From contig OZ024927.1 in assembly GCA_964017235.1 (NCBI GenBank), positions 52,953,293-53,017,292 of the forward strand: 64,000 nucleotides of DNA. The letters are read 5' to 3'. The notes under the pieces were generated by a model, which was not told where the DNA came from, ran no database searches, and was given only the letters and a program-made list of their open reading frames with translations. The position numbers and the translations under genes were made by a program. Of the stretch, positions 1 to 64,000 are shown in pieces. Numbering within the stretch: the first letter of the stretch is position 1; each line of letters begins with the position of its first letter. Source of the stretch: Sabellastarte sp. h YS-2021. Its lineage: Eukaryota > Annelida > Polychaeta > Sabellida > Sabellidae.

Positions 1-3000
1 TGTTTCGGGAAACTCTTAATACCCAAATGTGCTGTTCTTGTCCAAATGTCCCTGGGGTGCTAGTGTATCTGCATTTTATTACCAAGCAGCAAGCTGTTGA
101 AACACCGGTAAAATATTACAAGCCATGTGACACATGTAATTATGTAAATGTTATGAACATAAATCCCTGTGAATAACTTTGAACAGCTTTCAACAACAGG
201 ATATCGTTTCTACTTTCTAGTGTAATCCAATCCTACTTTCAGATCACTTAATTCTAAGGCAAAATAAGCATTGGTTACATTTCATTAAGCCATAAGACGT
301 CCAGGGGTAATAAAACCAGTGAAACTGAGGAAACATGGAAAATACTATAACTGAAAACACCAGCTGAATAAGTTTTAAGTCATGCCCTGAAAGAGTGGTC
401 AAAACCTTCACATCCCATGTATCAGGACTTGAGTTCAGTTCTCATCCTGAAGGGGAAAGCTTAAAAGCCTGATGCCTAATGGTTTTCAGTATAGAATCTT
501 CATCATCTAACATCTACTGCCTTCCTAAATCTCCTCAACTATCCATTGTATATAACTTAAAGTAATATTCAACTCAAACCAATCAATCAAGCAAGCATAT
601 GATGATGTATCTGACAAGAGCCTTGATCTAGACAACCCCAAAGGCTTGTCCAATATTTGCCAGGCGTGTGACTAAAAAATCTGAGAGATGGATAGAGTTT
701 ATACTCCTGACATCATCGTCCTGGTTCCAAAGCAGTGTAGTTGTTTAGACTGCTGCAATGTCTTGCTGTATGATATTACTGGAATAAATATAATACAGTT
801 TCAAATAGATGATATGCACTCCACTGATTTTCATGTGACTACAGGAAACATTGAAAATAAACAGAGATGTTGTTTTGTGGTAATATTTTATACTATAACT
901 ATTTTACTTCAAACTGATTTCATCAAATACCCTCACCCATCTACTTGTGTGTTTTATAGGAAATAATTTTCAGAAGTGAATTTTTAGTTTTATTTTTGTT
1001 ATTTTGATTTCTTAAACGTTTAAGTATCATTTAACACATATTTAACACATTATCAAAACATTATAAAACCTGATGCCATAAGCAAACATTTAAAATCCCA
1101 TATATATCGAAAAAGCATTAAAATAAGACTGCTTTATCCCAATTTGAAAACATCTATCAAAATCATCTATCATGGCAATCAAAATCATCCATCATGGCAA
1201 TTCCTCTTGGAAGATAGCTATTAAAAGATTTTGACTATATGAAAGGCCGATAAAATTTGTAGTAGCATCGACATCAAGTTTGATTCAATTGTTTTCTTAT
1301 GCTTTTAATGTATATCCCGAATTTGGTTCTCGACTAAGATATAGCCTTAACATATTCCCTGTAAGACCCAATGTTATGTTATTTCCCCTCTCTTTTCTTC
1401 TGTCGAGTTAAACACAGCTTTATCAGCCTTGTAACCACCCTCATGCGGATATGCTTTTTGGGGGAAACAACCCTCACACAAATCACAAGAAATTCTAGGA
1501 CTTGAGCAAACCTAGGTTTCACAATTGTTGCATAAATATACATATATTAGCCATATATTTATGTACATAAAGATAATATATAAGATATTTATTGTTAGAT
1601 ATATTTAAGTTTGTTTCTTACAAACATATATACAAAGTAAAGTTGTTCAGGGGTGTACACTGGTCCATACATACTATAGTTTGTGAGGGAGATAGTTTCA
1701 TTTGGGAATAATTTCTCACAAGAGAATGTCTTGTAACTCATCTATTAAATTTTTAACCACCCTTACCATAAAAAGTGGAAACAATCCCCTCCCCACCCAC
1801 CCCCTGTTTCTAAACTCTACCCCATTGCTACAACCAATACACCACCAACACCACTGGGCCTTTTCTCAATGGCCCGATCACTGTGGAGGTTTAAAATAAT
1901 TTGGGAGATGTAGATTACATTAGGTCTGTATTAACAGCCTCACACACGAGCCAGGACTGTCTTCCAAATTGAGAATTATGTGACCAAGAATCAAGTGGAG
2001 ATTGGGGGAAGTGGATGGCAAAGTGATACAAGGGTATTTCCATATGGTCCTCCCTAATTCGATTTGGAGTGGAACGAGCAGATGGGATCTAATGAGAAAA
2101 GCTGGAAGCTGAAGTGAAAGAGAGATAGAAGTTGGCTCAGTATGCTGATGATAGACGTGTAATAGCCAAAAGTTATTTGTGGTTTATGTATAGATAATAG
2201 TAATAACATTTACACAACCATACATTTATGTGGTATTGTATAAAGACAATTGTCAATTAAAAACCGAAAAGCCAGTTCTTTTTGCTGATGATATCAATGT
2301 ATTAGCCAAGGTTTCCTTGTGACCTAAGAAGTGATGTTGTTCAATGTTTTTAAAACTATTTTAAACAGGCTGTCAAATATTGGCCTTAACATTCATGACT
2401 TGTATGAAAACGATTATATCAGTATTTTAAGCTATGTACATGTGTGATAATATTTTATATAGGCTTTTATAATCATATATGTTGGTTCACTGGTCATGTT
2501 AATTTATTTTGGAAAATTTGCTATTCAGTTCATCGTAGTTGAAGAAGACATGTTGAGTTTCAAAAACTTTATTAGATGTAAATAAATATTACTTTAAAGA
2601 TATATTTATATAAAATCAATACTATTCACAATATGCCGACTAATACATATTTTGTCTTATATACAAATACTACACATGAATAAATGTAATCAATTGACAA
2701 TTTACAAAAAAGAAAGATATCTTTGCTTTCAATATTAGTAAACATGAGACAGTTTTTGCCCAACAGCACAGTCAGTCATCGGCTAAAATAAACAACACAT
2801 AATAATATACGGATATGGTTTGTTAAAATTAAGGAAGGTAAATGTACCGAATTTATAGTTATATACTTTATCCATTAGGAAATTAATCATACAGCGACAA
2901 GATCACCCATTATTTGTAACAATGGATGGAAATTGGGTCAAATACTTTTCTCTATTAAAAAAACATTTGACTGATTCAGGTAAGAAAATTGTAATCTATA

Positions 3001-6000
3001 AATAATACATTAACACAGAGTGAATTCTGTAAAAATACTTTGCAGCTTAATATTTGACAATTTATTATAAAGTCTTTGTGTTTCTGTATGAGGCTGTAAG
3101 TTACCGACCTCTAGAATAGAAATGTATATATTTGTCTGTATCCCAGATAAAATGTAGACATACATAACTGGGGGATTTTTGCTGCGATAATTTGACATAC
3201 GTCTTAAATTTGCACAGTGAAGTGAAAATAACATACTTAAACTCTAGCCAACCAGGACTATTCATGCAACAACAGAGCATTGTATGAATACAGTGTATTC
3301 ATGGATAACAAAGTTATCATAGAGTTACGGTAAATTGCTAAGCTAAACAGTCCCAACTAGCACCATACAGACAAAAAAGAACTAATATTCAAAGAAAACA
3401 AATTTTGAACTACATTTTTACAGTCACTGGTACTCACTTCCTGATACTCATTTACAGTCTGCTCAAATCACAAAATATCAAGAGAGAGAACAAAAAAATA
3501 GCCAAAGGAATGTTTAATACCAGACGGCACAAGGATACATGAATTTTTAAACATCAAAACAAACCCGACCTGTATTTGAATATTTTATAAGGCGACCGGG
3601 GAGGGCTGGTTCTAATTCCGTATTATGGGTTCAACCCCCTTTCAACCCCTGTAGTACTACAAGCAATTCAATAATGATCACGATCTCTCCAACCACTGGC
3701 TTAACCGTCCTGGAAAATAGCTTGTTTGGTCTGCAAAAAGGAAGGCAGGTGTATGAATAATTAAACCATATGTTCTGTGTATCCCTTATTATCGCCCTAT
3801 TAAATCTCATAATTTTTACCCCTTGTTTTGGGTGTATGTTTCAGAAGAATATCTTCACATCCATTCACAATTCGAGTGTTACTTTCAGATGTACTAAGTT
3901 TAAATACTTTTTATTTATCTTTGGGTGGTATTTGTAAAACTTGAACCTAAAAGATAATCGCCTTTGATGCCTTTTGTAATCACTACTTTTCAAGGGTTAA
4001 TTGAAATGATTATTTAGAATGGGGGTGTATTATTTTAAAATAACATTCAATAGAACACAATAACATTTAACAATAGAGCCAATATTAGATTGAACGCTAC
4101 AATATTTTTCCGACAGATTTTATAGACAAATTAATACATCAAAAGTTTGGATTTACATTCCTTCCAAAAAACCACGACTACTTGTTTTATTTTTGTGAAC
4201 TAACTTAGATTTAGTGTTAAAAATATATACACCGATGTCTATAACAATTTTCGACACTAAAACAATGTGTTTTCAAAGGTCTGTGACTACTTGGTAATTT
4301 AAGGACAGCCTATCACTAACTGCCATAACCTGGGTTAGAACCCAAAACCAGAGAAGTGAGGACCAAGCAACTAAATGTTAAACTCGTTATTCATTCAGGC
4401 TTTTAGAGCTTACAGTGGTCCTGAATTTGTTCTTCAAATGAAAAACTGTACAGATGAAAACTATAGTTTATTATCAGAAAGTGGTTTGTTTATTATTTTC
4501 AGACATCAATAATAAATCTGTGAATAAATCCCCATTGGTGCGAGGAAGGTCTATAACTTGTCAGAGAGCCATTTGATAATTAATGGCCCTCCACTCTAAT
4601 GAATTTTTTCCAATGCTGTTTTCGACTGAAACATTAAAAACATGTTTAACTTTCAACATATGTGTATGGTATATAAGTTATAGACATTACTTCAAAGATA
4701 TAAATGCATAGAATCTTATTAAGCAATAAACTATCCAATTTTATAGCTGTAGCTTTTCAAACATATTTATGCCTCGTAGTTTCTTGTTATTGTTAGAATA
4801 CTAGTTTAAGACAATTAAAACCATTTATGTGTAAATGTATTCTACACTTATATTAATATTAATCAAATACTTAGTATCTTAGATATCTTAGTGGGTTGTA
4901 TCAGGATTTACACACAGAGGTCAGATTCAATGATGGCTTTCGGATCACGGAAATCAAACCACATATAGATCTGCTATGGGGCTGTAACTCCTGATATGGC
5001 CCTTTATGACCATAATCCAATCTTTTACTTTCAAAAAACTCAAAAATAAAAAACTGCAATTAGAATTTTGTTTTCTGTATGAAAATCGCACCCCCTTTTA
5101 CGTTTATGCAACTCATTTGGCTTGCTAACAATTACAGCTAAAAGTCAACTTTGTTATGATATCAGGTTTTAAAGGTCAGCAGTCAGGTTTTATATCCTAA
5201 ATAAAACAGTCAATTATGTGAGAGGAAAGCCAGCTTATTGTTAATCAGATCAGGGAGTCAGATTAAAAGTGACTTGTAAATGGATACAACTGCTACCCCA
5301 GTCAACTGTTATTTTAACAACAATGGTGTGACAAGGGGGTTTAGAGAAATGGCAATTTCTGCTCATAGTAGTAATATGGTGCTTTTATTGTCCATATGTG
5401 CATGGATTTTGTTAGTTGAAATAAGATTGGGTTGTTGTGGGGAAGAGTTTTATAATGCACGATGCATAGTGGTTGTGTGTGGTCTGATAACTCTCGTCTG
5501 TGCTGGTTCATAAGCAACATAACAATTCTTACATATTCTTACATTTGAAAGTCACAGACTTTTATAACATAATGATAGATCCATTTGGAGAGATTTAGAT
5601 TCTGTTTGTTTCTTTGTTAGCAAGATTACGAAAACACTATGCACTGATTTATATCAAATTTTCAAAATAGATAGGACTTGGTCTAACAAAGAACTGATTT
5701 AATTTTGGAAATGATGCCCAACCAATTCTAGTTCCAGGATTTTTAAAGAAATTCTTCTCATTGCAATCATAATAAATAGTGGAGGTGCTGGGGCCTTATT
5801 GTTTATACAGTGTTAAGTCATGTTTAACTTTCGTTTCTGAAGCATGGAAATGTCAGTTAATATTAATTTGGTTAAAGTTATAAAAGTATGACTTTCAATT
5901 AAAAATTTCAACCGAAGTAAAGTTCCAAGGTTCCTCTTGTTGTAAGTGAATGCATTAAACGTTACTAGATGCTTGCTTTGTGTCACTGCCGGTTCACCAT

Positions 6001-6036
6001 CATCTGCCACATTATAAACTTAACATGCAAGTTTCA
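1..6036. other. A+T-rich stretch without a recognisable gene
   Basis: I see no convincing gene here. All open frames are short, A+T-rich and unlike known families, and none shows the regular codon use of the POU exon. Short local repetition is visible near 1140-1200, where a phrase containing ATCATCTATCATGGCAA recurs. Positions 1780-1860 are C-rich on the plus strand. A small frame around 2886-3003 is discussed under findings. The stretch lies downstream of the POU gene (which is on the minus strand), beyond any likely 3' UTR. Confidence 0.6.
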
Positions 6037-6450
6037 TCTAGAATTGCCTTATACATACTATGCTGTTATATGTTTGTTCTATTACTATAGTTTAGCTCAT
6101 GCTTCACATACATGCTTATGCTTTCATTGCAGCTCCCTTCATATCAAAATGTAGGCTTATGTTTCATCCTAAGTATATAAACATGCATACATACTATGCT
6201 GCTATATCTTTGTGTTCTGTTGATTAGGTTTAGCTCATGCTTCATATACATGCTTATGCTTTCATTGCAGCTCCCTTCATATCAAAATGTAGGCTATGTT
6301 TCATCCTAAGTATATAAACATACATACATACTATGCTGCTATATCTTTGTGTTTTGTTGATTAGGTTTAGCTCATGTACATGCTTATGCTTTCATTGCAG
6401 CTCCCACCACATCAAACTGTAGGCTTATGTTTCATCCTAAGTATATAAAC
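6037..6450. repeat. Tandem repeat, about 136-bp unit, three copies
   Basis: Three head-to-tail copies start with ATACATACTATGCTG (anchor positions about 6055, 6191 and 6328) and end with CATCCTAAGTATATAAAC. The first two junctions are 136 and 137 bp apart. Copies differ by single substitutions and small indels; the third lacks about 8 bp after TTTAGCTCATG. The small open frame across the first copy has no support as a gene. Confidence 0.9.
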
Positions 6451-8838
6451 AAGTGGCACACAAGAGGCACCATATACAAATGAAACAAATAAGTAAATAT
6501 TCCACCACATCTTCATGATGTTTCAAACATTTGATGGATTGAAATTAGGATTAGAAAGTAATTATCACAATTGTGATTTATCAACCCAAATTCTTAAATG
6601 GCGAGCAGTATCCAGGGATCCCTTGAACTTTTCTCACATTAACCTTACCGCTTCAGGTCATTTTACACAAGCTGCTATTATTTTTCCAGTTTTAAACATA
6701 AGTGTAAGGCTGGGGTGACAGGGGCTTAATCAGGTAACTTTGCACTCTGCAATAAAATACTGATGGCAAAAAAAAATAGAAACACATATAGCACTATAAA
6801 TACAGTACTGTTTAATACACATGCCTTTATACAGGGGATAATGAATATATATAAGATGATACAAAAATAATACAATTTACATGTCTCATTTTAGAGCTAT
6901 GATGTAATGGTACTTATTAGACAATAAAAAATATCTTCGGCACTAACTAAAACAAAGGGCATTGTAAGTCTTGAAAACATATGTCAAACAATATAATGAC
7001 AAAAATGACTTTGAGAAAATGATCAGGAAGTTACATCTTACATTATGTTCATTGCAGAGTAAGCTGAATTAAGCCACATATTCTTCAGGTTTTGTGATGA
7101 ATATCTACACATTACCGCAGTACATGTTTACAAGATGTTTTTTCCTGTATCATGTATAGTTTTACAAGTGTTGTTTTGCTGACTTGACAGTTATTAATTA
7201 ACAGTTGATTTTCCTTCTGGCTATGTGACAAAGGTTAACCCTAGATTATATTGTAAATACTGAATATCAACGTGTGTATTCCTGTATCCAGCAATATTAT
7301 GAATCACATGCAAAAACTTCTAATACCTCGATTACACTGTCACAAGTTTGGTCAAAGTGTGATTGTATTGGTCATACGAATTATTTTTTCACTTTGGAGT
7401 TTGGAGTGCAAGCAAAAGTAGATGTCAAAAATATTAAAAACCTTTATGGGTAAGCATTTTTGTCCCTAGTGCTTACAACCAATATTTTGTGTTGTAAGGC
7501 AATCAGACCGATCTTTAGGGTGGTAGACTAAACGTACCTAAAGATGGATAGTTTGGCTGTTATAACCTACTTAAATGTATACTCTACTGTAATAATAGAA
7601 CCAAAAGGTATTGTTGCAAGAGAAAATTAGCCATAGCAGTCCCCAAATTACTGTAGGAGAGTAAGCTGGCTTACAGTTTTCTTGAAAATTTTTATGAATA
7701 GCAACAGTAGGAAAGAGGTCGTAAGGCCAACCTTTTTGGCTTGTCCTTGTGTTTTGCCCATTTTTGCACAGTTTTTGCTGTAATTAGTCGTCACAGGACT
7801 CTGAATTTAAAACCAGATTCGTGTTGCAATAAGTTATGCAAGTGGAACAACTGGTATACCTCTAAAATATTGCTGGAAATGGATTGGTTGTATTATGACA
7901 AAATAAAACACTATAACTAAAATGTATTTGCTAAGGGATTCTTATATCTGGTGACACTTTTTCTCATGAGCTGTAGTTGGAGCTATAATTGCTATTTTGG
8001 AATTGTATACACCTTTACAGAATTCAGTAAACTGACTATAAATTCTTTGAACACTGACTAGGTTAACACAAAATTCATTGACTAGATAGCAATATTCATT
8101 GACTAGATTTTTCACACAGATGGCAAGAAATAGGAGTATCATGTGTTATGTTGACTAGATGGAAGAGGATAGGCTGACGATGAAAAACATTTGACTAGAC
8201 CTACCCATTACATGTTTGGTGGTGTGTGTTGGGAAAATTACCAGCCCTAAAACCATGCCTTGATTTAAACTCCTTTCAACTCACATTATGATTAAAATGT
8301 TATACACATGAACTTATAATTCTAAATAAGTGACACCAAAAGGGAGTCTTGCATGATTCATAATCTTAGCCTTCAAAGTGGGCTAGCTATACATAAAATA
8401 AGATTCCTACATGGCATGATTTCCCAAATCATGATATAATACCTTCTCTAACGATTCTGTGTCACTTATAAAACTTGACTGCAAATTCAGAAAGCTTGCA
8501 AATGGAACTAGCAAATTCACCAATCTTTTTAGAACAAATGACAATATGAGATTATGATTAAATGTGATATTTAATTAAATATCCTGTACATCTAACTAAA
8601 CTTAGTGTTTTCTAAAATGAAACAGTTCCTTGAAAATTATCAAATATTAGAAGACAAAATATACTGGTTTTCACCCTTCGCCTGCAGTAGAATCTTTTCT
8701 GCTTCTTACAGTTTCTTTCAATACCAAACAAGGATAACCATTATGTAACCACAACAACCACCCAGCCATTCTACAAACCCCTCCCTAACACTTAATAGTC
8801 TCAATAAAATCAATAAACCTTGCCCCACAACTCCTCCC
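6451..8838. other. Downstream flank of the POU gene, no gene seen
   Basis: No coding sequence is recognised. The part nearest 8838 should hold the 3' UTR and polyadenylation site of the minus-strand POU gene, but I could not fix the cleavage site. Short dispersed repeats of a TTGACTAGAT phrase occur between about 8055 and 8200. Confidence 0.5.
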
Positions 8839-9966
8839 CTAGGAATGAGCCACAGGCGAGTGCTGTCCTTGCACTGTAGCAGAGAATTTCATTCTCTTTT
8901 GTTTTTGTCTCTGGTTACAGAACCACACTCTCACTACATTCTTCTTTAAGTCTAATTTCTCTGCAATCTGTGCAATCTTTTCTCCTGATGGTCGTGGTTG
9001 TATGGCAAAGTAGGCTTCTAATGAACGTTTTTCAGGTGCCGCTATGGAGGTGCGTTTTCGCTTTTTCTCCGCATTCGCAAAAGCCTCCGTACTTGCTTTT
9101 GCTTGTCTTGCTGCTGTCTCAGCCTCTTCAAGCCAGGTCTGTAACACTGGTTTTAAGGCAATCATATTGTTATGGCTCAGTGTCAGGGACTCAAAGCGAC
9201 AGATTGTACTCTGACTTAAGGAGCCCACCCCGGGGATTTTCAGCTTACCCAGTGCACACCCCACATCAGCCTGTGTCACCCCTAATTTGATCCGCCTCTG
9301 CTTAAAGTGTTCAGCAAATGCCTCCAATTCTCTGGGGTCAGAGTCCATTTCAGGGTGCTGTTGTTGTTGTTGTTGCTGTTGGGGTGTCAGTTGTTGGGTG
9401 CTGTGCGGGTGACTAGGTGAGATGGAAGCACTAGGAGGTTGTGTGACCCCTGTATGAGTGGCCATAGAACTCAGACTTATATTAGTTTGAGACATATGTT
9501 GAGTATGTTCCAGTTGTTGTTGTGGTGGTGGTGGTTGGGTATGTTGCTGTGTATGTTGCTGCTGTGGTTGTTGGTTGTCAGGTGACACTGATATAGTACT
9601 ACTCAGGTTATTATTAGACACAGTCATTGGGGAATGGGCATAAGAGTTCATTGAGTACATTTGAGCTGTATGTCCATGCGAAGATATCCCAAAACCATTG
9701 TGTTCCGGAGCAATGCCACCCATTGGCATATGTACATTGCTGAGTTGTTCTAACATAGACTCGCCCATGTGTGGTCCAAATCCAGATAAAGACAATTGTC
9801 CCCTTGATGGAGGCATGTTTGGGTTATGTGGGGGCATGTCGGCATGACCGAAAGGTCCTTCAGTGCGCATCATGTGATTGGTGGAGGTAGATTTACTGAT
9901 ATCTGATGCAGCCAGGGCCTCTGCCCTAGCCAACAGGTTGTCTTCCATAGTACCATAGAGATTACC
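8839..9966 (-). CDS. pou4: POU domain class 4 transcription factor, exon 2 (last exon)
   Basis: This exon encodes residues 45-419 of a class IV POU protein (Brn3 / UNC-86 / Acj6 family), a nuclear DNA-binding regulator that in animals specifies sensory and other neurons. It begins after an AG acceptor at 9967-9968 with codons for GNLYGT, then MEDNLLARAEALAASDI, the conserved motif that follows the intron in vertebrate Brn3 genes. A long low-complexity linker rich in Gln, His, Pro and Ser follows, including a run of eight Gln. The POU-specific domain starts at DPRELEAFAEHFKQRRIKLG (about joined residues 254-327), and the homeodomain (about 346-404) contains RVWFCNQRQKQKR with the POU-type Cys-Gln in helix 3. 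The protein ends at HSPVAHS and the frame is intact. An ATG at 9946-9948 is internal to the exon and is unlikely to be the main start, because exon 1 joins in frame. Confidence 0.97.
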   Translation of the reverse strand, partial: GNLYGTMEDNLLARAEALAASDISKSTSTNHMMRTEGPFGHADMPPHNPNMPPSRGQLSLSGFGPHMGESMLEQLSNVHMPMGGIAPEHNGFGISSHGHTAQMYSMNSYAHSPMTVSNNNLSSTISVSPDNQQPQQQHTQQHTQPPPPQQQLEHTQHMSQTNISLSSMATHTGVTQPPSASISPSHPHSTQQLTPQQQQQQQQHPEMDSDPRELEAFAEHFKQRRIKLGVTQADVGCALGKLKIPGVGSLSQSTICRFESLTLSHNNMIALKPVLQTWLEEAETAARQAKASTEAFANAEKKRKRTSIAAPEKRSLEAYFAIQPRPSGEKIAQIAEKLDLKKNVVRVWFCNQRQKQKRMKFSATVQGQHSPVAHS

Positions 9967-10071
9967 CTACAATACAAATGACAATAGATATATTTAGACA
10001 ACAATTTTACCCATTGCAGAAGCATATGACGTTGTGCTAGTGATTGGTCAAATTGATGTAGCAATACATCA

Positions 10072-10657
10072 GGGGCCGATTTCACAAAGGGACTTAAGTC
10101 CAGATGTAGACTTAAATTTAAGACTTTGGTCTTAAATTTTGTCAAAAGAATGTTAAGTCTGTGGTCTTAGACTTAGCAGATTTCACAAAGCAGCTAAGTC
10201 CATGAAATTACTAAGTCAGTGGACTTAACTTTAAGTCTGGGAGGTAGTGGGCTTAAATCTTGTAAAGAGGACTTAAATATGGCCACCATAAACTTCTCTC
10301 CACTTCAAAATTTGAAATGGCTGTAAATACAGTATAATTACACAGAATACCTCAATAAAGTATTCTTTGGGAAGCTTATATGTGGCAACAAGGTTTTCCA
10401 TTTCAAAACAGCCCTTATCCTTAGATAAAATACATCAAATGAAGGATATATGGCACCAATATTATATTTTGAATAGATATAAAAGGTCACATGACACAGA
10501 AACCACTGTGGTTATTTGATAAGCTTGGACTTAGCTAAGTCACCTTTGTAAAATCCATTTTAAGTCCCAGACCTAGCTAAGACCAAAGTCTTAGATTTAA
10601 GTCCCTGACTTAGCCAATAAAGGGACTTCGTTTAAGTCCTTTAGAGAAATCGGCCCC
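10072..10657. mobile_element. MITE-like element with GGGGCCGATTTC terminal inverted repeats
   Basis: The element begins GGGGCCGATTTCACAAAG and ends GAAATCGGCCCC, a perfect 12-bp terminal inverted repeat. Inside are many short self-complementary blocks built from ACTTAAGTC, AAGTCTTAGAC and similar words, so the whole could fold back on itself. There is no coding frame and no clear target-site duplication, so the superfamily is unknown. It sits in the pou4 intron. Elements opening with a similar GGCCGATTTCAC word are, from memory, common in marine invertebrate genomes. Confidence 0.85.
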
Positions 10658-12293
10658 AAAAGCCAAGCAGTCAAGAAAACCTCTAGACTAAGGTTATATT
10701 TGTGTAATAACATCTATACGACATTTCTCAAAAGTTACATGGTAAAAATTGTACTCAACTTTGGAGAGATGAATTGTCGAGCTTTGTCTTTGGTGAACAT
10801 ATAAATTACACAAAATGTGATATATTTTGCCAGAAGATAAATTTGCTTTTGTTTTCTATCAATTTGACACATTGGAATTATTAAACTAAAATCTACATAT
10901 TCTTACTATATAACTCTCCAGAGGAACTAAAGAACAAAAGTCATTGGTTTCCAGATTTAGAGTTGTATCATATCATTTTGCCAAATAAAAGCTGATGTCT
11001 GTACAGATTTGTTGTCTAGGTCAGCTTTTGGTGAAACCATGTGACAACATTAGTGTGTAAACAACAGTATGCAACAAGACTAATAGTGTTAGTTAACGTG
11101 TTAACAATGTATACTTGATCATCAAATAAAACTCCAGATTATAAAACCAGTTAATTAAATTGACCTATTTCATATCATGTGTCCTAACACAACTGATTTA
11201 CCCTTCACATATATCCTTCTCCTCTCTTCACTCAAGTGTATCCCTCCATATTCTTAATTTTTTATCACAAAACTGTTATCCAAAGCACATAGTTACTGGT
11301 GACATTCAAATGTCAAATATAGTACAAGCAGCAAACGCTTTCTCTATCGTAGGATGATTGCACCTACTTCTAGCCTATTGAACAATCTGCACACACTTTA
11401 TTTGCATTGACATTTGAAATATTTAGAACAGTTGTATTGCCACCAAAAGTCGTCTTTCTTACAAACAACACCCTTGGCTTAAGGATTCAAAACATTCATC
11501 AACATTTTTTCACCAAATTGCATAATTCTGAAATTAAAGTACATTTGGTCTGGCTATTGGATTAGACCAGAATTGTGCACATTGGCTGTACTGGTCTGTT
11601 CTAGTCCAAGCTGACATAATTTCAAATCTTCATGAAATATCAAATAATATTATATGATCACTAAATGTTATTCTGGTTGTATATTTCAATACCCAATGTA
11701 CTGTGTAGTTATGTGTATTTAGTATCCAGTACCTGCAAATTTGTTGGAAAGTCTCTGTGAAACATGCCAGGTGTGTCAATATACAGACAGCTCTGGCAAA
11801 TATTATAATTGGACTTCCCAATACTAACTTTAATGATTTCAGATTTGTCACCCCAAACAAAGGCTTATGGTAATATTTGGTCAATGAGAAACTTGGTAGC
11901 AAATGATCATTTTTGTCACATGAACAATGACGAATAATTATATCTTAAAAATATGTTTGAAACCAAGGTTAAATTTACTACTAAATTATGGGTCATACAT
12001 TGTTCCTCATTCTTGTGTTATGCTTTCTTTACAAATATAGAGATGGTGACGGTTGCAATGATAAAGTTATAACAAGTATATAGTTATATAAATATATGAG
12101 TTGTGCATCTATATTTTTTCATACATAGCAGCGCTCGACCCCAGGGTTGGTATTACTATACTGGTGATATTTTATCGTTTACAGAAAACAGTTGTCCATG
12201 ACAGCTATAATAAAATATTCTAATTTTAAAATACCATGAAATATATTCAATATAAACCTCTCAAACAAATTTTTAAAACACCTAAACCTTAAT

Positions 12294-12302
12294 TAATTAT
12301 AA
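12294..12302 (-). promoter_or_regulatory. Candidate POU-IV binding site in the pou4 intron
   Basis: The minus strand reads ATAATTAAT, matching the core of the Brn3 consensus. It lies about 570 bp below the exon 1 donor. Autoregulation is known for vertebrate Brn3a and nematode unc-86, so a site here would make sense, but such a word also arises often by chance in A+T-rich DNA. Confidence 0.25.
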
Positions 12303-12873
12303 ACTGGTAATATCATGATTTCCACTTTGGCTGAAATTGCTAATACATTATAAATGAAATTTGATGTGTACACTCTAAAATTGTAAAACTCATTATATTT
12401 ACAATAAAACTCAAAGTTTTAACTATTTACTTAACTTATTGTCCATAATACTTATAACATTTTGAAAAAAAATAAAACAATATTATACCGACCTCTCTTC
12501 CTTATTGTTTACATTAGTTAAATTCATTTTATCCAATACATTGAACTCAAAATCCATATTTTTCAGTTGAAAATAAACTCAACAAGATAATTATATAAAA
12601 AATACTACCAAATTTATCAATATTTTAAAACAACAAAACCTTTTTCTATACATTAAAAGTGACCAAAACCCTGGAAAGCAAAAATCAAGTTACATTTTCT
12701 AAATCAGCACTCCAAGCCAAATGGCAACACAGCCCTCTTTGCACAGACAGATAAAAACCCTGGCCTTCATAAAATATGAAAGAGGTTTAAATAAGAATTT
12801 GTGCACTACATGACTAAAGCTTATTTGAAGTAGGCTAATAAAATCTGTATCCATATCAATAATGCATACATAC

Positions 12874-13005
12874 CGCTGGATTAGCTATCCTCCTCATTGA
12901 GTCAGGGGGCGTGTGCCGATAGGGTGGGGAATATCGCCCCGGTAAAGCACTGGGGTGGAGGGACCCATGCATCCCCACCCCTTGTTTGCTTTCCATCATC
13001 ATCAT
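12874..13005 (-). CDS. pou4: POU domain class 4 transcription factor, exon 1 (POU-IV box)
   Basis: This 132-bp exon encodes the first 44 residues, opening with four consecutive ATG codons followed by ESKQGVGMHGSLHPSALPG and ending in DSMRRIANPA directly before a GTATGT donor. The layout MxxxSKQ...MH...LHP.LP...Y...SMRR matches the POU-IV box of vertebrate Brn3a (which runs from MNSKQ to AMRR), so I assign it to the same gene although the box is strongly diverged. The reading phase at the donor (0) matches exon 2, and the sum is 44 + 375 = 419 codons. The frame stays open for some distance upstream of the ATG run; of the four ATGs, the last has the best Kozak context (A at -3, G at +4). Confidence 0.88.
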
Positions 13006-14095
13006 AAACCTTTTTGCTGCATATAGCAGGTACTTTTTTGTTGAATTTGTGTCTCTCTGGTCTTTTGTTATTCCTTTCTTTGATTCCCCAGTACTTCTTT
13101 CTCTTTATGTGTGGTTAATTATTAATCAGACGAAGTTCTGGAGTTGTATCCACAATGGTGACTGCTCTCCTACTCTTCAAACACACATTATCTTCTAAAC
13201 AGGTTTCATTTTCTTATTTTCGAGAGAGCCTCTAGCATAGCCATAGTATATATACATATTTTATAGGGCTATATGCTATAAAAAGCCCAGAAGAACTTGA
13301 TATTCATAACGACACACTGCAGTAATGCACCCAACATTGACCCGTCATATGAGCCCCCAATACATTTGGAATTATGGTCAATTTTTTTGTCTCCACCCTA
13401 AAATATATATGCTTCATGCAAAATGTATGTATTGCTTCTCCTTATACATGTTTCTCCTTGTTTCTCTGAACGACACTACAGTGGATCCCCTTTACTCCGA
13501 CCAATGAAAAGTAAAAGCAAACACCCCTCCTTTTTTCCAGGGTTAATTCCAGTAAAACTAGACACACAGACACACACCCTCTCTCGCACACAGACACCGA
13601 GAGGGTTTTGAAAAAATAGTCCAGTTTGAGGTTCTTCAATTGTATTAGACATTGGATCTCTGCACCTGTTCCCGAAATACGTCATTCACACCGCCCTGCG
13701 CATGCGCAACAGAAATGATAGAGTGGGGGAAGAGGAGAGAACAAGAGAGGGGGGGTTAGAATTGGGTGCAGGGGTGGTGGAGGGCTGAAAATTGCGGGGA
13801 AGGGGAAGAGGAGGGGGGAGAGGTTACAACATTGTCCGATTGCTGTTGGGGCCATTTTTTCACTTGCAAGTCCAATTAAGGAAACAGGTTTTCGGGATGC
13901 ACGAAATGGCCACTCCTCTCATCATTTAATGAAAAGCACTCTTAAACAATCCAGTCAATGGACTCTCAAGTCCAGCCCATTATAAGCAGGATGCATGCAA
14001 TGTCTTTAAGGGTACAGTGATACAGAAGACTGCACTGTTTACACTGTATATCTATAGAATGTCATAGCATAGCTTCTAAAAATTATCAAAAATAT
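13006..14095 (-). promoter_or_regulatory. 5' UTR and candidate promoter region of pou4
   Basis: The stretch upstream of exon 1 has no other gene. Between about 13690 and 13830 it becomes G-rich on the plus strand (C/T-rich on the gene strand), with CpGs and a palindromic NRF1-type site at 13697-13708. This suggests a TATA-less promoter about 0.7 kb upstream of the start codon. No TATA box was seen. The transcription start cannot be placed from sequence. Confidence 0.4.
13697..13708. promoter_or_regulatory. Palindromic NRF1-type site
   Basis: TGCGCATGCGCA is a perfect 12-bp palindrome and an exact match to the consensus bound by NRF1 (erect wing / P3A2 in invertebrates). Such sites occur mainly in CpG-containing promoters. 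In this A+T-rich window a 12-bp GC-rich palindrome stands out. Confidence 0.55.
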
Positions 14096-14160
14096 ATGGA
14101 CGTCCCCTATTTTTTTTTAATGAGAAAGGTTTTGTTTCTTTTATTTATTTATTTTTCTTT

Positions 14161-14217
14161 TTATTTATTTTCTTTTAATTTTTTTTTTTTTTTTTTTGGG
14201 GGGGGGGGGGGGGGGGA
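14161..14217. repeat. T-rich tract followed by poly-G
   Basis: A T-rich stretch ends in a run of about 17 T followed directly by about 18 G. The open frame through it, which would encode Phe and Gly runs, is low-complexity and not a gene. The true length is likely to be uncertain in assembly. Confidence 0.9.
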
Positions 14218-14710
14218 TCCCTTTAAATTTCATTTGTGGCACATTTATAGGCATTGTATAGAAGAACACAAAAAAAACACTCCAAGAGCGCAGACCTTGC
14301 TATGGCAGCCATTCATCATCATATAATAATTTCACCCTAATACTGTTTTTATTTCAACCCTCATAATCGGATGTCAAGGTCATAAAAATATATAAGAATA
14401 TTGTTGAACACCAAGATACCAAAAGCATTGAAAATTCAGTTATAGTGGGACTTTCAGGACTTTTTTGTATGCAAAATATGATCCATGTCTTACCCGAAAT
14501 GTAATTAATTCTTGAAAATCTCTTTCTATGGTCAGGCCATAGACATGTTAAAACATCAGAGAGATCTATTCATTACTTTTGCTGCAATCTCAACCACAAA
14601 CCCCCAAAACCACAAATCCTTAAAATATGACTGTACAAAATTCTGGATTTTGAAAGTGTTGAAAGTGACGTAGACCCAAATCAATCAATATATTGGATTC
14701 AACTTCAGCA

Positions 14711-15115
14711 CTAGAAGCCACTTGGTATCTGACAAACTGTAAACTAACTATCCAGAGTTGAAGAGTTAAAGGGAATTCAAAATCACTCATTCACTAAAAG
14801 CCACTTGGTATCTGCTAGACTGCCAACTAACAGCCCAAAGTTGATGAGATAAAGGGAATTCAAAATCACACAGTCACTAAAGGCCACTTGGTATCTGCCA
14901 GAGTGCAAATCAACAGTGCAAGTTGAAGAGTTAAAGGGCTTTCAAAATCTTTCATTTCCTAAGACCACTTAGTGTGTGCTGGACTACCAACTAACAGACC
15001 AGAGTTGAAGAGTTAAAGGGAGTTCAAAATCCCCCATTTACTAAAACCACTTGGTGTCTGCCAGACTGCGAACTAACAACCCAGAGTTGAAGAGCTAAAG
15101 GGAGTTCAAACTCAC
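14711..15115. repeat. Tandem repeat, about 82-bp unit, five diverged copies
   Basis: Each copy contains CCACTTGGTATCTGC, then GACTGCCAACTAACAG, then AGAGTTGAAGAGTTAAAGGG, then TTCAAAATC. The anchor CCACTT occurs at about 14719, 14801, 14884, 14965 and 15047, i.e. every 81-83 bp. Copies differ by many substitutions, so the array is old. It abuts the interspersed repeat at 15118-15420. Confidence 0.88.
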
Positions 15116-15117
15116 AC

Positions 15118-15420
15118 TTTCCTCTGTCAAATATAATGTTAATACCCAGGTCACACCTTTCTTTGTACGTGTTTGATTTCTGCTTGATGTCTCTGATAAG
15201 AGACCTCATATCTGGCCAGTTCACTTTGAAGAACAAACTGTCAGGTATGTCCACCCCTCACCCTCCAATATGTACAGTTTAATACAGCTTGTACAAAAAA
15301 GTGGCCCCGTAAGGCAAATCACTTTCTGAGTTGTGACAAAATCGCCCCCAAATGCAAAAAAATCCCACCAAATCGCACCAATTGCATCCTACCTGTATGA
15401 GTCAGCCCGTTAATCACAAC
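15118..15420 (+). repeat. Interspersed repeat family B, copy 1
   Basis: The copy shares GGTCACACCT near its start, a GAGACCTCATATCTGG phrase, AGGCAAATC.CTTTCTGAG and TTGTGACAAAATCGCCCC with copies at 33786-34270 and (inverted) 49130-49450, and in part with 63530-63970. No coding frame of note. It may be a non-autonomous transposon; the ends are not defined. Confidence 0.65.
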
Positions 15421-16414
15421 CGAAGTTAGAAAAGCCAGTTTGGTTGTAGCTCATGACCCCCTCCAGGGTATAAAACATATCAAATATCCTGACATATTCA
15501 TGGCAAGTACCTTATAATTAGCATACATATCAAAGCAGTAATGGGTATTGGAATGAATTTAACATTTTGATGTTGATTACTTTGTCAAATAGATGTCATG
15601 CATCAACAGGCTATTATAGTTAAATGACTACAGACCATGGTTTATATGTTATTAATTTTTTACCGAGTTTCATCGGGAATGAATGTTTCAAATGCAAACC
15701 ACATAAAGAAAAGTGTTGATATGTCAATGGAAGAGTGCAAGGTAAGCATTTTCTGTATGATAATCAATAGGGTGTTTCTGACCATAGTAAATCTGCACAA
15801 TACTTAAGTATTGGATCTTAAATGTTGACAGCAGGAAGTCCATTAGACCTGCAACTTTCATCATGTTTCAAAATGCATTTTACATTTTAGACATTTCTAC
15901 CTTTTTGCTTTTCACCAAAGAGTGAAAACAACATTTCAGCGAAATGTCATATTCCTTGTTTTCAACAACATTAGTTAATTGTACATAAAACCTTTACACT
16001 TTTACAGTTTACAACAGGAACATTTGTCAATGGGGAGTTGTTGGGACTATCACACCGACATTAAGGCCAGTATTGTAACAACACAAGGAGTTACTGTTAT
16101 AACAGGCCGAGCCAACATCCACTCTGACTCAAACAATAGGGCAAGCAGCCACCCATGTTAAATTTGATATTTTCAAAACTCCAGCAATCTTAACAAGATA
16201 CCTTGACATTTCCAACATCCAGTTCTGATTATCACTCCCTTCTTATGGTTATGTAAACAAAACCGAACAAGAGAGACATTGGTGATAATGGTGAAACATC
16301 CACTGGCTTGTAAGTCATTCAATACTGCTAAGAAGAGTAGAATATTCTGTGGAATATTGGGGTTGTTGGTTGCCATCTACCATATAGAATGGATGTTCAT
16401 GATGAAATGTGTTT
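15421..16414. other. No recognised gene
   Basis: No family member is recognised. A frame ending at 15750 with a GTAAGC donor is described under findings. The open frame 15979-16161 follows a good-looking acceptor (TTTTACAG) but shows no known domain. Confidence 0.4.
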
Positions 16415-16472
16415 AAATGTTAAAATTAACAAGTAGGCACCTGGGTTAGGGGTGCAATAAGACGGCATAAAC

Positions 16473-18884
16473 TCACACAAATATGTTGATACCCGTGGGA
16501 TGGAGGGTGGGGAAGGCCCAGATATAGAATAGTTCCTGTCTTTTACGTTTAGTGGAAGAATCTGGGTTGTTTTCCTCCCCCATCCATTGCACAATGCTGA
16601 ACTCCATATTTCTGACACTATGCTTGGGTTGTGTAAAGTGTCTTGAGACAGGGGTAGAATTTAGATCATTGAATTTCTGAACACTTCTGTAGTGTTCATA
16701 CATTCTCTGTCTAATTGGTCTTTTGGTCTCTCCTATATATTGGAGACCACATTCAGTGCAATTAATAATGTATATTACATTACTTAATTCACAAGTGTAT
16801 CTATGCCTTGGTGGTAGGTTAATACATTTGAAGGTCTTTTTAGTGTGGAAACTGGTTATTTGGTCCACTTTGGTCAGTTGAGGACAATATGTACATTTTC
16901 CTAATCTAGTACATACTGTATTGAAAGCTATTTTCTGTTTAGTTTCATCAGTGGGTGGGAATGTGATAGCTGCTCTTGTAAGTAGATCTTTGAGATTTGG
17001 TAGTCTCTTGTACCCTATGAGTGGTTTGTCCTTGAAGATTTGTTTAAGTTCATCAGTATTCTGGATAATGTTCCAGTTGTCTCTGATGAGGGATTTAATG
17101 GGTGGGTTCCTGGGGTTAAATTGAGTCACCATGACCGGTGTGTCTATGGTTTCTCTTGGGTTGTCCTCCAGTAGGTCTGACTGTTTGAACTGGTTGGCCC
17201 TGTTGAAATGCTTCTTGAGGCTACTTGCTGGGTAACCCCTTTTAAGGTAATAGCCAGTCAGTTTAAAGGCATTTGTTTTGAAGTCTTTATCCAGTGTGCA
17301 TATTCTGCGTAACCTTAGATATTGTCCAAAGGGTCCTTTTTCTAGTACAGTGCTAGGGTGGGCTGAACTGTACTCTAAGTACAGGTGGGTGTCTGTAGGT
17401 TTATTGTATAGGGTTGTGATTAGTTCCCTATGTTCATTGAATTTCACTGTTGTGTCTAGGAAATTAATTTCAGAATAGCTAAATTCATGAGTGAATTTAA
17501 TTGATTCATGGAGAGAGTTCAAATACTCAATGAAGTGGTTGAGAGACTCTTCCCCATGTGTCCAGACCATAAAGATATCGTCAATGAACCTTTTCCAGAC
17601 TAGTGGTTTTAGGGGATAACCATCTAAGGCTCTGGTTTCGAACCTATCCATAAATAAATTAGCATAATTTGGTGCTAATGATGTTCCCATGGCTGTCCCT
17701 CCTATCCGTTGATAGTGCTCACCATTGAATTCAAAATTCATATTGTGGAGGACTAAAGTTAACAGGTCTAATATGAACTGGGTGATAGGCGTTTTAGTAG
17801 GGTCACTCCTTAGTTTATTCGCCACAGCTAATATTCCCTCATGGTTAGGGATATTAGTGTATAAACTAGATACATCAAGGGTGCATAATATTGCTCCCTC
17901 TGGGATTTGACCTAGATTCCTAAGTTTCTTGATGAAATCCTGTGTATCCCTAATGTGGGATTTTGTATGAGGAACATATTGTTTTATATGTTCATCAACA
18001 AATTTGCTAATTCTGCTGGTGGGATGATTCACAGAACTGCAAATGGGTCTCCCTGGGACATTTTTCTTATGTATTTTGGGTAACATATAAAATTTTGCTT
18101 CTGTGCAAGATTTTGGTGTTAAATGTTCTAGGTTTTTCTCACTGATTAAACCTTTATTGTACATCTTTATTAGTGTATCTGTAATTTTCTGACCAATACT
18201 TTGGGTGGGATCATGGTCAAGTTTGGTATAGAAATTGGTGTCATTCAGTTGTTGGTAGCCCTCTCTGAGGTAGTCAGTTGTATTCATTACAACAACTGCT
18301 GACCCCTTATCCGCTTTTTTGATGATAATTTTAGGGTTTGATGATAGTTCCTTAAGGCCTGTCCACTGTTCTTTGGTCAGGTTTGGTTGTCCCTTATTTT
18401 TGAGTCTGCTTTTTAGCAAGCCATCTTTAAATGCTCTCTGGAACACTTCCAAGGATTGATGTATCCTTGGTGGTTTCCAGGAGCTTTTGTCTACAAATTT
18501 CTTGTGAATATCTTTATATGGATCTTCACTTTCTTCTAGGTTCATGGCCATAAAATCTACTATTGCCAATTCATCTTCATTAAGATCCTGAAGATGTTTA
18601 TTGTCATAGTAGAAGTGATATTTAAGGCTTAGCCTACGGTGGAATTCTTTGAAGTCCAGCCAAATCTGAGCCTTATTTGGTGGTCCTGGTGTGGGGCAGA
18701 AAGTTAGGCCTTTTTCTAAGGCACCTACTTGTGCTTTACTCAGGGTTTCATCAGATAAGTTAATCACTGTGTGACCAATTAGGCTCTCCATAGTTTTACC
18801 TTTCTGGAGGAACCCAGGAGGGGCTATTTTCGCCTCCTCCTTAACTCTGTTTAAGATCTCCTGATAGTTATAGCCTTCCATCAT
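16473..18884 (-). CDS. Penelope-like reverse transcriptase with GIY-YIG endonuclease
   Basis: The protein copies RNA into DNA and nicks the target in a single retroelement polypeptide. The RT core runs from about residue 265 (PKIHKKNVPGRPICSS), through LDVSSLYTNIPNHEG (about 339, first catalytic Asp), GGTAMGTSLAPNYA (about 397) and KRFIDDIFMVW (about 433, the catalytic DD pair). The C-terminal GIY-YIG nuclease has NVIYIINC (about 704), QYIGET (about 717), arginines and a His in RQRMYEHY, and a late Glu in KRQELFYIW (about 786). Cysteine pairs CTYC and CTEC suggest the zinc-binding module typical of these nucleases. There is no stop or frameshift in about 800 codons. The first ATG is at 18882-18884 (MMEGYNYQ); the frame is open without ATG up to 18959, so an upstream spliced or non-AUG start is possible. 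The start overlaps nothing but lies about 70 bp from the opposite-strand ORF. Confidence 0.93.
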   Translation of the reverse strand: MMEGYNYQEILNRVKEEAKIAPPGFLQKGKTMESLIGHTVINLSDETLSKAQVGALEKGLTFCPTPGPPNKAQIWLDFKEFHRRLSLKYHFYYDNKHLQDLNEDELAIVDFMAMNLEESEDPYKDIHKKFVDKSSWKPPRIHQSLEVFQRAFKDGLLKSRLKNKGQPNLTKEQWTGLKELSSNPKIIIKKADKGSAVVVMNTTDYLREGYQQLNDTNFYTKLDHDPTQSIGQKITDTLIKMYNKGLISEKNLEHLTPKSCTEAKFYMLPKIHKKNVPGRPICSSVNHPTSRISKFVDEHIKQYVPHTKSHIRDTQDFIKKLRNLGQIPEGAILCTLDVSSLYTNIPNHEGILAVANKLRSDPTKTPITQFILDLLTLVLHNMNFEFNGEHYQRIGGTAMGTSLAPNYANLFMDRFETRALDGYPLKPLVWKRFIDDIFMVWTHGEESLNHFIEYLNSLHESIKFTHEFSYSEINFLDTTVKFNEHRELITTLYNKPTDTHLYLEYSSAHPSTVLEKGPFGQYLRLRRICTLDKDFKTNAFKLTGYYLKRGYPASSLKKHFNRANQFKQSDLLEDNPRETIDTPVMVTQFNPRNPPIKSLIRDNWNIIQNTDELKQIFKDKPLIGYKRLPNLKDLLTRAAITFPPTDETKQKIAFNTVCTRLGKCTYCPQLTKVDQITSFHTKKTFKCINLPPRHRYTCELSNVIYIINCTECGLQYIGETKRPIRQRMYEHYRSVQKFNDLNSTPVSRHFTQPKHSVRNMEFSIVQWMGEENNPDSSTKRKRQELFYIWAFPTLHPTGINIFV

Positions 18885-18953
18885 AAGCAATGTGGATAGC
18901 CCAGTAATTCCTGACCTCAGAATTTCTGCTCCTCTGAGATCCCTTAGAAGATT

Positions 18954-19847
18954 ATGTACTTATTTTGTGTGCACAATTCAAAAATGTGGTTCACTTGCAG
19001 TACATGCCATAAGATTTATTCACACAGATCAAATCTCAGGAGGCACATAAAAAGTACTCACCTGAACTTTAGGATCAAATGTAACATGTGTGATCAGGAA
19101 TTCAGGAGAAAAGAATACCTGGATAGACATATGAAACACTACCACACTGATATGGATACTTTCTCCAGAATAAGAGACTGTATTGAAACTGAACCAGGGG
19201 ATTTCACAGAAAGTCAGTCAAGTTGTCCTGAGGATAAGACAACTGGAGGAAAGGACACTCAACCGGATCTGAGTACCTTCTTCACTGATATGTGGCCTGA
19301 TGATGATGAACCAACTCATAGAAGGAACCCTGCACCAAAGACATGCACAGTCACCACAATGACCATGCACAGCAGGACTCAGATATCCATCAGCACACAA
19401 ACTGATATTTGTGACTTACCCCCCATCAAAACAGTCACACATATGGGATGCAACACCACCCCCAAGTTTATGAGGGACAAGACCACTCAACAGGCACCTC
19501 CTCTGGCTTCCAAGGGAACATCACCACACTGCTTGTTCCTTGATGAACCACCCATGAATAACTGGGAAGATGACTCATCACCACCGGAAACCCCTGATAT
19601 GGACATCCCCAGCTATTTCACTGAGGAATTCCAACTGAAAAGGGAGCAACAAGGACTGCCCAGATGCACTGCCTATCAAGGTCCAATGGAGGAAGCAGTC
19701 TCAGAGGACCCCCTCCCCCCATACATGTCAGCTGAAATTCCAATTTGGGGAGTCATCCCACAAAGTGAACCACTAGTGAACTTTGATTTATTGGAATACA
19801 TGAACAATCTGTGTCAGAACATCACACCACCACAGACCAGTAATTGA
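18954..19847 (+). CDS. C2H2 zinc-finger protein divergent from the Penelope RT
   Basis: The 297-residue protein has two adjacent canonical C2H2 fingers near its N terminus: CSTCHKIYSHRSNLRRHIK with its final His, and CNMCDQEFRRKEYLDRHMK with its final His. Both have Cys-x2-Cys-x12-His-x4-His spacing. The remaining ~240 residues are rich in Asp, Glu, Pro, Ser and Thr and look disordered; a more hydrophobic tail (PIWGVIPQSEPLVNFDLLEY) could be an interaction motif. No family for the tail is recognised. It starts about 70 bp from the RT ATG on the other strand, so any promoter would be shared or lie inside coding sequence. I infer it belongs to the mobile unit, perhaps binding element DNA, but a host gene next to an insertion is not excluded. 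Confidence 0.8.
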   Translation: MYLFCVHNSKMWFTCSTCHKIYSHRSNLRRHIKSTHLNFRIKCNMCDQEFRRKEYLDRHMKHYHTDMDTFSRIRDCIETEPGDFTESQSSCPEDKTTGGKDTQPDLSTFFTDMWPDDDEPTHRRNPAPKTCTVTTMTMHSRTQISISTQTDICDLPPIKTVTHMGCNTTPKFMRDKTTQQAPPLASKGTSPHCLFLDEPPMNNWEDDSSPPETPDMDIPSYFTEEFQLKREQQGLPRCTAYQGPMEEAVSEDPLPPYMSAEIPIWGVIPQSEPLVNFDLLEYMNNLCQNITPPQTSN

Positions 19848-19989
19848 AAAGTTGGGTATATATAAAAAGACAGTTTATTTACATTTTATTCACGGATTAT
19901 TTACCGGCAATTTTGTGTAAATAACGGACTGAAGACTACATAATAGTCTTAGACTTTATAAATAGTTAAAATCATTAATTTTAACATTT

Positions 19990-20850
19990 CACTTGATTTT
20001 AATATAAATATAATGCTTATTTTATATATTGCATAAATATTAATCACTACTTAACTTGCATTAAATGGTTATTATTGTGAATCACGGTTATTTTTACTAT
20101 AAAATAATCCTTACTGACATCTATCTTAGAGCTCAAATAAAAAATCTGGGCTTTATTTGTCTCCAATATATATATATATATATATTTTTTAACATTATTT
20201 TATAAAAATCTAATTAAAGGCATCCACAAAATATGTTGGATTGCCACCCATCTTTCCAGTATTTTATTATTATTTTTACCGACAATTATTCCGGTATAAA
20301 TACGTTAATGGAAGTACGGATTATGGGTGAATAAGTATGAATATTCACCACTGACTTCCACTCACTAAATCAATGCTATTGGGTCTTGAGATCTGATTCA
20401 GTGCCACAAGACTGTGTGTGGTATACTCACCCCCTTATCCTCCTAATCTAGGCGGGTATTGCAAGAGGTGACTGAAACAGATCTACTTGGAACCCAAACA
20501 ATACACACTATGAGACAATGCTTCAGAGAGTGCAACTCGACTCTCATTGGGAAAAAGGGTTTTCAGTTGTGTATATTCATGACAATTTTATCTTTGGACA
20601 TGAGTATAATACACCAAACACAAAAATAAAACAAATTATCCTGTTGTATTATTTATTACATATCACCACTGCATTCAAATTAATTTGAAGTTTGAATCCA
20701 TTGTTTCCAGCTACTTACTGGACAGTACATAGGAGATTTATAATAATAATCTCTACAATGAGCACAGTACAATTATTTACTGTTTTTTGGACTTAAATTC
20801 ATAATTAAAGATATTTAGTCATTTATTAATGCAAATTTGCATTTTCAACA
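19990..20850. other. Flank of the Penelope-like unit, no gene
   Basis: A+T-rich sequence with a short (TA)n run at about 20167-20186. The phrase CGGATTAT near GTGAATAA or its complement TTATTCAC recurs at about 19890 and 20320. No coding sequence is recognised. Confidence 0.5.
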
Positions 20851-20860
20851 ATCAGATACA

Positions 20861-20940
20861 AAAAATCTGATCCGATCCGCCGGCCACCGGATCTGATCCC
20901 CAGGATCAGAGAGGATCCCATATCTGTACTTCAGGTGATC
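20861..20940. repeat. GATC-rich imperfect palindrome upstream of the ribozyme
   Basis: CTGATCCGATCCGCCGG is followed by CCACCGGATCTGATCC, an imperfect inverted repeat with several more GATC words up to 20940. The G+C content is clearly above the flanks. It lies directly 5' of the hammerhead motif and may be part of the same element. Confidence 0.5.
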
Positions 20941-20950
20941 CCCCCAACCC

Positions 20951-21028
20951 CTCTCACAGCCTCTGATGAGAACTGACAAAATCAGATCGAAATATTCACA
21001 ACTATTATACTGTGAATATAAGGCAGAG
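20951..21028 (+). ncRNA. Hammerhead self-cleaving ribozyme (type I topology)
   Basis: All conserved core positions are present in order: CTGATGA (20963-20969), GAAA (20989-20992) and the TA before the cleavage site (21019-21020). Helix III is nine perfect pairs (20992-21000 with 21011-21019) closed by a 10-nt loop. Helix II has a G-C pair at the core, then A-T, one mismatch and CTGA/TCAG around a CAAAA loop. Helix I pairs GCCT (20959-20962) with AGGC (21021-21024) and, after a CACA bulge, CTCT with AGAG. Predicted cleavage is between 21020 and 21021 (an AUA triplet, allowed by the NUH rule). Hammerheads are known in Penelope-like elements and retrozymes. The one here is on the strand opposite the nearby RT, so its owner is unclear. 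Confidence 0.85.
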
Positions 21029-21029
21029 A

Positions 21030-21480
21030 TTTAAAGTCTTGACTCATTTTTCACTGACACAAAATCTTCTTGTTTTGTGTTTAAATGTTATTTACAATTA
21101 CTGTAGCAATATAAACTATTATATAGAAGATGTTACCACATCCCTAATATTTAACCCTTATTGTTTTTGAATCACTGAATATTGTAATTATTCCTAAGAC
21201 TTTGAAACATTCCATTAATAATTTTGAAAATCAAAAGTAGAAAACTTGCATTAACAGTGCACACAGTCAGCAAGAATAGTGTCTATTGTCTCCTTGGAAA
21301 TGGGAGTTACAGCATAACTTATGGAAATCCCTAAGTTTCTTTCACAAATGTTTTAATTCTGTGAAGGCAGCTTCTGTTTCACGATGGTAGACCAAATTAA
21401 TATCTATTGGAATGAAGCTCCATATTGTAATTGCATCAGTTTGTTTTGTTTGTCCACACGCACAAGTCTAAAACCATACA
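21030..21480. other. No recognised gene between ribozyme and LINE relic
   Basis: A+T-rich sequence without a recognisable frame. It could include the rest of the ribozyme-bearing element and the degraded 5' part of the LINE relic that follows. Confidence 0.4.
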
Positions 21481-22640
21481 TTGAATCAAGGTCATATTTT
21501 CAAAATCTTTGAAGACATCCTTTTAAGCATGGATGACAAAAGGGCAGTGTTGCTTGCTTTGTTAGATCTATCTGCGGCATTTAACACTGTTGACCATAAG
21601 ATTATGATAAATAGGCTGGAACATGTGTTTGGCATCACTGGCACTGTACTCAGATGGTTCAAGTCATATCTATTGGGAAGATCTCAAAGGGTAAACATTG
21701 CTGGAGTGATGTCACACAGTTGCCCCTTTGATTGTTGTGTTCCTCAAGGATCAGTATTAGGATCAACTATGTATTCTCAGTATACGAGGCCCATAGGAGA
21801 CATTATTTTGTCTCATGGCATCCTTTTTCATTTGTTTGCTGATGATAGCCAGGTATATCTTCCAACGAATCCTGAATAACAGGTGGAATGCTTCAAGAAA
21901 CTTGAATACTGTATTAGTGATCTTTCAAACTGGATGTTCAACAACAAACTGAAGCTCAGTGATGATAAGACAGAATTTTTGCTTGTGGGTTCCAAAGTTC
22001 AAACATCAAAACTCATTAAATCTGATATATCAGTGGGTGATCATATCATCAGTGGTGCTTCAGTTGCAAAAAACCTAGGTGTGTGGATTGATAGATCTCT
22101 CACTCTTGAACATCAAATACATCAAGTTTGCAAGTCAGCCTACAAGCAAATCTTTATGATATATAAAATATGTCCTCTCATCACACAAGATGCTGCTCAG
22201 ACCCTTGTACAAGCACTTGTTACATCGAAACTTGATTATGGCAATGCCTTATACTTTGGTATATCCAAGTCTCTACTTCATAAACTGCAGTTAGTTCAGA
22301 ATGCTGCTGCACATCTTGTTTGTGGAGTGAGGAAGTATGATCACATCACACAGTTCCTCAGAGCACTACACTGGCTTCCAATCCAACACCGTATTGAATA
22401 TAAGATCATCCTTCTCTGTTTCAAGGCAATACATGGACTTGCACCAGGCTATATGTCTGATCTGCTACAGTTACACAGACCAGCTCCATCACTGCGATCA
22501 AACTCACTTAACCTTCTAGAAGTACCAAGAACCAGATGCAAAACTTTTGAGGATCTTGCATTTAATGCAGTGGCACCTCATCTGTGATCCTGGTCGAGAT
22601 CTGGATGAAAGGTCCAAATTTTTTCTTTGTCTTTTTCAGC
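21481..22640 (+). pseudogene. L2/CR1-like LINE reverse transcriptase relic
   Basis: The frame encodes LLDLSAAFNTVDHKIMINRL (first catalytic Asp block), VPQGSVLGS, and LFADDSQVYL with the catalytic DD pair intact, then NKLKLSDDKTEFLLVGS, VAKNLGVWID, SKLDYGNALYFGI, LQLVQNAAAHLV and LHWLPIQHRI, all classical for L2/CR1/Rex-type LINEs. An in-frame TAA at 21877-21879 interrupts it just after the active site, and a TGA at 22585-22587 falls where a conserved Trp is expected. The endonuclease domain is absent, so this is a 5'-truncated dead copy. Confidence 0.93.
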
Positions 22641-22858
22641 ACCTATTACGTTATAGGGTTTGTCTGTTCTCAGGCACTGTCTGTTTTTAAAATGACGAAT
22701 CTACTACTAGAAATGAATTGTAAAGTCACACGGGTGACTGTAATTGGTGTAGAAGTGACCTTAATTTCAAGCCAAGCAAAAACAAATAATCTCCTCCCCT
22801 CCAACCCGAAATAAAATCCCTGTGATAACAAAGCTAAAAATATGAAATGACAGTCATT

Positions 22859-24160
22859 CTAATAATAATAATAATAATAGAAGCATTTATATTGCGCAAA
22901 ATTGATCAACATCCTCTAATGCGTTGGAAACCCAAAAGGGACAGTCGTTAACCATAACAAAGTTGTAACCCAGCAAGAGGCTGCCAGGGAAAGGTGACTA
23001 TGGTGGTGGGTAAGCTAGTCTAAAACAGTTAAGTCTTAAGTTATCTTCTAATGAGAGCCTGTTCCATTTGCATCGGCCTAGCAGTGGCAAAACCACGTCT
23101 GCCTATGGCCTTCCTGGGATGGACTGAGGAAACTGATAATCTGTTTCCATGTGTGAGACTACTAGACTTGATCAGGGATGACAAATAGGGGGTTGGGAGA
23201 GGTTACTGGCTTTGAAAATAAGAAGGTGGTATTTGAACAGAATACCATATGAAATGGGAAGCCAGGTAAGGTTTGACATGACTCATATCGTCCAATTTAA
23301 AAACAAAACAGCATAACTCATTTTGGACTTTCTGAGGTTTAGCAACACTGCCTTTGCTGGCCCCATACAGTAGGGGATTACAATAGTCCAACTGACTACT
23401 GACTATAGCATTTCCCAGAACAACTGCAGTGTCAAAAGTTAGGAATTTACGGATACATTGCAAACACCTAAGGTGATAATAACAGGCATGACAAACCTTA
23501 CTTACTTCACTGCCAAAAATGTCTTCTGAGTCAAATGTAACACCTAGGTTTTTTACTTCCTCTGCTGGTATTATGGAGCTTTGAAGGAATTTAACAGCAA
23601 ATTTTGGAATAAGTGACTCTCTGGTATGTTTATCGCTGATGATAATGAATTCAGTTTTGTCAGGATTCAGTTTCAATTTCACACCGTTCATCCACTCCTG
23701 AACAGAAACAAGGTACTCAGTCAACTTTGCCATACTGGAGTCAAAATTTCTAGAGTCTATTGCCAAGTTTATTTGGGTGTCATTGGCATAGAGATGGTGT
23801 GTGGCCTTAAAACTTGAAATTACATGACTAAGGGGAGTAGTATAAAGAGTGAAAAGAAAGGGACCTAGAACTGAAACTTGGGGGATGCCAAAAGGGAGTT
23901 GGAAAGCCTCAGTAAACTTGTCCTCTAATTCAATTTTTTGCTTGCCATTGTCAAGGTAAGAATCTATCCATATCAACATAGAATCATCAACTCCAAACCA
24001 GATTTTTAGACAATCATGTAAGATGGCGTGATCAATTGTGTTGAAAGCTGTGGACAGATCTAACAATGTCAGAGCAACTGTGTTCCATGAATCCACAGAT
24101 GTAGATATATTATTTTGGATCTTGAGGAGTGCTGTTCTATTCCACAAGTAAACTTTATCC
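22859..24160 (-). pseudogene. L2-like LINE relic with (TTA)n tail
   Basis: Minus-strand coding runs from about 24147 to 23203 with NRTALLKIQN, LTLLDLSTAFNTIDHAILHD, VSVLGPFLFTLYTTPLSHVI, KLKLNPDKTEFIIISD, EEVKNLGVTFDSED and SSQLDYCNPLLYG. The catalytic motif reads HLYANDTQ: the first Asp of the usual YADD has become Asn, so the copy is inactive. Coding traces continue in shifted frames to about 23040. The 3' end is a typical L2-type tail, GCGCAATATAAATGC followed by (TTA)n (plus strand AATAAT at 22859-22879). Upstream RT and endonuclease sequences are missing (5' truncation near 24160). Confidence 0.9.
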
Positions 24161-24652
24161 TGCCAAAACTTGCCCTGTCCAGGAAGTTCATGTCTTTCTT
24201 GGTGTTCGATTTGTGATTTGAATTTGTTGATTTTCCATCCAGACCCAGAGAAGTATCACCAAGCAAGATCCCGATCATCATTGAAGATGACTAATCCTCC
24301 AAATATATTACAGGCAACATATTCCACAGTGGTACCCATTGGTAAAAACGCCCCAGTTCTTCAACTACTGTCTGACATCCTTAGGCAAGTTTGTGACACA
24401 GTGGGTGAAACGTCCTATTCCTAGTGTGTGATATGGAAGTTTTAAAATGTTGAAAATTTCTGCCTCTGACCATCTCACTGTGAACATGTGTAGATGGCTT
24501 TTTTGATGTGGTAACTTAAGGTGTGGTCCACGGTGTATATAAGATTATGACTTGTGCTTCAGTGTAATACGGTGACATAAGGTGAGTGGAGGAATTGAAG
24601 ATTTCGCCACTATGTCACAAGCTCGCATACCAACATCAGACAGTAGTTGAAG

Positions 24653-25200
24653 GACTGGGGAATTTTGACCAACATGTACTACCAGGGGACACACCATCTG
24701 TTATGTGACTGGGGCATTTTGACCAATATGTACTACCAGGGGACATACCATCTGTAATGTGACTGGGGGATTTTGACCAATATGTACTACCAGGGGACAT
24801 ACCATCTGTAATGTGACTGGGGCATTTTGACCAATATGTACTACCAGGGACATACCATCTGTAATGTGACTGGGGCATTTTGACCAATATGTACTACCAG
24901 GGGGCATACCATCTGTAATGTGACTGGGACATTTTGACCAATATGTACTACCAGGGGACATACCATCTGTAATGTGACTGGGGCATTTTGACCAATGTGT
25001 ACTACCAGGGGACATACCATCTGTTATGTGACTGGGGCATTTTGACCAATATGTACTACCAGGGGACATACCATCTGTTATGTGACTGGGGCATTTTGAC
25101 CAATATGTACTACCAGGGGACATTCCATCTGTTATGTGACTGGGGCATTTTGACCAATATGTACTACCAGGGGACATACCATCTGTAATGTGACTGGGGC
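24653..25200. repeat. 54-bp minisatellite, about 10 copies
   Basis: The unit starts GACTGGGGCATTTTGACC and contains ATGTACTACCAGGGGACAT. Copies begin every 54 bp (24653, 24707, ... 25192), one being 53 bp. Because 54 is a multiple of three, open frames with 18-residue repeats appear on both strands; I do not take them as genes. Copy-to-copy identity is high, so the array is young or kept homogeneous. Confidence 0.95.
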
Positions 25201-25215
25201 ATAACCTCCAATCTG

Positions 25216-25310
25216 CTGCATAGTTTTTGAGTTCTGCATGCAGACAAACAAACAGACAAACATATATGATTGCAATACCTTCGCCTCTTGCCTTTTTGGT
25301 GGAAAATTTT
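25216..25310 (+). repeat. Fragment of interspersed repeat family C
   Basis: TTTTTGAGTTCTGCATGCAG followed by ACAAACAAACAGACAAACAT and CCTTCGCCTC resembles the 3' part of the repeat at 37978-38185 (TTTTTGAGTTATCTTG, AAACAAACAGACGGACAGAC, CCTCCTTGGCGGAGG). It is degraded and partial. Confidence 0.45.
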
Positions 25311-27475
25311 ACATAATGTGATAATTCATTTTAAGGGGAACCACTACAACATGGTTCATCTGAAAATTCATCGATCTGCCTGTAAGGAAAAACTGCTCTT
25401 TCCTCAAGGTTGATAAAGCAATGCGTTGATATGAATTGACTGGCAAACTTTTAAAAGTCACTTTAACTTTGAGTCAAAGCCTTAAAGTTAGAGGCTTTAA
25501 AACACAGTGATGTATCACTGGCAAAACTCCCTCAGCCAAATATGAAAAAAGTAGTATGCAACTGCTTGGTTAAATACAATCCATGCTTTCAGCTAATTCC
25601 AGCCATATTTGTCTAACCTCTATCAAGTATGGACTTTCTGTTATGAGGCAAAATGTCAACACTAGATCTGAATGCTTGCAGCACGTGGCGAACCCATCAA
25701 CTCATTAAAAACCTCCCAACTCTTACTAATGAGCCAATGATATTTTTGTAGTAAACTAGTCTTTCTAGCGGTGTACGTAAGTGAGACAATATATTTGATT
25801 TTATTACTCGTTTATTTGTCAGCTTAAAGTTTGATACACCAAAGAAGATTATATGAAGTGTAAAGTATCAGGCATCAAACAACTATAGACATTCCCTGAG
25901 ATGAAAAATATATAACTTAAACGGTGAGAATTTAAGGTGTTGCAAGTAAAACCCTTGTACTGCAAGTAAGAGGAAATGAACTAAAATGTTGACCAATATG
26001 AAGCTCTTTTTGCAGCAGCCATATTAATGCTACAGTTGATATTGTTATGATGTTGTCATGATGATATCAGTCACGTTGGATATGTTGCCACGCTTAATGT
26101 GAATCATAGATGTAATGTAATTATGCTTGTTGACCCAGATATAAAGTGACGTATGGACTTTGAGAATGAATGAGATATGAGTTTGAGTCAATATGAGGCA
26201 AATATTAAGAGCAATTTCATACATTGTTTAGATGACGCATATATTATATTTATGACAAATTAAGTATGACGAATACAAACAAAAATAGACCAATAAATAT
26301 TATTGATTCTATATGAGCCTTAACAAGGCTATGTGAGGATAAAACACATGGTAAAATGAAACTGTGTACCAAGGGTTGCCTAACCACCCCTCCTCAATTG
26401 CCAATGTTTCTATCTTTCTCTTGTTTTCAAATAATTATATTGTGTCCACGGGAAGCTATTATTGCAAGGGGAGGAAAGAGGAGTTGCTTCCTGAAAGATG
26501 ATTTTGATGGATGGCCAGCCATGGGGTTTTGTTGTTGTGATAATAATCCTGATGTAAAACTTTTAATGATGATAGTGCAGTGGCAATGTAATGCAGGAAG
26601 AGATGGAGGGGTGTCTCTTTTTATCCTTTTTTTTGGTTCAGATTCCCAATACAAAGTGTCCTTCATGATTGAATTATCAAAACAGGAACTGCAACATTGC
26701 GGTAGTAGAGGCTTGAAGTGTCAATATGTTAGAGGACTTCCTCCTTTTTGTAATGATTTCCCAAAGTACCTTCCATAACTCTGTCCCATTTTCATCTCTG
26801 TTTGTTTCGACAGCATGAAAATGCTTGAAAATGTCACAGGATACTCTTTGTAATACTTCCTCAGCAATCACTGATTGAGATATTGTAGGCCGAGGTAGAA
26901 GTACAACTAATTGTAGGACAGTGTTATATATTATTCATGGGCCAAACCTAGAAATAACATTTTATCTTGTGCATTTGGTGGAATGTCAATATCCATTACT
27001 ATGTATAGGAATTTTAAGGTTGTTCAAAGAAGCTATTTATACAAACCCAAGACTATGAAGAGCTAGGGTTTTTCAGTTGAAACAACTGATGGAAAACATC
27101 ATAGAAATTGCAGCAAGATTGATAATCATGTAATACATGATAGTAAAATTACAGATATCAGGTTATAAAATAAAATACTCATTTCGCAGGAGACAAAGTA
27201 TATCTGTTAAGTATAAACAAATATAACAACTTGGATGATCACATAAAATGTTGTTTTTTATTAATGTTAACTAATGCTAGCCTACTTTATAGGATTTCTA
27301 TGTGGCACATCTCAAACATAAGGTTAATGATCATTGGGAACATTAATAAAAATTCATTCAGAATTACAGGTTCAATAACTAGTATAATATTGATAGTTGA
27401 CTGTACATTAACATTATTGTCACATTAACATTTATATTATCTTCTTCTCTTCTCCTTATACTGACACATCTACTT
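25311..27475. other. No recognised gene
   Basis: A 140-codon frame at 26356-26778 has no recognisable domain and an irregular composition with Cys and Phe runs, so I do not call it a gene. The rest is A+T-rich and featureless to my reading. Confidence 0.5.
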
Positions 27476-27648
27476 ATGTGGTGTAGCTTGACCAGTTCCC
27501 ATCTGATCACTGAAGTTAATCAGCACTGTCTTTGGTTGCACTTGGATGGGTGAATATCTGAATTCTGGACTAAGTATGGGCAGATACATTGTGACTTGGA
27601 TGATCATTTGAAAGGTGATCCCGTCACAGTAGCGACATTAAACAAATA
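27476..27648 (+). mobile_element. 5S rRNA-derived SINE, copy 1
   Basis: The 5' half aligns with eukaryotic 5S rRNA: CCCATCTGATCACTGAAGTT corresponds to the CGTCTGATCTCGGAAGCTAA region, and GCACTTGGATGGGTGA to the TACTTGGATGGGAGA box C region of the internal pol III promoter. The 3' half (ATGGGCAGATACATTGTGAC, then GATGATCATT and a CGACATTAAACAAA tail) is not from 5S rRNA. A second copy at 58748-58915 shares both halves, so this is a SINE family and not a 5S gene. Confidence 0.87.
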
Positions 27649-30600
27649 ACTCTGAGCACTTGCTCCTGATTTCATCATTTGCTGTCCTTCATTCTTTTTA
27701 ACAGTTTGTAGATTTCCTTCATTGCTCACAATTCTACGGCTTCACAATACTGTGACATAGCATGCTATAATTTAGTCTGTGGACTTTTTGGATGTAATAT
27801 GTACATACAAATATGCACATATGACAGCCTATGTATATACATGTGCTGGCCACGAAACATCAATTGTCAGTTTTCCACAATAGCCAAGATCTATCAATGT
27901 ATCTTAAATGCTGTAGAAACCAGGTATCTCTGGGGTCAGTCAGAAGTAGTGGTAACCCACTCTCCTCAACTCTCAAATGTTCCGAGTTTGAATGTTGCCC
28001 ATGTACATTAATTGATGTGAATGTCCAAATCTTTATAGAATACACAAATTTACCTGAAGCTCAAATTAAATAAACATTATAACAATCCTTACCTATGTTC
28101 TGCTGCTGCCATAACTAATTATAAGATCTATCTTATTGAAAACTAAAGGGTGAATGCTATGGCCCATCATGTGTAAAAATGGCAAAAAAAGCAATTTGTC
28201 GAACCATGTGATCTTTCCCTTTTAAAAAGATAGGCCATACACTCCCCAAAATAGGCCTAACACAAAGTGCCTCAAGTGCTATTGTCATACAGATCACTCA
28301 TAAAACTAACCCCCAATGATTCCTGTGCATTCTTACAATTCATCTTCTGTTGTGACAATACCAAGTGGCTCCATTTTGCAGAAGAGTGTACAGGGTAGGT
28401 TGTAGAAATTTGATAATTGGTTGAAACACCTTAAAGATAAGTTGTATTACTCTGAGGAGTAGTCCTTAGTTGGGATGAGCCGGTGTTACTGGTTTCTTGG
28501 TTTCAACAGCATTTCACTGCAATACCCTGATGCTATTTTAAAAGTAACCATTTAGCCTGTCAACGCATATAATTGAAGGAGAACTTAAACTATTGGTAAC
28601 ATACCCTAAACCTGGAGAAACTGCACAAATGTTTTGTTATACCATATTTTCTTTTACATTTGGGGACTATTATTGTGATTGCCTTGAGTGGAAACTTCCT
28701 GTCAGAGGCCTCTTTGAGTGGGGATGTACTAGAATGCACCCTTTTCTGGAATCCTGGAATCGGAGTGGTTTTGCATTTGCAGGACACCAAAACAAAAAAA
28801 ATATGTTACTGACCCATTCCTGGTTATTATTACATTACAACTCATAAGATCTGTTATCATTTCTTGTGAGAAAATGCTCACTTGCAAATATTTTTACATG
28901 CCTAATATTTTCAGTGACCATCTACTATCTCTACAATCATCCTTCGAACCTTCAGAACTGAAAAGAAAACTTGAACAACCAATATGATTATACTTAAGAC
29001 AACATTATTGTGGAGGCAACCTCCCGACAGTAGAACAAGTGTATAACAAAGGTATGGTACAAGATAACCAATTTCACCAAAAGTATTGTATTTGGATTGT
29101 GCTAAGCATCAAGTGAACAGAATATTTACCGTGCACTGACCTGTTCTCATATTTACGGGTTATACCTTTGGGAAACCTGGACTACAATGGCCTCTAGCAA
29201 ATAATAATGTTCATTACCTCATTATCAAAAGTAATATTAGACTAATATTGGATAACAGATTGTATACTAGATCAAACAGGTAGCTTTTTAATGGATTTCA
29301 ACTCTTTTTCATGCTTTTGAATGTGTTGCAGGAAAACACTAACATCAATCATCTTCAATCTTACCTTTCTCAATTACTACAGTAGCACTAAAAGCCCACC
29401 CAAAAATCACATCAGCATGCAAATGAGCCCTAACTAGAGCCCCATGCCGTGTTACCTGCCCAGCCAAAAATGGGGAGGGACTAGCCACTTCAAAGACCAA
29501 ACAACACTCAACCATCAGAGATAGCCAAACAGCCAAATGACTCAGTAGTCCCCATTATCTAATACAGACTATAATGGACTGGAGTTAGGAATCCATTGTC
29601 TAATTACATTAGACAAAAGTAACTGACGGCATCATGGGAAGCCTGTTGGCCAAATTGTCGTCTGCACAACAAGTTATTGCTGCATCCTTGTTTAGAAAAT
29701 AGTATTAGTTGGAACAATTAGCATTGTTATGATTACGGCAAATTGTTGTATGCTCTTTTGAAAAAGAACTTCTGCCATTTTTTTTTGCAATGACAAATTC
29801 TATTCATAGATTGGTTGATATTGGAACTATTGTGTGAAAGAATTATTTCATGTTTTTGTTCCCCATAACTATTGCTTCCAGTTTGTCTTGGTTATAATGC
29901 TTCACTTAATTTAATGCAATGCTGTATGAATTGGAGAGACTCTATGCTGCTGCAATAAACACCTGAGTGCTTCCATTGCTGGGATGGGTGGAACACCAAT
30001 ATATTTTACAGGCTGATTGGGTTATATAGCAATCATTGGTACAAATCAGCAAGTATATTTTACAGAAACAAGCTTACATGGTATGATTTGGAGTGCTGAA
30101 GCAATAGTAAGCAGTTCTTTCTCTTGCCTCACCTAGGTTTCATTCGTGTAAATAAGTCAGAAATCGTATTTAGGTAGAATGTGTTTCACGCAATATAGAC
30201 AATGTTTTCAGCATATGGCAAATTTTTAAATATTTCAAATAGTCATTAATCCTGTCTTAAGATGTATTAAAATATGCAGCCAGGAGGGCTGGAACTATGT
30301 GGGATCACTTTACTGGGTGGTCCATTTTTAAACGTGCATATGATGTCGATTTAAGGAAGTATAAGAACAAAAGCAAAAGTCAAATTTGATTTGTATAAAT
30401 ACAGGAAACAGTGTTCATGGGCCACCAGATTGACAAAAGTGTTGAATTACATTGAAATTTGTCAGTTAGTTACATAGTATTTCATCAACACAGATACTTT
30501 GGGATGCCATTGATACCAAAAACTGTTACAGGTTCCATTTCATCAAAATCCAATTAAGTTCCCTGAATACTTTCATATCTCTTAAATATTTTGTGTCAAC

Positions 30601-33549
30601 AATATGTAGATACACAATTCACAATGTACCTCAAAAGTTTATCTCTACTCATTTATTTTTAAAGGTCTATAGCAATTCTATATATCTGTCAATAATTCCA
30701 TGATCACGCATGTAAGTGCTGACATGGTTAGGGTTATGAAACTTTTGCGAATTAAATTAAGAAATGGATGAAACCTCTGTGTTATCAGCCCTCTCCTTCT
30801 TTTCTCTACAAATCTCCTTCATAGGCAACAGGCAATAGTTTCCTATCTGTGGAAAAGGGAGAAATGATACATCATTGCTAAAATATCACCAGCACTCTTC
30901 TAACAGACTCTCAATTGCCCTGCTATTTTTGTTTCTCAGAAATAATTACTTTTCTACCCCTGTACCCTTTGTGAGCTGAGCTATTAGAAGATCTCAAATT
31001 GTTTCAGTTTCCGCAAGAAAACACCTGCCTATAAAAGCAGTCAACAAACCTATTTATTCTCGCCTTACTCCTAACTAACCCTGTGGCCCTGTTCTAAATC
31101 AAGACAATGCCTCTGTGCCTCTTTAAACTTTTATGTGCTGCATCAATGTTCCTCCATCTTTCCAAAATCTGGAAATGTAATTGTCGCAGTTAAGACTTAT
31201 TGGATACAATTTATTTGTCTATACCAAGCAATTATGTAAGGGGCTAAATGCAGACTGCAAAAAAAATTAAGATAGGTTTTCTAACTAATACTTGATTTAT
31301 GGTTCATCACAGATAAAATACATTGGAGGAAATAAAACAGGCAATATTGAGGACTGACTGAGTAAAATAGTTATATTCTTATACTTTAAGTATCTCTTGC
31401 TTGTGTTAAAATACATCCAGAAATCCATGAATGAACTTTCATAAAAATCTGCAGAATACAAAGTTAATGTCAAGGACATATTGACACACTTATTGTTTTG
31501 GTGAAGCAATATGGGCACAGTATCACCTCAATCAAGGGCATTAAGTGTAAGTATGTCAAGAATTTTTGGAGACTCAGACATTTCAATAATTAATTCTGTT
31601 TATATCCAGTTTCCCCATCGTTTGTCTGAAGCAGGCAGAAATCAATACTGGGTACTGTTTCTATTTTCCTGTTTTTCTCCCAGTCATGCATAAATGATGC
31701 ACATAGTAGGTGGTTTACATGGTGTGGACTATAGTACTACACATAGTAAAGTCACAAAGAAAAAAGGTCATTCACCTAACATGTTGAATAAACACTGACT
31801 TTGTGTGACTCAAATCTATAGCTTTAGCTAAGTCCTGGTTTATTTAATTACTTTTTGTGTTTGTTTATTCAAGCTGACCTTTCCTTCAAAACAAAATATT
31901 TGCACATTGCTCTGGATTAAATCATTAGTTGGTTCATTATCTGGTTGTTTAATTGCTAGTATTTTAGCTCTCCCGCAAATGATAAGGTATATAATTTAAT
32001 TTCAGTTTGTAATTCATTAACAGATTTTGCTAAAAATGTGTTGCTGCAAAACTGTTCATATATTCAATAAATGCCTAGCTTTTCCATTTTTCTGGCTCTC
32101 AGTCAGTTGGTTCCCAAACTGAAAAGTTCATATCCCCGTTCTATGCATTTTGAACAAATTTACTTTGTTATCACGGATAGTTTATGGTTTACCATACTAC
32201 CACAAAGAGTTCCTCCACTTTTGCATTTGTCATAATAATATACTGAAAGTAACAAAAACAAGCTTTTGGCAATATATCATTGCTTAGACTTGACAACACT
32301 TTCTTTTCCAATGTTATATGGTTATAATTATAATCAAGTCAAATTATTTTTCCATTCCTTATTACTTTTCAAAATACCTTTTTAACTTTCTTGAAATTTA
32401 AGTGGAGCATGTAGGATAACGTATCAGTAATATCACCTCTTGCATATTATTATATACTTTAATGATATTGTATTTATGCATACTACAAATGAAATTTTTG
32501 TTACTTTCAATGTGAAGAGAGGTGGTCTACTTGTTAAGCTAAATCTTATCATAGAAATATTTTGAAATGAGGCATGATTCTGGTTACATTGCCTTGCTAC
32601 TTTGCCTGGATATTTTTAAGCCTATTCTTTATAATTTTTGTATTCTCAACATATTTTCCATTCCATCTTTTTGGCATAATGTGGTTCATTGACACAAATG
32701 TAACATTGCAAATATTTGTTACAGAGGATACCTTTCGACCAAATGGGATTTTCCACTAGAGGATTAATTTGAGCCATACTTTCATTCCACAATACATTTA
32801 TACCAGTTTATACTTTCCAAATAATATTTAATTTATGTTTTAAAATTTCTATTCCATACCAAAGCTTCTCAATTATTTAAAATATACTTTTTTCTGATTT
32901 ATGCACTGCATATATTTCTGTAAAAACAAACCAAATATAAATTAATGTAACACCCATTACTTTCTTTGGGCCAAAATAACACCCAAATGGAACAATTACG
33001 TTTTACGTAACCAAACCAATAGTCAACTTCAAAAAATGTCAGAGTCTGAGCCATTTATTCTAAGCATATTCCAGTGCCCAGTTTTGCTACCTAGCAAATT
33101 TCTACAGCAGACATAGGCTGACTGTTATTGATCAAATGTTGCTGCTTATTTCTTTGGACAATCTCTGCACTTTCTGCAACAGTTGTAATATTGATTGGCA
33201 GCTCTCTCCAGCCAATGAAATAGTGCCATCGATTATGATAATTTTGGAAGAACACTAAAGCACCACCTAGCGAATGCCAGTGAAGAGTGTCATGAAGTCC
33301 TAAATGATGACCTTATGGTTTTAACTGTGCATTAGACTTTCAAATGATATTACATAGTTGGTATTTGCTATATTAATGCTTGGGTCGCATCTCTCCTTTT
33401 GGCTGTTTCTGTATATACATTTGCTTTCTGGCTGACCACCTTGTTGTTATGCCTTCAAAATGTGGTCTCATATCATGGTTTTAGTTTATTTGGGTTTTAA
33501 CATAGCCTTTAACACTGTTTGGGTCATATGACGATGGGTAGCTTTATGG
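27649..33549. other. Long gene-poor stretch
   Basis: I recognise no gene or repeat in most of this A+T-rich stretch. Isolated points: a minus-strand frame at 29345-29536 ending near a GTAAGA donor, and an ATGCAAAT octamer at about 29418-29425. These are weak on their own. Confidence 0.45.
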
Positions 33550-33710
33550 GCAGAGGAAACCAGTACACACAGTTGGTGAAGATTCTGTACTTTAAACTGC
33601 TGATCATTGCTAATAAAACTACCATCTTTTCCACAGGGTTCAGGGTTTGAACCACCGACCTCAGAGGTGGGAGGCGAGTTTGTTAGCACTGTGCAACCGT
33701 GGACCCCACA
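33550..33710 (-). mobile_element. tRNA-derived SINE, copy 1
   Basis: On the minus strand, TTGCACAGTGCTAAC resembles a pol III A box and, after a short arm, GGTGGTTCAAACCC matches the B box. The body that follows contains GATCAGCAGTTTAAAGTACA, GAATCTTCACCAACTGTG. The same body occurs at 63005-63195 and 49865-49990. No tRNA cloverleaf with intact acceptor stem is seen, so it is not a tRNA gene. Confidence 0.72.
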
Positions 33711-33762
33711 TATCTTGCATATCTCTGTTGAAGAATGAACTGCTTTGTATATGAATTCGACC

Positions 33763-33783
33763 CCCCCCCCCCCCCCCCCCCCC
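33763..33783. repeat. Poly-C tract
   Basis: A run of about 21 C separates the SINE from repeat family B. The length is likely to vary between alleles. Confidence 0.95.
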
Positions 33784-33785
33784 AC

Positions 33786-34270
33786 TTTAGCCCCTCCAGC
33801 AATATTTGCAAAAAGTCTGCAATGCAAATTGCTTCCCATGTTGTGACAAATCGCCCCAAATGTCTCCTACCCAAATGCACATCTCCCCAAATCACATGGA
33901 ATACATCCTACCAAAATGGGCATCCAACCGAATCACACTGATTACATCCTACCCAAATGGGCATCGCACCAAATCACATTGAATATATCCTACCCAAATG
34001 GGCATCACACTAAATCACATTGAATATATCCTACCCAAATGGGCATCACACCAAATCACATTGAATATATCCTACCCAAATGCGCATCTCACCAAATCAC
34101 ATGGAATACATCCTACCAAAATGGGCATCCAACCGAATCACACTGATTACATCCTACCCAAATGGACATTCCACCAAATCACATTGAATACACACTACCC
34201 AGATACCACCACTGAAGGTAGATCAACATGTTCAGTTGTAGACCCCAGCACAGAAAGGGGTTACCTAGGC
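33786..34270 (+). repeat. Family B repeat, copy 2, with a 41-bp minisatellite inside
   Basis: The start (TTGTGACAAATCGCCCCAAA) is the same as in the repeat at 15118-15420. Inside, a 41-bp unit (AAATGGGCATCACACCAAAT, then CACATTGAATATATCCTACC) is repeated about eight times between 33855 and 34200, e.g. at 33961 and 34002. So a dispersed repeat has expanded internally into a minisatellite. Frames through it are open by the repetition only. Confidence 0.85.
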
Positions 34271-34915
34271 ACTAGCTTCTAATAAAATGGGCTCCTTTTA
34301 GCAAGCCTTACGTTTATAGCTACATTTAAACCCGAAGTTTGAGTATTTTGACTCGATAATATAATCAAGATGCCCAAACATTGATTCATACACATGTTTG
34401 CATGAATATTGTGTCTTAAGGCAAAAGTAGATCAAACATACATATACATAACATATCCTAAGATTTGATTTAAATGTAAGTGACATTAAATTCACTTGAC
34501 AGAGATGATATTTAGTATGGGTTGGAAACTTACATAATTTTAGCCAGAGTCAAAGCTGTAACTAAAATGAAATATTTATCTTTTCTGTGTTCGATATTTC
34601 AATTTTGTCCACATTATTGATTAAAAGAAAACAATCTCACCAATAAAGTGTTTATCGCTTAGGAAACTATGATATTTTTAACCTGATTTTTTTTAAATTT
34701 ATATGTGAACAGGAACAGATTTGGATACAGAAACCAATATTTTTGACAATATTGTTCATATTTTATGTATAATACTGGTGTAGAAGAAGGGAAAAAATAC
34801 ATGAGATTATTTTAAATACAGTTTCTGTTAAAAATGTAGTTTTTAAGGTACTAATTATATTTAACACTAATTATATTCAACACTCCTTACTATTATAATG
34901 AAGTTTATAGATATA
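34271..34915. other. No recognised gene
   Basis: A+T-rich DNA without recognisable coding sequence or repeat. Confidence 0.5.
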
Positions 34916-34916
34916 A

Positions 34917-35345
34917 TAAAGCACTCAGAGAGTGCAGATCTCCGCCAAGGCCCGTAATACTAAGTTAATGGTAAAATCCAGATATTTTATTTTGTGTCCA
35001 GAGAGTAGTAGTAGTAGCAGTAGCAGCAGCAGTAGTAGTCGTCGTAGTAGTAGTCGTAGCAACAGCAGCAGCAGTAGTAGTAGCAATAGTAGTAGTAGTA
35101 GTAATAGTAGTATGAAGAAAAAAAATGATCCAGATCACATCCGATTTTTTTTTTTTTTTTTTTTTTGTATCCAGAAAAAATGTGATCCAGATCACCCTTA
35201 AAATTTAATGCGATCTAAGGTGGACCAAGGCCAATCTTCTGATTTTTTCATGAAGTTCTAATCAGTATTATTTGCTTAATCCTACTGACTATCAAACAGA
35301 CAAACAAAAGGTCATGAAAACAATACATCCTTGGAGGAGGAAATT
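34917..35345 (+). repeat. Family C repeat (GCACTCAGAG...GGAGG), copy 1, with trinucleotide expansion
   Basis: It begins AAAGCACTCAGAGAGTGCAG, then ATCTCCGCCAAGG, and ends CCTTGGAGGAGG, so the subterminal CTCCGCCAAGG has an inverted partner at the other end. Internal GATCCAGATCAC occurs twice, and ACAGACAAACAAA near the 3' end. A long AGT/AGC trinucleotide run (about 35005-35112) and an 18-20 T run (about 35145-35166) have expanded inside. The Ser-rich frame across the trinucleotides is not taken as a gene. Confidence 0.8.
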
Positions 35346-35419
35346 AAAGCATCACGGCAGCCAACAGCCTCTTCACATTTATCACAGAGTAATGATATAC
35401 GAGTGCTACCAGACAGACT

Positions 35420-35601
35420 CAAGTTTTTGTTTTTGGTTCATTCGTGTTTTTCCCCACAAAATTATTTTATTTAGGTTTCAGTACAAAATAATTCACCAAA
35501 TTCTGAGCAAACTTGAAAATAGATTGTGTATCTTCTGTGAATTGCCAGTTGGGATATCCAGTCTTAAATTCGTGTCCAATGGTCTCAGAATTTTCGACTA
35601 A
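35420..35601 (+). pseudogene. Possible Tx1/L1-type LINE C-terminal fragment
   Basis: The frame reads RFQYKIIHQILSKLENRLCI then FCELPV, resembling the conserved WFQYRILFKIL...CGLCKTSVE block of the LINE at 43.2-47.9 kb, with the Cys-x2-Cys start of the zinc knuckle (CIFC). Only about 60 residues are recognisable and the His/Cys half is missing. If real, it is a tiny relic of a related LINE. Confidence 0.4.
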
Positions 35602-36990
35602 ATTGAAAACCTGACTTTAAAATAATTTCAGTCTATATTTGAAATTTAAATCCACTGGATATTGTGTTTGATAGATGTCCACAAAAACTACAGTAACATT
35701 TTTTCTTGCTGTTTTTTTTTTAAATTTCATTACCTCAATTACATATACACAAATTGCTATACATGATGCACACTCCCCAAGGCCCCCCAACACAGTAAGA
35801 CAAGTAAATGGGATTATTATTATATTGTTATTACACTCTGTACATAAAATGTGACTACTAATACTTTTTTACTGTTAATTATAATCAATGTTACACACAC
35901 ATATAAAGGTGTTATCACACAACATGTTAACATACATTAATATATATCTCTACACATGTTATCCTGAGCTGGCAAGATCTAATTTGTCTGTGACCACCGT
36001 CAGAAACCTGAACGCACTGAAGGTCAAAATGTCAAAGGTCACCACAAGGTCAAGCCAATGCAGGCCCATGATAACCACCCAATTCCAGGTTGAAGGAGGT
36101 CAACGTCATATTAAGGCCCAGTAGAGGCCCAGGAGATGGTTCCATGAAATCTAACCCGACAACGTTCTAAATTAACAAGGTCATACATGTGAGACAACCC
36201 ACTCCTGGGTTCCCAGATCTATCCCTACAATGTGAAGGCCCATTATGAGACCCTTCCCATTACGACCACCTTTTACAACCCAGTATCCATATATAAATCA
36301 AGTTATTAGTTGACATGTATGTAGGTAATCTGTATGGAAAGACAACTATATACAAAGGGCCCAAAGATGGCTAGCCCAAATTTGACTATGATTAGTACCT
36401 GATATATGAGAAATGTGTAAAGTTACTAAAATAGCAAATGTAAAAGAAACGTTCTTGACTTATAGTTCATTCAAAACATATCAGAGTGTAATAATTAAAA
36501 TATACATAAAACAAGTAAAGGTTAAAACATAAAACAGTTCACCACATTACGAAGGCAAGTGTTTGTGGGGTAAATCTGATCCCTGTGCTGATGATCCTGT
36601 ATGATTTCTACTATAACCTGCGTATAGTGTATTCAGGTAGAGCAATGGCTAGTTTGACTGTTACTGTTGAAAACAACTACTGTCACAAAGTCCTATGGAG
36701 ATAATTATGAAGTAACAGCTAATAGACATGATAAATGCACAATGTCTGGTACTGTAAAGCTTTATGAGTATTTAAGAATCATCTGATGAAATGAAATTTC
36801 CAAGGCAGTTCTTAGTATAAATTATGACATATCTGTGCGGCCCATGGTGAGGTTAATATATGATGCGAACATAAGATAGTTATAAGTTCACTTGCAATAA
36901 CATAAATACTGCATTCATAACCATGAGAAACCAGTAATGTGGAAGACAAATTGTTAAACCAATGACGATGACACAGCAACCACATGATAA
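35602..36990. other. No gene; GGTCA-rich repeat remnant inside
   Basis: Between about 36010 and 36130 the phrases AAGGTCAAAATGTCAAAGGTC and ACAAGGTCAAGCCAATGCAGG (split here) resemble the block at 40734-41060. Otherwise nothing is recognised. Confidence 0.4.
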
Positions 36991-37019
36991 ATGTTGTTGT
37001 AGATCTGATCTGTGGAGAT

Positions 37020-37084
37020 TTCAATACATGTGTTCCTGGGGCCATCCATACATTTCAATACATGTGTTCCTGGGGCCAACCATA
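37020..37084. repeat. Short tandem duplication, about 33-37 bp
   Basis: TTTCAATACATGTGTTCCTG followed by GGGCCA occurs twice in a row, at about 37018 and 37054, with one substitution (CATCC versus CAACC) after the unit. Confidence 0.85.
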
Positions 37085-37129
37085 CACACAATACTAACAC
37101 AATTCTTCTTTGTATGCGCGATTTTTCAG

Positions 37130-37790
37130 CAACATGCCCATATGTGAAGACATAACTAATCATAACACACACACACTTTTCCTGTGTAGCCCAAAAGCAA
37201 GAGAACCAATGGAAGGTCCCAAAGCTATAAATCTGCCACAGCCAATACTAGATACAATCGATGACGGTACTAACAGAAGAGCCATAGAAGGGTGCAACTC
37301 GGCCATCTGCAGCAGGCCGTTGTCCAGCATATGGGAAAAGGCGCATCCAAATGGAGCACTTCTGATATCATGATCGGCGGTTGATGGTAGTAAATGTAAC
37401 CCTTCTGTGTGCAAACTTCACAGAAGGTGGCTGCCGCGCCTGAAGTTGTTCAATAACCCAACCAGGAGTAGATAGCAGATCTTAGAAGTCCAAGTGACAT
37501 CATAAAGCGAAGGAGGAGTGAATTGGTCATCGTGTCCTTAAGTAGGTCCAGGAAAGCAGTCCCACGTGCAGCCATTGGCAGCCCCCGACAGCCAGACAGC
37601 CTAAAACCGAACAATCTGACAAAAGCATCACCGACATTGACATGGGGATGGGGGGGGGTAAAATATCTTGGTTTCAATGCGTACTGGTCTGTGGTCAATG
37701 TCAAAGTGACACCACATGGATATAAAAGGCAAAAACAGGCGGGGGGGTCAGCCAATGAGAGGAGAAGTCAAGAAACCATACCACACCAAT
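37130..37790. other. G+C-richer island with unassigned frames
   Basis: This stretch is visibly richer in G+C than its surroundings. Minus-strand frames at 37160-37414 and 37450-37755 are open for 84 and 101 codons, but neither matches a family I know, and plus-strand frames are open too. The minus-strand residues around GRFIALGPSIGSLAFGL look protein-like. It may be a decayed mobile-element protein or an isolated exon; I cannot tell which strand codes. Confidence 0.3.
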
Positions 37791-37975
37791 GATACCTAAA
37801 ATAAAACTGCTTTTTTAAGGTGGGGCCAACAGGAGTGAGCCCCCAGGACACCTTGATGTCCAAGGACACTGCCACATACACATATTATAAGCCTGATGCA
37901 GATACTGAAAAGACCAATATGGTATTGTTCCAGGCTTTTGTCAAGGAATGAACACCAAAACTGGTTTTGCAAGAA

Positions 37976-38185
37976 AAACAAGAGCACTCAGAGCAGATCC
38001 ATATCGTGATCCAGATCACTCCCAAAATTTAATCATTTCTTCCTGTTACTTTTTGAGACATATCCTGAAAATTTCATCAAAATCCGTCCATAACTTTTTG
38101 AGTTATCTTGTTCACAAACAAACAGACGGACAGACAAACCCAGGCGAAAACATAACCTCCTTGGCGGAGGTAATAAGCGGTAAAT
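37976..38185 (+). repeat. Family C repeat, copy 2
   Basis: The copy starts AAGAGCACTCAGAGCAGATC, contains GATCCAGATCACTCCCAAAA, TCAAAATCCGTCCATAAC and AAACAGACGGACAGAC, and ends CCTCCTTGGCGGAGGTAATAA. It is the shortest and cleanest copy (about 200 bp) and gives the best consensus for the family. Confidence 0.8.
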
Positions 38186-39150
38186 ATATTTTGAAGTTCA
38201 TTGAAACTGTGATTTCTTGCTGTTACAGTTTTCTTGCAATTTATGAAAACATTTATGTTTTTATGGCATAGTTATATGTAAATTGCTACAACTTAAACAT
38301 TGGCGAAAATCGGTTGCTGTGAAACACTGTGAAACTGGGTTGTCACAGGTTTTTGATGAATTATTAATAATAAAAATTAACCTGTGCAGAATTTATTTAA
38401 ATTAGTTCTCCAGTGAAGTATGAAAGTTATACAGGATGTTATACATGCTAATCAATGACAATTGCAAAAGAACCCAGTCACCTTGTAGCTACAGAAAACA
38501 TTACCAGGAAGCATTGAATGGTGCCTTGGGAACCATACTGATGAAGATGACCAGTTAAGGGGTGGGGCAATTTATGGCTGTAAACAGGGTGAATCAGACT
38601 GATGTACCCATACCCCTGAAAGCACATTAAAACAATTAATGACAAAGACCTCAAAACTGCTGTCATCTTGTCAAATAGTCATTTGATACACAATGTCAGT
38701 CAAGATTAATATTTTCGTGTATTTGTCCTGGAAAATACAAAACTATGTCAAAGTTATACAGATAATATGAGTTTAGACGAGTGTATGTTTGTATATTTCA
38801 GTTACAATTCTATTGAATTTGCTTACAATTACATTTTTTGTTGCTTTTATCAATGACTTGTGACTTCATATTATATGTCTGTTTTGTTACATTACTGAAT
38901 CTAATTCTTATAGTACATTCATAGCGCTTAATCTTTATCTTAAAGACAGGCTCCAGATGCATAATACAGAAAAGCTGAGATCCCAAATCATATAACCAGA
39001 GACATAGCAGTGCAACTGAGGGACCAGGAAAAAGCTAGGGTGGGTATGCTTTTTCAAAGAGATAAGTCAACTTCTTTCTGAATGAGGAGAGAGAAGTGGC
39101 TGAATGTACATTGTCAAGTAAATTATACAAAATCTTTGGAGAATGTTATA
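38186..39150. other. No recognised gene
   Basis: A+T-rich sequence without a recognisable frame, ending at the LINE relic. Confidence 0.5.
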
Positions 39151-39169
39151 CAATGCTGAGGCCACCAAA

Positions 39170-40640
39170 GTGCTTAGTTGACCTATTATACTGATGAGGC
39201 AAAGTGTGGAACCTCACCCACCATAGAACTAGACTTTACGAGTAGTGTACAGACTGTGTATAGGTTTAAGAAAGGGCTTAAAATATTTAGGATAACACTT
39301 TGTAGGAACTTTTACAGCAGAGTATTGTTCAGTTGGCAGCCAATGAAGAGTCTTTCTAACAGGAGTGAGGTGTGAGGACTTGGTGGTATTAGTAACAATT
39401 TTAGCAAGATTGTTCTGGGTAGATTGCAGCTTGTGAAGATCAAGAGCAGAAAAAATCATGAACATGGAATTTCAGTAGTCAACTTGACTACCAGCCAAGG
39501 CATTTGCAGTCATAAGAACAGCATCACTTGTGATATACCCTCTGAGAAGCTTGAGATCCCTTGTTTGAGCAAACGAAGCCTTACAGGTGTTCAGAATATG
39601 CCTAGAGATAGATAAATCTGAGTCGAACAACACACAACAAGGTTCCTGATTGCATTGGCAGAAGAGAGGAAATTACCAAGTGTGTTACCTGAGGAAATTA
39701 ATTGGGAGTTTTTAACTTTGCATCTTTGAACCAAATAAAATTAACTCGGTTTGATGGGGATTAAGTTTCAGCGTGTTTATTACACACATTCTTTCTGCAT
39801 ATCGTTAGCATAAAAGTGGAATCTTATGCCAGGATGATTTTGAATAACTATGGTGGGTAGAGTAGTGTATCATGAGAATAGTATCAGACAGGGACAGGCA
39901 AATCATGCAAGAGCTTCTTAGCGTCAGCAAGAATAGTGCTAATTTTGATGCGTTATAGCGATTGAAGAGGAAAGACTTGAACCAGTCCAGAGCTATACCA
40001 CAAACACCAAACCAAGAAGTCAGACTATCTATGAGCATACTGTGATCACTGGTATCAAATGCAGATTTGTCAAGTGGTACAACAGCAGTTGCTTTACCTC
40101 TAACAAGAGTGACATGGACTTCATTCTTAATCAACTGCAATGTAGTCGAGTGACCAAGTTTATAAACGTCAACATGGATGTTGAAGCCTCAACAGATTAA
40201 AACAGAGGAATTAAGTTAAGATAGAGATTGAAAGAGATTGAAGAATTCATCAAAAATGCATCAGATCATGAGCTAGGTGGCCGATAAACACATGCTATCA
40301 CAAAAGGTCTAGATCAACCTTTGGCAATGACAATATTTTCAAAGGACATATAGGAAGGACTGCAAATGATTTTAAACTCTGTATTATAATTGACAGAAAA
40401 GCCAACACCACAACAAGGACCATGAGTTAGGTGTTTGACACAGTTTATACTTAAGTGGAGTTATAGAGCAAAGCAAACTGTGTCAGTTGGACATATGTGT
40501 GTCTCAGACATTGTAAGTAGGTTCAGTGACCAAGTGGACATAATATCCGAAATGCTGGGATCCTTATTTCGAACAGACCAACAGTTGACAACAGTTCCCA
40601 GCAAGTTGAAAGAAAGAGGAACATGGGAAATAAAATTTTA
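39170..40640 (-). pseudogene. L2/CR1-like LINE relic with internal deletion
   Basis: Read from 40640 down: SVRNKDPSISDIM and LTMSETHICP (start of the APE-type endonuclease), GVGFSVNYN, PSYMSFENIVIAKG, ACVYRPPSS, then traces of FNIHVDV. After a deletion the frame at 40140 gives LQLIKNEVHVTLVRGKATAV and FDTSDHSMLIDSLTSWFGV then LDWFKSFLFNR. At 39465-39300 ALDLHKLQSTQNNLAKIV and TPVRKTLHWLPT mark the C-terminal part. Several frameshifts and stops, and no catalytic YADD block. So the copy kept bits of both endonuclease and RT but is long dead. Confidence 0.85.
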
Positions 40641-40733
40641 TTCTTTAACTTTGTAAAACTACTTGATCTTTTAGAGAAACACATGATAAAATTTTATTAC
40701 AGTTTATATTATTATTATTCATGTGTGACCTAG

Positions 40734-41060
40734 GCTGGCCAAGCAACCTGCCAAAAACTGAGCTAAAGAGGTCAAATCCAAATGACAAATGACCTACAGG
40801 TCAAAGCAAGGTCAAGCCAAACAAGACAATGCAAAGGAAAGGCAGACAGATTGGGCAGCAATATATAACTGATTTTAGAGTTCATTGCTTGGAATAATTT
40901 AACTCTGTCCAATCTACCTGCCAACCCAATAATAAGCCGTACCAGGCCAGAAATGAAATTAACCTGGAAGGTCATAGGTGAACGACCTGCAAGGTCAAAG
41001 TCAGGCCAAAGCCAAATCCGACGACCCCGAAGTAAGGGAGGTAAGTTGGCCAGCAAATAG
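40734..41060. repeat. Two diverged tandem copies of a GGTCAAAG-rich unit
   Basis: ATGACCTACAGGTCAAAGCA (first copy) and ACGACCTGCAAGGTCAAAGT (second) are followed in both by a GGTCAAGCCAAA-like word and end in a GGCAGCAA / GGCCAGCAA word. The spacing is about 190 bp. A related phrase occurs near 36040. Confidence 0.6.
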
Positions 41061-41299
41061 TCAGTGTATTCCAATATACTGCTAACACACTGAGATAATG
41101 TATAAAATCTTTTAAAATTTTGATATTAACATTTATATGACAATTCTTTAATCCAGTGTGTATACAAGATCTGGCAATAAAGAAGCACCCAAGCCCCAGT
41201 AGTACTAGGGAAGTAGTTTACGTTGAAAGGCAAGTGACACAGGGTTGGACAGAGACAGAGGAGGAAAGATAGGTCCATGCTGAGTCTGATTTTCAAGTC

Positions 41300-41400
41300 C
41301 CGTGTTTCATAATGTGTTCAAGGGACATAATATCTGAAATGCTGGTATCCTTATTTCGAACAGACCGAAAGTTGACAACACTGAAGGACACAGGACCTGG
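41300..41400 (-). pseudogene. Second copy of the LINE endonuclease start
   Basis: ACATAATATCTGAAATGCTG followed by GTATCCTTATTTCGAACAGACC repeats, with few changes, the sequence at 40540-40585. On the minus strand it is the SVRNKD...ISDIM start of an L2-type endonuclease. Only about 80 bp are shared, so it is a short fragment of the same LINE family or a local duplication. Confidence 0.7.
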
Positions 41401-43094
41401 ATTTAAGGCTATATCATCACATGGTAAAAGTAAAACAGAAATTCTCCTTTACTTATCAGTAGAGGGAAAATATTCACCATTATGGCTACAACATACCTAC
41501 CTGAAGGATCCAGGGAGTGGTAGGCTAGAATCATGAGCGCTCTTAGGGACAAAGAACTCTGTACCCTTATGTGATAGGTTGACAGAGAAGAAGTACAGAA
41601 GGATCAGACAAAGTTGATATACATCACTGAATCAGGAATAAATACACATACTCCCCCAGTGGCCTTCTTACAATTTAGTAATACTCATTCCTGTAAGTGT
41701 CTGACTACACTACCCGAATAAGCCTGCTGAAAACGAGAGATCACTAAGCAAACAGGACACCATAAAGAAAAGAGAGGGCCTAAAAATAGTGGAGATACTG
41801 GAACATGTACAATCTATCGATAAAAAGGTAAAAAACAATAAATGGAAGAACCAGAAACAGTGGAGACCATGAGAACATAAAAAAGTAAACGTATACAGAA
41901 AATTTTCAACCGATAATTCCCGAATGGTGGGCGATAATACCCAAAATTATCAAAAAGAAGCTAGAACATCAGAGGGAAAAGCAAGCAAAATCTATTATTT
42001 GCCAGAATGATATACATTGTCTACAAAAAGGGAATCAAAAGCCATAATGCATTTGACTGAAGATGATATGTTCTGTAAAAATATTTGAAAATGGCGTCTC
42101 TGTAGCTGATATGGTACATTACATGTATTTCACTCGTGACTGTAGTACAAGCTATTAGTTAATTATCAACAACACATCTAAAACAAAAATAAAACATGTG
42201 AAATAAATGGCATTTCATTTTACAAATAATAGCATACAATTGGAAATATCTAGTAGACATCAATTGCACACACTTTTTAAAAAACCATTTGTCAACATTT
42301 CTTCGTGTAAAAAGGCCAACCATTAACTTTATGTGATTGAATGTTTTTTTTTCGATAACATAAAAAAACAGATATTAAACCATGGGAAAATGCTTTCTAT
42401 GTTCTTATATTGCTTATCCATGGGTACCACTCTATTTTAGGTTATTAAACTGTAATGCTTCTCCTGGGAGATACATAAATCTCAAATTGCAGTGTCAAGT
42501 AATATGAGGCTCGGTGAGATTTATGCCTTATAAATTTGATTAACTAAAAAACCCCTTTTAGTTCAAAATATAAATAGGATCCTGTGAACAATGGTGTAGT
42601 GAGGCTATACATTATTTTATTGTATAAATAGATCTTTTTGTCTTCAAAACAGACCTAATTCCCTTGCAAAATACAATTGACTGAATCAACTTCTCCTGTG
42701 ACACAAAAGGTCGCCTCAATTCCCTTTTTTTCACTGGGAATTTTGATATGGTGCAGCATTAAAATAAATTACCAAGCTCTTAATATCTTTAGAAAGGTGT
42801 GGACGTTTTATTAGTTCCATCAGTTGGCACTAGCATTGCCTGGGCTGTCTTTCACCCCAATTGTGATTTGACATTTGTACTAACAGTCATAATCTTTGAA
42901 TGCTCTAATTATATTTACTTATTACCTATTTATTAACTTTATCTTGTACGTGTGTTCTTGTGAGTGTTTGTTCATCTACGTTCCAGATAAAGGAGAGGTC
43001 TGTCTGAATTTTTGTATGTTGGTAGAACTTGACCAAAACAAGAAGTGATTAAGTTCAGATCATACGGAGACTCTGAGCTGCCAAAATTTATTTT
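41401..43094. other. No recognised gene
   Basis: A+T-rich DNA, nothing recognised. Confidence 0.5.
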
Positions 43095-43220
43095 ATATTA
43101 AGTCGAATATACGACTTAGTATCTTGTATATATGACTTACTATCTTGTATATATGACTTAATAACTCGTATATTCGACTTATTATCTTGTATATACGACT
43201 TACTATCTCGTATATATGAC
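43095..43220 (+). repeat. 21-bp satellite, array 1 (3' flank of the LINE)
   Basis: Six units of a 21-bp repeat (GACTTAGTATCTTGTATATAT and variants with GACTTAATAACTCG). It is in the same orientation as the array at 47855-48235, and the Tx1/L1-like LINE lies exactly between them. Confidence 0.93.
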
Positions 43221-43474
43221 TTTTTTTTTTCTTTTTTTTTTCTTTTTTTTTTTTTGTATTTTTTTTTCTGAAGGATATATACATACAGGCAGATACCTTA
43301 ACAATCACAAGCTATATTTTTCCATTCAATTTTTCCCATAAAGAACACTGCAGACCAAAAGAAACAGTTTTCTAAATGGCCCCAAGAAAAATAAAATAAA
43401 TAAATATCATTAGAACCAGTAAACACAGAAAAAAAACTAAATGTTGTCTTTTGTGAAAACTTTCTTGAAATGTT

Positions 43475-45646
43475 TTAGATGCCTATTCCTGTAAACAAAT
43501 TTTGCCACACAGCCCACTTTTTGGAAAACGCTCTGTTTTGATACTTTATCTCATTTAAACACTTTTGTTCTATAAACATTTTCTTCATTTCTTTTTGTAA
43601 ATAATAAATATTTATTTTAAAGTCATTCCTTGAACACCAATAAAGGTATTTCCTTGTAACCAGGAGGATTAAATTTAAAGGCCAAAAGTGTTTATCATAG
43701 GTTAAATAGCCCAAAATTTTCATGCTATCTGTAATGTTAAAATTTATTGCCAATTTATTTTGGATCCATATTTTAACATTCTCCCATAATACATTTGCCT
43801 TTTCACATTTACTGAACAAGTGATCAATACTCTCTACTGATGTTTTACAAAGACCGCATTCATTATTCTCTGCTATTTTAACCTTCTTTAAATAATCCTT
43901 CGTTCCTAAAATTTTGAATAAAATACGGTACTGAAACCATGAATATTCATTATCTTGGATACAATTAAAACAGATTTTGTAAATCAAAGGCCAAAGATCT
44001 TTACACTCAGTATATTCTTTCTTCAGCATAGAATCCCAAATAAATTCACAAAGTGGTTTTACGTCATCAAGTTGTGCATTGTATAATTCATAATACTTCT
44101 TGCATCCTTGCCGAGACTGAATAATCAAATTCATGTGAGATGGGTACATTGGGCCAAAAGAGGTCGAGCAACTTATATTTTTGCCTGATAAATATTTGAT
44201 AATTTCTAATCTTACTGTAAAGTAATTAAAAATATTCAGGCTACAGTTATATTTCATTTTTAGGTGTTCATAAGTTAACATTTTACCTTCAGCATCAAGA
44301 AGGTCTCGGACATAATATATACCATGATTGAACCAATCTGGAAAATAAATTGGATTTTTAGAGATTTTTGAATTGTACCAAATACAACTTTGTAATAAAT
44401 CTGTATTGTTAGTGATTTCCTGTCTTTTGCATAGATCAGACCATTCAAACAAAATGTTTTGCCAAAAGGGATTTGATATTTTTTTCAGAAATTGAGAGCA
44501 CCATAAATCGCCAAATACAAGTACTTTATCAATATTGTTGTAAAGAGCATATAGTAATCTAAACCATTGCGAATTTTGATGAGTATATAGCTTTCTAACC
44601 CAACTAACTTTTAAAGCTTTTTCAAAATTACAAAGATTTGTCATTTTCAATCCCCCTTGCATATATTTTGAATTTATCGTAACTCTCTTAATTTTGTCAG
44701 GCCCTCCAGACCATATGAATGAGTACAGTAATTTATTCAAATCTTTCAGAAAAGTATCAGATCTTTCTATTGATGTTAGCATGTGTACGCATTTTGGTAT
44801 AAATAGTGTTTTAATCAAGACGATTTTTCCAATTGGTGTGAGATGTCTCACCCTCCACTTTTTCATTTCTTTTTGAATATTGTTAAGGGCTTTAGCATAA
44901 TTTTTTGATGGAATTTCATTTAAATTTGTTGTGAATTCTATACCAAGAAGATTAAAGTCTATGTTTCCCCAATTTAAGTTTTCCTTTATATTTAATTTTT
45001 CTTTTGAAAATCTTTTCCGGCCTATCCAGATAACTTTTGTCTTCTCCCTATTCATCCGAAGGCCTGAGAAGTCACCAAATACTTCTAATACATTCAGGGC
45101 TGTTTGTAGGGAGTGCTGACTACCATCGAGCATCAAGGTTGTGTCGTCTGCAAACTGTGTTAGCTTAAATTCATTTCCCCTAATCTTAATACCGATTATT
45201 TCCGGGTTTATTTTGATCAATTTTGCTAAAATTTCTGCTCCAATTATAAACAAATAAGGAGAGATGGGATCTCCCTGGTGGCAACCACGTTGTATTTGTA
45301 TTTTTTCTGACAAGAAACCACATTGTATTACATACGCTACAATATCTGTATTAAAAATTTTTATCCATTTTATCAAATTGTTATTATAGTCAAAAAAATT
45401 GAGAACTTTGTATAAAAATTTCCAGGAAAGAGAATCAAAAACCTTTTCAAAATCAATGAGTAGAAGTAGACCTGGAATATTCTTTACTTCAGTGGCATGC
45501 ATAATATCATATATAAGTCTAGTGGAATCACTAATAAATCTACCTTTTATAAAACCTGTTTGATTCTCCGAAATTATATTTTCTAAGGTATGTTTCAGTC
45601 TTTCAGCTATTGCACCAGAAGCCAGTTTATATATAACAGATAACAA
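43475..45646 (-). pseudogene. LINE ORF2, RT and C-terminal part (after frameshift)
   Basis: This 723-codon frame covers most of the reverse transcriptase: LLLIDFEKVFDSLSWKFL (first catalytic Asp), IQRGCHQGDPISPYLFIIG, and LTQFADDTTLMLDGS with the catalytic DD intact, then the thumb region. The C terminus has a Cys-Cys-His-Cys knuckle, CGLCKTSVESIDHLFSKC, usual for L1/Tx1-type ORF2. The motif order and RGC-QGDPISPYLF point to the L1/Tx1 group. The frame has no internal stop. It is separated from the endonuclease frame by one indel at about 45664-45670. Confidence 0.9.
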
Positions 45647-47321
45647 AGAGATAGGGCGCCAATTTTTTTATGAAATTACGATCCTTATCTGGTTTTGGCA
45701 GACAAGTAATGATACACTGTCGTAATGATGTCGATAACAGTCCTTTTGTGAAACAGTAGTTTAATGAATTCGCAATAAAAAATTTTAGTTTCCCCCAAAA
45801 TACTTTCAGAAATTCCGCTGTTATGCCATCGATACCAGGGGTTTTGTTGTGTTTCATTTTTTTAAGAATGAATCCTAATTCTTTTACAGTTAAAAATTTT
45901 CCTAAATCCTCATTTGCTGTAGTTTTATTATTGTTTTTCAAGCCCAGTTTCTCAAAATCAAAGTCCATCAATCTGTCATCCCTACTTTGAAATAAATTGG
46001 CGTAAAATTTTCTTACATGATGGAGTATGTCCTTTTGGTCAGTAACAATTGACCTATCATTTAAATGGACCTTCTTAATTGTCTTTTCAATAAAATTTTT
46101 GTTTTCAAGGTTACAGAAAAACTTGCTCGGTTTTTCACCTTCCTGTAACCACTGTTGTCGAGACCTCACCGAATTTCCCTTTAATTTGACTTTTCTTAAA
46201 GCCATCAGTTCCTGTCGTTTGTCATGAAGAAGTTCTGTATTCGAGGATTGCAGTTGTTCACTTGCCTCTAAAGTTTCAATATCTTTAATTAAGGTGTTTT
46301 CAAGATGGACACGTTTTTTCTTTTCAAAAGTAGCAAACTTAATAGTCTCTCCACGGATTCTGAGGAGAAGCATTTCTAAAAATACATCATTGTCAATTGT
46401 GAATTGAATGTCAGAGTAGTTTTCATTTAAAAATTCCACACTGTACAGTGGAATAGCATACTTTTGCTTTTCTTCAACAATAATTTTATTGATAAGATTC
46501 AAATATTTAGTATTTTCCAGTAGACTGTTATTAAATTTCCAAACTCCTTTGCCATGATTAAATTTATTTAACAAAATTTCCAATTCAGTTTTTGAATGAT
46601 CAGATCTGTAACTAAGCCTTATTTCACACTTATTTATAATATCCAGAATGGTAGAAGATGCTATAAACATGTCTAGTCTGGCTTGTTTAATTGGATTTTT
46701 CCGTCTCCAAGTATAACGTTTGGTATTGGGATGCAAATTTCTGTATATATCACACAAGTCATGGTCCTCTAATATTTTCAAAACTGTGTCTCTTGCCTTT
46801 GGGTTATTCAAAAGTTTATAATTATTTGTGTCTAGCTCAGGATTTAAAACCAAATTAAAATCTCCACATATGATATTGTAGTCTGCATTTTCCTCTTGTA
46901 ACATATTTTCAATTTCATGAAAAAACCCTGGACTGTCTTTGTTAGGTCCATATAGTGTGATGAGATTAATGATGATAGAACTTAACTTTAACACAATTTT
47001 TAAAAAGTTGCCATTTTTGTCGCTTTTTAGAGACAATACCTTATGCTCAAAATTATTATTTAAAAAAATAGCTACCCCGCGAGAATTGGTTTTACTGCCA
47101 CTCAGATAAATTTCACCATCCCATAGTTTTTTCAGTTCTGGAATATCATTTTCTATTAAATGGGTATCTTGTAAACAAAGAATATTAACTTTGTTTTCTT
47201 TAAAATATGTTAAGACATCAATTTTCTTTTCTTGGTTCCTTAAGCCTTGACAGTTTGCAGACAACACTTTGATGCTATTTTGTACATGCATTTTGGATTT
47301 TAGTGAATGCACTCCCCCCAT
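45627..47321 (-). pseudogene. LINE ORF2, endonuclease and start of RT (before frameshift)
   Basis: The 564-codon frame opens with MGGVHSLKSK and an APE-type endonuclease: IKVLSANCQGLRN, ILCLQDTHL, LITLYGPNKDSP, IICGDFNLVLNP and LSYRSDHSKTELEI. A coiled, charged linker follows, then NKTPGIDGITAEFLKVFW at the entry of the RT. It runs out of frame at PKPDKDRNF...; the plus strand has seven T at 45664-45670 where six would keep the frame, so one extra base separates the two halves. All endonuclease landmark residues are present. Confidence 0.9.
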
Positions 47322-47854
47322 TTGTCACAGGAACAGTAAAAACAAACTTGCTAAGATTAAATTGTTGAGCAATTTTAAAGCTACAAAAAACACTTCTCTT
47401 CACTTTATGGCACAAACATTTCTGAAAAAGTAATTCATCCATAAATATTTTTACACAAAAGATGACATAGGTATATGGATAGGTTTTAAAATTAATTCTC
47501 CAATATAGCCTGTCTACAAATATTTTTAGATCAATAGCATGTGTTCGGTTGTTAAGGTTTATTTGCTGCCAAACCATGGATGTGTGAAATAAGTGGCACT
47601 TAACTAGAGCAACATGTCTTAATGTCATTTACTTATCCTATATCTCAAGAAAACCTCATTTCAGCATTTCAATTGAATTTTACCATAGTACTTCTAAACC
47701 TACTTATCAGATGTATCATTGTGGTAACATTTTGGAAAAAAGCTTCTATTCTTTGGAATCTAGATGCTAGAAACCTAGAAATTTAGTTTCTTTACCAGGT
47801 AATACAAAACAAACATTTGTAATATAAAAATAAGGTCTAAAATAAACCAAAATA

Positions 47855-48235
47855 TATATATGACTTAGTATCTTGTATATACGACTTAGTATCTCATATA
47901 TACAACTTAATAACTTGTATATATGACTTTTTTAGTATCTCGTATATACGACCTAATAACTTGTATATACGACTTAGTATCTCATATATACGACATAATA
48001 ACTTGTATATACGACTTAGTATCTTGTATGTACAACTTACTATATCATATATACGACTTAATAACTTGTATATATGACTTAATAACTTGTATATACGACT
48101 TAGTATCTCGTATATACGACTTAATAACTTGTATATACAACCTAGTATATCATATATATGACTTAATAACTCGTATATATGACTGAGTATCTAATATATA
48201 CCACTTAGTATCTCCTATATACCACTTAGTTTTAA
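47855..48235 (+). repeat. 21-bp satellite, array 2
   Basis: About 18 units of 21 bp. Two variants, GACTTAGTATCTCGTATATA and GACTTAATAACTTGTATATA, tend to alternate, giving a 42-bp higher-order unit. The unit is a multiple of three, which produces open frames with a seven-residue repeat (IYDLVSR-like); not a gene. Confidence 0.95.
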
Positions 48236-48465
48236 CATTTCCATTGAGTTATATGAATTACTAAATCTTATTCACAGAACATACCATTCATGTAAAACAA
48301 GGCATTTAAATTCATGGGCTATTCCCTTTCTTCTATTTTATAACAACTGGTATATAAAAGACAGTATGTCGACGATTTGACTGAATAGGTGGAATGTACA
48401 AGTGCCTTAGTCATATGTTTGACAGGCTTTGTTGAATATATGAATTATCAAGTGAAATATTCAAG

Positions 48466-48805
48466 TTACTAAGTCATAAATATGAGACACTAAGTCATAT
48501 ATAGAAGTTAGTAGGTCGAATATATCAGTTATAAAGTGGTATATATGAGATATTAAGTCGAATATACAAGATACTAAGTCATATATACAAGATAGTAAGT
48601 CGTATATACGAGATACTAAGTCATATATATTAGTTAATAAGTTGTATATACAAGATACTAAGTTGTATATACAAGTTATTAAGTCGTATATATGAAATAC
48701 TAAGTTGTATATACAAGTTATTAAGTCGTATATACGAGATACCAAGTCATATATACAAGTTATTAAGTCGTATATACGAGATAGTAAGTCGTATATACAA
48801 GCATT
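48466..48805 (-). repeat. 21-bp satellite, array 3, inverted
   Basis: The same 21-bp unit in reverse orientation (plus strand reads AAGTCGTATATACGAGATAC), about 16 units. With array 2 it forms a large inverted repeat with a spacer of about 230 bp (48236-48465) that has no recognised feature. Confidence 0.95.
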
Positions 48806-48988
48806 GGGCTTGTATTGCTTGAAATTAGACAAACTTAGCCATATTATACATACGGTGGTATCTAGCAGGCAATCTATGGAGACTATTTAGAATGGGGGGG
48901 GGGGGGCGTAGTCCTAGTGTGCTTAGTGACAATCCACACAAGGGTGGATGCATTGTGGCTTGTATTGCTTGAAATTAGACAGACTCCT
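48801..48988. repeat. 34-bp direct repeat flanking about 115 bp
   Basis: GCATTG...GGCTTGTATTGCTTGAAATT followed by AGACA occurs at 48801 and 48951, 150 bp apart, with one small insertion and one substitution. A run of about 13 G lies between. This may be a partial tandem duplication. Confidence 0.8.
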
Positions 48989-49129
48989 AAAAATGGGGTT
49001 GTAATAATTCAACCGACTGTTAATAAGAGCATTTCCTGTCAGGACAACACTTTTAACTGTTTATACCTTTTCTGTACTTAGGTCACGAGCTGCAACTCAA
49101 GGGGCTTCTCTACATTTTGTAACGGTTCA

Positions 49130-49450
49130 GTCTGCCTTGTATTTGGGTGGGATGTATAATGTTCAGTCGGGTGGGATTTGTGTTTGGGTAGGCCATGTTC
49201 AGGGTGATTTGACACAACTCAGAAAGCGATTTGCCTTTTTAAATTCTTGAAAAATCTCCCCTTAGCTCTTACAAGCTTTACTAGGAAATGCATACTGGAG
49301 GGGTGAAGGAGGAGTTGGGTGGATATTCAGGGCTGTTAATTCTTCAATATGTTCTATCAAGATATGAGGTCTTTTACCACAGACGTCAGAATGAGGTCGG
49401 CCAGCAAAAGTTCAACATGTACGAATATGACTCTAAGGGAATGTGTGAAC
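49130..49450 (-). repeat. Family B repeat, copy 3 (inverted)
   Basis: The minus strand gives AGGCAAATCGCTTTCTGAGT then TGTGTCAAATCACCC, and further along GGTCTTTTACC and CTCATATCTTG in reverse, matching 15118-15420 in the opposite orientation. Diverged but colinear over about 250 bp. Confidence 0.7.
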
Positions 49451-49864
49451 TAGGCATTTAAAAGGTGTTTCCATTGATATATCTGGAGTTTATGCTTGAT
49501 GTCAACACATTTGCAGATCACAAGAAGTTTCTTTAGTCGTTGTAGAAATTTAAAAAAAGCTTTTATTTGATCAAGATTTTGTACTACAACAACCAGCTGT
49601 GACGCAGTAGTATATTCGCAAGATTTATCAGAATGAAGTTCACATTCAAGCTGCGGTTGTAGTGATACAACAGAGTGAGGTATTAATTTATATTACATTT
49701 CAACTATTTACTGTACGAGCTGTATACATCTAGATTGGTGCACTATCAATCCTTTAAATATATAGGGTGGCCCTGATCTATAATTTAAGTTAATTGATTG
49801 ATGAAATTGGGTTTTGGGGGGAGTTTGTTTGGTTTGGTTTGCTTTAAATACATTGTGTCCACCA

Positions 49865-49990
49865 TACCAAGATGAAAATACTAGTTGGTCAAGATTCTGC
49901 TCTGAAAAGCAAATTTCCTGCTTCAGTTCCGGCTAGGAATTGAACCCAACGACCCAGGAGGATGGAAGTTGGTATGTTAAATTAATACTA
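49865..49990 (-). mobile_element. tRNA-derived SINE, copy 2 (partial)
   Basis: The minus strand has GTTGGGTTCAATTCC (B box) followed by CAGAGCAGAATCTTGACCAA, the same body as at 33550-33710. The A-box side is degraded. Confidence 0.6.
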
Positions 49991-50164
49991 CCATATAAAA
50001 TTGCAAAATCCTAGTACATGTAACCTTAATCAAGCAGAGAGATTTTAACAATGTTTAATGTGTTATTTGGTCCACATTCTGCATAGTAAGCTATTTTGGC
50101 TTTTGAAAAATATTTACCAACTTTGTCCCAAAGAATCATGTTCCCCCCAGTCCACATGCCACAA

Positions 50165-50565
50165 TTCTTACCTCCACGGCACGGAGGCTATGTCTTTGAG
50201 TACGTTTGTTTGTCGGTCTGTTTTCTGTATTCACGATTACTCCAAAAGTAATGTGAACATATTTTTGAGAAAAAAAAACAATTCTATGACCTAAGGAGTA
50301 GTGAGTCACTTTTGGGAAAGAACCATATCATAATCCTTGCACACAAAAATCATAACTTTGCAACAGTTTTATTTTCAATGGCTTTGGCTTTCTGGTTGAC
50401 ATTACTGCAAAAGTAATTAATGGATCTTCACGAAATATTGTATGTGGGTAGGGCCTTCCCAAATGAAGAAGCGAAGATCTGGATCATATTCTGGATACAA
50501 AAAGGCATTATTATTTGCTGTGCCTCCTGGCGGAGGTCTGTTTTCTAAGAGTGCTTTCTACTTGG
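50165..50565 (-). repeat. Family C repeat, copy 3 (inverted)
   Basis: On the minus strand it starts AAAGCACTCTTAGAAAACAG then ACCTCCGCCAGGAGG, holds GATCCAGATCTTCGC and AAACAGACCGACAAACAAAC, and ends CCTCCGTGCCGTGGAGGTA. It is the longest copy (about 400 bp). Confidence 0.75.
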
Positions 50566-51350
50566 CTCTTATTTCCATTTATCAATACACGTTAACACAG
50601 TTGAGGGGTTCCCTTCACGGTGTGCTATGGTCAAACATCACTCAAAACCATTGCTTTGTGATATGACGAGGACCTTGTGATGACTGATGGTATGTGGAAT
50701 TCAAAGTGACGACAAGCAGCTTATGGCTATTGGGGGAGCTTCAGAAACGAAAAAAGATCAACTTAGTAAGCCTGAGTAAATATAAGCTATGCATTCATAT
50801 TGTATTGTCAGCTTCATTCATGATATCTTCTTTGTTATGTACCTCAGTCGGGCAGTTTTCTTATTCGTAATTAAAATCACAACTGGCAATTCTATCAATG
50901 CACATTTGCAATCTAATGCACATATGACAAGCAGGTGATTGTGTACAGCTGTGCCAAGTCCAGTAACAGAACAACTTTATGCACTTATACCCATGCAGTT
51001 TTTATCATTTGTGTGGGTGAGGGGGGTACTTATGATTGTTTGAGAGTAAAAGCCGCCTTGCGACCAGGCTAACACTACCATCACCATAAATGGGAAGGAT
51101 TGTCACTTTAGGGGAAGGGGGAAGTTATTGGAGTTTCCTGATACTTCCTGCAAACCAATAACTTGCTATTGTGACTTGCGTTGATGACAATACCCTCCCC
51201 CTCTTCACCACACTAAACAGTGGCTGTGTTTCTAAACTGTCATTTCCAGCAATCCCCTTAATGCATTTTAGGAAAAGGGGTAATTGTGTATTAATGTAGG
51301 AAATCAACAGCGCGTGTCCAGAAATAACATTTATATCCACTTCCCACTTT
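50566..51350. other. No recognised gene
   Basis: Nothing recognised in this stretch; it leads into the candidate exon at 51358. Confidence 0.4.
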
Positions 51351-51357
51351 TCAATAG

Positions 51358-51437
51358 GTGTGTTGTTGTGCTAGCCTTCTTGAAGGCTCTTTCCTTCATT
51401 ACGCTACTGGTGATGGTCACGTCTCATTATTCTTCAG
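51358..51437 (+). CDS. Candidate exon with signal-peptide-like segment
   Basis: An 80-nt segment lies between a good acceptor (TTCCCACTTTTCAATAG) and a perfect GTAAGT donor. Read in the frame that starts one base in, it gives CVVVLAFLKALSFITLLVMV then TSHYSS, a Lys-broken hydrophobic run with small residues at the end, like a signal peptide or membrane anchor. There is no ATG in the open part upstream, so the start would be in an earlier exon. No neighbouring exon is recognised. This is suggestive only. Confidence 0.3.
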
Positions 51438-51439
51438 GT

Positions 51440-52950
51440 AAGTATTATCACATTCAAGGTTAGGAATTTAGACCGTATGACCTTTGAATTATTATTATTA
51501 TTCTTATTTAAAACTAAATATCTTTTGTGTTACATATTAAATTATGTAACAGCAAAGTGTATAATAGTAAAGTCCTGTCACTATAATAGATCAATATATA
51601 ATAAAAATAATATATCAGTGAAGCAAACCTATGCAGATAAGAGGATAAAATGTTTAAACCTTTGATATGCTAATTATTCTCATACCCTCAATAAATCGTA
51701 TTTGTCCGTCCTAATTTGTAGATATACTTAAATTACACGTGGGAGTTTTTCTTTGGTTAAAAGTGTTCAATATCTTTTACTAATGGGCAGTAATTCCACT
51801 CTGTTATTTTGACTATATATAGAAGCCTTTTTACACATTTCCAAAGAAAATCTTTAACATTTATATCAAATAGATGATCATAAAAAATTGCACACCAAAA
51901 ATATAGGAATGAAAAGGATGGATGTTAAACAACACAATTAAAATACTCTAATTGAGGGTGGGGTGCAATATATGTCCAATATAAGTCTCTTTGGGGCCTC
52001 GTAAACAGTCCAGTATTTTCAAATATTGGACACTTACCTGACTATTAATCTATACATATTGTATAATTTCTGGGTCTTCATAAGCCATAATTTCCCAAGA
52101 TGGAGAGTGATTATGTCATTTAAATTTTATGTAATGTCATAATGACATTTAATTCACCACTTATATATCAGAAATATTACCTTGTGGTGCTGTCTTGAAG
52201 TATATTTAGTCAGTGCATTTGCCTATTAGTTTTTGTATAACATTATTATTGTTCTGTGAATGAAAATTAATATTGGTATCATTTTATATGAATGGGACCT
52301 CGTCCAGGCTACTCTTTTCACTTTTACACGTGTCTCTATCTGATACATTAAAGTGATAGTTATAAAACCTTTTCCTCTCAATCATAAAGCCCATAATGAA
52401 AGTGCAAATTAATAGCATCATTGTGGTTCAAGAGTCCTTTCAATGAAGGGTATCTAGATATCATATTTATCCAATTCATTTTGTCCCATTTAATGCTGCC
52501 GTCCTGTCTCACAGTTGTACAATGCCAGAAAACATCTTAGTTTACTTTATAACTGCTTTGGGAAGTCAAAATTAGTATCTAACCCACAGCCACAGAGATG
52601 GGTGTCAGTTCATAAAACAATCAAAGTTGTTAACCTGTGATCCCACCATACTTGCCATACTTTGGTATCAACAGAGATATCCACACACATATACTCAGCA
52701 CTTGCTCAATCTACACCAATTGGGCACACTGACAAACAGACATTCACATAGCCTGACAGTCAGTAGATTGACGTTCACACAGAAACTGGGTTATAGATAC
52801 AATATCAGATGCACTTTGTGAATGAGCTGGAATACACCACAAGGTGATATTGAAGTGCCAAACCTGTTAACCCAAACTTGGTCATATTAGCCTGAGATCA
52901 CGTGTATGGTGATCACAAACTGGAACATGAGTTGTAGGTTTGTGATTTAT
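51440..52950. other. No recognised gene
   Basis: A+T-rich DNA. If the exon at 51358 is real, this is intron. Confidence 0.4.
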
Positions 52951-52959
52951 TTACCCGAG

Positions 52960-53520
52960 GGAGTTAAGGACCTGAGGGACAGTACCACTCTCAAGAAACT
53001 GCCACCATGGCAGCAAATGTTTTGGCTAGTAGCCGTCTCAACTATTGCAATCCTCTCTTTAGAAGCCTGTCATGGTTTTAACTTGTGCAAGTAGCAGTGT
53101 ATCCAGAATACTCTTGCCAGGGTGGTATTTAACGGTAAAAGACATGTCTATGTGACACATATCCTATCGAATCATATCTAATTTTCTATTGAATATTGCT
53201 CCATTTTAAAAACAACTAAACAGGTGTACAAACACATTCATACCAGTTACCCTAAATATCTTGGCCCATACTTGGCCATAGTTGGCCTGACAGACTATTT
53301 CTACAGGTTGCTACTGTTTCTTCTTCCATAAATCATTCATTAGAACATTCCAACAATAGTTTGCTTATCATGTGGAATGATCTGCCCAATGGCATCAGAT
53401 CTGCTATCTGTCTTACATCTTTTAGATCAAACTTGAAATCCAAAGTTTATTGACCTTAGTCTTTCCTTGAACCCACTGTCTCCATGGCTTCTGACCAGTT
53501 TACGCTCCAGATGCAAGATG
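52960..53520 (+). pseudogene. L2/CR1-like LINE C-terminal relic
   Basis: In shifting plus-strand frames one reads LASSRLNYCNPLFRSLS, FNLCK then QCIQNTLARVVFNG, and later MWNDLPNGIRSAICLTSFRS then NLKSKVY. These are the SSRLDYCNSLL, LQ.VQN.AAR and LWN.LP..R...S...F...LK blocks of L2-type LINEs. Stops and frameshifts separate them; the upstream catalytic part is missing. Confidence 0.82.
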
Positions 53521-53589
53521 GTAAGAAAATGATACATGTGTTTAATTCAGTAGGAGGGTTAATCAAGAATATGCGACATACCTGAGTTA

Positions 53590-53745
53590 TAAAGGTCAAA
53601 GTCAAAGTTAGGCTTTTATTTGCTGTTCAACAGCCAGGATCATATTGGTAGAGGCCCTCATTGCAACTTGTGAGATTCAAACCCACGTAGAGGGGAGAGC
53701 CAGCATCAGTTCTAAACTTCATAACCTCTAGGGTACCGAGGGCAT
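53590..53745 (-). mobile_element. tRNA-derived SINE, related family
   Basis: The minus strand shows CTACGTGGGTTTGAATCTC, a good B box, after a TGGCTCTCCCC arm, and ends in AAAGCCTAACTTTGACTTTG. The body differs from that of the other tRNA SINEs here, so it may be a different family. Confidence 0.5.
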
Positions 53746-53760
53746 TTTCTGATTAACAAT

Positions 53761-55250
53761 GCAGCTGTAACAATAATTTTTTTTTTAAAAAAACACTTTT
53801 TTTTGTTGAGCCGATAAAGATTCAAAGGTTTAAATCATGTTCGTTTATTTACTTATAATAAAACTAAATGGAAGAAACTATTTATGAACGTGCATTATAT
53901 TTAGATCCATCAGAAGTATGCATATATTGAGAAGGTTTCAAAGCTCCTCCAGCTGTTTACTAGATAGATGAAACCATAGCAGGATTCGGACTACCAGTAA
54001 AAACGTGTTTTAAAAGGAAGCAAATCACCCTTACTGTGAGACAGAATAAAAGACATAATGTCCCAGAAAGACAAACTAATAATTCATGGCTATATTCAAT
54101 TATAACAAGTACACGCAAAGATTTTGTACCTACTTTTTTCAGCCTGTTCTGGATAAAGGCAGAGAGGGTGAAATGGTGAAAAAAGATGAATAACAATCTA
54201 GATCCTTGAGAGTCCACCAGTCAATGTTAAACTATGTGAAATATTCATGTCAGCTGTTTGCTGTTTGAGTTAATTTTCTGAAGAGATTAACACGGCCGCT
54301 AAGTATCTCCTGATTAATTTATGTTTTTCATCCCAGCCCGTTTCTCTCTCTACCACGTCCCTTTAAATATGAACTTTTCTAAAAGAAATTATTATTTCTT
54401 ATCGAAGGAAATTATGACTGTTTTAAAGCTAGAGATAAACATCTTCCTGGGATAAAATATGGCTTTGTCCAATAAAAATATTCCTTTGTCAGTGGAAGAA
54501 AGTTCCTACTGATTAATTTATGGGTTTTTCTTTTCATTCCAGTCTTTGTCTCTCTCTTTCTGTTTATTTTGTCTTCTTAAGGTTCCCCAGCTTATGTTTC
54601 CTTTAAACAATGCTACTTAAATATATTATTTGGGATTCTTTGAAGTTATGACTGTGCATGCCAGTTGTTTTTATCGGGGGATTTTGACTGTGCAAAAACA
54701 GGGGAAACTTTTAATACAATATCAGTGTGTATAGTAATGTTGTTTTTAAAACCATAGGCTATATAGAAACAGCCATGGCCAAATAAGGCTGCATCTCACT
54801 TGTTTTTGTCATCTTGTGTTTTTATGTCAGTAGATGTATTTCAAAAGAAATATTTGTTAGAGCATATGGATATGGTTTTAAAAGTATATAGTTTTAAAAG
54901 TACTTTAAAATATAGCTGCTCACGTCACTAATAGCCTGCTTAGAAGTCCTTTCAAGTCAAAGGGCCTATTTGACCATCAATCATGGTTAAACCTGTTAAC
55001 TTCACTAAATTTCTACTACAGAAATCTTTTCAGTTCTAAGTGATCAATTGAAGTACAAATGTTACTTATAGCTTCTCACCTCACCAATTACCTACTTAGG
55101 TAATATTTTCAGGTCAAAGCTAAATCGTAGACTAAGCCTAACTATAGTTACTAACTCCACTAAGTGCCTACTGGGGAAATATTTTCAAGTTTAACAAAGA
55201 TTTATGTACTCAGGCCAGTTAGATTTGAAATGGCCAGGCGGTTTCAAAAC
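53761..55250. other. No recognised gene
   Basis: A+T-rich DNA. A loosely repeated phrase (TTCCT..TGATTAATTTATG) occurs near 54305 and 54510. Confidence 0.4.
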
Positions 55251-55254
55251 CAAG

Positions 55255-55415
55255 TGAGGTGGTTCAGATCACAACCAAAATTTTGTCATCTGTTTATTGT
55301 GCCATTGTCAATATTTTCCTGAAAGTTTTATCGAACTCCATCCATATAACTTTTTTAGAAACAAACAGACAAATGCTACCAAATCATTAACCTTCTTGGC
55401 AGAAGTACGAAAACA
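55255..55415 (+). repeat. Family C repeat, copy 4 (partial)
   Basis: GTTCAGATCACAACCAAAAT, TTTCCTGAAAGTTTTATCGA, ACTCCATCCATATAACTTTTT, AAACAAACAGACAAATG and CCTTCTTGGCAGAAGTA match, with divergence, the consensus of the copy at 37976. The 5' end is missing. Confidence 0.72.
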
Positions 55416-58400
55416 GGTGTAATGCATAGTTATACACACAGAATATATGCCATAAAAATGTGAATTTCTAAACACGCATTCAGTGGCGATTGGGTTTGTT
55501 TGTGATGTCTATGGTTAGGGAGGGTGCATTGCTTTTAAGGTCAAAGGTCAACATAGGTATTTTATGTCTCTTTAAACCGCTTAGGCCATACCTGTACAAC
55601 TTCCCCCTCACAGTTTGCCAGAAAATGAATTTGAGCCCTAAAACGTGAGAAAAATGAGCCATAAATGCCTTTTCACAAAACTATATCTATAGCCTTGCTT
55701 AAGGCTGAAATTTGTATCACCTCTTTTCATGGTTGTACACAGGTAGTTGGTATTCATACAACACCCATATGATTTTATATGATTTGATATACAAATGATT
55801 TTTTTCATGAAATACTGCTGGTTCTAGTTATAATATGAATGAAAATGCTGAAATGACGGTGAAAATATTATCTCTGCAATGAGCCAATTGATGTTATCCT
55901 TATAATCTAATTTAATGTTCCAAGTGATGATTGACCTCAATTTTGGTCTTCTGCAAATGAAAATAAAATATGGACTTTAGGTTTTGAACATTAATAAACA
56001 AAAATAAGTCCTCATTTAGCCACCATTTTAAGACAAGAACGCCCACTTTTGGATTTGACTTTACCCCACATATTTGTAGCCTAGCCTTTATAAGGCTTGT
56101 CTTATCTATACCAGCAAAAAAAAAGCGAAAATTTAATGTGATCTCTGCGCAAAATTATATTATCGATTTAAAATTTAACAAAGTTTAGTTTTATGTCTTA
56201 CACATTACTCTCCAACTGAAATTATTACCATTGCAGTTATATCAAGATATAAATATCTTCAAGTCTTAAATATTTTATGTCAACTGCATTTTGTGAACTA
56301 TACCAACTAGTGGCGTGTACACTAGCATCCCTCTTCAAATGTTAAAAGTGTGTACCATAAAGATCTGTCTGCGTTCATATTCAATGACATTCTTTTTCTT
56401 CAGAAAATCTGTTTTCTGGGAAGAAAAAAACAGAAAAATAAAATGCATAAGAATAAGAGTTTCTAGTTGCACAGAAGTTGTAGAATTTACAGGGAGTTAT
56501 GTCAAACTAGATATAATAGATATGTAGAAAACAAGTATTGTATGTAATAATATTTCAATTGTCGATCAAATGTGAAGGTTTTAATTGTGAAGAAACCGTT
56601 GAAAAACTACTGTTATTAATATCGTCGGAGTTTTTAATTCATGGATTTATTTCTCCAGAAAATGCCTTTATCTAAGAAAAGTCCAGAATAAAGGTACTCT
56701 AAGGGTATAAATATTATAGCTTATTTCAACATTGAGAGTTCACCTCCCAACAGACCCAATTTTGTAGTCCCGAGTGCAATCTTATTGGTTCTACTACTTA
56801 TTTTTTCAGTCAAGAAGGTCAAGAACGTAAACAAGATGGTTGTAGACACTCGTGTTTTAAAACCTGTATTAATATGAATTATTCATAGGCATTAGTAATA
56901 TGCATTATTAAAAGGTACGGATGATGCTATAAGTAAAGCTTTAGAAAGGCTAGCATGCCAGTTGAGGTGGATGACAGATTAATTCCACGGACAGGACAAT
57001 CTTTGAACAGTGTAGCCTGTCTATTACAATTTGGCTCTAGCAAGACAGTGAAGATTAAATGTTAGAGTTTTGGAGGCCGGCATTGACTAATTCTCTGTCA
57101 GCAGCCAGAAGCTTATTTGAAACACCAATTCATAAGGAAGCTGTGAAGATTGGGTGAAAGTGGTAGAGGGTCTCATCTTGATGGCCACTTAGGTGGAAGA
57201 AATGGTTTTCAGGGGAGTTTTCTTTGCTTATAAACTCAGAGCAAGCACTCACATTTATCTCTTTTGAATGAGGATATATGGAGTGGGTTTGGTTAACAGC
57301 CACTTAAGGTTGTGCAAAGGGTTGATTGCTAAGTAGTGGGCATCTATTTGTTGTCACAACAGTGACTCAGCTAATTTCTATGGATGTACTGGTCCAATGT
57401 TGTTTGTGATTAAGATATTAATCTTATCCATCCTTTTATGAAGCTTAATCTATTCACTGTCAGCTGCACCAAGTTAAAGTTACGTATTTACGTCTCTTCC
57501 AATGGCAAAGGTCCTACAAGGATAGGGCTTCATTGAATCCCACATTCTAACAAGTCCCCAATGATTCTTCCTCCTCATCAGTCCTACAAATCTTTGTCCA
57601 ATCAATTTGCTTCTTTCTTCAGTGAAAAAAAATCCAAATGATCCATGAAAAATTTACAGCATCTTCATCAAGAATTCTACCGCCAACATGTTGATCTCCT
57701 AAGCTTTCCCCTTTTGAGTAAAGTCTCTGAGAACGAGCTGCTTAAGATCATCAAAAATATCCCCTATTGAAACATGTCTTTTAGATCCAGTGCTTGCTAT
57801 ATTTCTTTTGTGTGGATCAGTTAAAACTGGTAAAGTTGTGTTTGCCTGAGGGTGTTTTTCAAATTCTAAAAAGCTATTGTCACCCCCCACCCCCACCCCA
57901 CCCCCCATAAAGAAAACATCACTACCAAACGAAGCTTTGAAGATCTATCATCCGGTATCAGAACTATGTTTCATGACTAAATTCATGGGGTGGGTAGTTG
58001 TTATACAGCTAATGGAATTGTCGATCATCAGGGTGAACATTAGTACAGTGTGTTGTACATAAGTCTCCAATGGTGAAGCTATCCAAGCTCCTCGGTTAAA
58101 AATGTCTACTGAAACATGTCATTGTCTTTTTTCTACATTTTAATGAAGTCTGGCAAATAGTTATACCAAATCAATAGGACGAGTTGACGTTATGGCAATA
58201 TGGAGTTAATTTGTTAGGGGAAGACTAAACCACAAAATGTTTTTTCAAAACAAAGTCACAGTAACTTTATTAAGCCAATGGACTCCTCCCCCTGTTTTTG
58301 CAAAACATATGACTAAAACAGTCCTCTGTTGATTCTACCAATTAAACTACCCAGTCATGTGGATCAAATCTTTCCAACCCTCTGGATTCTGTCGCCAGAG

Positions 58401-58747
58401 TTTCTAGGGATTGGTATAAATGCATAGCACTCCGGATCCTGAATAATGAATGAGACATCCTTTTCAGCAGCAAACCAGTCCTTTAATTCAATGGCCCTTA
58501 TGTGAGCTTTTGTTTGTTTTGCGCCATGAAATTGTGAAATTGAAAATGTTGAATAAGGTGTTGGATATGTGGGGGTCGGCTCAGTTCACAAGATATGGGG
58601 TGAATGTTTTAAAGTGGATTCTGCAATAAGATGACTATAACCTTTTTACTGAGGTCTAGTTATAAAAATACATAAGCTGTTGCTAGAGAGGGATGTACCA
58701 AGGTCTATAGCACTGTTACACCAATGGTAGAAATGATAATCTGCTTC
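55416..58747. other. No recognised gene
   Basis: I recognise no gene. A C-rich run lies at 57883-57906. Confidence 0.45.
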
Positions 58748-58915
58748 AGTGGTGTAGCTTGACTAGTTCCAGTCTATAACTGAAGTTAAGCAGCAATACC
58801 CTTGGTTAGTACTTGGACGGGCAAGTTCTGGGCCAGGTATGGGCAGATACATAGTGACTTGGATGACCACTTCATTGGCAGTTCCATCGCAATATAACCA
58901 AAACAAACATTAAAT
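58748..58915 (+). mobile_element. 5S rRNA-derived SINE, copy 2
   Basis: AACTGAAGTTAAGCAGCAAT and GGTTAGTACTTGGACGGGCA are close to the A-box and C-box regions of 5S rRNA, closer than in copy 1. The non-5S half (TATGGGCAGATACATAGTGA, CTTGGATGACCA) and the AACAAACATTAAAT tail are shared with 27476-27648. Confidence 0.87.
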
Positions 58916-59149
58916 CAGTCAATACAAATGGTCTTAGATGCGAAAGATCCACTAATTCAATATACAAAAACTAGTAAATAAAAATAGAACAATAAATAAA
59001 TAGCAATTTATTTAAATCAAAAACATCAAAATTCATAAGTTTATGAGAGTTGACTCTGTATATGATGTTTGGCATATATGATGTTTGGCAACCTGTATAT
59101 GATGATGAAATTGATTGCATCCAGTATATTCCGAGTGGTGACCGGCAAG

Positions 59150-59450
59150 TCACCTTCACTGTTCATCCCATGGGCTCAATTAATTGCTTGGTGTTTCAAC
59201 TCCGAGGTTGCTGGTTTGATTATAGTTTCTACCAATGTGTTGGAAATACAGACGACCACTCTTGATGATTCCTGTCCTGATATGACCCTGGTCCCGAATG
59301 GATGTAAAACCCAAATTTGAAAATCCACACGGAAAAGACTGGCAGGTCATCCTTCCCTTAACCTCTGGGGCTGTCAGATTGAAACCCATGTGGAAAATAC
59401 TCACAAACCTGTCCAAGTATGCCAATAGCTTTGAAAGGGACGTTAAATCA
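59150..59450 (+). mobile_element. Possible tRNA-derived SINE
   Basis: GAGGTTGCTGGTTTGATTAT resembles a pol III B box with its upstream T-arm, followed by a non-tRNA body and GGGACGTTAAATCA near the end. No second copy is visible in the window, so this is a weak call. Confidence 0.3.
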
Positions 59451-59594
59451 CACGTTGCCTTAGCAGATTCTGGAGAAGAGGCTTAAGGACAAATCAGGAT
59501 GGGGGATCATATTTTTGTTCATGTGGAAGACTTAATGTATATATGTAGCTTTGAAGGCCTTCTTTATGATACAAATGTAGATACATTCATAAAG

Positions 59595-59596
<2 letters not shown>

Positions 59597-59627
<31 letters not shown>

Positions 59628-59629
59628 TA
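59597..59629. repeat. (ATT)n microsatellite
   Basis: About eleven ATT units without interruption. It could be the tail of a degraded LINE or a simple repeat. Confidence 0.95.
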
Positions 59630-61638
59630 GATGGCCTGTTAACACACTGATGATTTACTTCTGTACAAATATGTATCCAAATATACTGTGACAAACAAGG
59701 GTTTAAGGTAAAATTTCAGCCAAGACTTAAACTAATAGCATGCCCACAGAACGACTTGCAAAACAAAATGCGTAGTTGCAAGATGATCAGTCTCCACATG
59801 ACAACCAATTTCATCGACAGGTTATTTAAAAAAGCCAGCGGACAAATGGAGTGGGTTGGATAAACAACCCGTTGTGTCTTTACATCAAGTAAAAAAGGGC
59901 CACAGCTCATCTCACCACGCTTCATTGGATATCTACACTTGTGTCTTGAATAGAGGCTCCCGTGTAATGAGTCCCTTCCACTACAAGGGAGGCAGGTTGT
60001 TTTTCTTTACCTGTGACTACAGTAAACTACAGCTTATTTTGCAATAGTTTTAATAATTGCCATACTTGAAGTCTGAATATTACACACCTTTTCTTAATGA
60101 CTACCTGCCAGTTCTTCCCGCCCCTTCTATTTTCCTTCGGCTTGGTTTTCCAAATTTTCCTCACTTGTAATTTAGTTGGTGGGAGTTAAAAGCTCCCCCC
60201 TACCTTCCCCCCCTTACACCTTCCTAAGTGCTAGGTGTGTACTGTTGCAATATTAACTGATTCATAACTGATAACATAAAGTGTTACTGTAATTATACAA
60301 CTCTCAGGGTGTTCAGATGATTGAACCCCATGTTAATGTAACCTACCAGCTTTCACATTGCATAGTCGCAATCATTTACCTACCAGCTATCACGCTGCAT
60401 GGTTGTTTCTTGTACACTTCTGTTACATATACTGTTATTCTTATGTTAGTACTCTTTTAGTTATATTCATATATTTATATATCTGTGTGGGGCCTTTTAC
60501 GTCAGTTTATGTTGTCATTTTAACATAATAATCTCTGGTAGTTTTAGAATTATCTGTGTAAAATAAAAGGCTTGTTCCCATTCCCTCGTTTCCCTTCACT
60601 GACTTTCATTAACTTCCTACCTCCCTGGTGGACTGAGAATATGAAGTGATTTGTATTATCGCCAGTAGCACGGTAAAGTTTTGTTGATCAAAGGATCTGT
60701 TGCTAGATCAACAAGAGTTTGGCATTGGGAGCTAAGATCTTCGGTCTTACTTCATACATCATTTCAATAACCTGCTGGTGGTAAGAACATTTGACTTGTT
60801 GACCAACTGGTGTATGCCTGTTGCAATGATACATTGACATAGGAAACTATCATCTGGGATCAAACTTTATGTATATTATCATTGGCATGGTGGTCAGAAA
60901 AGTTGGCTTGTTCCTGAAATAGTATATATTTAGTCCAGCAATAGACTGCTTTTGAGCCAGAGCATCTTTAGTCAGACTTTGGCAATGGTGATTTCTACTT
61001 ATTATTTAGGAATACTACTTTATATATTTTCTTGTCTGGATGTGAGAGCTTAAGATGATGCAGGGGATAAAGAAAACCTGTTACATAATATTTAATCATT
61101 CATTGTTTATTATATCTTTTATCTAGAAAAGCAATAAGAATATTTCAACAAGGAACCTTGGCCATGCAGATCCCTTTCACGGCAAACGGGGCAAAATGTA
61201 AGGAGTTTACTACATGCAAGTATGTCCATATGGTGTAACCATGAGGTTGTATTTTCTCGACCTTTCTGATGCTTTATCAGCAGACGTTAGATCTTTAAAC
61301 AAAGGGGCATATGCTTGGAAATTAGAATCCATGAAATGAATACCCCCAGAATATAAAAGCAACAACATTTTAATAAAAAAACATGACAAGTTTAATATCT
61401 TTCATGCCTCAAATGTGCATTTGATGTTAATAAAATTAAATTCACAGCAGATTACAATTAAGCCATCAGATGTTGAGGTCCATTTCCACAACTCAGAAAT
61501 AGATCTTTATGATTATTTGTTTAAACAGAATTATTCACCGGTAATATCTTCCATCAAAAATGTCTGTGTCAGTGGGCCATTTTTTGCAATATTGTCTTGC
61601 TGTTTTTGTGTCTATTTATTTACTTATTTATTTACCTA
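59630..61638. other. No recognised gene
   Basis: Nothing recognised. ACCTACCAGCT recurs about 50 bp apart near 60340-60390. Confidence 0.45.
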
Positions 61639-61644
61639 TTTGTT

Positions 61645-62382
61645 CCCAGTAAACATTTTTGGGTTTTGCAAATGTTTGAAAGGAAACGTTTGGCAAAGGT
61701 TAAAAAATGATGGGTACGAAAACCATTTGTAACAGAATGTTTTTAAAACGTTTTATGTATACTGTTTACTAAATGTTTAATGATAAATGTTAGAAAAACG
61801 TTACAAATGAACATAATAATGTCTGAATAATAATGGGGTCAGAAGTCAATTTCAATATCTTTGTATGGTTGCTCACTATTGAAAATATTATGTCTAAAAT
61901 TGTAAGATAGTGGCTTAGAAATTGTGCCCCCATTCAATTCCTACTTTTAGGGATTGCATGTGGGGCAATTTTTGACAAAGTCCTCTAAAATCCCCTATTA
62001 TTGCTCACCGCCATCTTTATTTGGACATGTTTGAAGGTGAAGGTTTAAAAATATAGGTTTAAAAAACGTTTTTGATAGAATGTTTTTAAAACATTTGACA
62101 AGCAATGTTGTTTAAACATTTTATGTGTACTATTTCATGATGAATGTTTGAAAAGCATTTCCAGCAAAACATTCATTTCTCCATTTTTCCAGCAAAACAT
62201 TCATTTCATTTTATAAATGTTTTTAAAATGTTTATAGTCAAACCTAGCTTCTTGAGTTATTTTATAAACGTTTAATAAACGTTTTCAGTAAAAACGTTTG
62301 TATAGAGAATGTTTGTAAAATGTTTGGAAATGTTTAGAAAACCATAAGATAAGTTTTAAAATCGTTTTAAATGTTTACTGGG
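61645..62382. mobile_element. Non-autonomous DNA transposon with CCCAGTAAACATTT termini
   Basis: The element starts CCCAGTAAACATTT and ends AAATGTTTACTGGG, a perfect 14-bp terminal inverted repeat. TTTGTT lies on both sides (61639-61644 and 62383-62388), a likely 6-bp target duplication, inside a TTTA-rich microsatellite. The inside is full of AAACGTTT, AAATGTTT and AAAACATTT words in both orientations (for example near 61690, 61755, 62065, 62280), so the body is built from degenerate copies of its own end. No transposase frame. Confidence 0.88.
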
Positions 62383-63004
62383 TTTGTTTATTTATTTACC
62401 TATTTATTTATTTATTTATTCATTCATTCATTCATTTTCTATATTCTTCATCCTTTCTGTAGAGTGTGTGTAATGTTTTAAATATACTTTTTTGCATGAT
62501 CTAAATCAGAAGCAAAATCATTCAAAAAATCCAATTTTCAGGAAATTACCACTGGACATGATGTGTGGTCTCTGACAAGTTCCCATCAGGACAAGTTCCT
62601 ATCAGGCCATATCACCTTTGCGAATGTCCACATATCAACAAGTTACCATCCTTAAAACGTGGGAGTGGACAAGTTCCCATTGCAAAAAAAATAAATGTTT
62701 GATTTTCTTCGATTTGCAATCAAGGAAAGTAATTTTATTTTTAGTATTCATAGACCTTAAGTAGAAATATGTGATTCAAGCCAGAAAGAATTTTTAATTT
62801 ATCTTAGTAATCATTTTTAAAAAGTATGGGTCATAATAATAGATACTGTTAGAAAGACTATGACATGTGCTAAAGACTTTTCAGGTGTGTGGCTCAAAAC
62901 ATTTGAATTTATTAGACAGACTTACTTAATTATATCAAGATTAGAATGTGGTGGTCCAAGTGCCAAAATGTAACTTAAGAAATTAGTTATATTGTGACAG
63001 GTAG
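62383..63004. other. No gene; GTTCCCAT-word repeats
   Basis: GACAAGTTCCCATCAGGACA and related ACAAGTTCC.AT words occur at 62575-62675 and, as ACGTTCCCAT, again at 63290-63335. The nature of the repeat is unknown. Confidence 0.4.
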
Positions 63005-63195
63005 TTAAAAGGGCTGAGAAAAAGGCACATATAGTTGGTCAAAGTTCTGTAGTGTAAACTGCTGACCAACGGGAAGCACATACCAGGTTTCCCACATGAG
63101 GTCAGGTTGGGACTGGAACTCTGATATCAGTGGTGAGAGGAGATTGATGTTGTCACTGTGCCATGGTGACCTATTAGCCACTCAACCACTGAAGT
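63005..63195 (-). mobile_element. tRNA-derived SINE, copy 3
   Basis: The minus strand has TGGCACAGTGACAAC (A box), GAGTTCCAGTCCC (B box) and the family body GGTCAGCAGTTTACACTACA then GAACTTTGACCAACTAT. It is the best match to copy 1 at 33550-33710. Confidence 0.72.
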
Positions 63196-63529
63196 TTCCA
63201 GTGTATAAGCAGAAATTCCTCTGGTCAATTTGGAAAAGAAGTGGCTTAGTTATGTTCACTGGTTGTACAGTGAAATTCTTATCAGAACGTGTTCCCATCA
63301 ACAATATTCCCATCAGGAGACGTTCCCATTATTAACTTCTTTATTTTAATACCAATACAATTAATTAATAATTTGCTTTAGCTAATAAGGTATTAGGTGT
63401 GACGTAAAATACCACATAAATGATTAAGTCATTTGTCTGTTACATCTGTGCTTGTTACTTTGAATCTGAAGCATGTGAGATACATTGAGGTTCTATTCCA
63501 GTCTGAGTTTAGCTGTTGAAGGTAAGGGA

Positions 63530-63970
63530 GAGTAAAACCCCAGTGATTAAAACCTAGGTCACACCTGTCTGTACAGGATTCACAGACTACAACCAAAGAG
63601 GCTGATCTACAGTTGGATGTGGGTCGTTGTGGTTTGGTACAGTCAGTGCTTTGATAGGACATGTTCGGCATGATTCAGTTGCATTTGCATTTAGGTAGGA
63701 TTATTTTGAAAACAGCGTGGAAAGCAAGATGCATTCAGGACTGCTTTTATAATGTTCCAAAAAAATCATGAGGCCTATTACGAGCTTTGTTTAAACTCTT
63801 CATGCTAGACTGATGAAGTGGGGTTGATTGGAAATAAGGAATCTCTCTTTTTTCAACATACACTGGCCAGATACAAGGTCTCTTTTCAGAAGTGTACGAA
63901 TGAGGTCATGACACGGAAATCAAATATGTACACAAATGACTGCATGTAAAGTTGTGACCTAGATATAAGA
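63530..63970. repeat. Family B-related repeat
   Basis: CCTAGGTCACACCTGTCTGT at 63553 and GTTGTGACCTAGATATAAG at 63951 form an inverted pair of ends (GGTCACA / TGTGACC). GAGGTCATGACACGGAAATC and CATTTAGGTAGGAT resemble other family members. It suggests that family B has GGTCACA-type terminal inverted repeats. Confidence 0.5.
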
Positions 63971-64000
63971 GATTGTTAACCAGATGACAACAGTTCCCAG

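Follow-up and report, generated by a model that had tools for sequence, protein, structure and literature searches.

A three-gene Penelope-like element of a sabellid annelid with inverted two-armed insertions that probably arise from two remote start sites

In a 64,000-nucleotide stretch of the genome of the annelid Sabellastarte sp. h YS-2021 (contig OZ024927.1; the whole stretch is termed the window), an intact 803-codon reverse transcriptase (RT)/GIY-YIG frame and an intact 297-codon frame with two C2H2 zinc fingers lie head to head, with 69 bp between their ATGs. Mitochondrial COX1 of this host stays open when translated with table 5 or 9 but not with table 2, which points to an invertebrate and rules out an amphibian. 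An earlier note on this DNA had described two intact frames in this arrangement, and re-reading them (803 and 297 aa, 69-bp gap) bears the description out; the extent it had proposed, 16415-19989, gives way to a measured insertion at 16422-21076. This single insertion holds both genes and is flanked by a perfect 13-bp target duplication, the 13-mer occurring on the + strand of the window at 16409 and 21077 only. A short inverted repeat near 16415/19970, noticed by eye, was rejected as marking the element ends: the true ends are 16422 and 21076, the right one lying 1.1 kb beyond the repeat near 19970. We read the locus as a single, recent insertion of a recently active Penelope-like retrotransposon, with the following features.

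16409..16421, no strand: target-site duplication, left copy, 13 bp (identical 13-mer)
16422..21076, no strand: whole insertion, made up of two arms of a single Penelope-like element in inverted orientation (unit-to-window blastn and target duplication)
16422..18950, minus: B arm, unit 4630 back to 2102 (blastn 99.5% over 2529 bp)
16424..16457, minus: site B sequence (pattern match; hairpin loop in intact units, by folding)
16473..18884, minus: intact RT/endonuclease ORF, 803 aa (ORF list; Pfam and RT similarity)
16572..16778, minus: GIY-YIG endonuclease domain, aa 703-771 (Pfam PF01541, E 1.2e-5)
18951..18951, no strand: inversion junction, unit 2102 against unit 4873 (blastn of unit to window)
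18952..21076, plus: A arm, unit 4873 through 1229 (blastn 99.6% over 894 bp, 98.5% over 1233 bp)
18954..19847, plus: zinc-finger ORF, 297 aa as listed (probable conserved start 18984, 287 aa)
18990..19145, plus: two C2H2 fingers, aa 13-36 and about 41-64 (Pfam PF00096 / PF13894)
20951..21033, plus: hammerhead-ribozyme-like motif (core present)
21047..21076, plus: site A sequence, terminal in the window copy (pattern match; hairpin loop in tandem units, by folding)
21077..21089, no strand: target-site duplication, right copy, 13 bp (identical 13-mer)

The B arm comprises the RT gene, a 66-nt leader and a 51-nt 3′ stub ending at start site B, and lacks a further gene, ORF1, through 5′ truncation. 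The A arm carries the zinc-finger gene, its 3′ region and the hammerhead-like motif, and ends at start site A. The leaders measure 66 nt on the RT side and 2 nt on the zinc-finger side, so that both arms stop just 5′ of the start codons.

The RT domain is supported by similarity of the window protein to group II RTs (E 4.4e-5) and by an RVT_1 match in a relative, L026 (E 2.2e-7); a Pfam search of the window protein returned no RT match, only the GIY-YIG domain at its C-terminal end. PDB sequence searches with the RT gave no match, and an AlphaFold model from the single sequence (pLDDT 33.7) was unusable. The motifs of the protein resemble what we take to be those of Penelope-like elements (PLEs). 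Across the genome, at least 56 matches to the RT protein were scored (of 9644 candidates). Several features of canonical endonuclease-bearing PLEs are present, namely an RT domain, a C-terminal GIY-YIG domain, tandem or partial-tandem units and inverted terminal parts with short target duplications. Read by eye, the duplications measure about 12-14 bp in 9 of 10 two-armed loci, including the window copy and an array on C1, and also in L040 and L041; the duplication of the tenth locus, L024, is weak. Canonical PLEs have a single ORF, and here three ORFs were found per unit (families 1 and 3), so we treat the element as a variant rather than a canonical member.

The complete unit is seen in tandem copies, where with a period of 5765 bp ORF1 (basic, 256 aa) is followed by RT/GIY-YIG (803 aa) and the zinc-finger gene (about 287 aa), all on one strand, the last beginning 295 nt after the RT gene. 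Such 5765-bp units make up the C1 array, and L028, of family 3, is a partial tandem. The order ORF1-RT-finger can be read in families 1 and 3, and RT-finger in family 2, where the start alone of ORF1 is covered (93-95% DNA identity). Family 3 keeps the order (L026) at amino acid identities of 72% for RT, 50% for ORF1 and about 40% for the finger protein, and the divergent families retain the RT-finger order, the hammerhead-like motif and a CRE-rich gap.

That the element itself carries the zinc-finger gene, as first proposed from the window, is upheld: both genes are intact, multi-copy and enclosed in one target duplication. Its rival, a host gene beside an RT insertion, draws on the abundance of C2H2 fingers in host genes and on the PDB matches of the protein, which are host and designed zinc-finger proteins. 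A host gene would be single-copy and outside the insertion; what was found is at least 134 genome matches (132 scored among 1876 candidates), of which many show 98-100% identity and some share 5765-bp tandem units with RT. We give the host-gene explanation almost no weight and have discarded it because a single insertion, bounded by a single target duplication, encloses both genes.

The genome search proposed at the outset did find zinc-finger and RT genes paired at many loci, with constant spacing on the same strand: the offset is identical in 12 of 12 family-1 pairs (among 20 loci examined). The accompanying proposal of an opposite-strand architecture with a shared promoter fails, since the tandem units carry both genes on one strand. 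A true divergent pair would agree with the intact frames 69 bp apart in the window and with other head-to-head cases, such as C2:172734429/172735818 and L025 (with a partial RT). At the loci examined the head-to-head spacing is, however, variable, and the 69 bp resolve into the 66-nt RT leader and the 2-nt finger leader meeting at the unit 2102/4873 breakpoint. Variable spacing and truncated leaders led us to reject this arrangement, which is extremely unlikely. RT copies elsewhere do not consistently lack the finger gene, as pairs occur at many loci, but 6 of the 10 RT loci examined speak against strict pairing. These six (L030, L032, L033, L034, L037 and L038) have an intact RT without a zinc-finger match within 1.5-kb flanks, and none is among the zinc-finger matches listed. 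Upstream of the RT, over 500 nt of the zinc-finger 3′ region survives in each of L030, L033 and L038, and L044, an extension of L038, has a 102-108-nt finger remnant at the inversion junction; on the RT arm, the 3′ region spans 299 nt in L032, 56 nt in L034 and 222 nt in L037. Given these six intact RT copies, the gene pair is not delivered at every insertion.

The zinc-finger frame matches zf-C2H2 in Pfam (E 5.6e-9) and is not a chance reading, because at least 86 of its genome matches, counted by eye among those listed, are near full length and free of stops. The comparison of dN/dS suggested at the outset gives 0.17-0.31 for the finger gene (3 pairs) and about 0.08 for RT (2 pairs), both between families 1 and 2. 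The second ATG, at 18984, is probably the conserved start: the MW encoded there is invariant in 6 aligned sequences, family-3 frames start at this position, and L022 and L023 have no ATG within 10 codons upstream of it. Between the window and family 3 the fingers are better conserved than the rest of the protein (50-56% vs 37-40%), and none of the 6 aligned sequences departs from H14, N17, R20, R42, E44, Y45 or R48; finger 1 of L024 has lost a zinc ligand, with tyrosine for histidine. No relatives were found in viral contigs. The conserved contact residues of the fingers and the acidic C-terminal part suggest, with less confidence, an element-encoded, transcription-factor-like DNA-binding protein. 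Its putative target would most likely be the element's own DNA, where it may regulate the CRE-rich, promoter-like gap that separates site B from the zinc-finger gene; this gap contains 4-5 TGACG/CGTCA motifs against 0.2-0.3 expected, counted in one copy from each of three families.

Site A lies before ORF1 and site B just after the RT gene, and these fixed genomic ends are internal positions of the tandem unit, which would be compatible with reverse transcription initiating internally. Sites were searched by pattern, and those at most 9 kb apart were merged into one cluster. Three kinds of record were left out of the counts: B-only clusters (in subfamily 1, 21 with 2 mismatches; in subfamily 2, 18), single sites (10 and 2, respectively) and clusters in which the outermost sites did not both face outward (10 and 4). 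In 55 of 56 two-armed clusters (36/37 in subfamily 1, 19/19 in subfamily 2) one end is at A and the second at B, both facing outward and oppositely oriented. There was no B/B cluster among the 56, and backward-pattern controls of the four end-site searches yielded 0 matches. The lone apparent A/A case, C18:73043206, is probably a damaged A/B, as its RT copy extends beyond its A site to unit 4531 and the B end is missing. An insert of about 134 bp is still A/B, with a 13-bp duplication, and the family-3 copy L025 has, by eye, one A and one B end as well. One of the left-out clusters, C3:46422983, proved two-armed, its A site having been damaged or missed by the pattern. A 300-base DNA search across site A returned internal junctions only, among the 40 matches listed. 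Comparisons of 0.6-5.8 kb between units of a single insertion each show 0-3 differing bases, against 22 in 4517 bp between the C1 and C4 insertions.

The hammerhead-like motif, scored in L010, reaches 18.4 bits (E 0.86) with RAGATH-1-hammerhead, against an Rfam cut-off of 56.3, and an Rfam search of the window at gathering scores gave no match. Its core is present in families 1-3, with stem II pairing at 6/7 positions in family 1, 5-6/7 in family 2 and 6-7/7 in family 3, and the stem II base pairs differ between families 1 and 3. Folding of the start-site hairpins gives modest z-scores in family 1 (-2.35 and -1.88), and the two family-3 A regions fold no better than shuffles (z -0.23 and 0.14). 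Rfam returned two weak matches on the B region, below cut-off. MIR5048 matches in L026 were set aside, lying on a palindrome and scoring under the cut-off.

We propose that this three-gene element quite probably forms its inverted two-armed insertions by two-sided target-primed reverse transcription that begins at two distant sites; the proposal covers one genome, and both the mechanism and the zinc-finger function are read from sequence. The enzyme would make staggered cuts in the two target strands, about 13 nt apart. The template would be RNA in multimeric or circular form, on which one reverse transcriptase would start at hairpin A and copy back through the zinc-finger gene, and another would start at hairpin B and copy back through the RT gene. 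Joining of the two 5′-truncated products would yield an inverted insertion with one gene per arm, of which the window copy, with both arms ending just 5′ of start codons, may be an instance. The head-to-head spacing would vary because it would be set by where the two truncated arms joined. Both-strand cleavage and internal initiation are reported in the available text on an anole PLE (PMC11167929).

Inverted arms might instead arise if a single cDNA folded back and primed itself, an origin that the available text of PMC3846280 suggests for the Penelope elements of rotifers, and a 724-bp near-perfect palindrome at an inverted junction of L026 would suit it. Fold-back is nonetheless very unlikely: the arms start at two different fixed sites, they break at unrelated unit positions (for example 3393 vs 2916 in L014 and 4904 vs 2972 in L024), and either may carry sequence absent from the other. 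LINE-like twin priming, with A as the RNA 3′ end and B as an internal annealing site, would explain one-armed copies ending at A, such as L020 and L023 (duplications about 12 bp, by eye), and also leaves inverted arms with target duplications. We hold it to be distinctly unlikely, since both sites recur to within a few bases, clusters with a B end alone also occur (5 detected, one of them two-armed on inspection), and the arms extend past the other start site and over more than one unit; because B arms run back beyond A and A arms beyond B, each site lies within a longer template. The one-armed copies with duplications do indicate that two starts are not obligatory for insertion.

Two-sided initiation may be extended further. 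Somewhat short of an even chance, the integration complex could be heterotypic, pairing RNA start sites of two kinds, each on its own target strand, with each arm bringing a different gene and the element-encoded zinc-finger protein, whose gene lies between the sites, distinguishing or bridging them or driving the promoter of the element. That the zinc-finger protein acts in integration, through target choice or bridging of A and B complexes, and not in transcription is unlikely in our estimate; the invariant contact residues and the strict A/B heterotypy, which requires something telling A from B, favor such a role, against which the target duplications inspected display no consensus by eye. 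If heterotypic pairing is true, ordinary Penelope elements, with their unequal ends ("tail"), would show a compact form of the same rule.

The route of PLEs to inverted and tandem insertions is left open in the available texts of PMC3846280 and PMC11167929, where a spacing of only about 30-40 bases between the two possible ends makes it hard to assign arms to starts. Here the starts are kilobases apart, and each two-armed copy thus records the start used per arm; the mechanism of poorly understood PLE copying becomes countable in genomes and testable with two RNA hairpins. The available text of a 2019 review gives PLEs one ORF with endonuclease or two without (PMC6431247). PLEs themselves are known; the three-ORF, two-start variant looks new, a claim limited to the literature searched, where none of the PLE papers listed was on a zinc-finger ORF. 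The element would add a sense-strand, transcription-factor-like gene to PLEs.

LINE twin priming likewise produces inverted, 5′-truncated arms with target duplications, but its second start varies, whereas both starts are fixed here. Judged by the available texts, the closest parallels lie among PLEs. PAc of Anolis carolinensis (Poseidon/Penelope) shares RT with C-terminal GIY-YIG, tandem units, a hammerhead near the start of the coding part (here only hammerhead-like, below cut-off), internal reverse-transcription starts in a stem loop matching the genomic ends and cutting of both target strands, the last two being deduced here; it has a single ORF and two adjacent starts (PMC11167929), whereas our element has three ORFs and starts that are separated by 3.4 kb in one direction around the unit and by 2.4 kb in the other, each interval holding at least one gene. 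The Adineta vaga Penelope families also combine inverted repeats with short target duplications and have unequal ends, a 31-bp "tail" being optional on one inverted terminal repeat; unlike here, they have a single ORF, ends differing by about 31 bp rather than kilobases, and no zinc-finger gene reported in that text (PMC3846280). Athena and Terminons, which lack the endonuclease, resemble our element in having more than one ORF and hammerheads (here hammerhead-like) but attach at telomeres (PMC6431247), whereas the annelid element encodes GIY-YIG and inserts internally with target duplication.

Two open frames lie in opposite orientations within the insertion at 16422-21076 of the window, and both are intact, as the earlier note had held:

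16473-18884, minus strand: RT/endonuclease frame, 803 aa, open
18954-19847, plus strand: zinc-finger frame, 297 aa, open

Pfam matches in the two window proteins comprise a GIY-YIG domain and two C2H2 fingers, and the RT is identified by the resemblance of the window protein to group II RTs and by an RVT_1 match in a relative. Comparison with a tandem unit from the same chromosome resolves the window copy into two arms:

unit 4630 back to 2102, minus strand: minus-strand arm
unit 4873 through 1229, plus strand: plus-strand arm

An identical 13-mer adjoins the insertion at each outer end (16422 and 21076); it occurs twice on the plus strand of the window, with no other occurrences on that strand. 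Since this one duplication flanks both arms, the RT and zinc-finger genes arrived in a single event.

The arrangement of the element was obtained from a tandem array at C1:183.98-184.01 Mb, with a unit of 5765 bp:

unit 1235: site A, the end point before ORF1
unit 1247-2017: ORF1, 256 aa, pI about 10
unit 2168-4579: RT/EN
unit 4630: site B, the end point just after the RT gene, then a 244-nt gap
unit 4875 into the next unit, where the TGA occupies 1-3: zinc finger
after the zinc finger: 3' region of 1.2 kb, with a hammerhead-like motif immediately before site A

All three genes share a strand in the tandem unit. Across 20 loci compared, the same-strand offset between RT and finger is identical in 12/12 pairs of the window's own family (family 1), while the spacing of head-to-head cases is not constant, so the opposite-strand zinc-finger architecture proposed in the earlier note does not hold. 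Pairs from a divergent relative, family 2 (L022, L023, L027), have a common offset 13 nt longer than that of family 1, and a copy of the more divergent family 3 (L026) has an offset of about 420 nt.

Genome-wide matches derive from the single 1.786-Gb genome containing the window, which was searched with short patterns at sites A and B, clustering the matches. The mitochondrial COX1 of this genome stays open when translated with invertebrate codes (table 5 or 9), and does not with the vertebrate code. The patterns of subfamily 1 yielded 81 A and 94 B matches, and the count takes in 37 clusters with both outermost sites directed outward. Thirty-six of the 37 have one A and one B end, and none is B/B (0/37). 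In the exception, which reads as A/A, an RT copy extends beyond the A on the right as far as unit 4531, where no B end is present; because of this extension, the cluster is probably a damaged A/B. Free choice of site at each end would make about half of the clusters A/A or B/B, and the probability of at least 36/37 under one half is 2.8e-10. An independent repeat with patterns for subfamily 2 (37 A and 56 B matches) found A/B ends in 19/19 clusters. A/B ends and a 13-bp duplication are present even in an insertion as short as about 134 bp, whose arms measure about 35 and 95 nt; the one-armed copies L020 and L023 have duplications of about 12 bp, judged by eye. The longest cluster seen (C5:103849524-103884668, 35 kb, 13 A and B sites) keeps the end rule. 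A 724-bp near-perfect palindrome (98.6%) at L026:9183-9901 carries two inverted site-A/hammerhead stretches and may either mark the junction of an inversion or be an A-to-A case.

Arms can run past the opposite site: the A arm of L014 extends beyond site B, and the B arms of L030, L033 and L038 extend beyond site A. In the C1 array both arms exceed one unit (about 2.4 units from A, 1.7 from B), with one duplication. Units inside one insertion show 0-3 base differences per comparison of 0.6-5.8 kb, whereas comparing the C1 with the C4 insertion gives 22 differences over 4517 bp; hence the template of each of these two was a homogeneous multimer or circle. The hammerhead-like motif would permit a circular template.

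Gene content is retained across families. Family 2 keeps the RT-finger order, with 78-84% amino acid identity over the listed finger frame; of its ORF1 the start alone is covered, by DNA that is 93-95% identical across the A junction. Identities for family 3 are about 40% (finger), 72% (RT) and 50% (ORF1). L026 retains all three genes in order. L028, a partial-tandem copy (L028:1-6597), shows this arrangement too, but its RT is damaged: the 3' end of the RT gene and site B are missing; its ORF1 and zinc finger are still open. When family 1 is compared with family 2, the dN/dS values are 0.17-0.31 (finger) and about 0.08 (RT); against family 3, synonymous sites are saturated.

Residues 1-54 of the zinc-finger protein, containing the fingers, are better conserved than the remainder. 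In six aligned sequences the positions we take to be base contacts are mostly invariant; a finger-1 zinc ligand has been lost in one of the six, L024. Outside the fingers the protein is acidic (pI 4.3-4.5), with a TQT-like site in 6/6 sequences (SQT in L028) and a conserved hydrophobic F.L segment at the C-terminal end; these two stretches look like LC8-binding and activation motifs. In one copy from each of three families, the gap that precedes the finger contains 4-5 TGACG/CGTCA (0.2-0.3 expected) and one TGACGTCA; elsewhere in the family-1 unit, both remaining non-coding parts lack TGACG/CGTCA. We read this gap as a putative promoter region. From such sequence features we infer that the protein may act in transcriptional self-regulation or, less probably, as an integration factor.

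About 6.5 kb from the window insertion, a 375-aa frame (8839-9966, minus strand) carries a POU-specific domain and homeodomain at its end and is apparently an exon of a POU class 4 (Brn-3-like) host gene. Overlapping 565-aa endonuclease-like and 730-aa RT-like frames in different reading frames (43475-47324, minus strand) belong to what we take to be a LINE, probably frameshifted. Arrays of related 21-bp units lie near both its ends, those at 43099-43222 and 47854-48230 sharing orientation and that at 48450-48801 opposite. A 54-bp sequence is repeated in tandem ten times at 24653-25202 (96% matching), and most of the copies fall inside a 209-codon open frame. Two frames adjoining a family-3 insertion (L025:288-2556) look to us like a DIRS-type RT and tyrosine recombinase.

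In rotifer Penelope copies the terminal repeats are inverted and one of them may carry a 31-bp tail; the authors favour self-priming (PMC3846280). Self-priming does not explain the arms seen here, whose starting sites differ and whose breakpoints are unrelated. The best reading of the sequences is two-sided target-primed reverse transcription, in which each target strand would prime one start, at the unlike sites A and B. In family 1, A and B are each found in a hairpin loop that includes CTTGTTWWTTTT, and folding supports these hairpins modestly (z -2.35 and -1.88); family-3 A regions fold no better than shuffles. The anole PLE protein is described as cutting both strands and initiating reverse transcription within the RNA, at two neighbouring sites that correspond to the genomic ends and to the 'tail' (PMC11167929). 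The two starts described there are adjacent, whereas those of the window element lie far apart.
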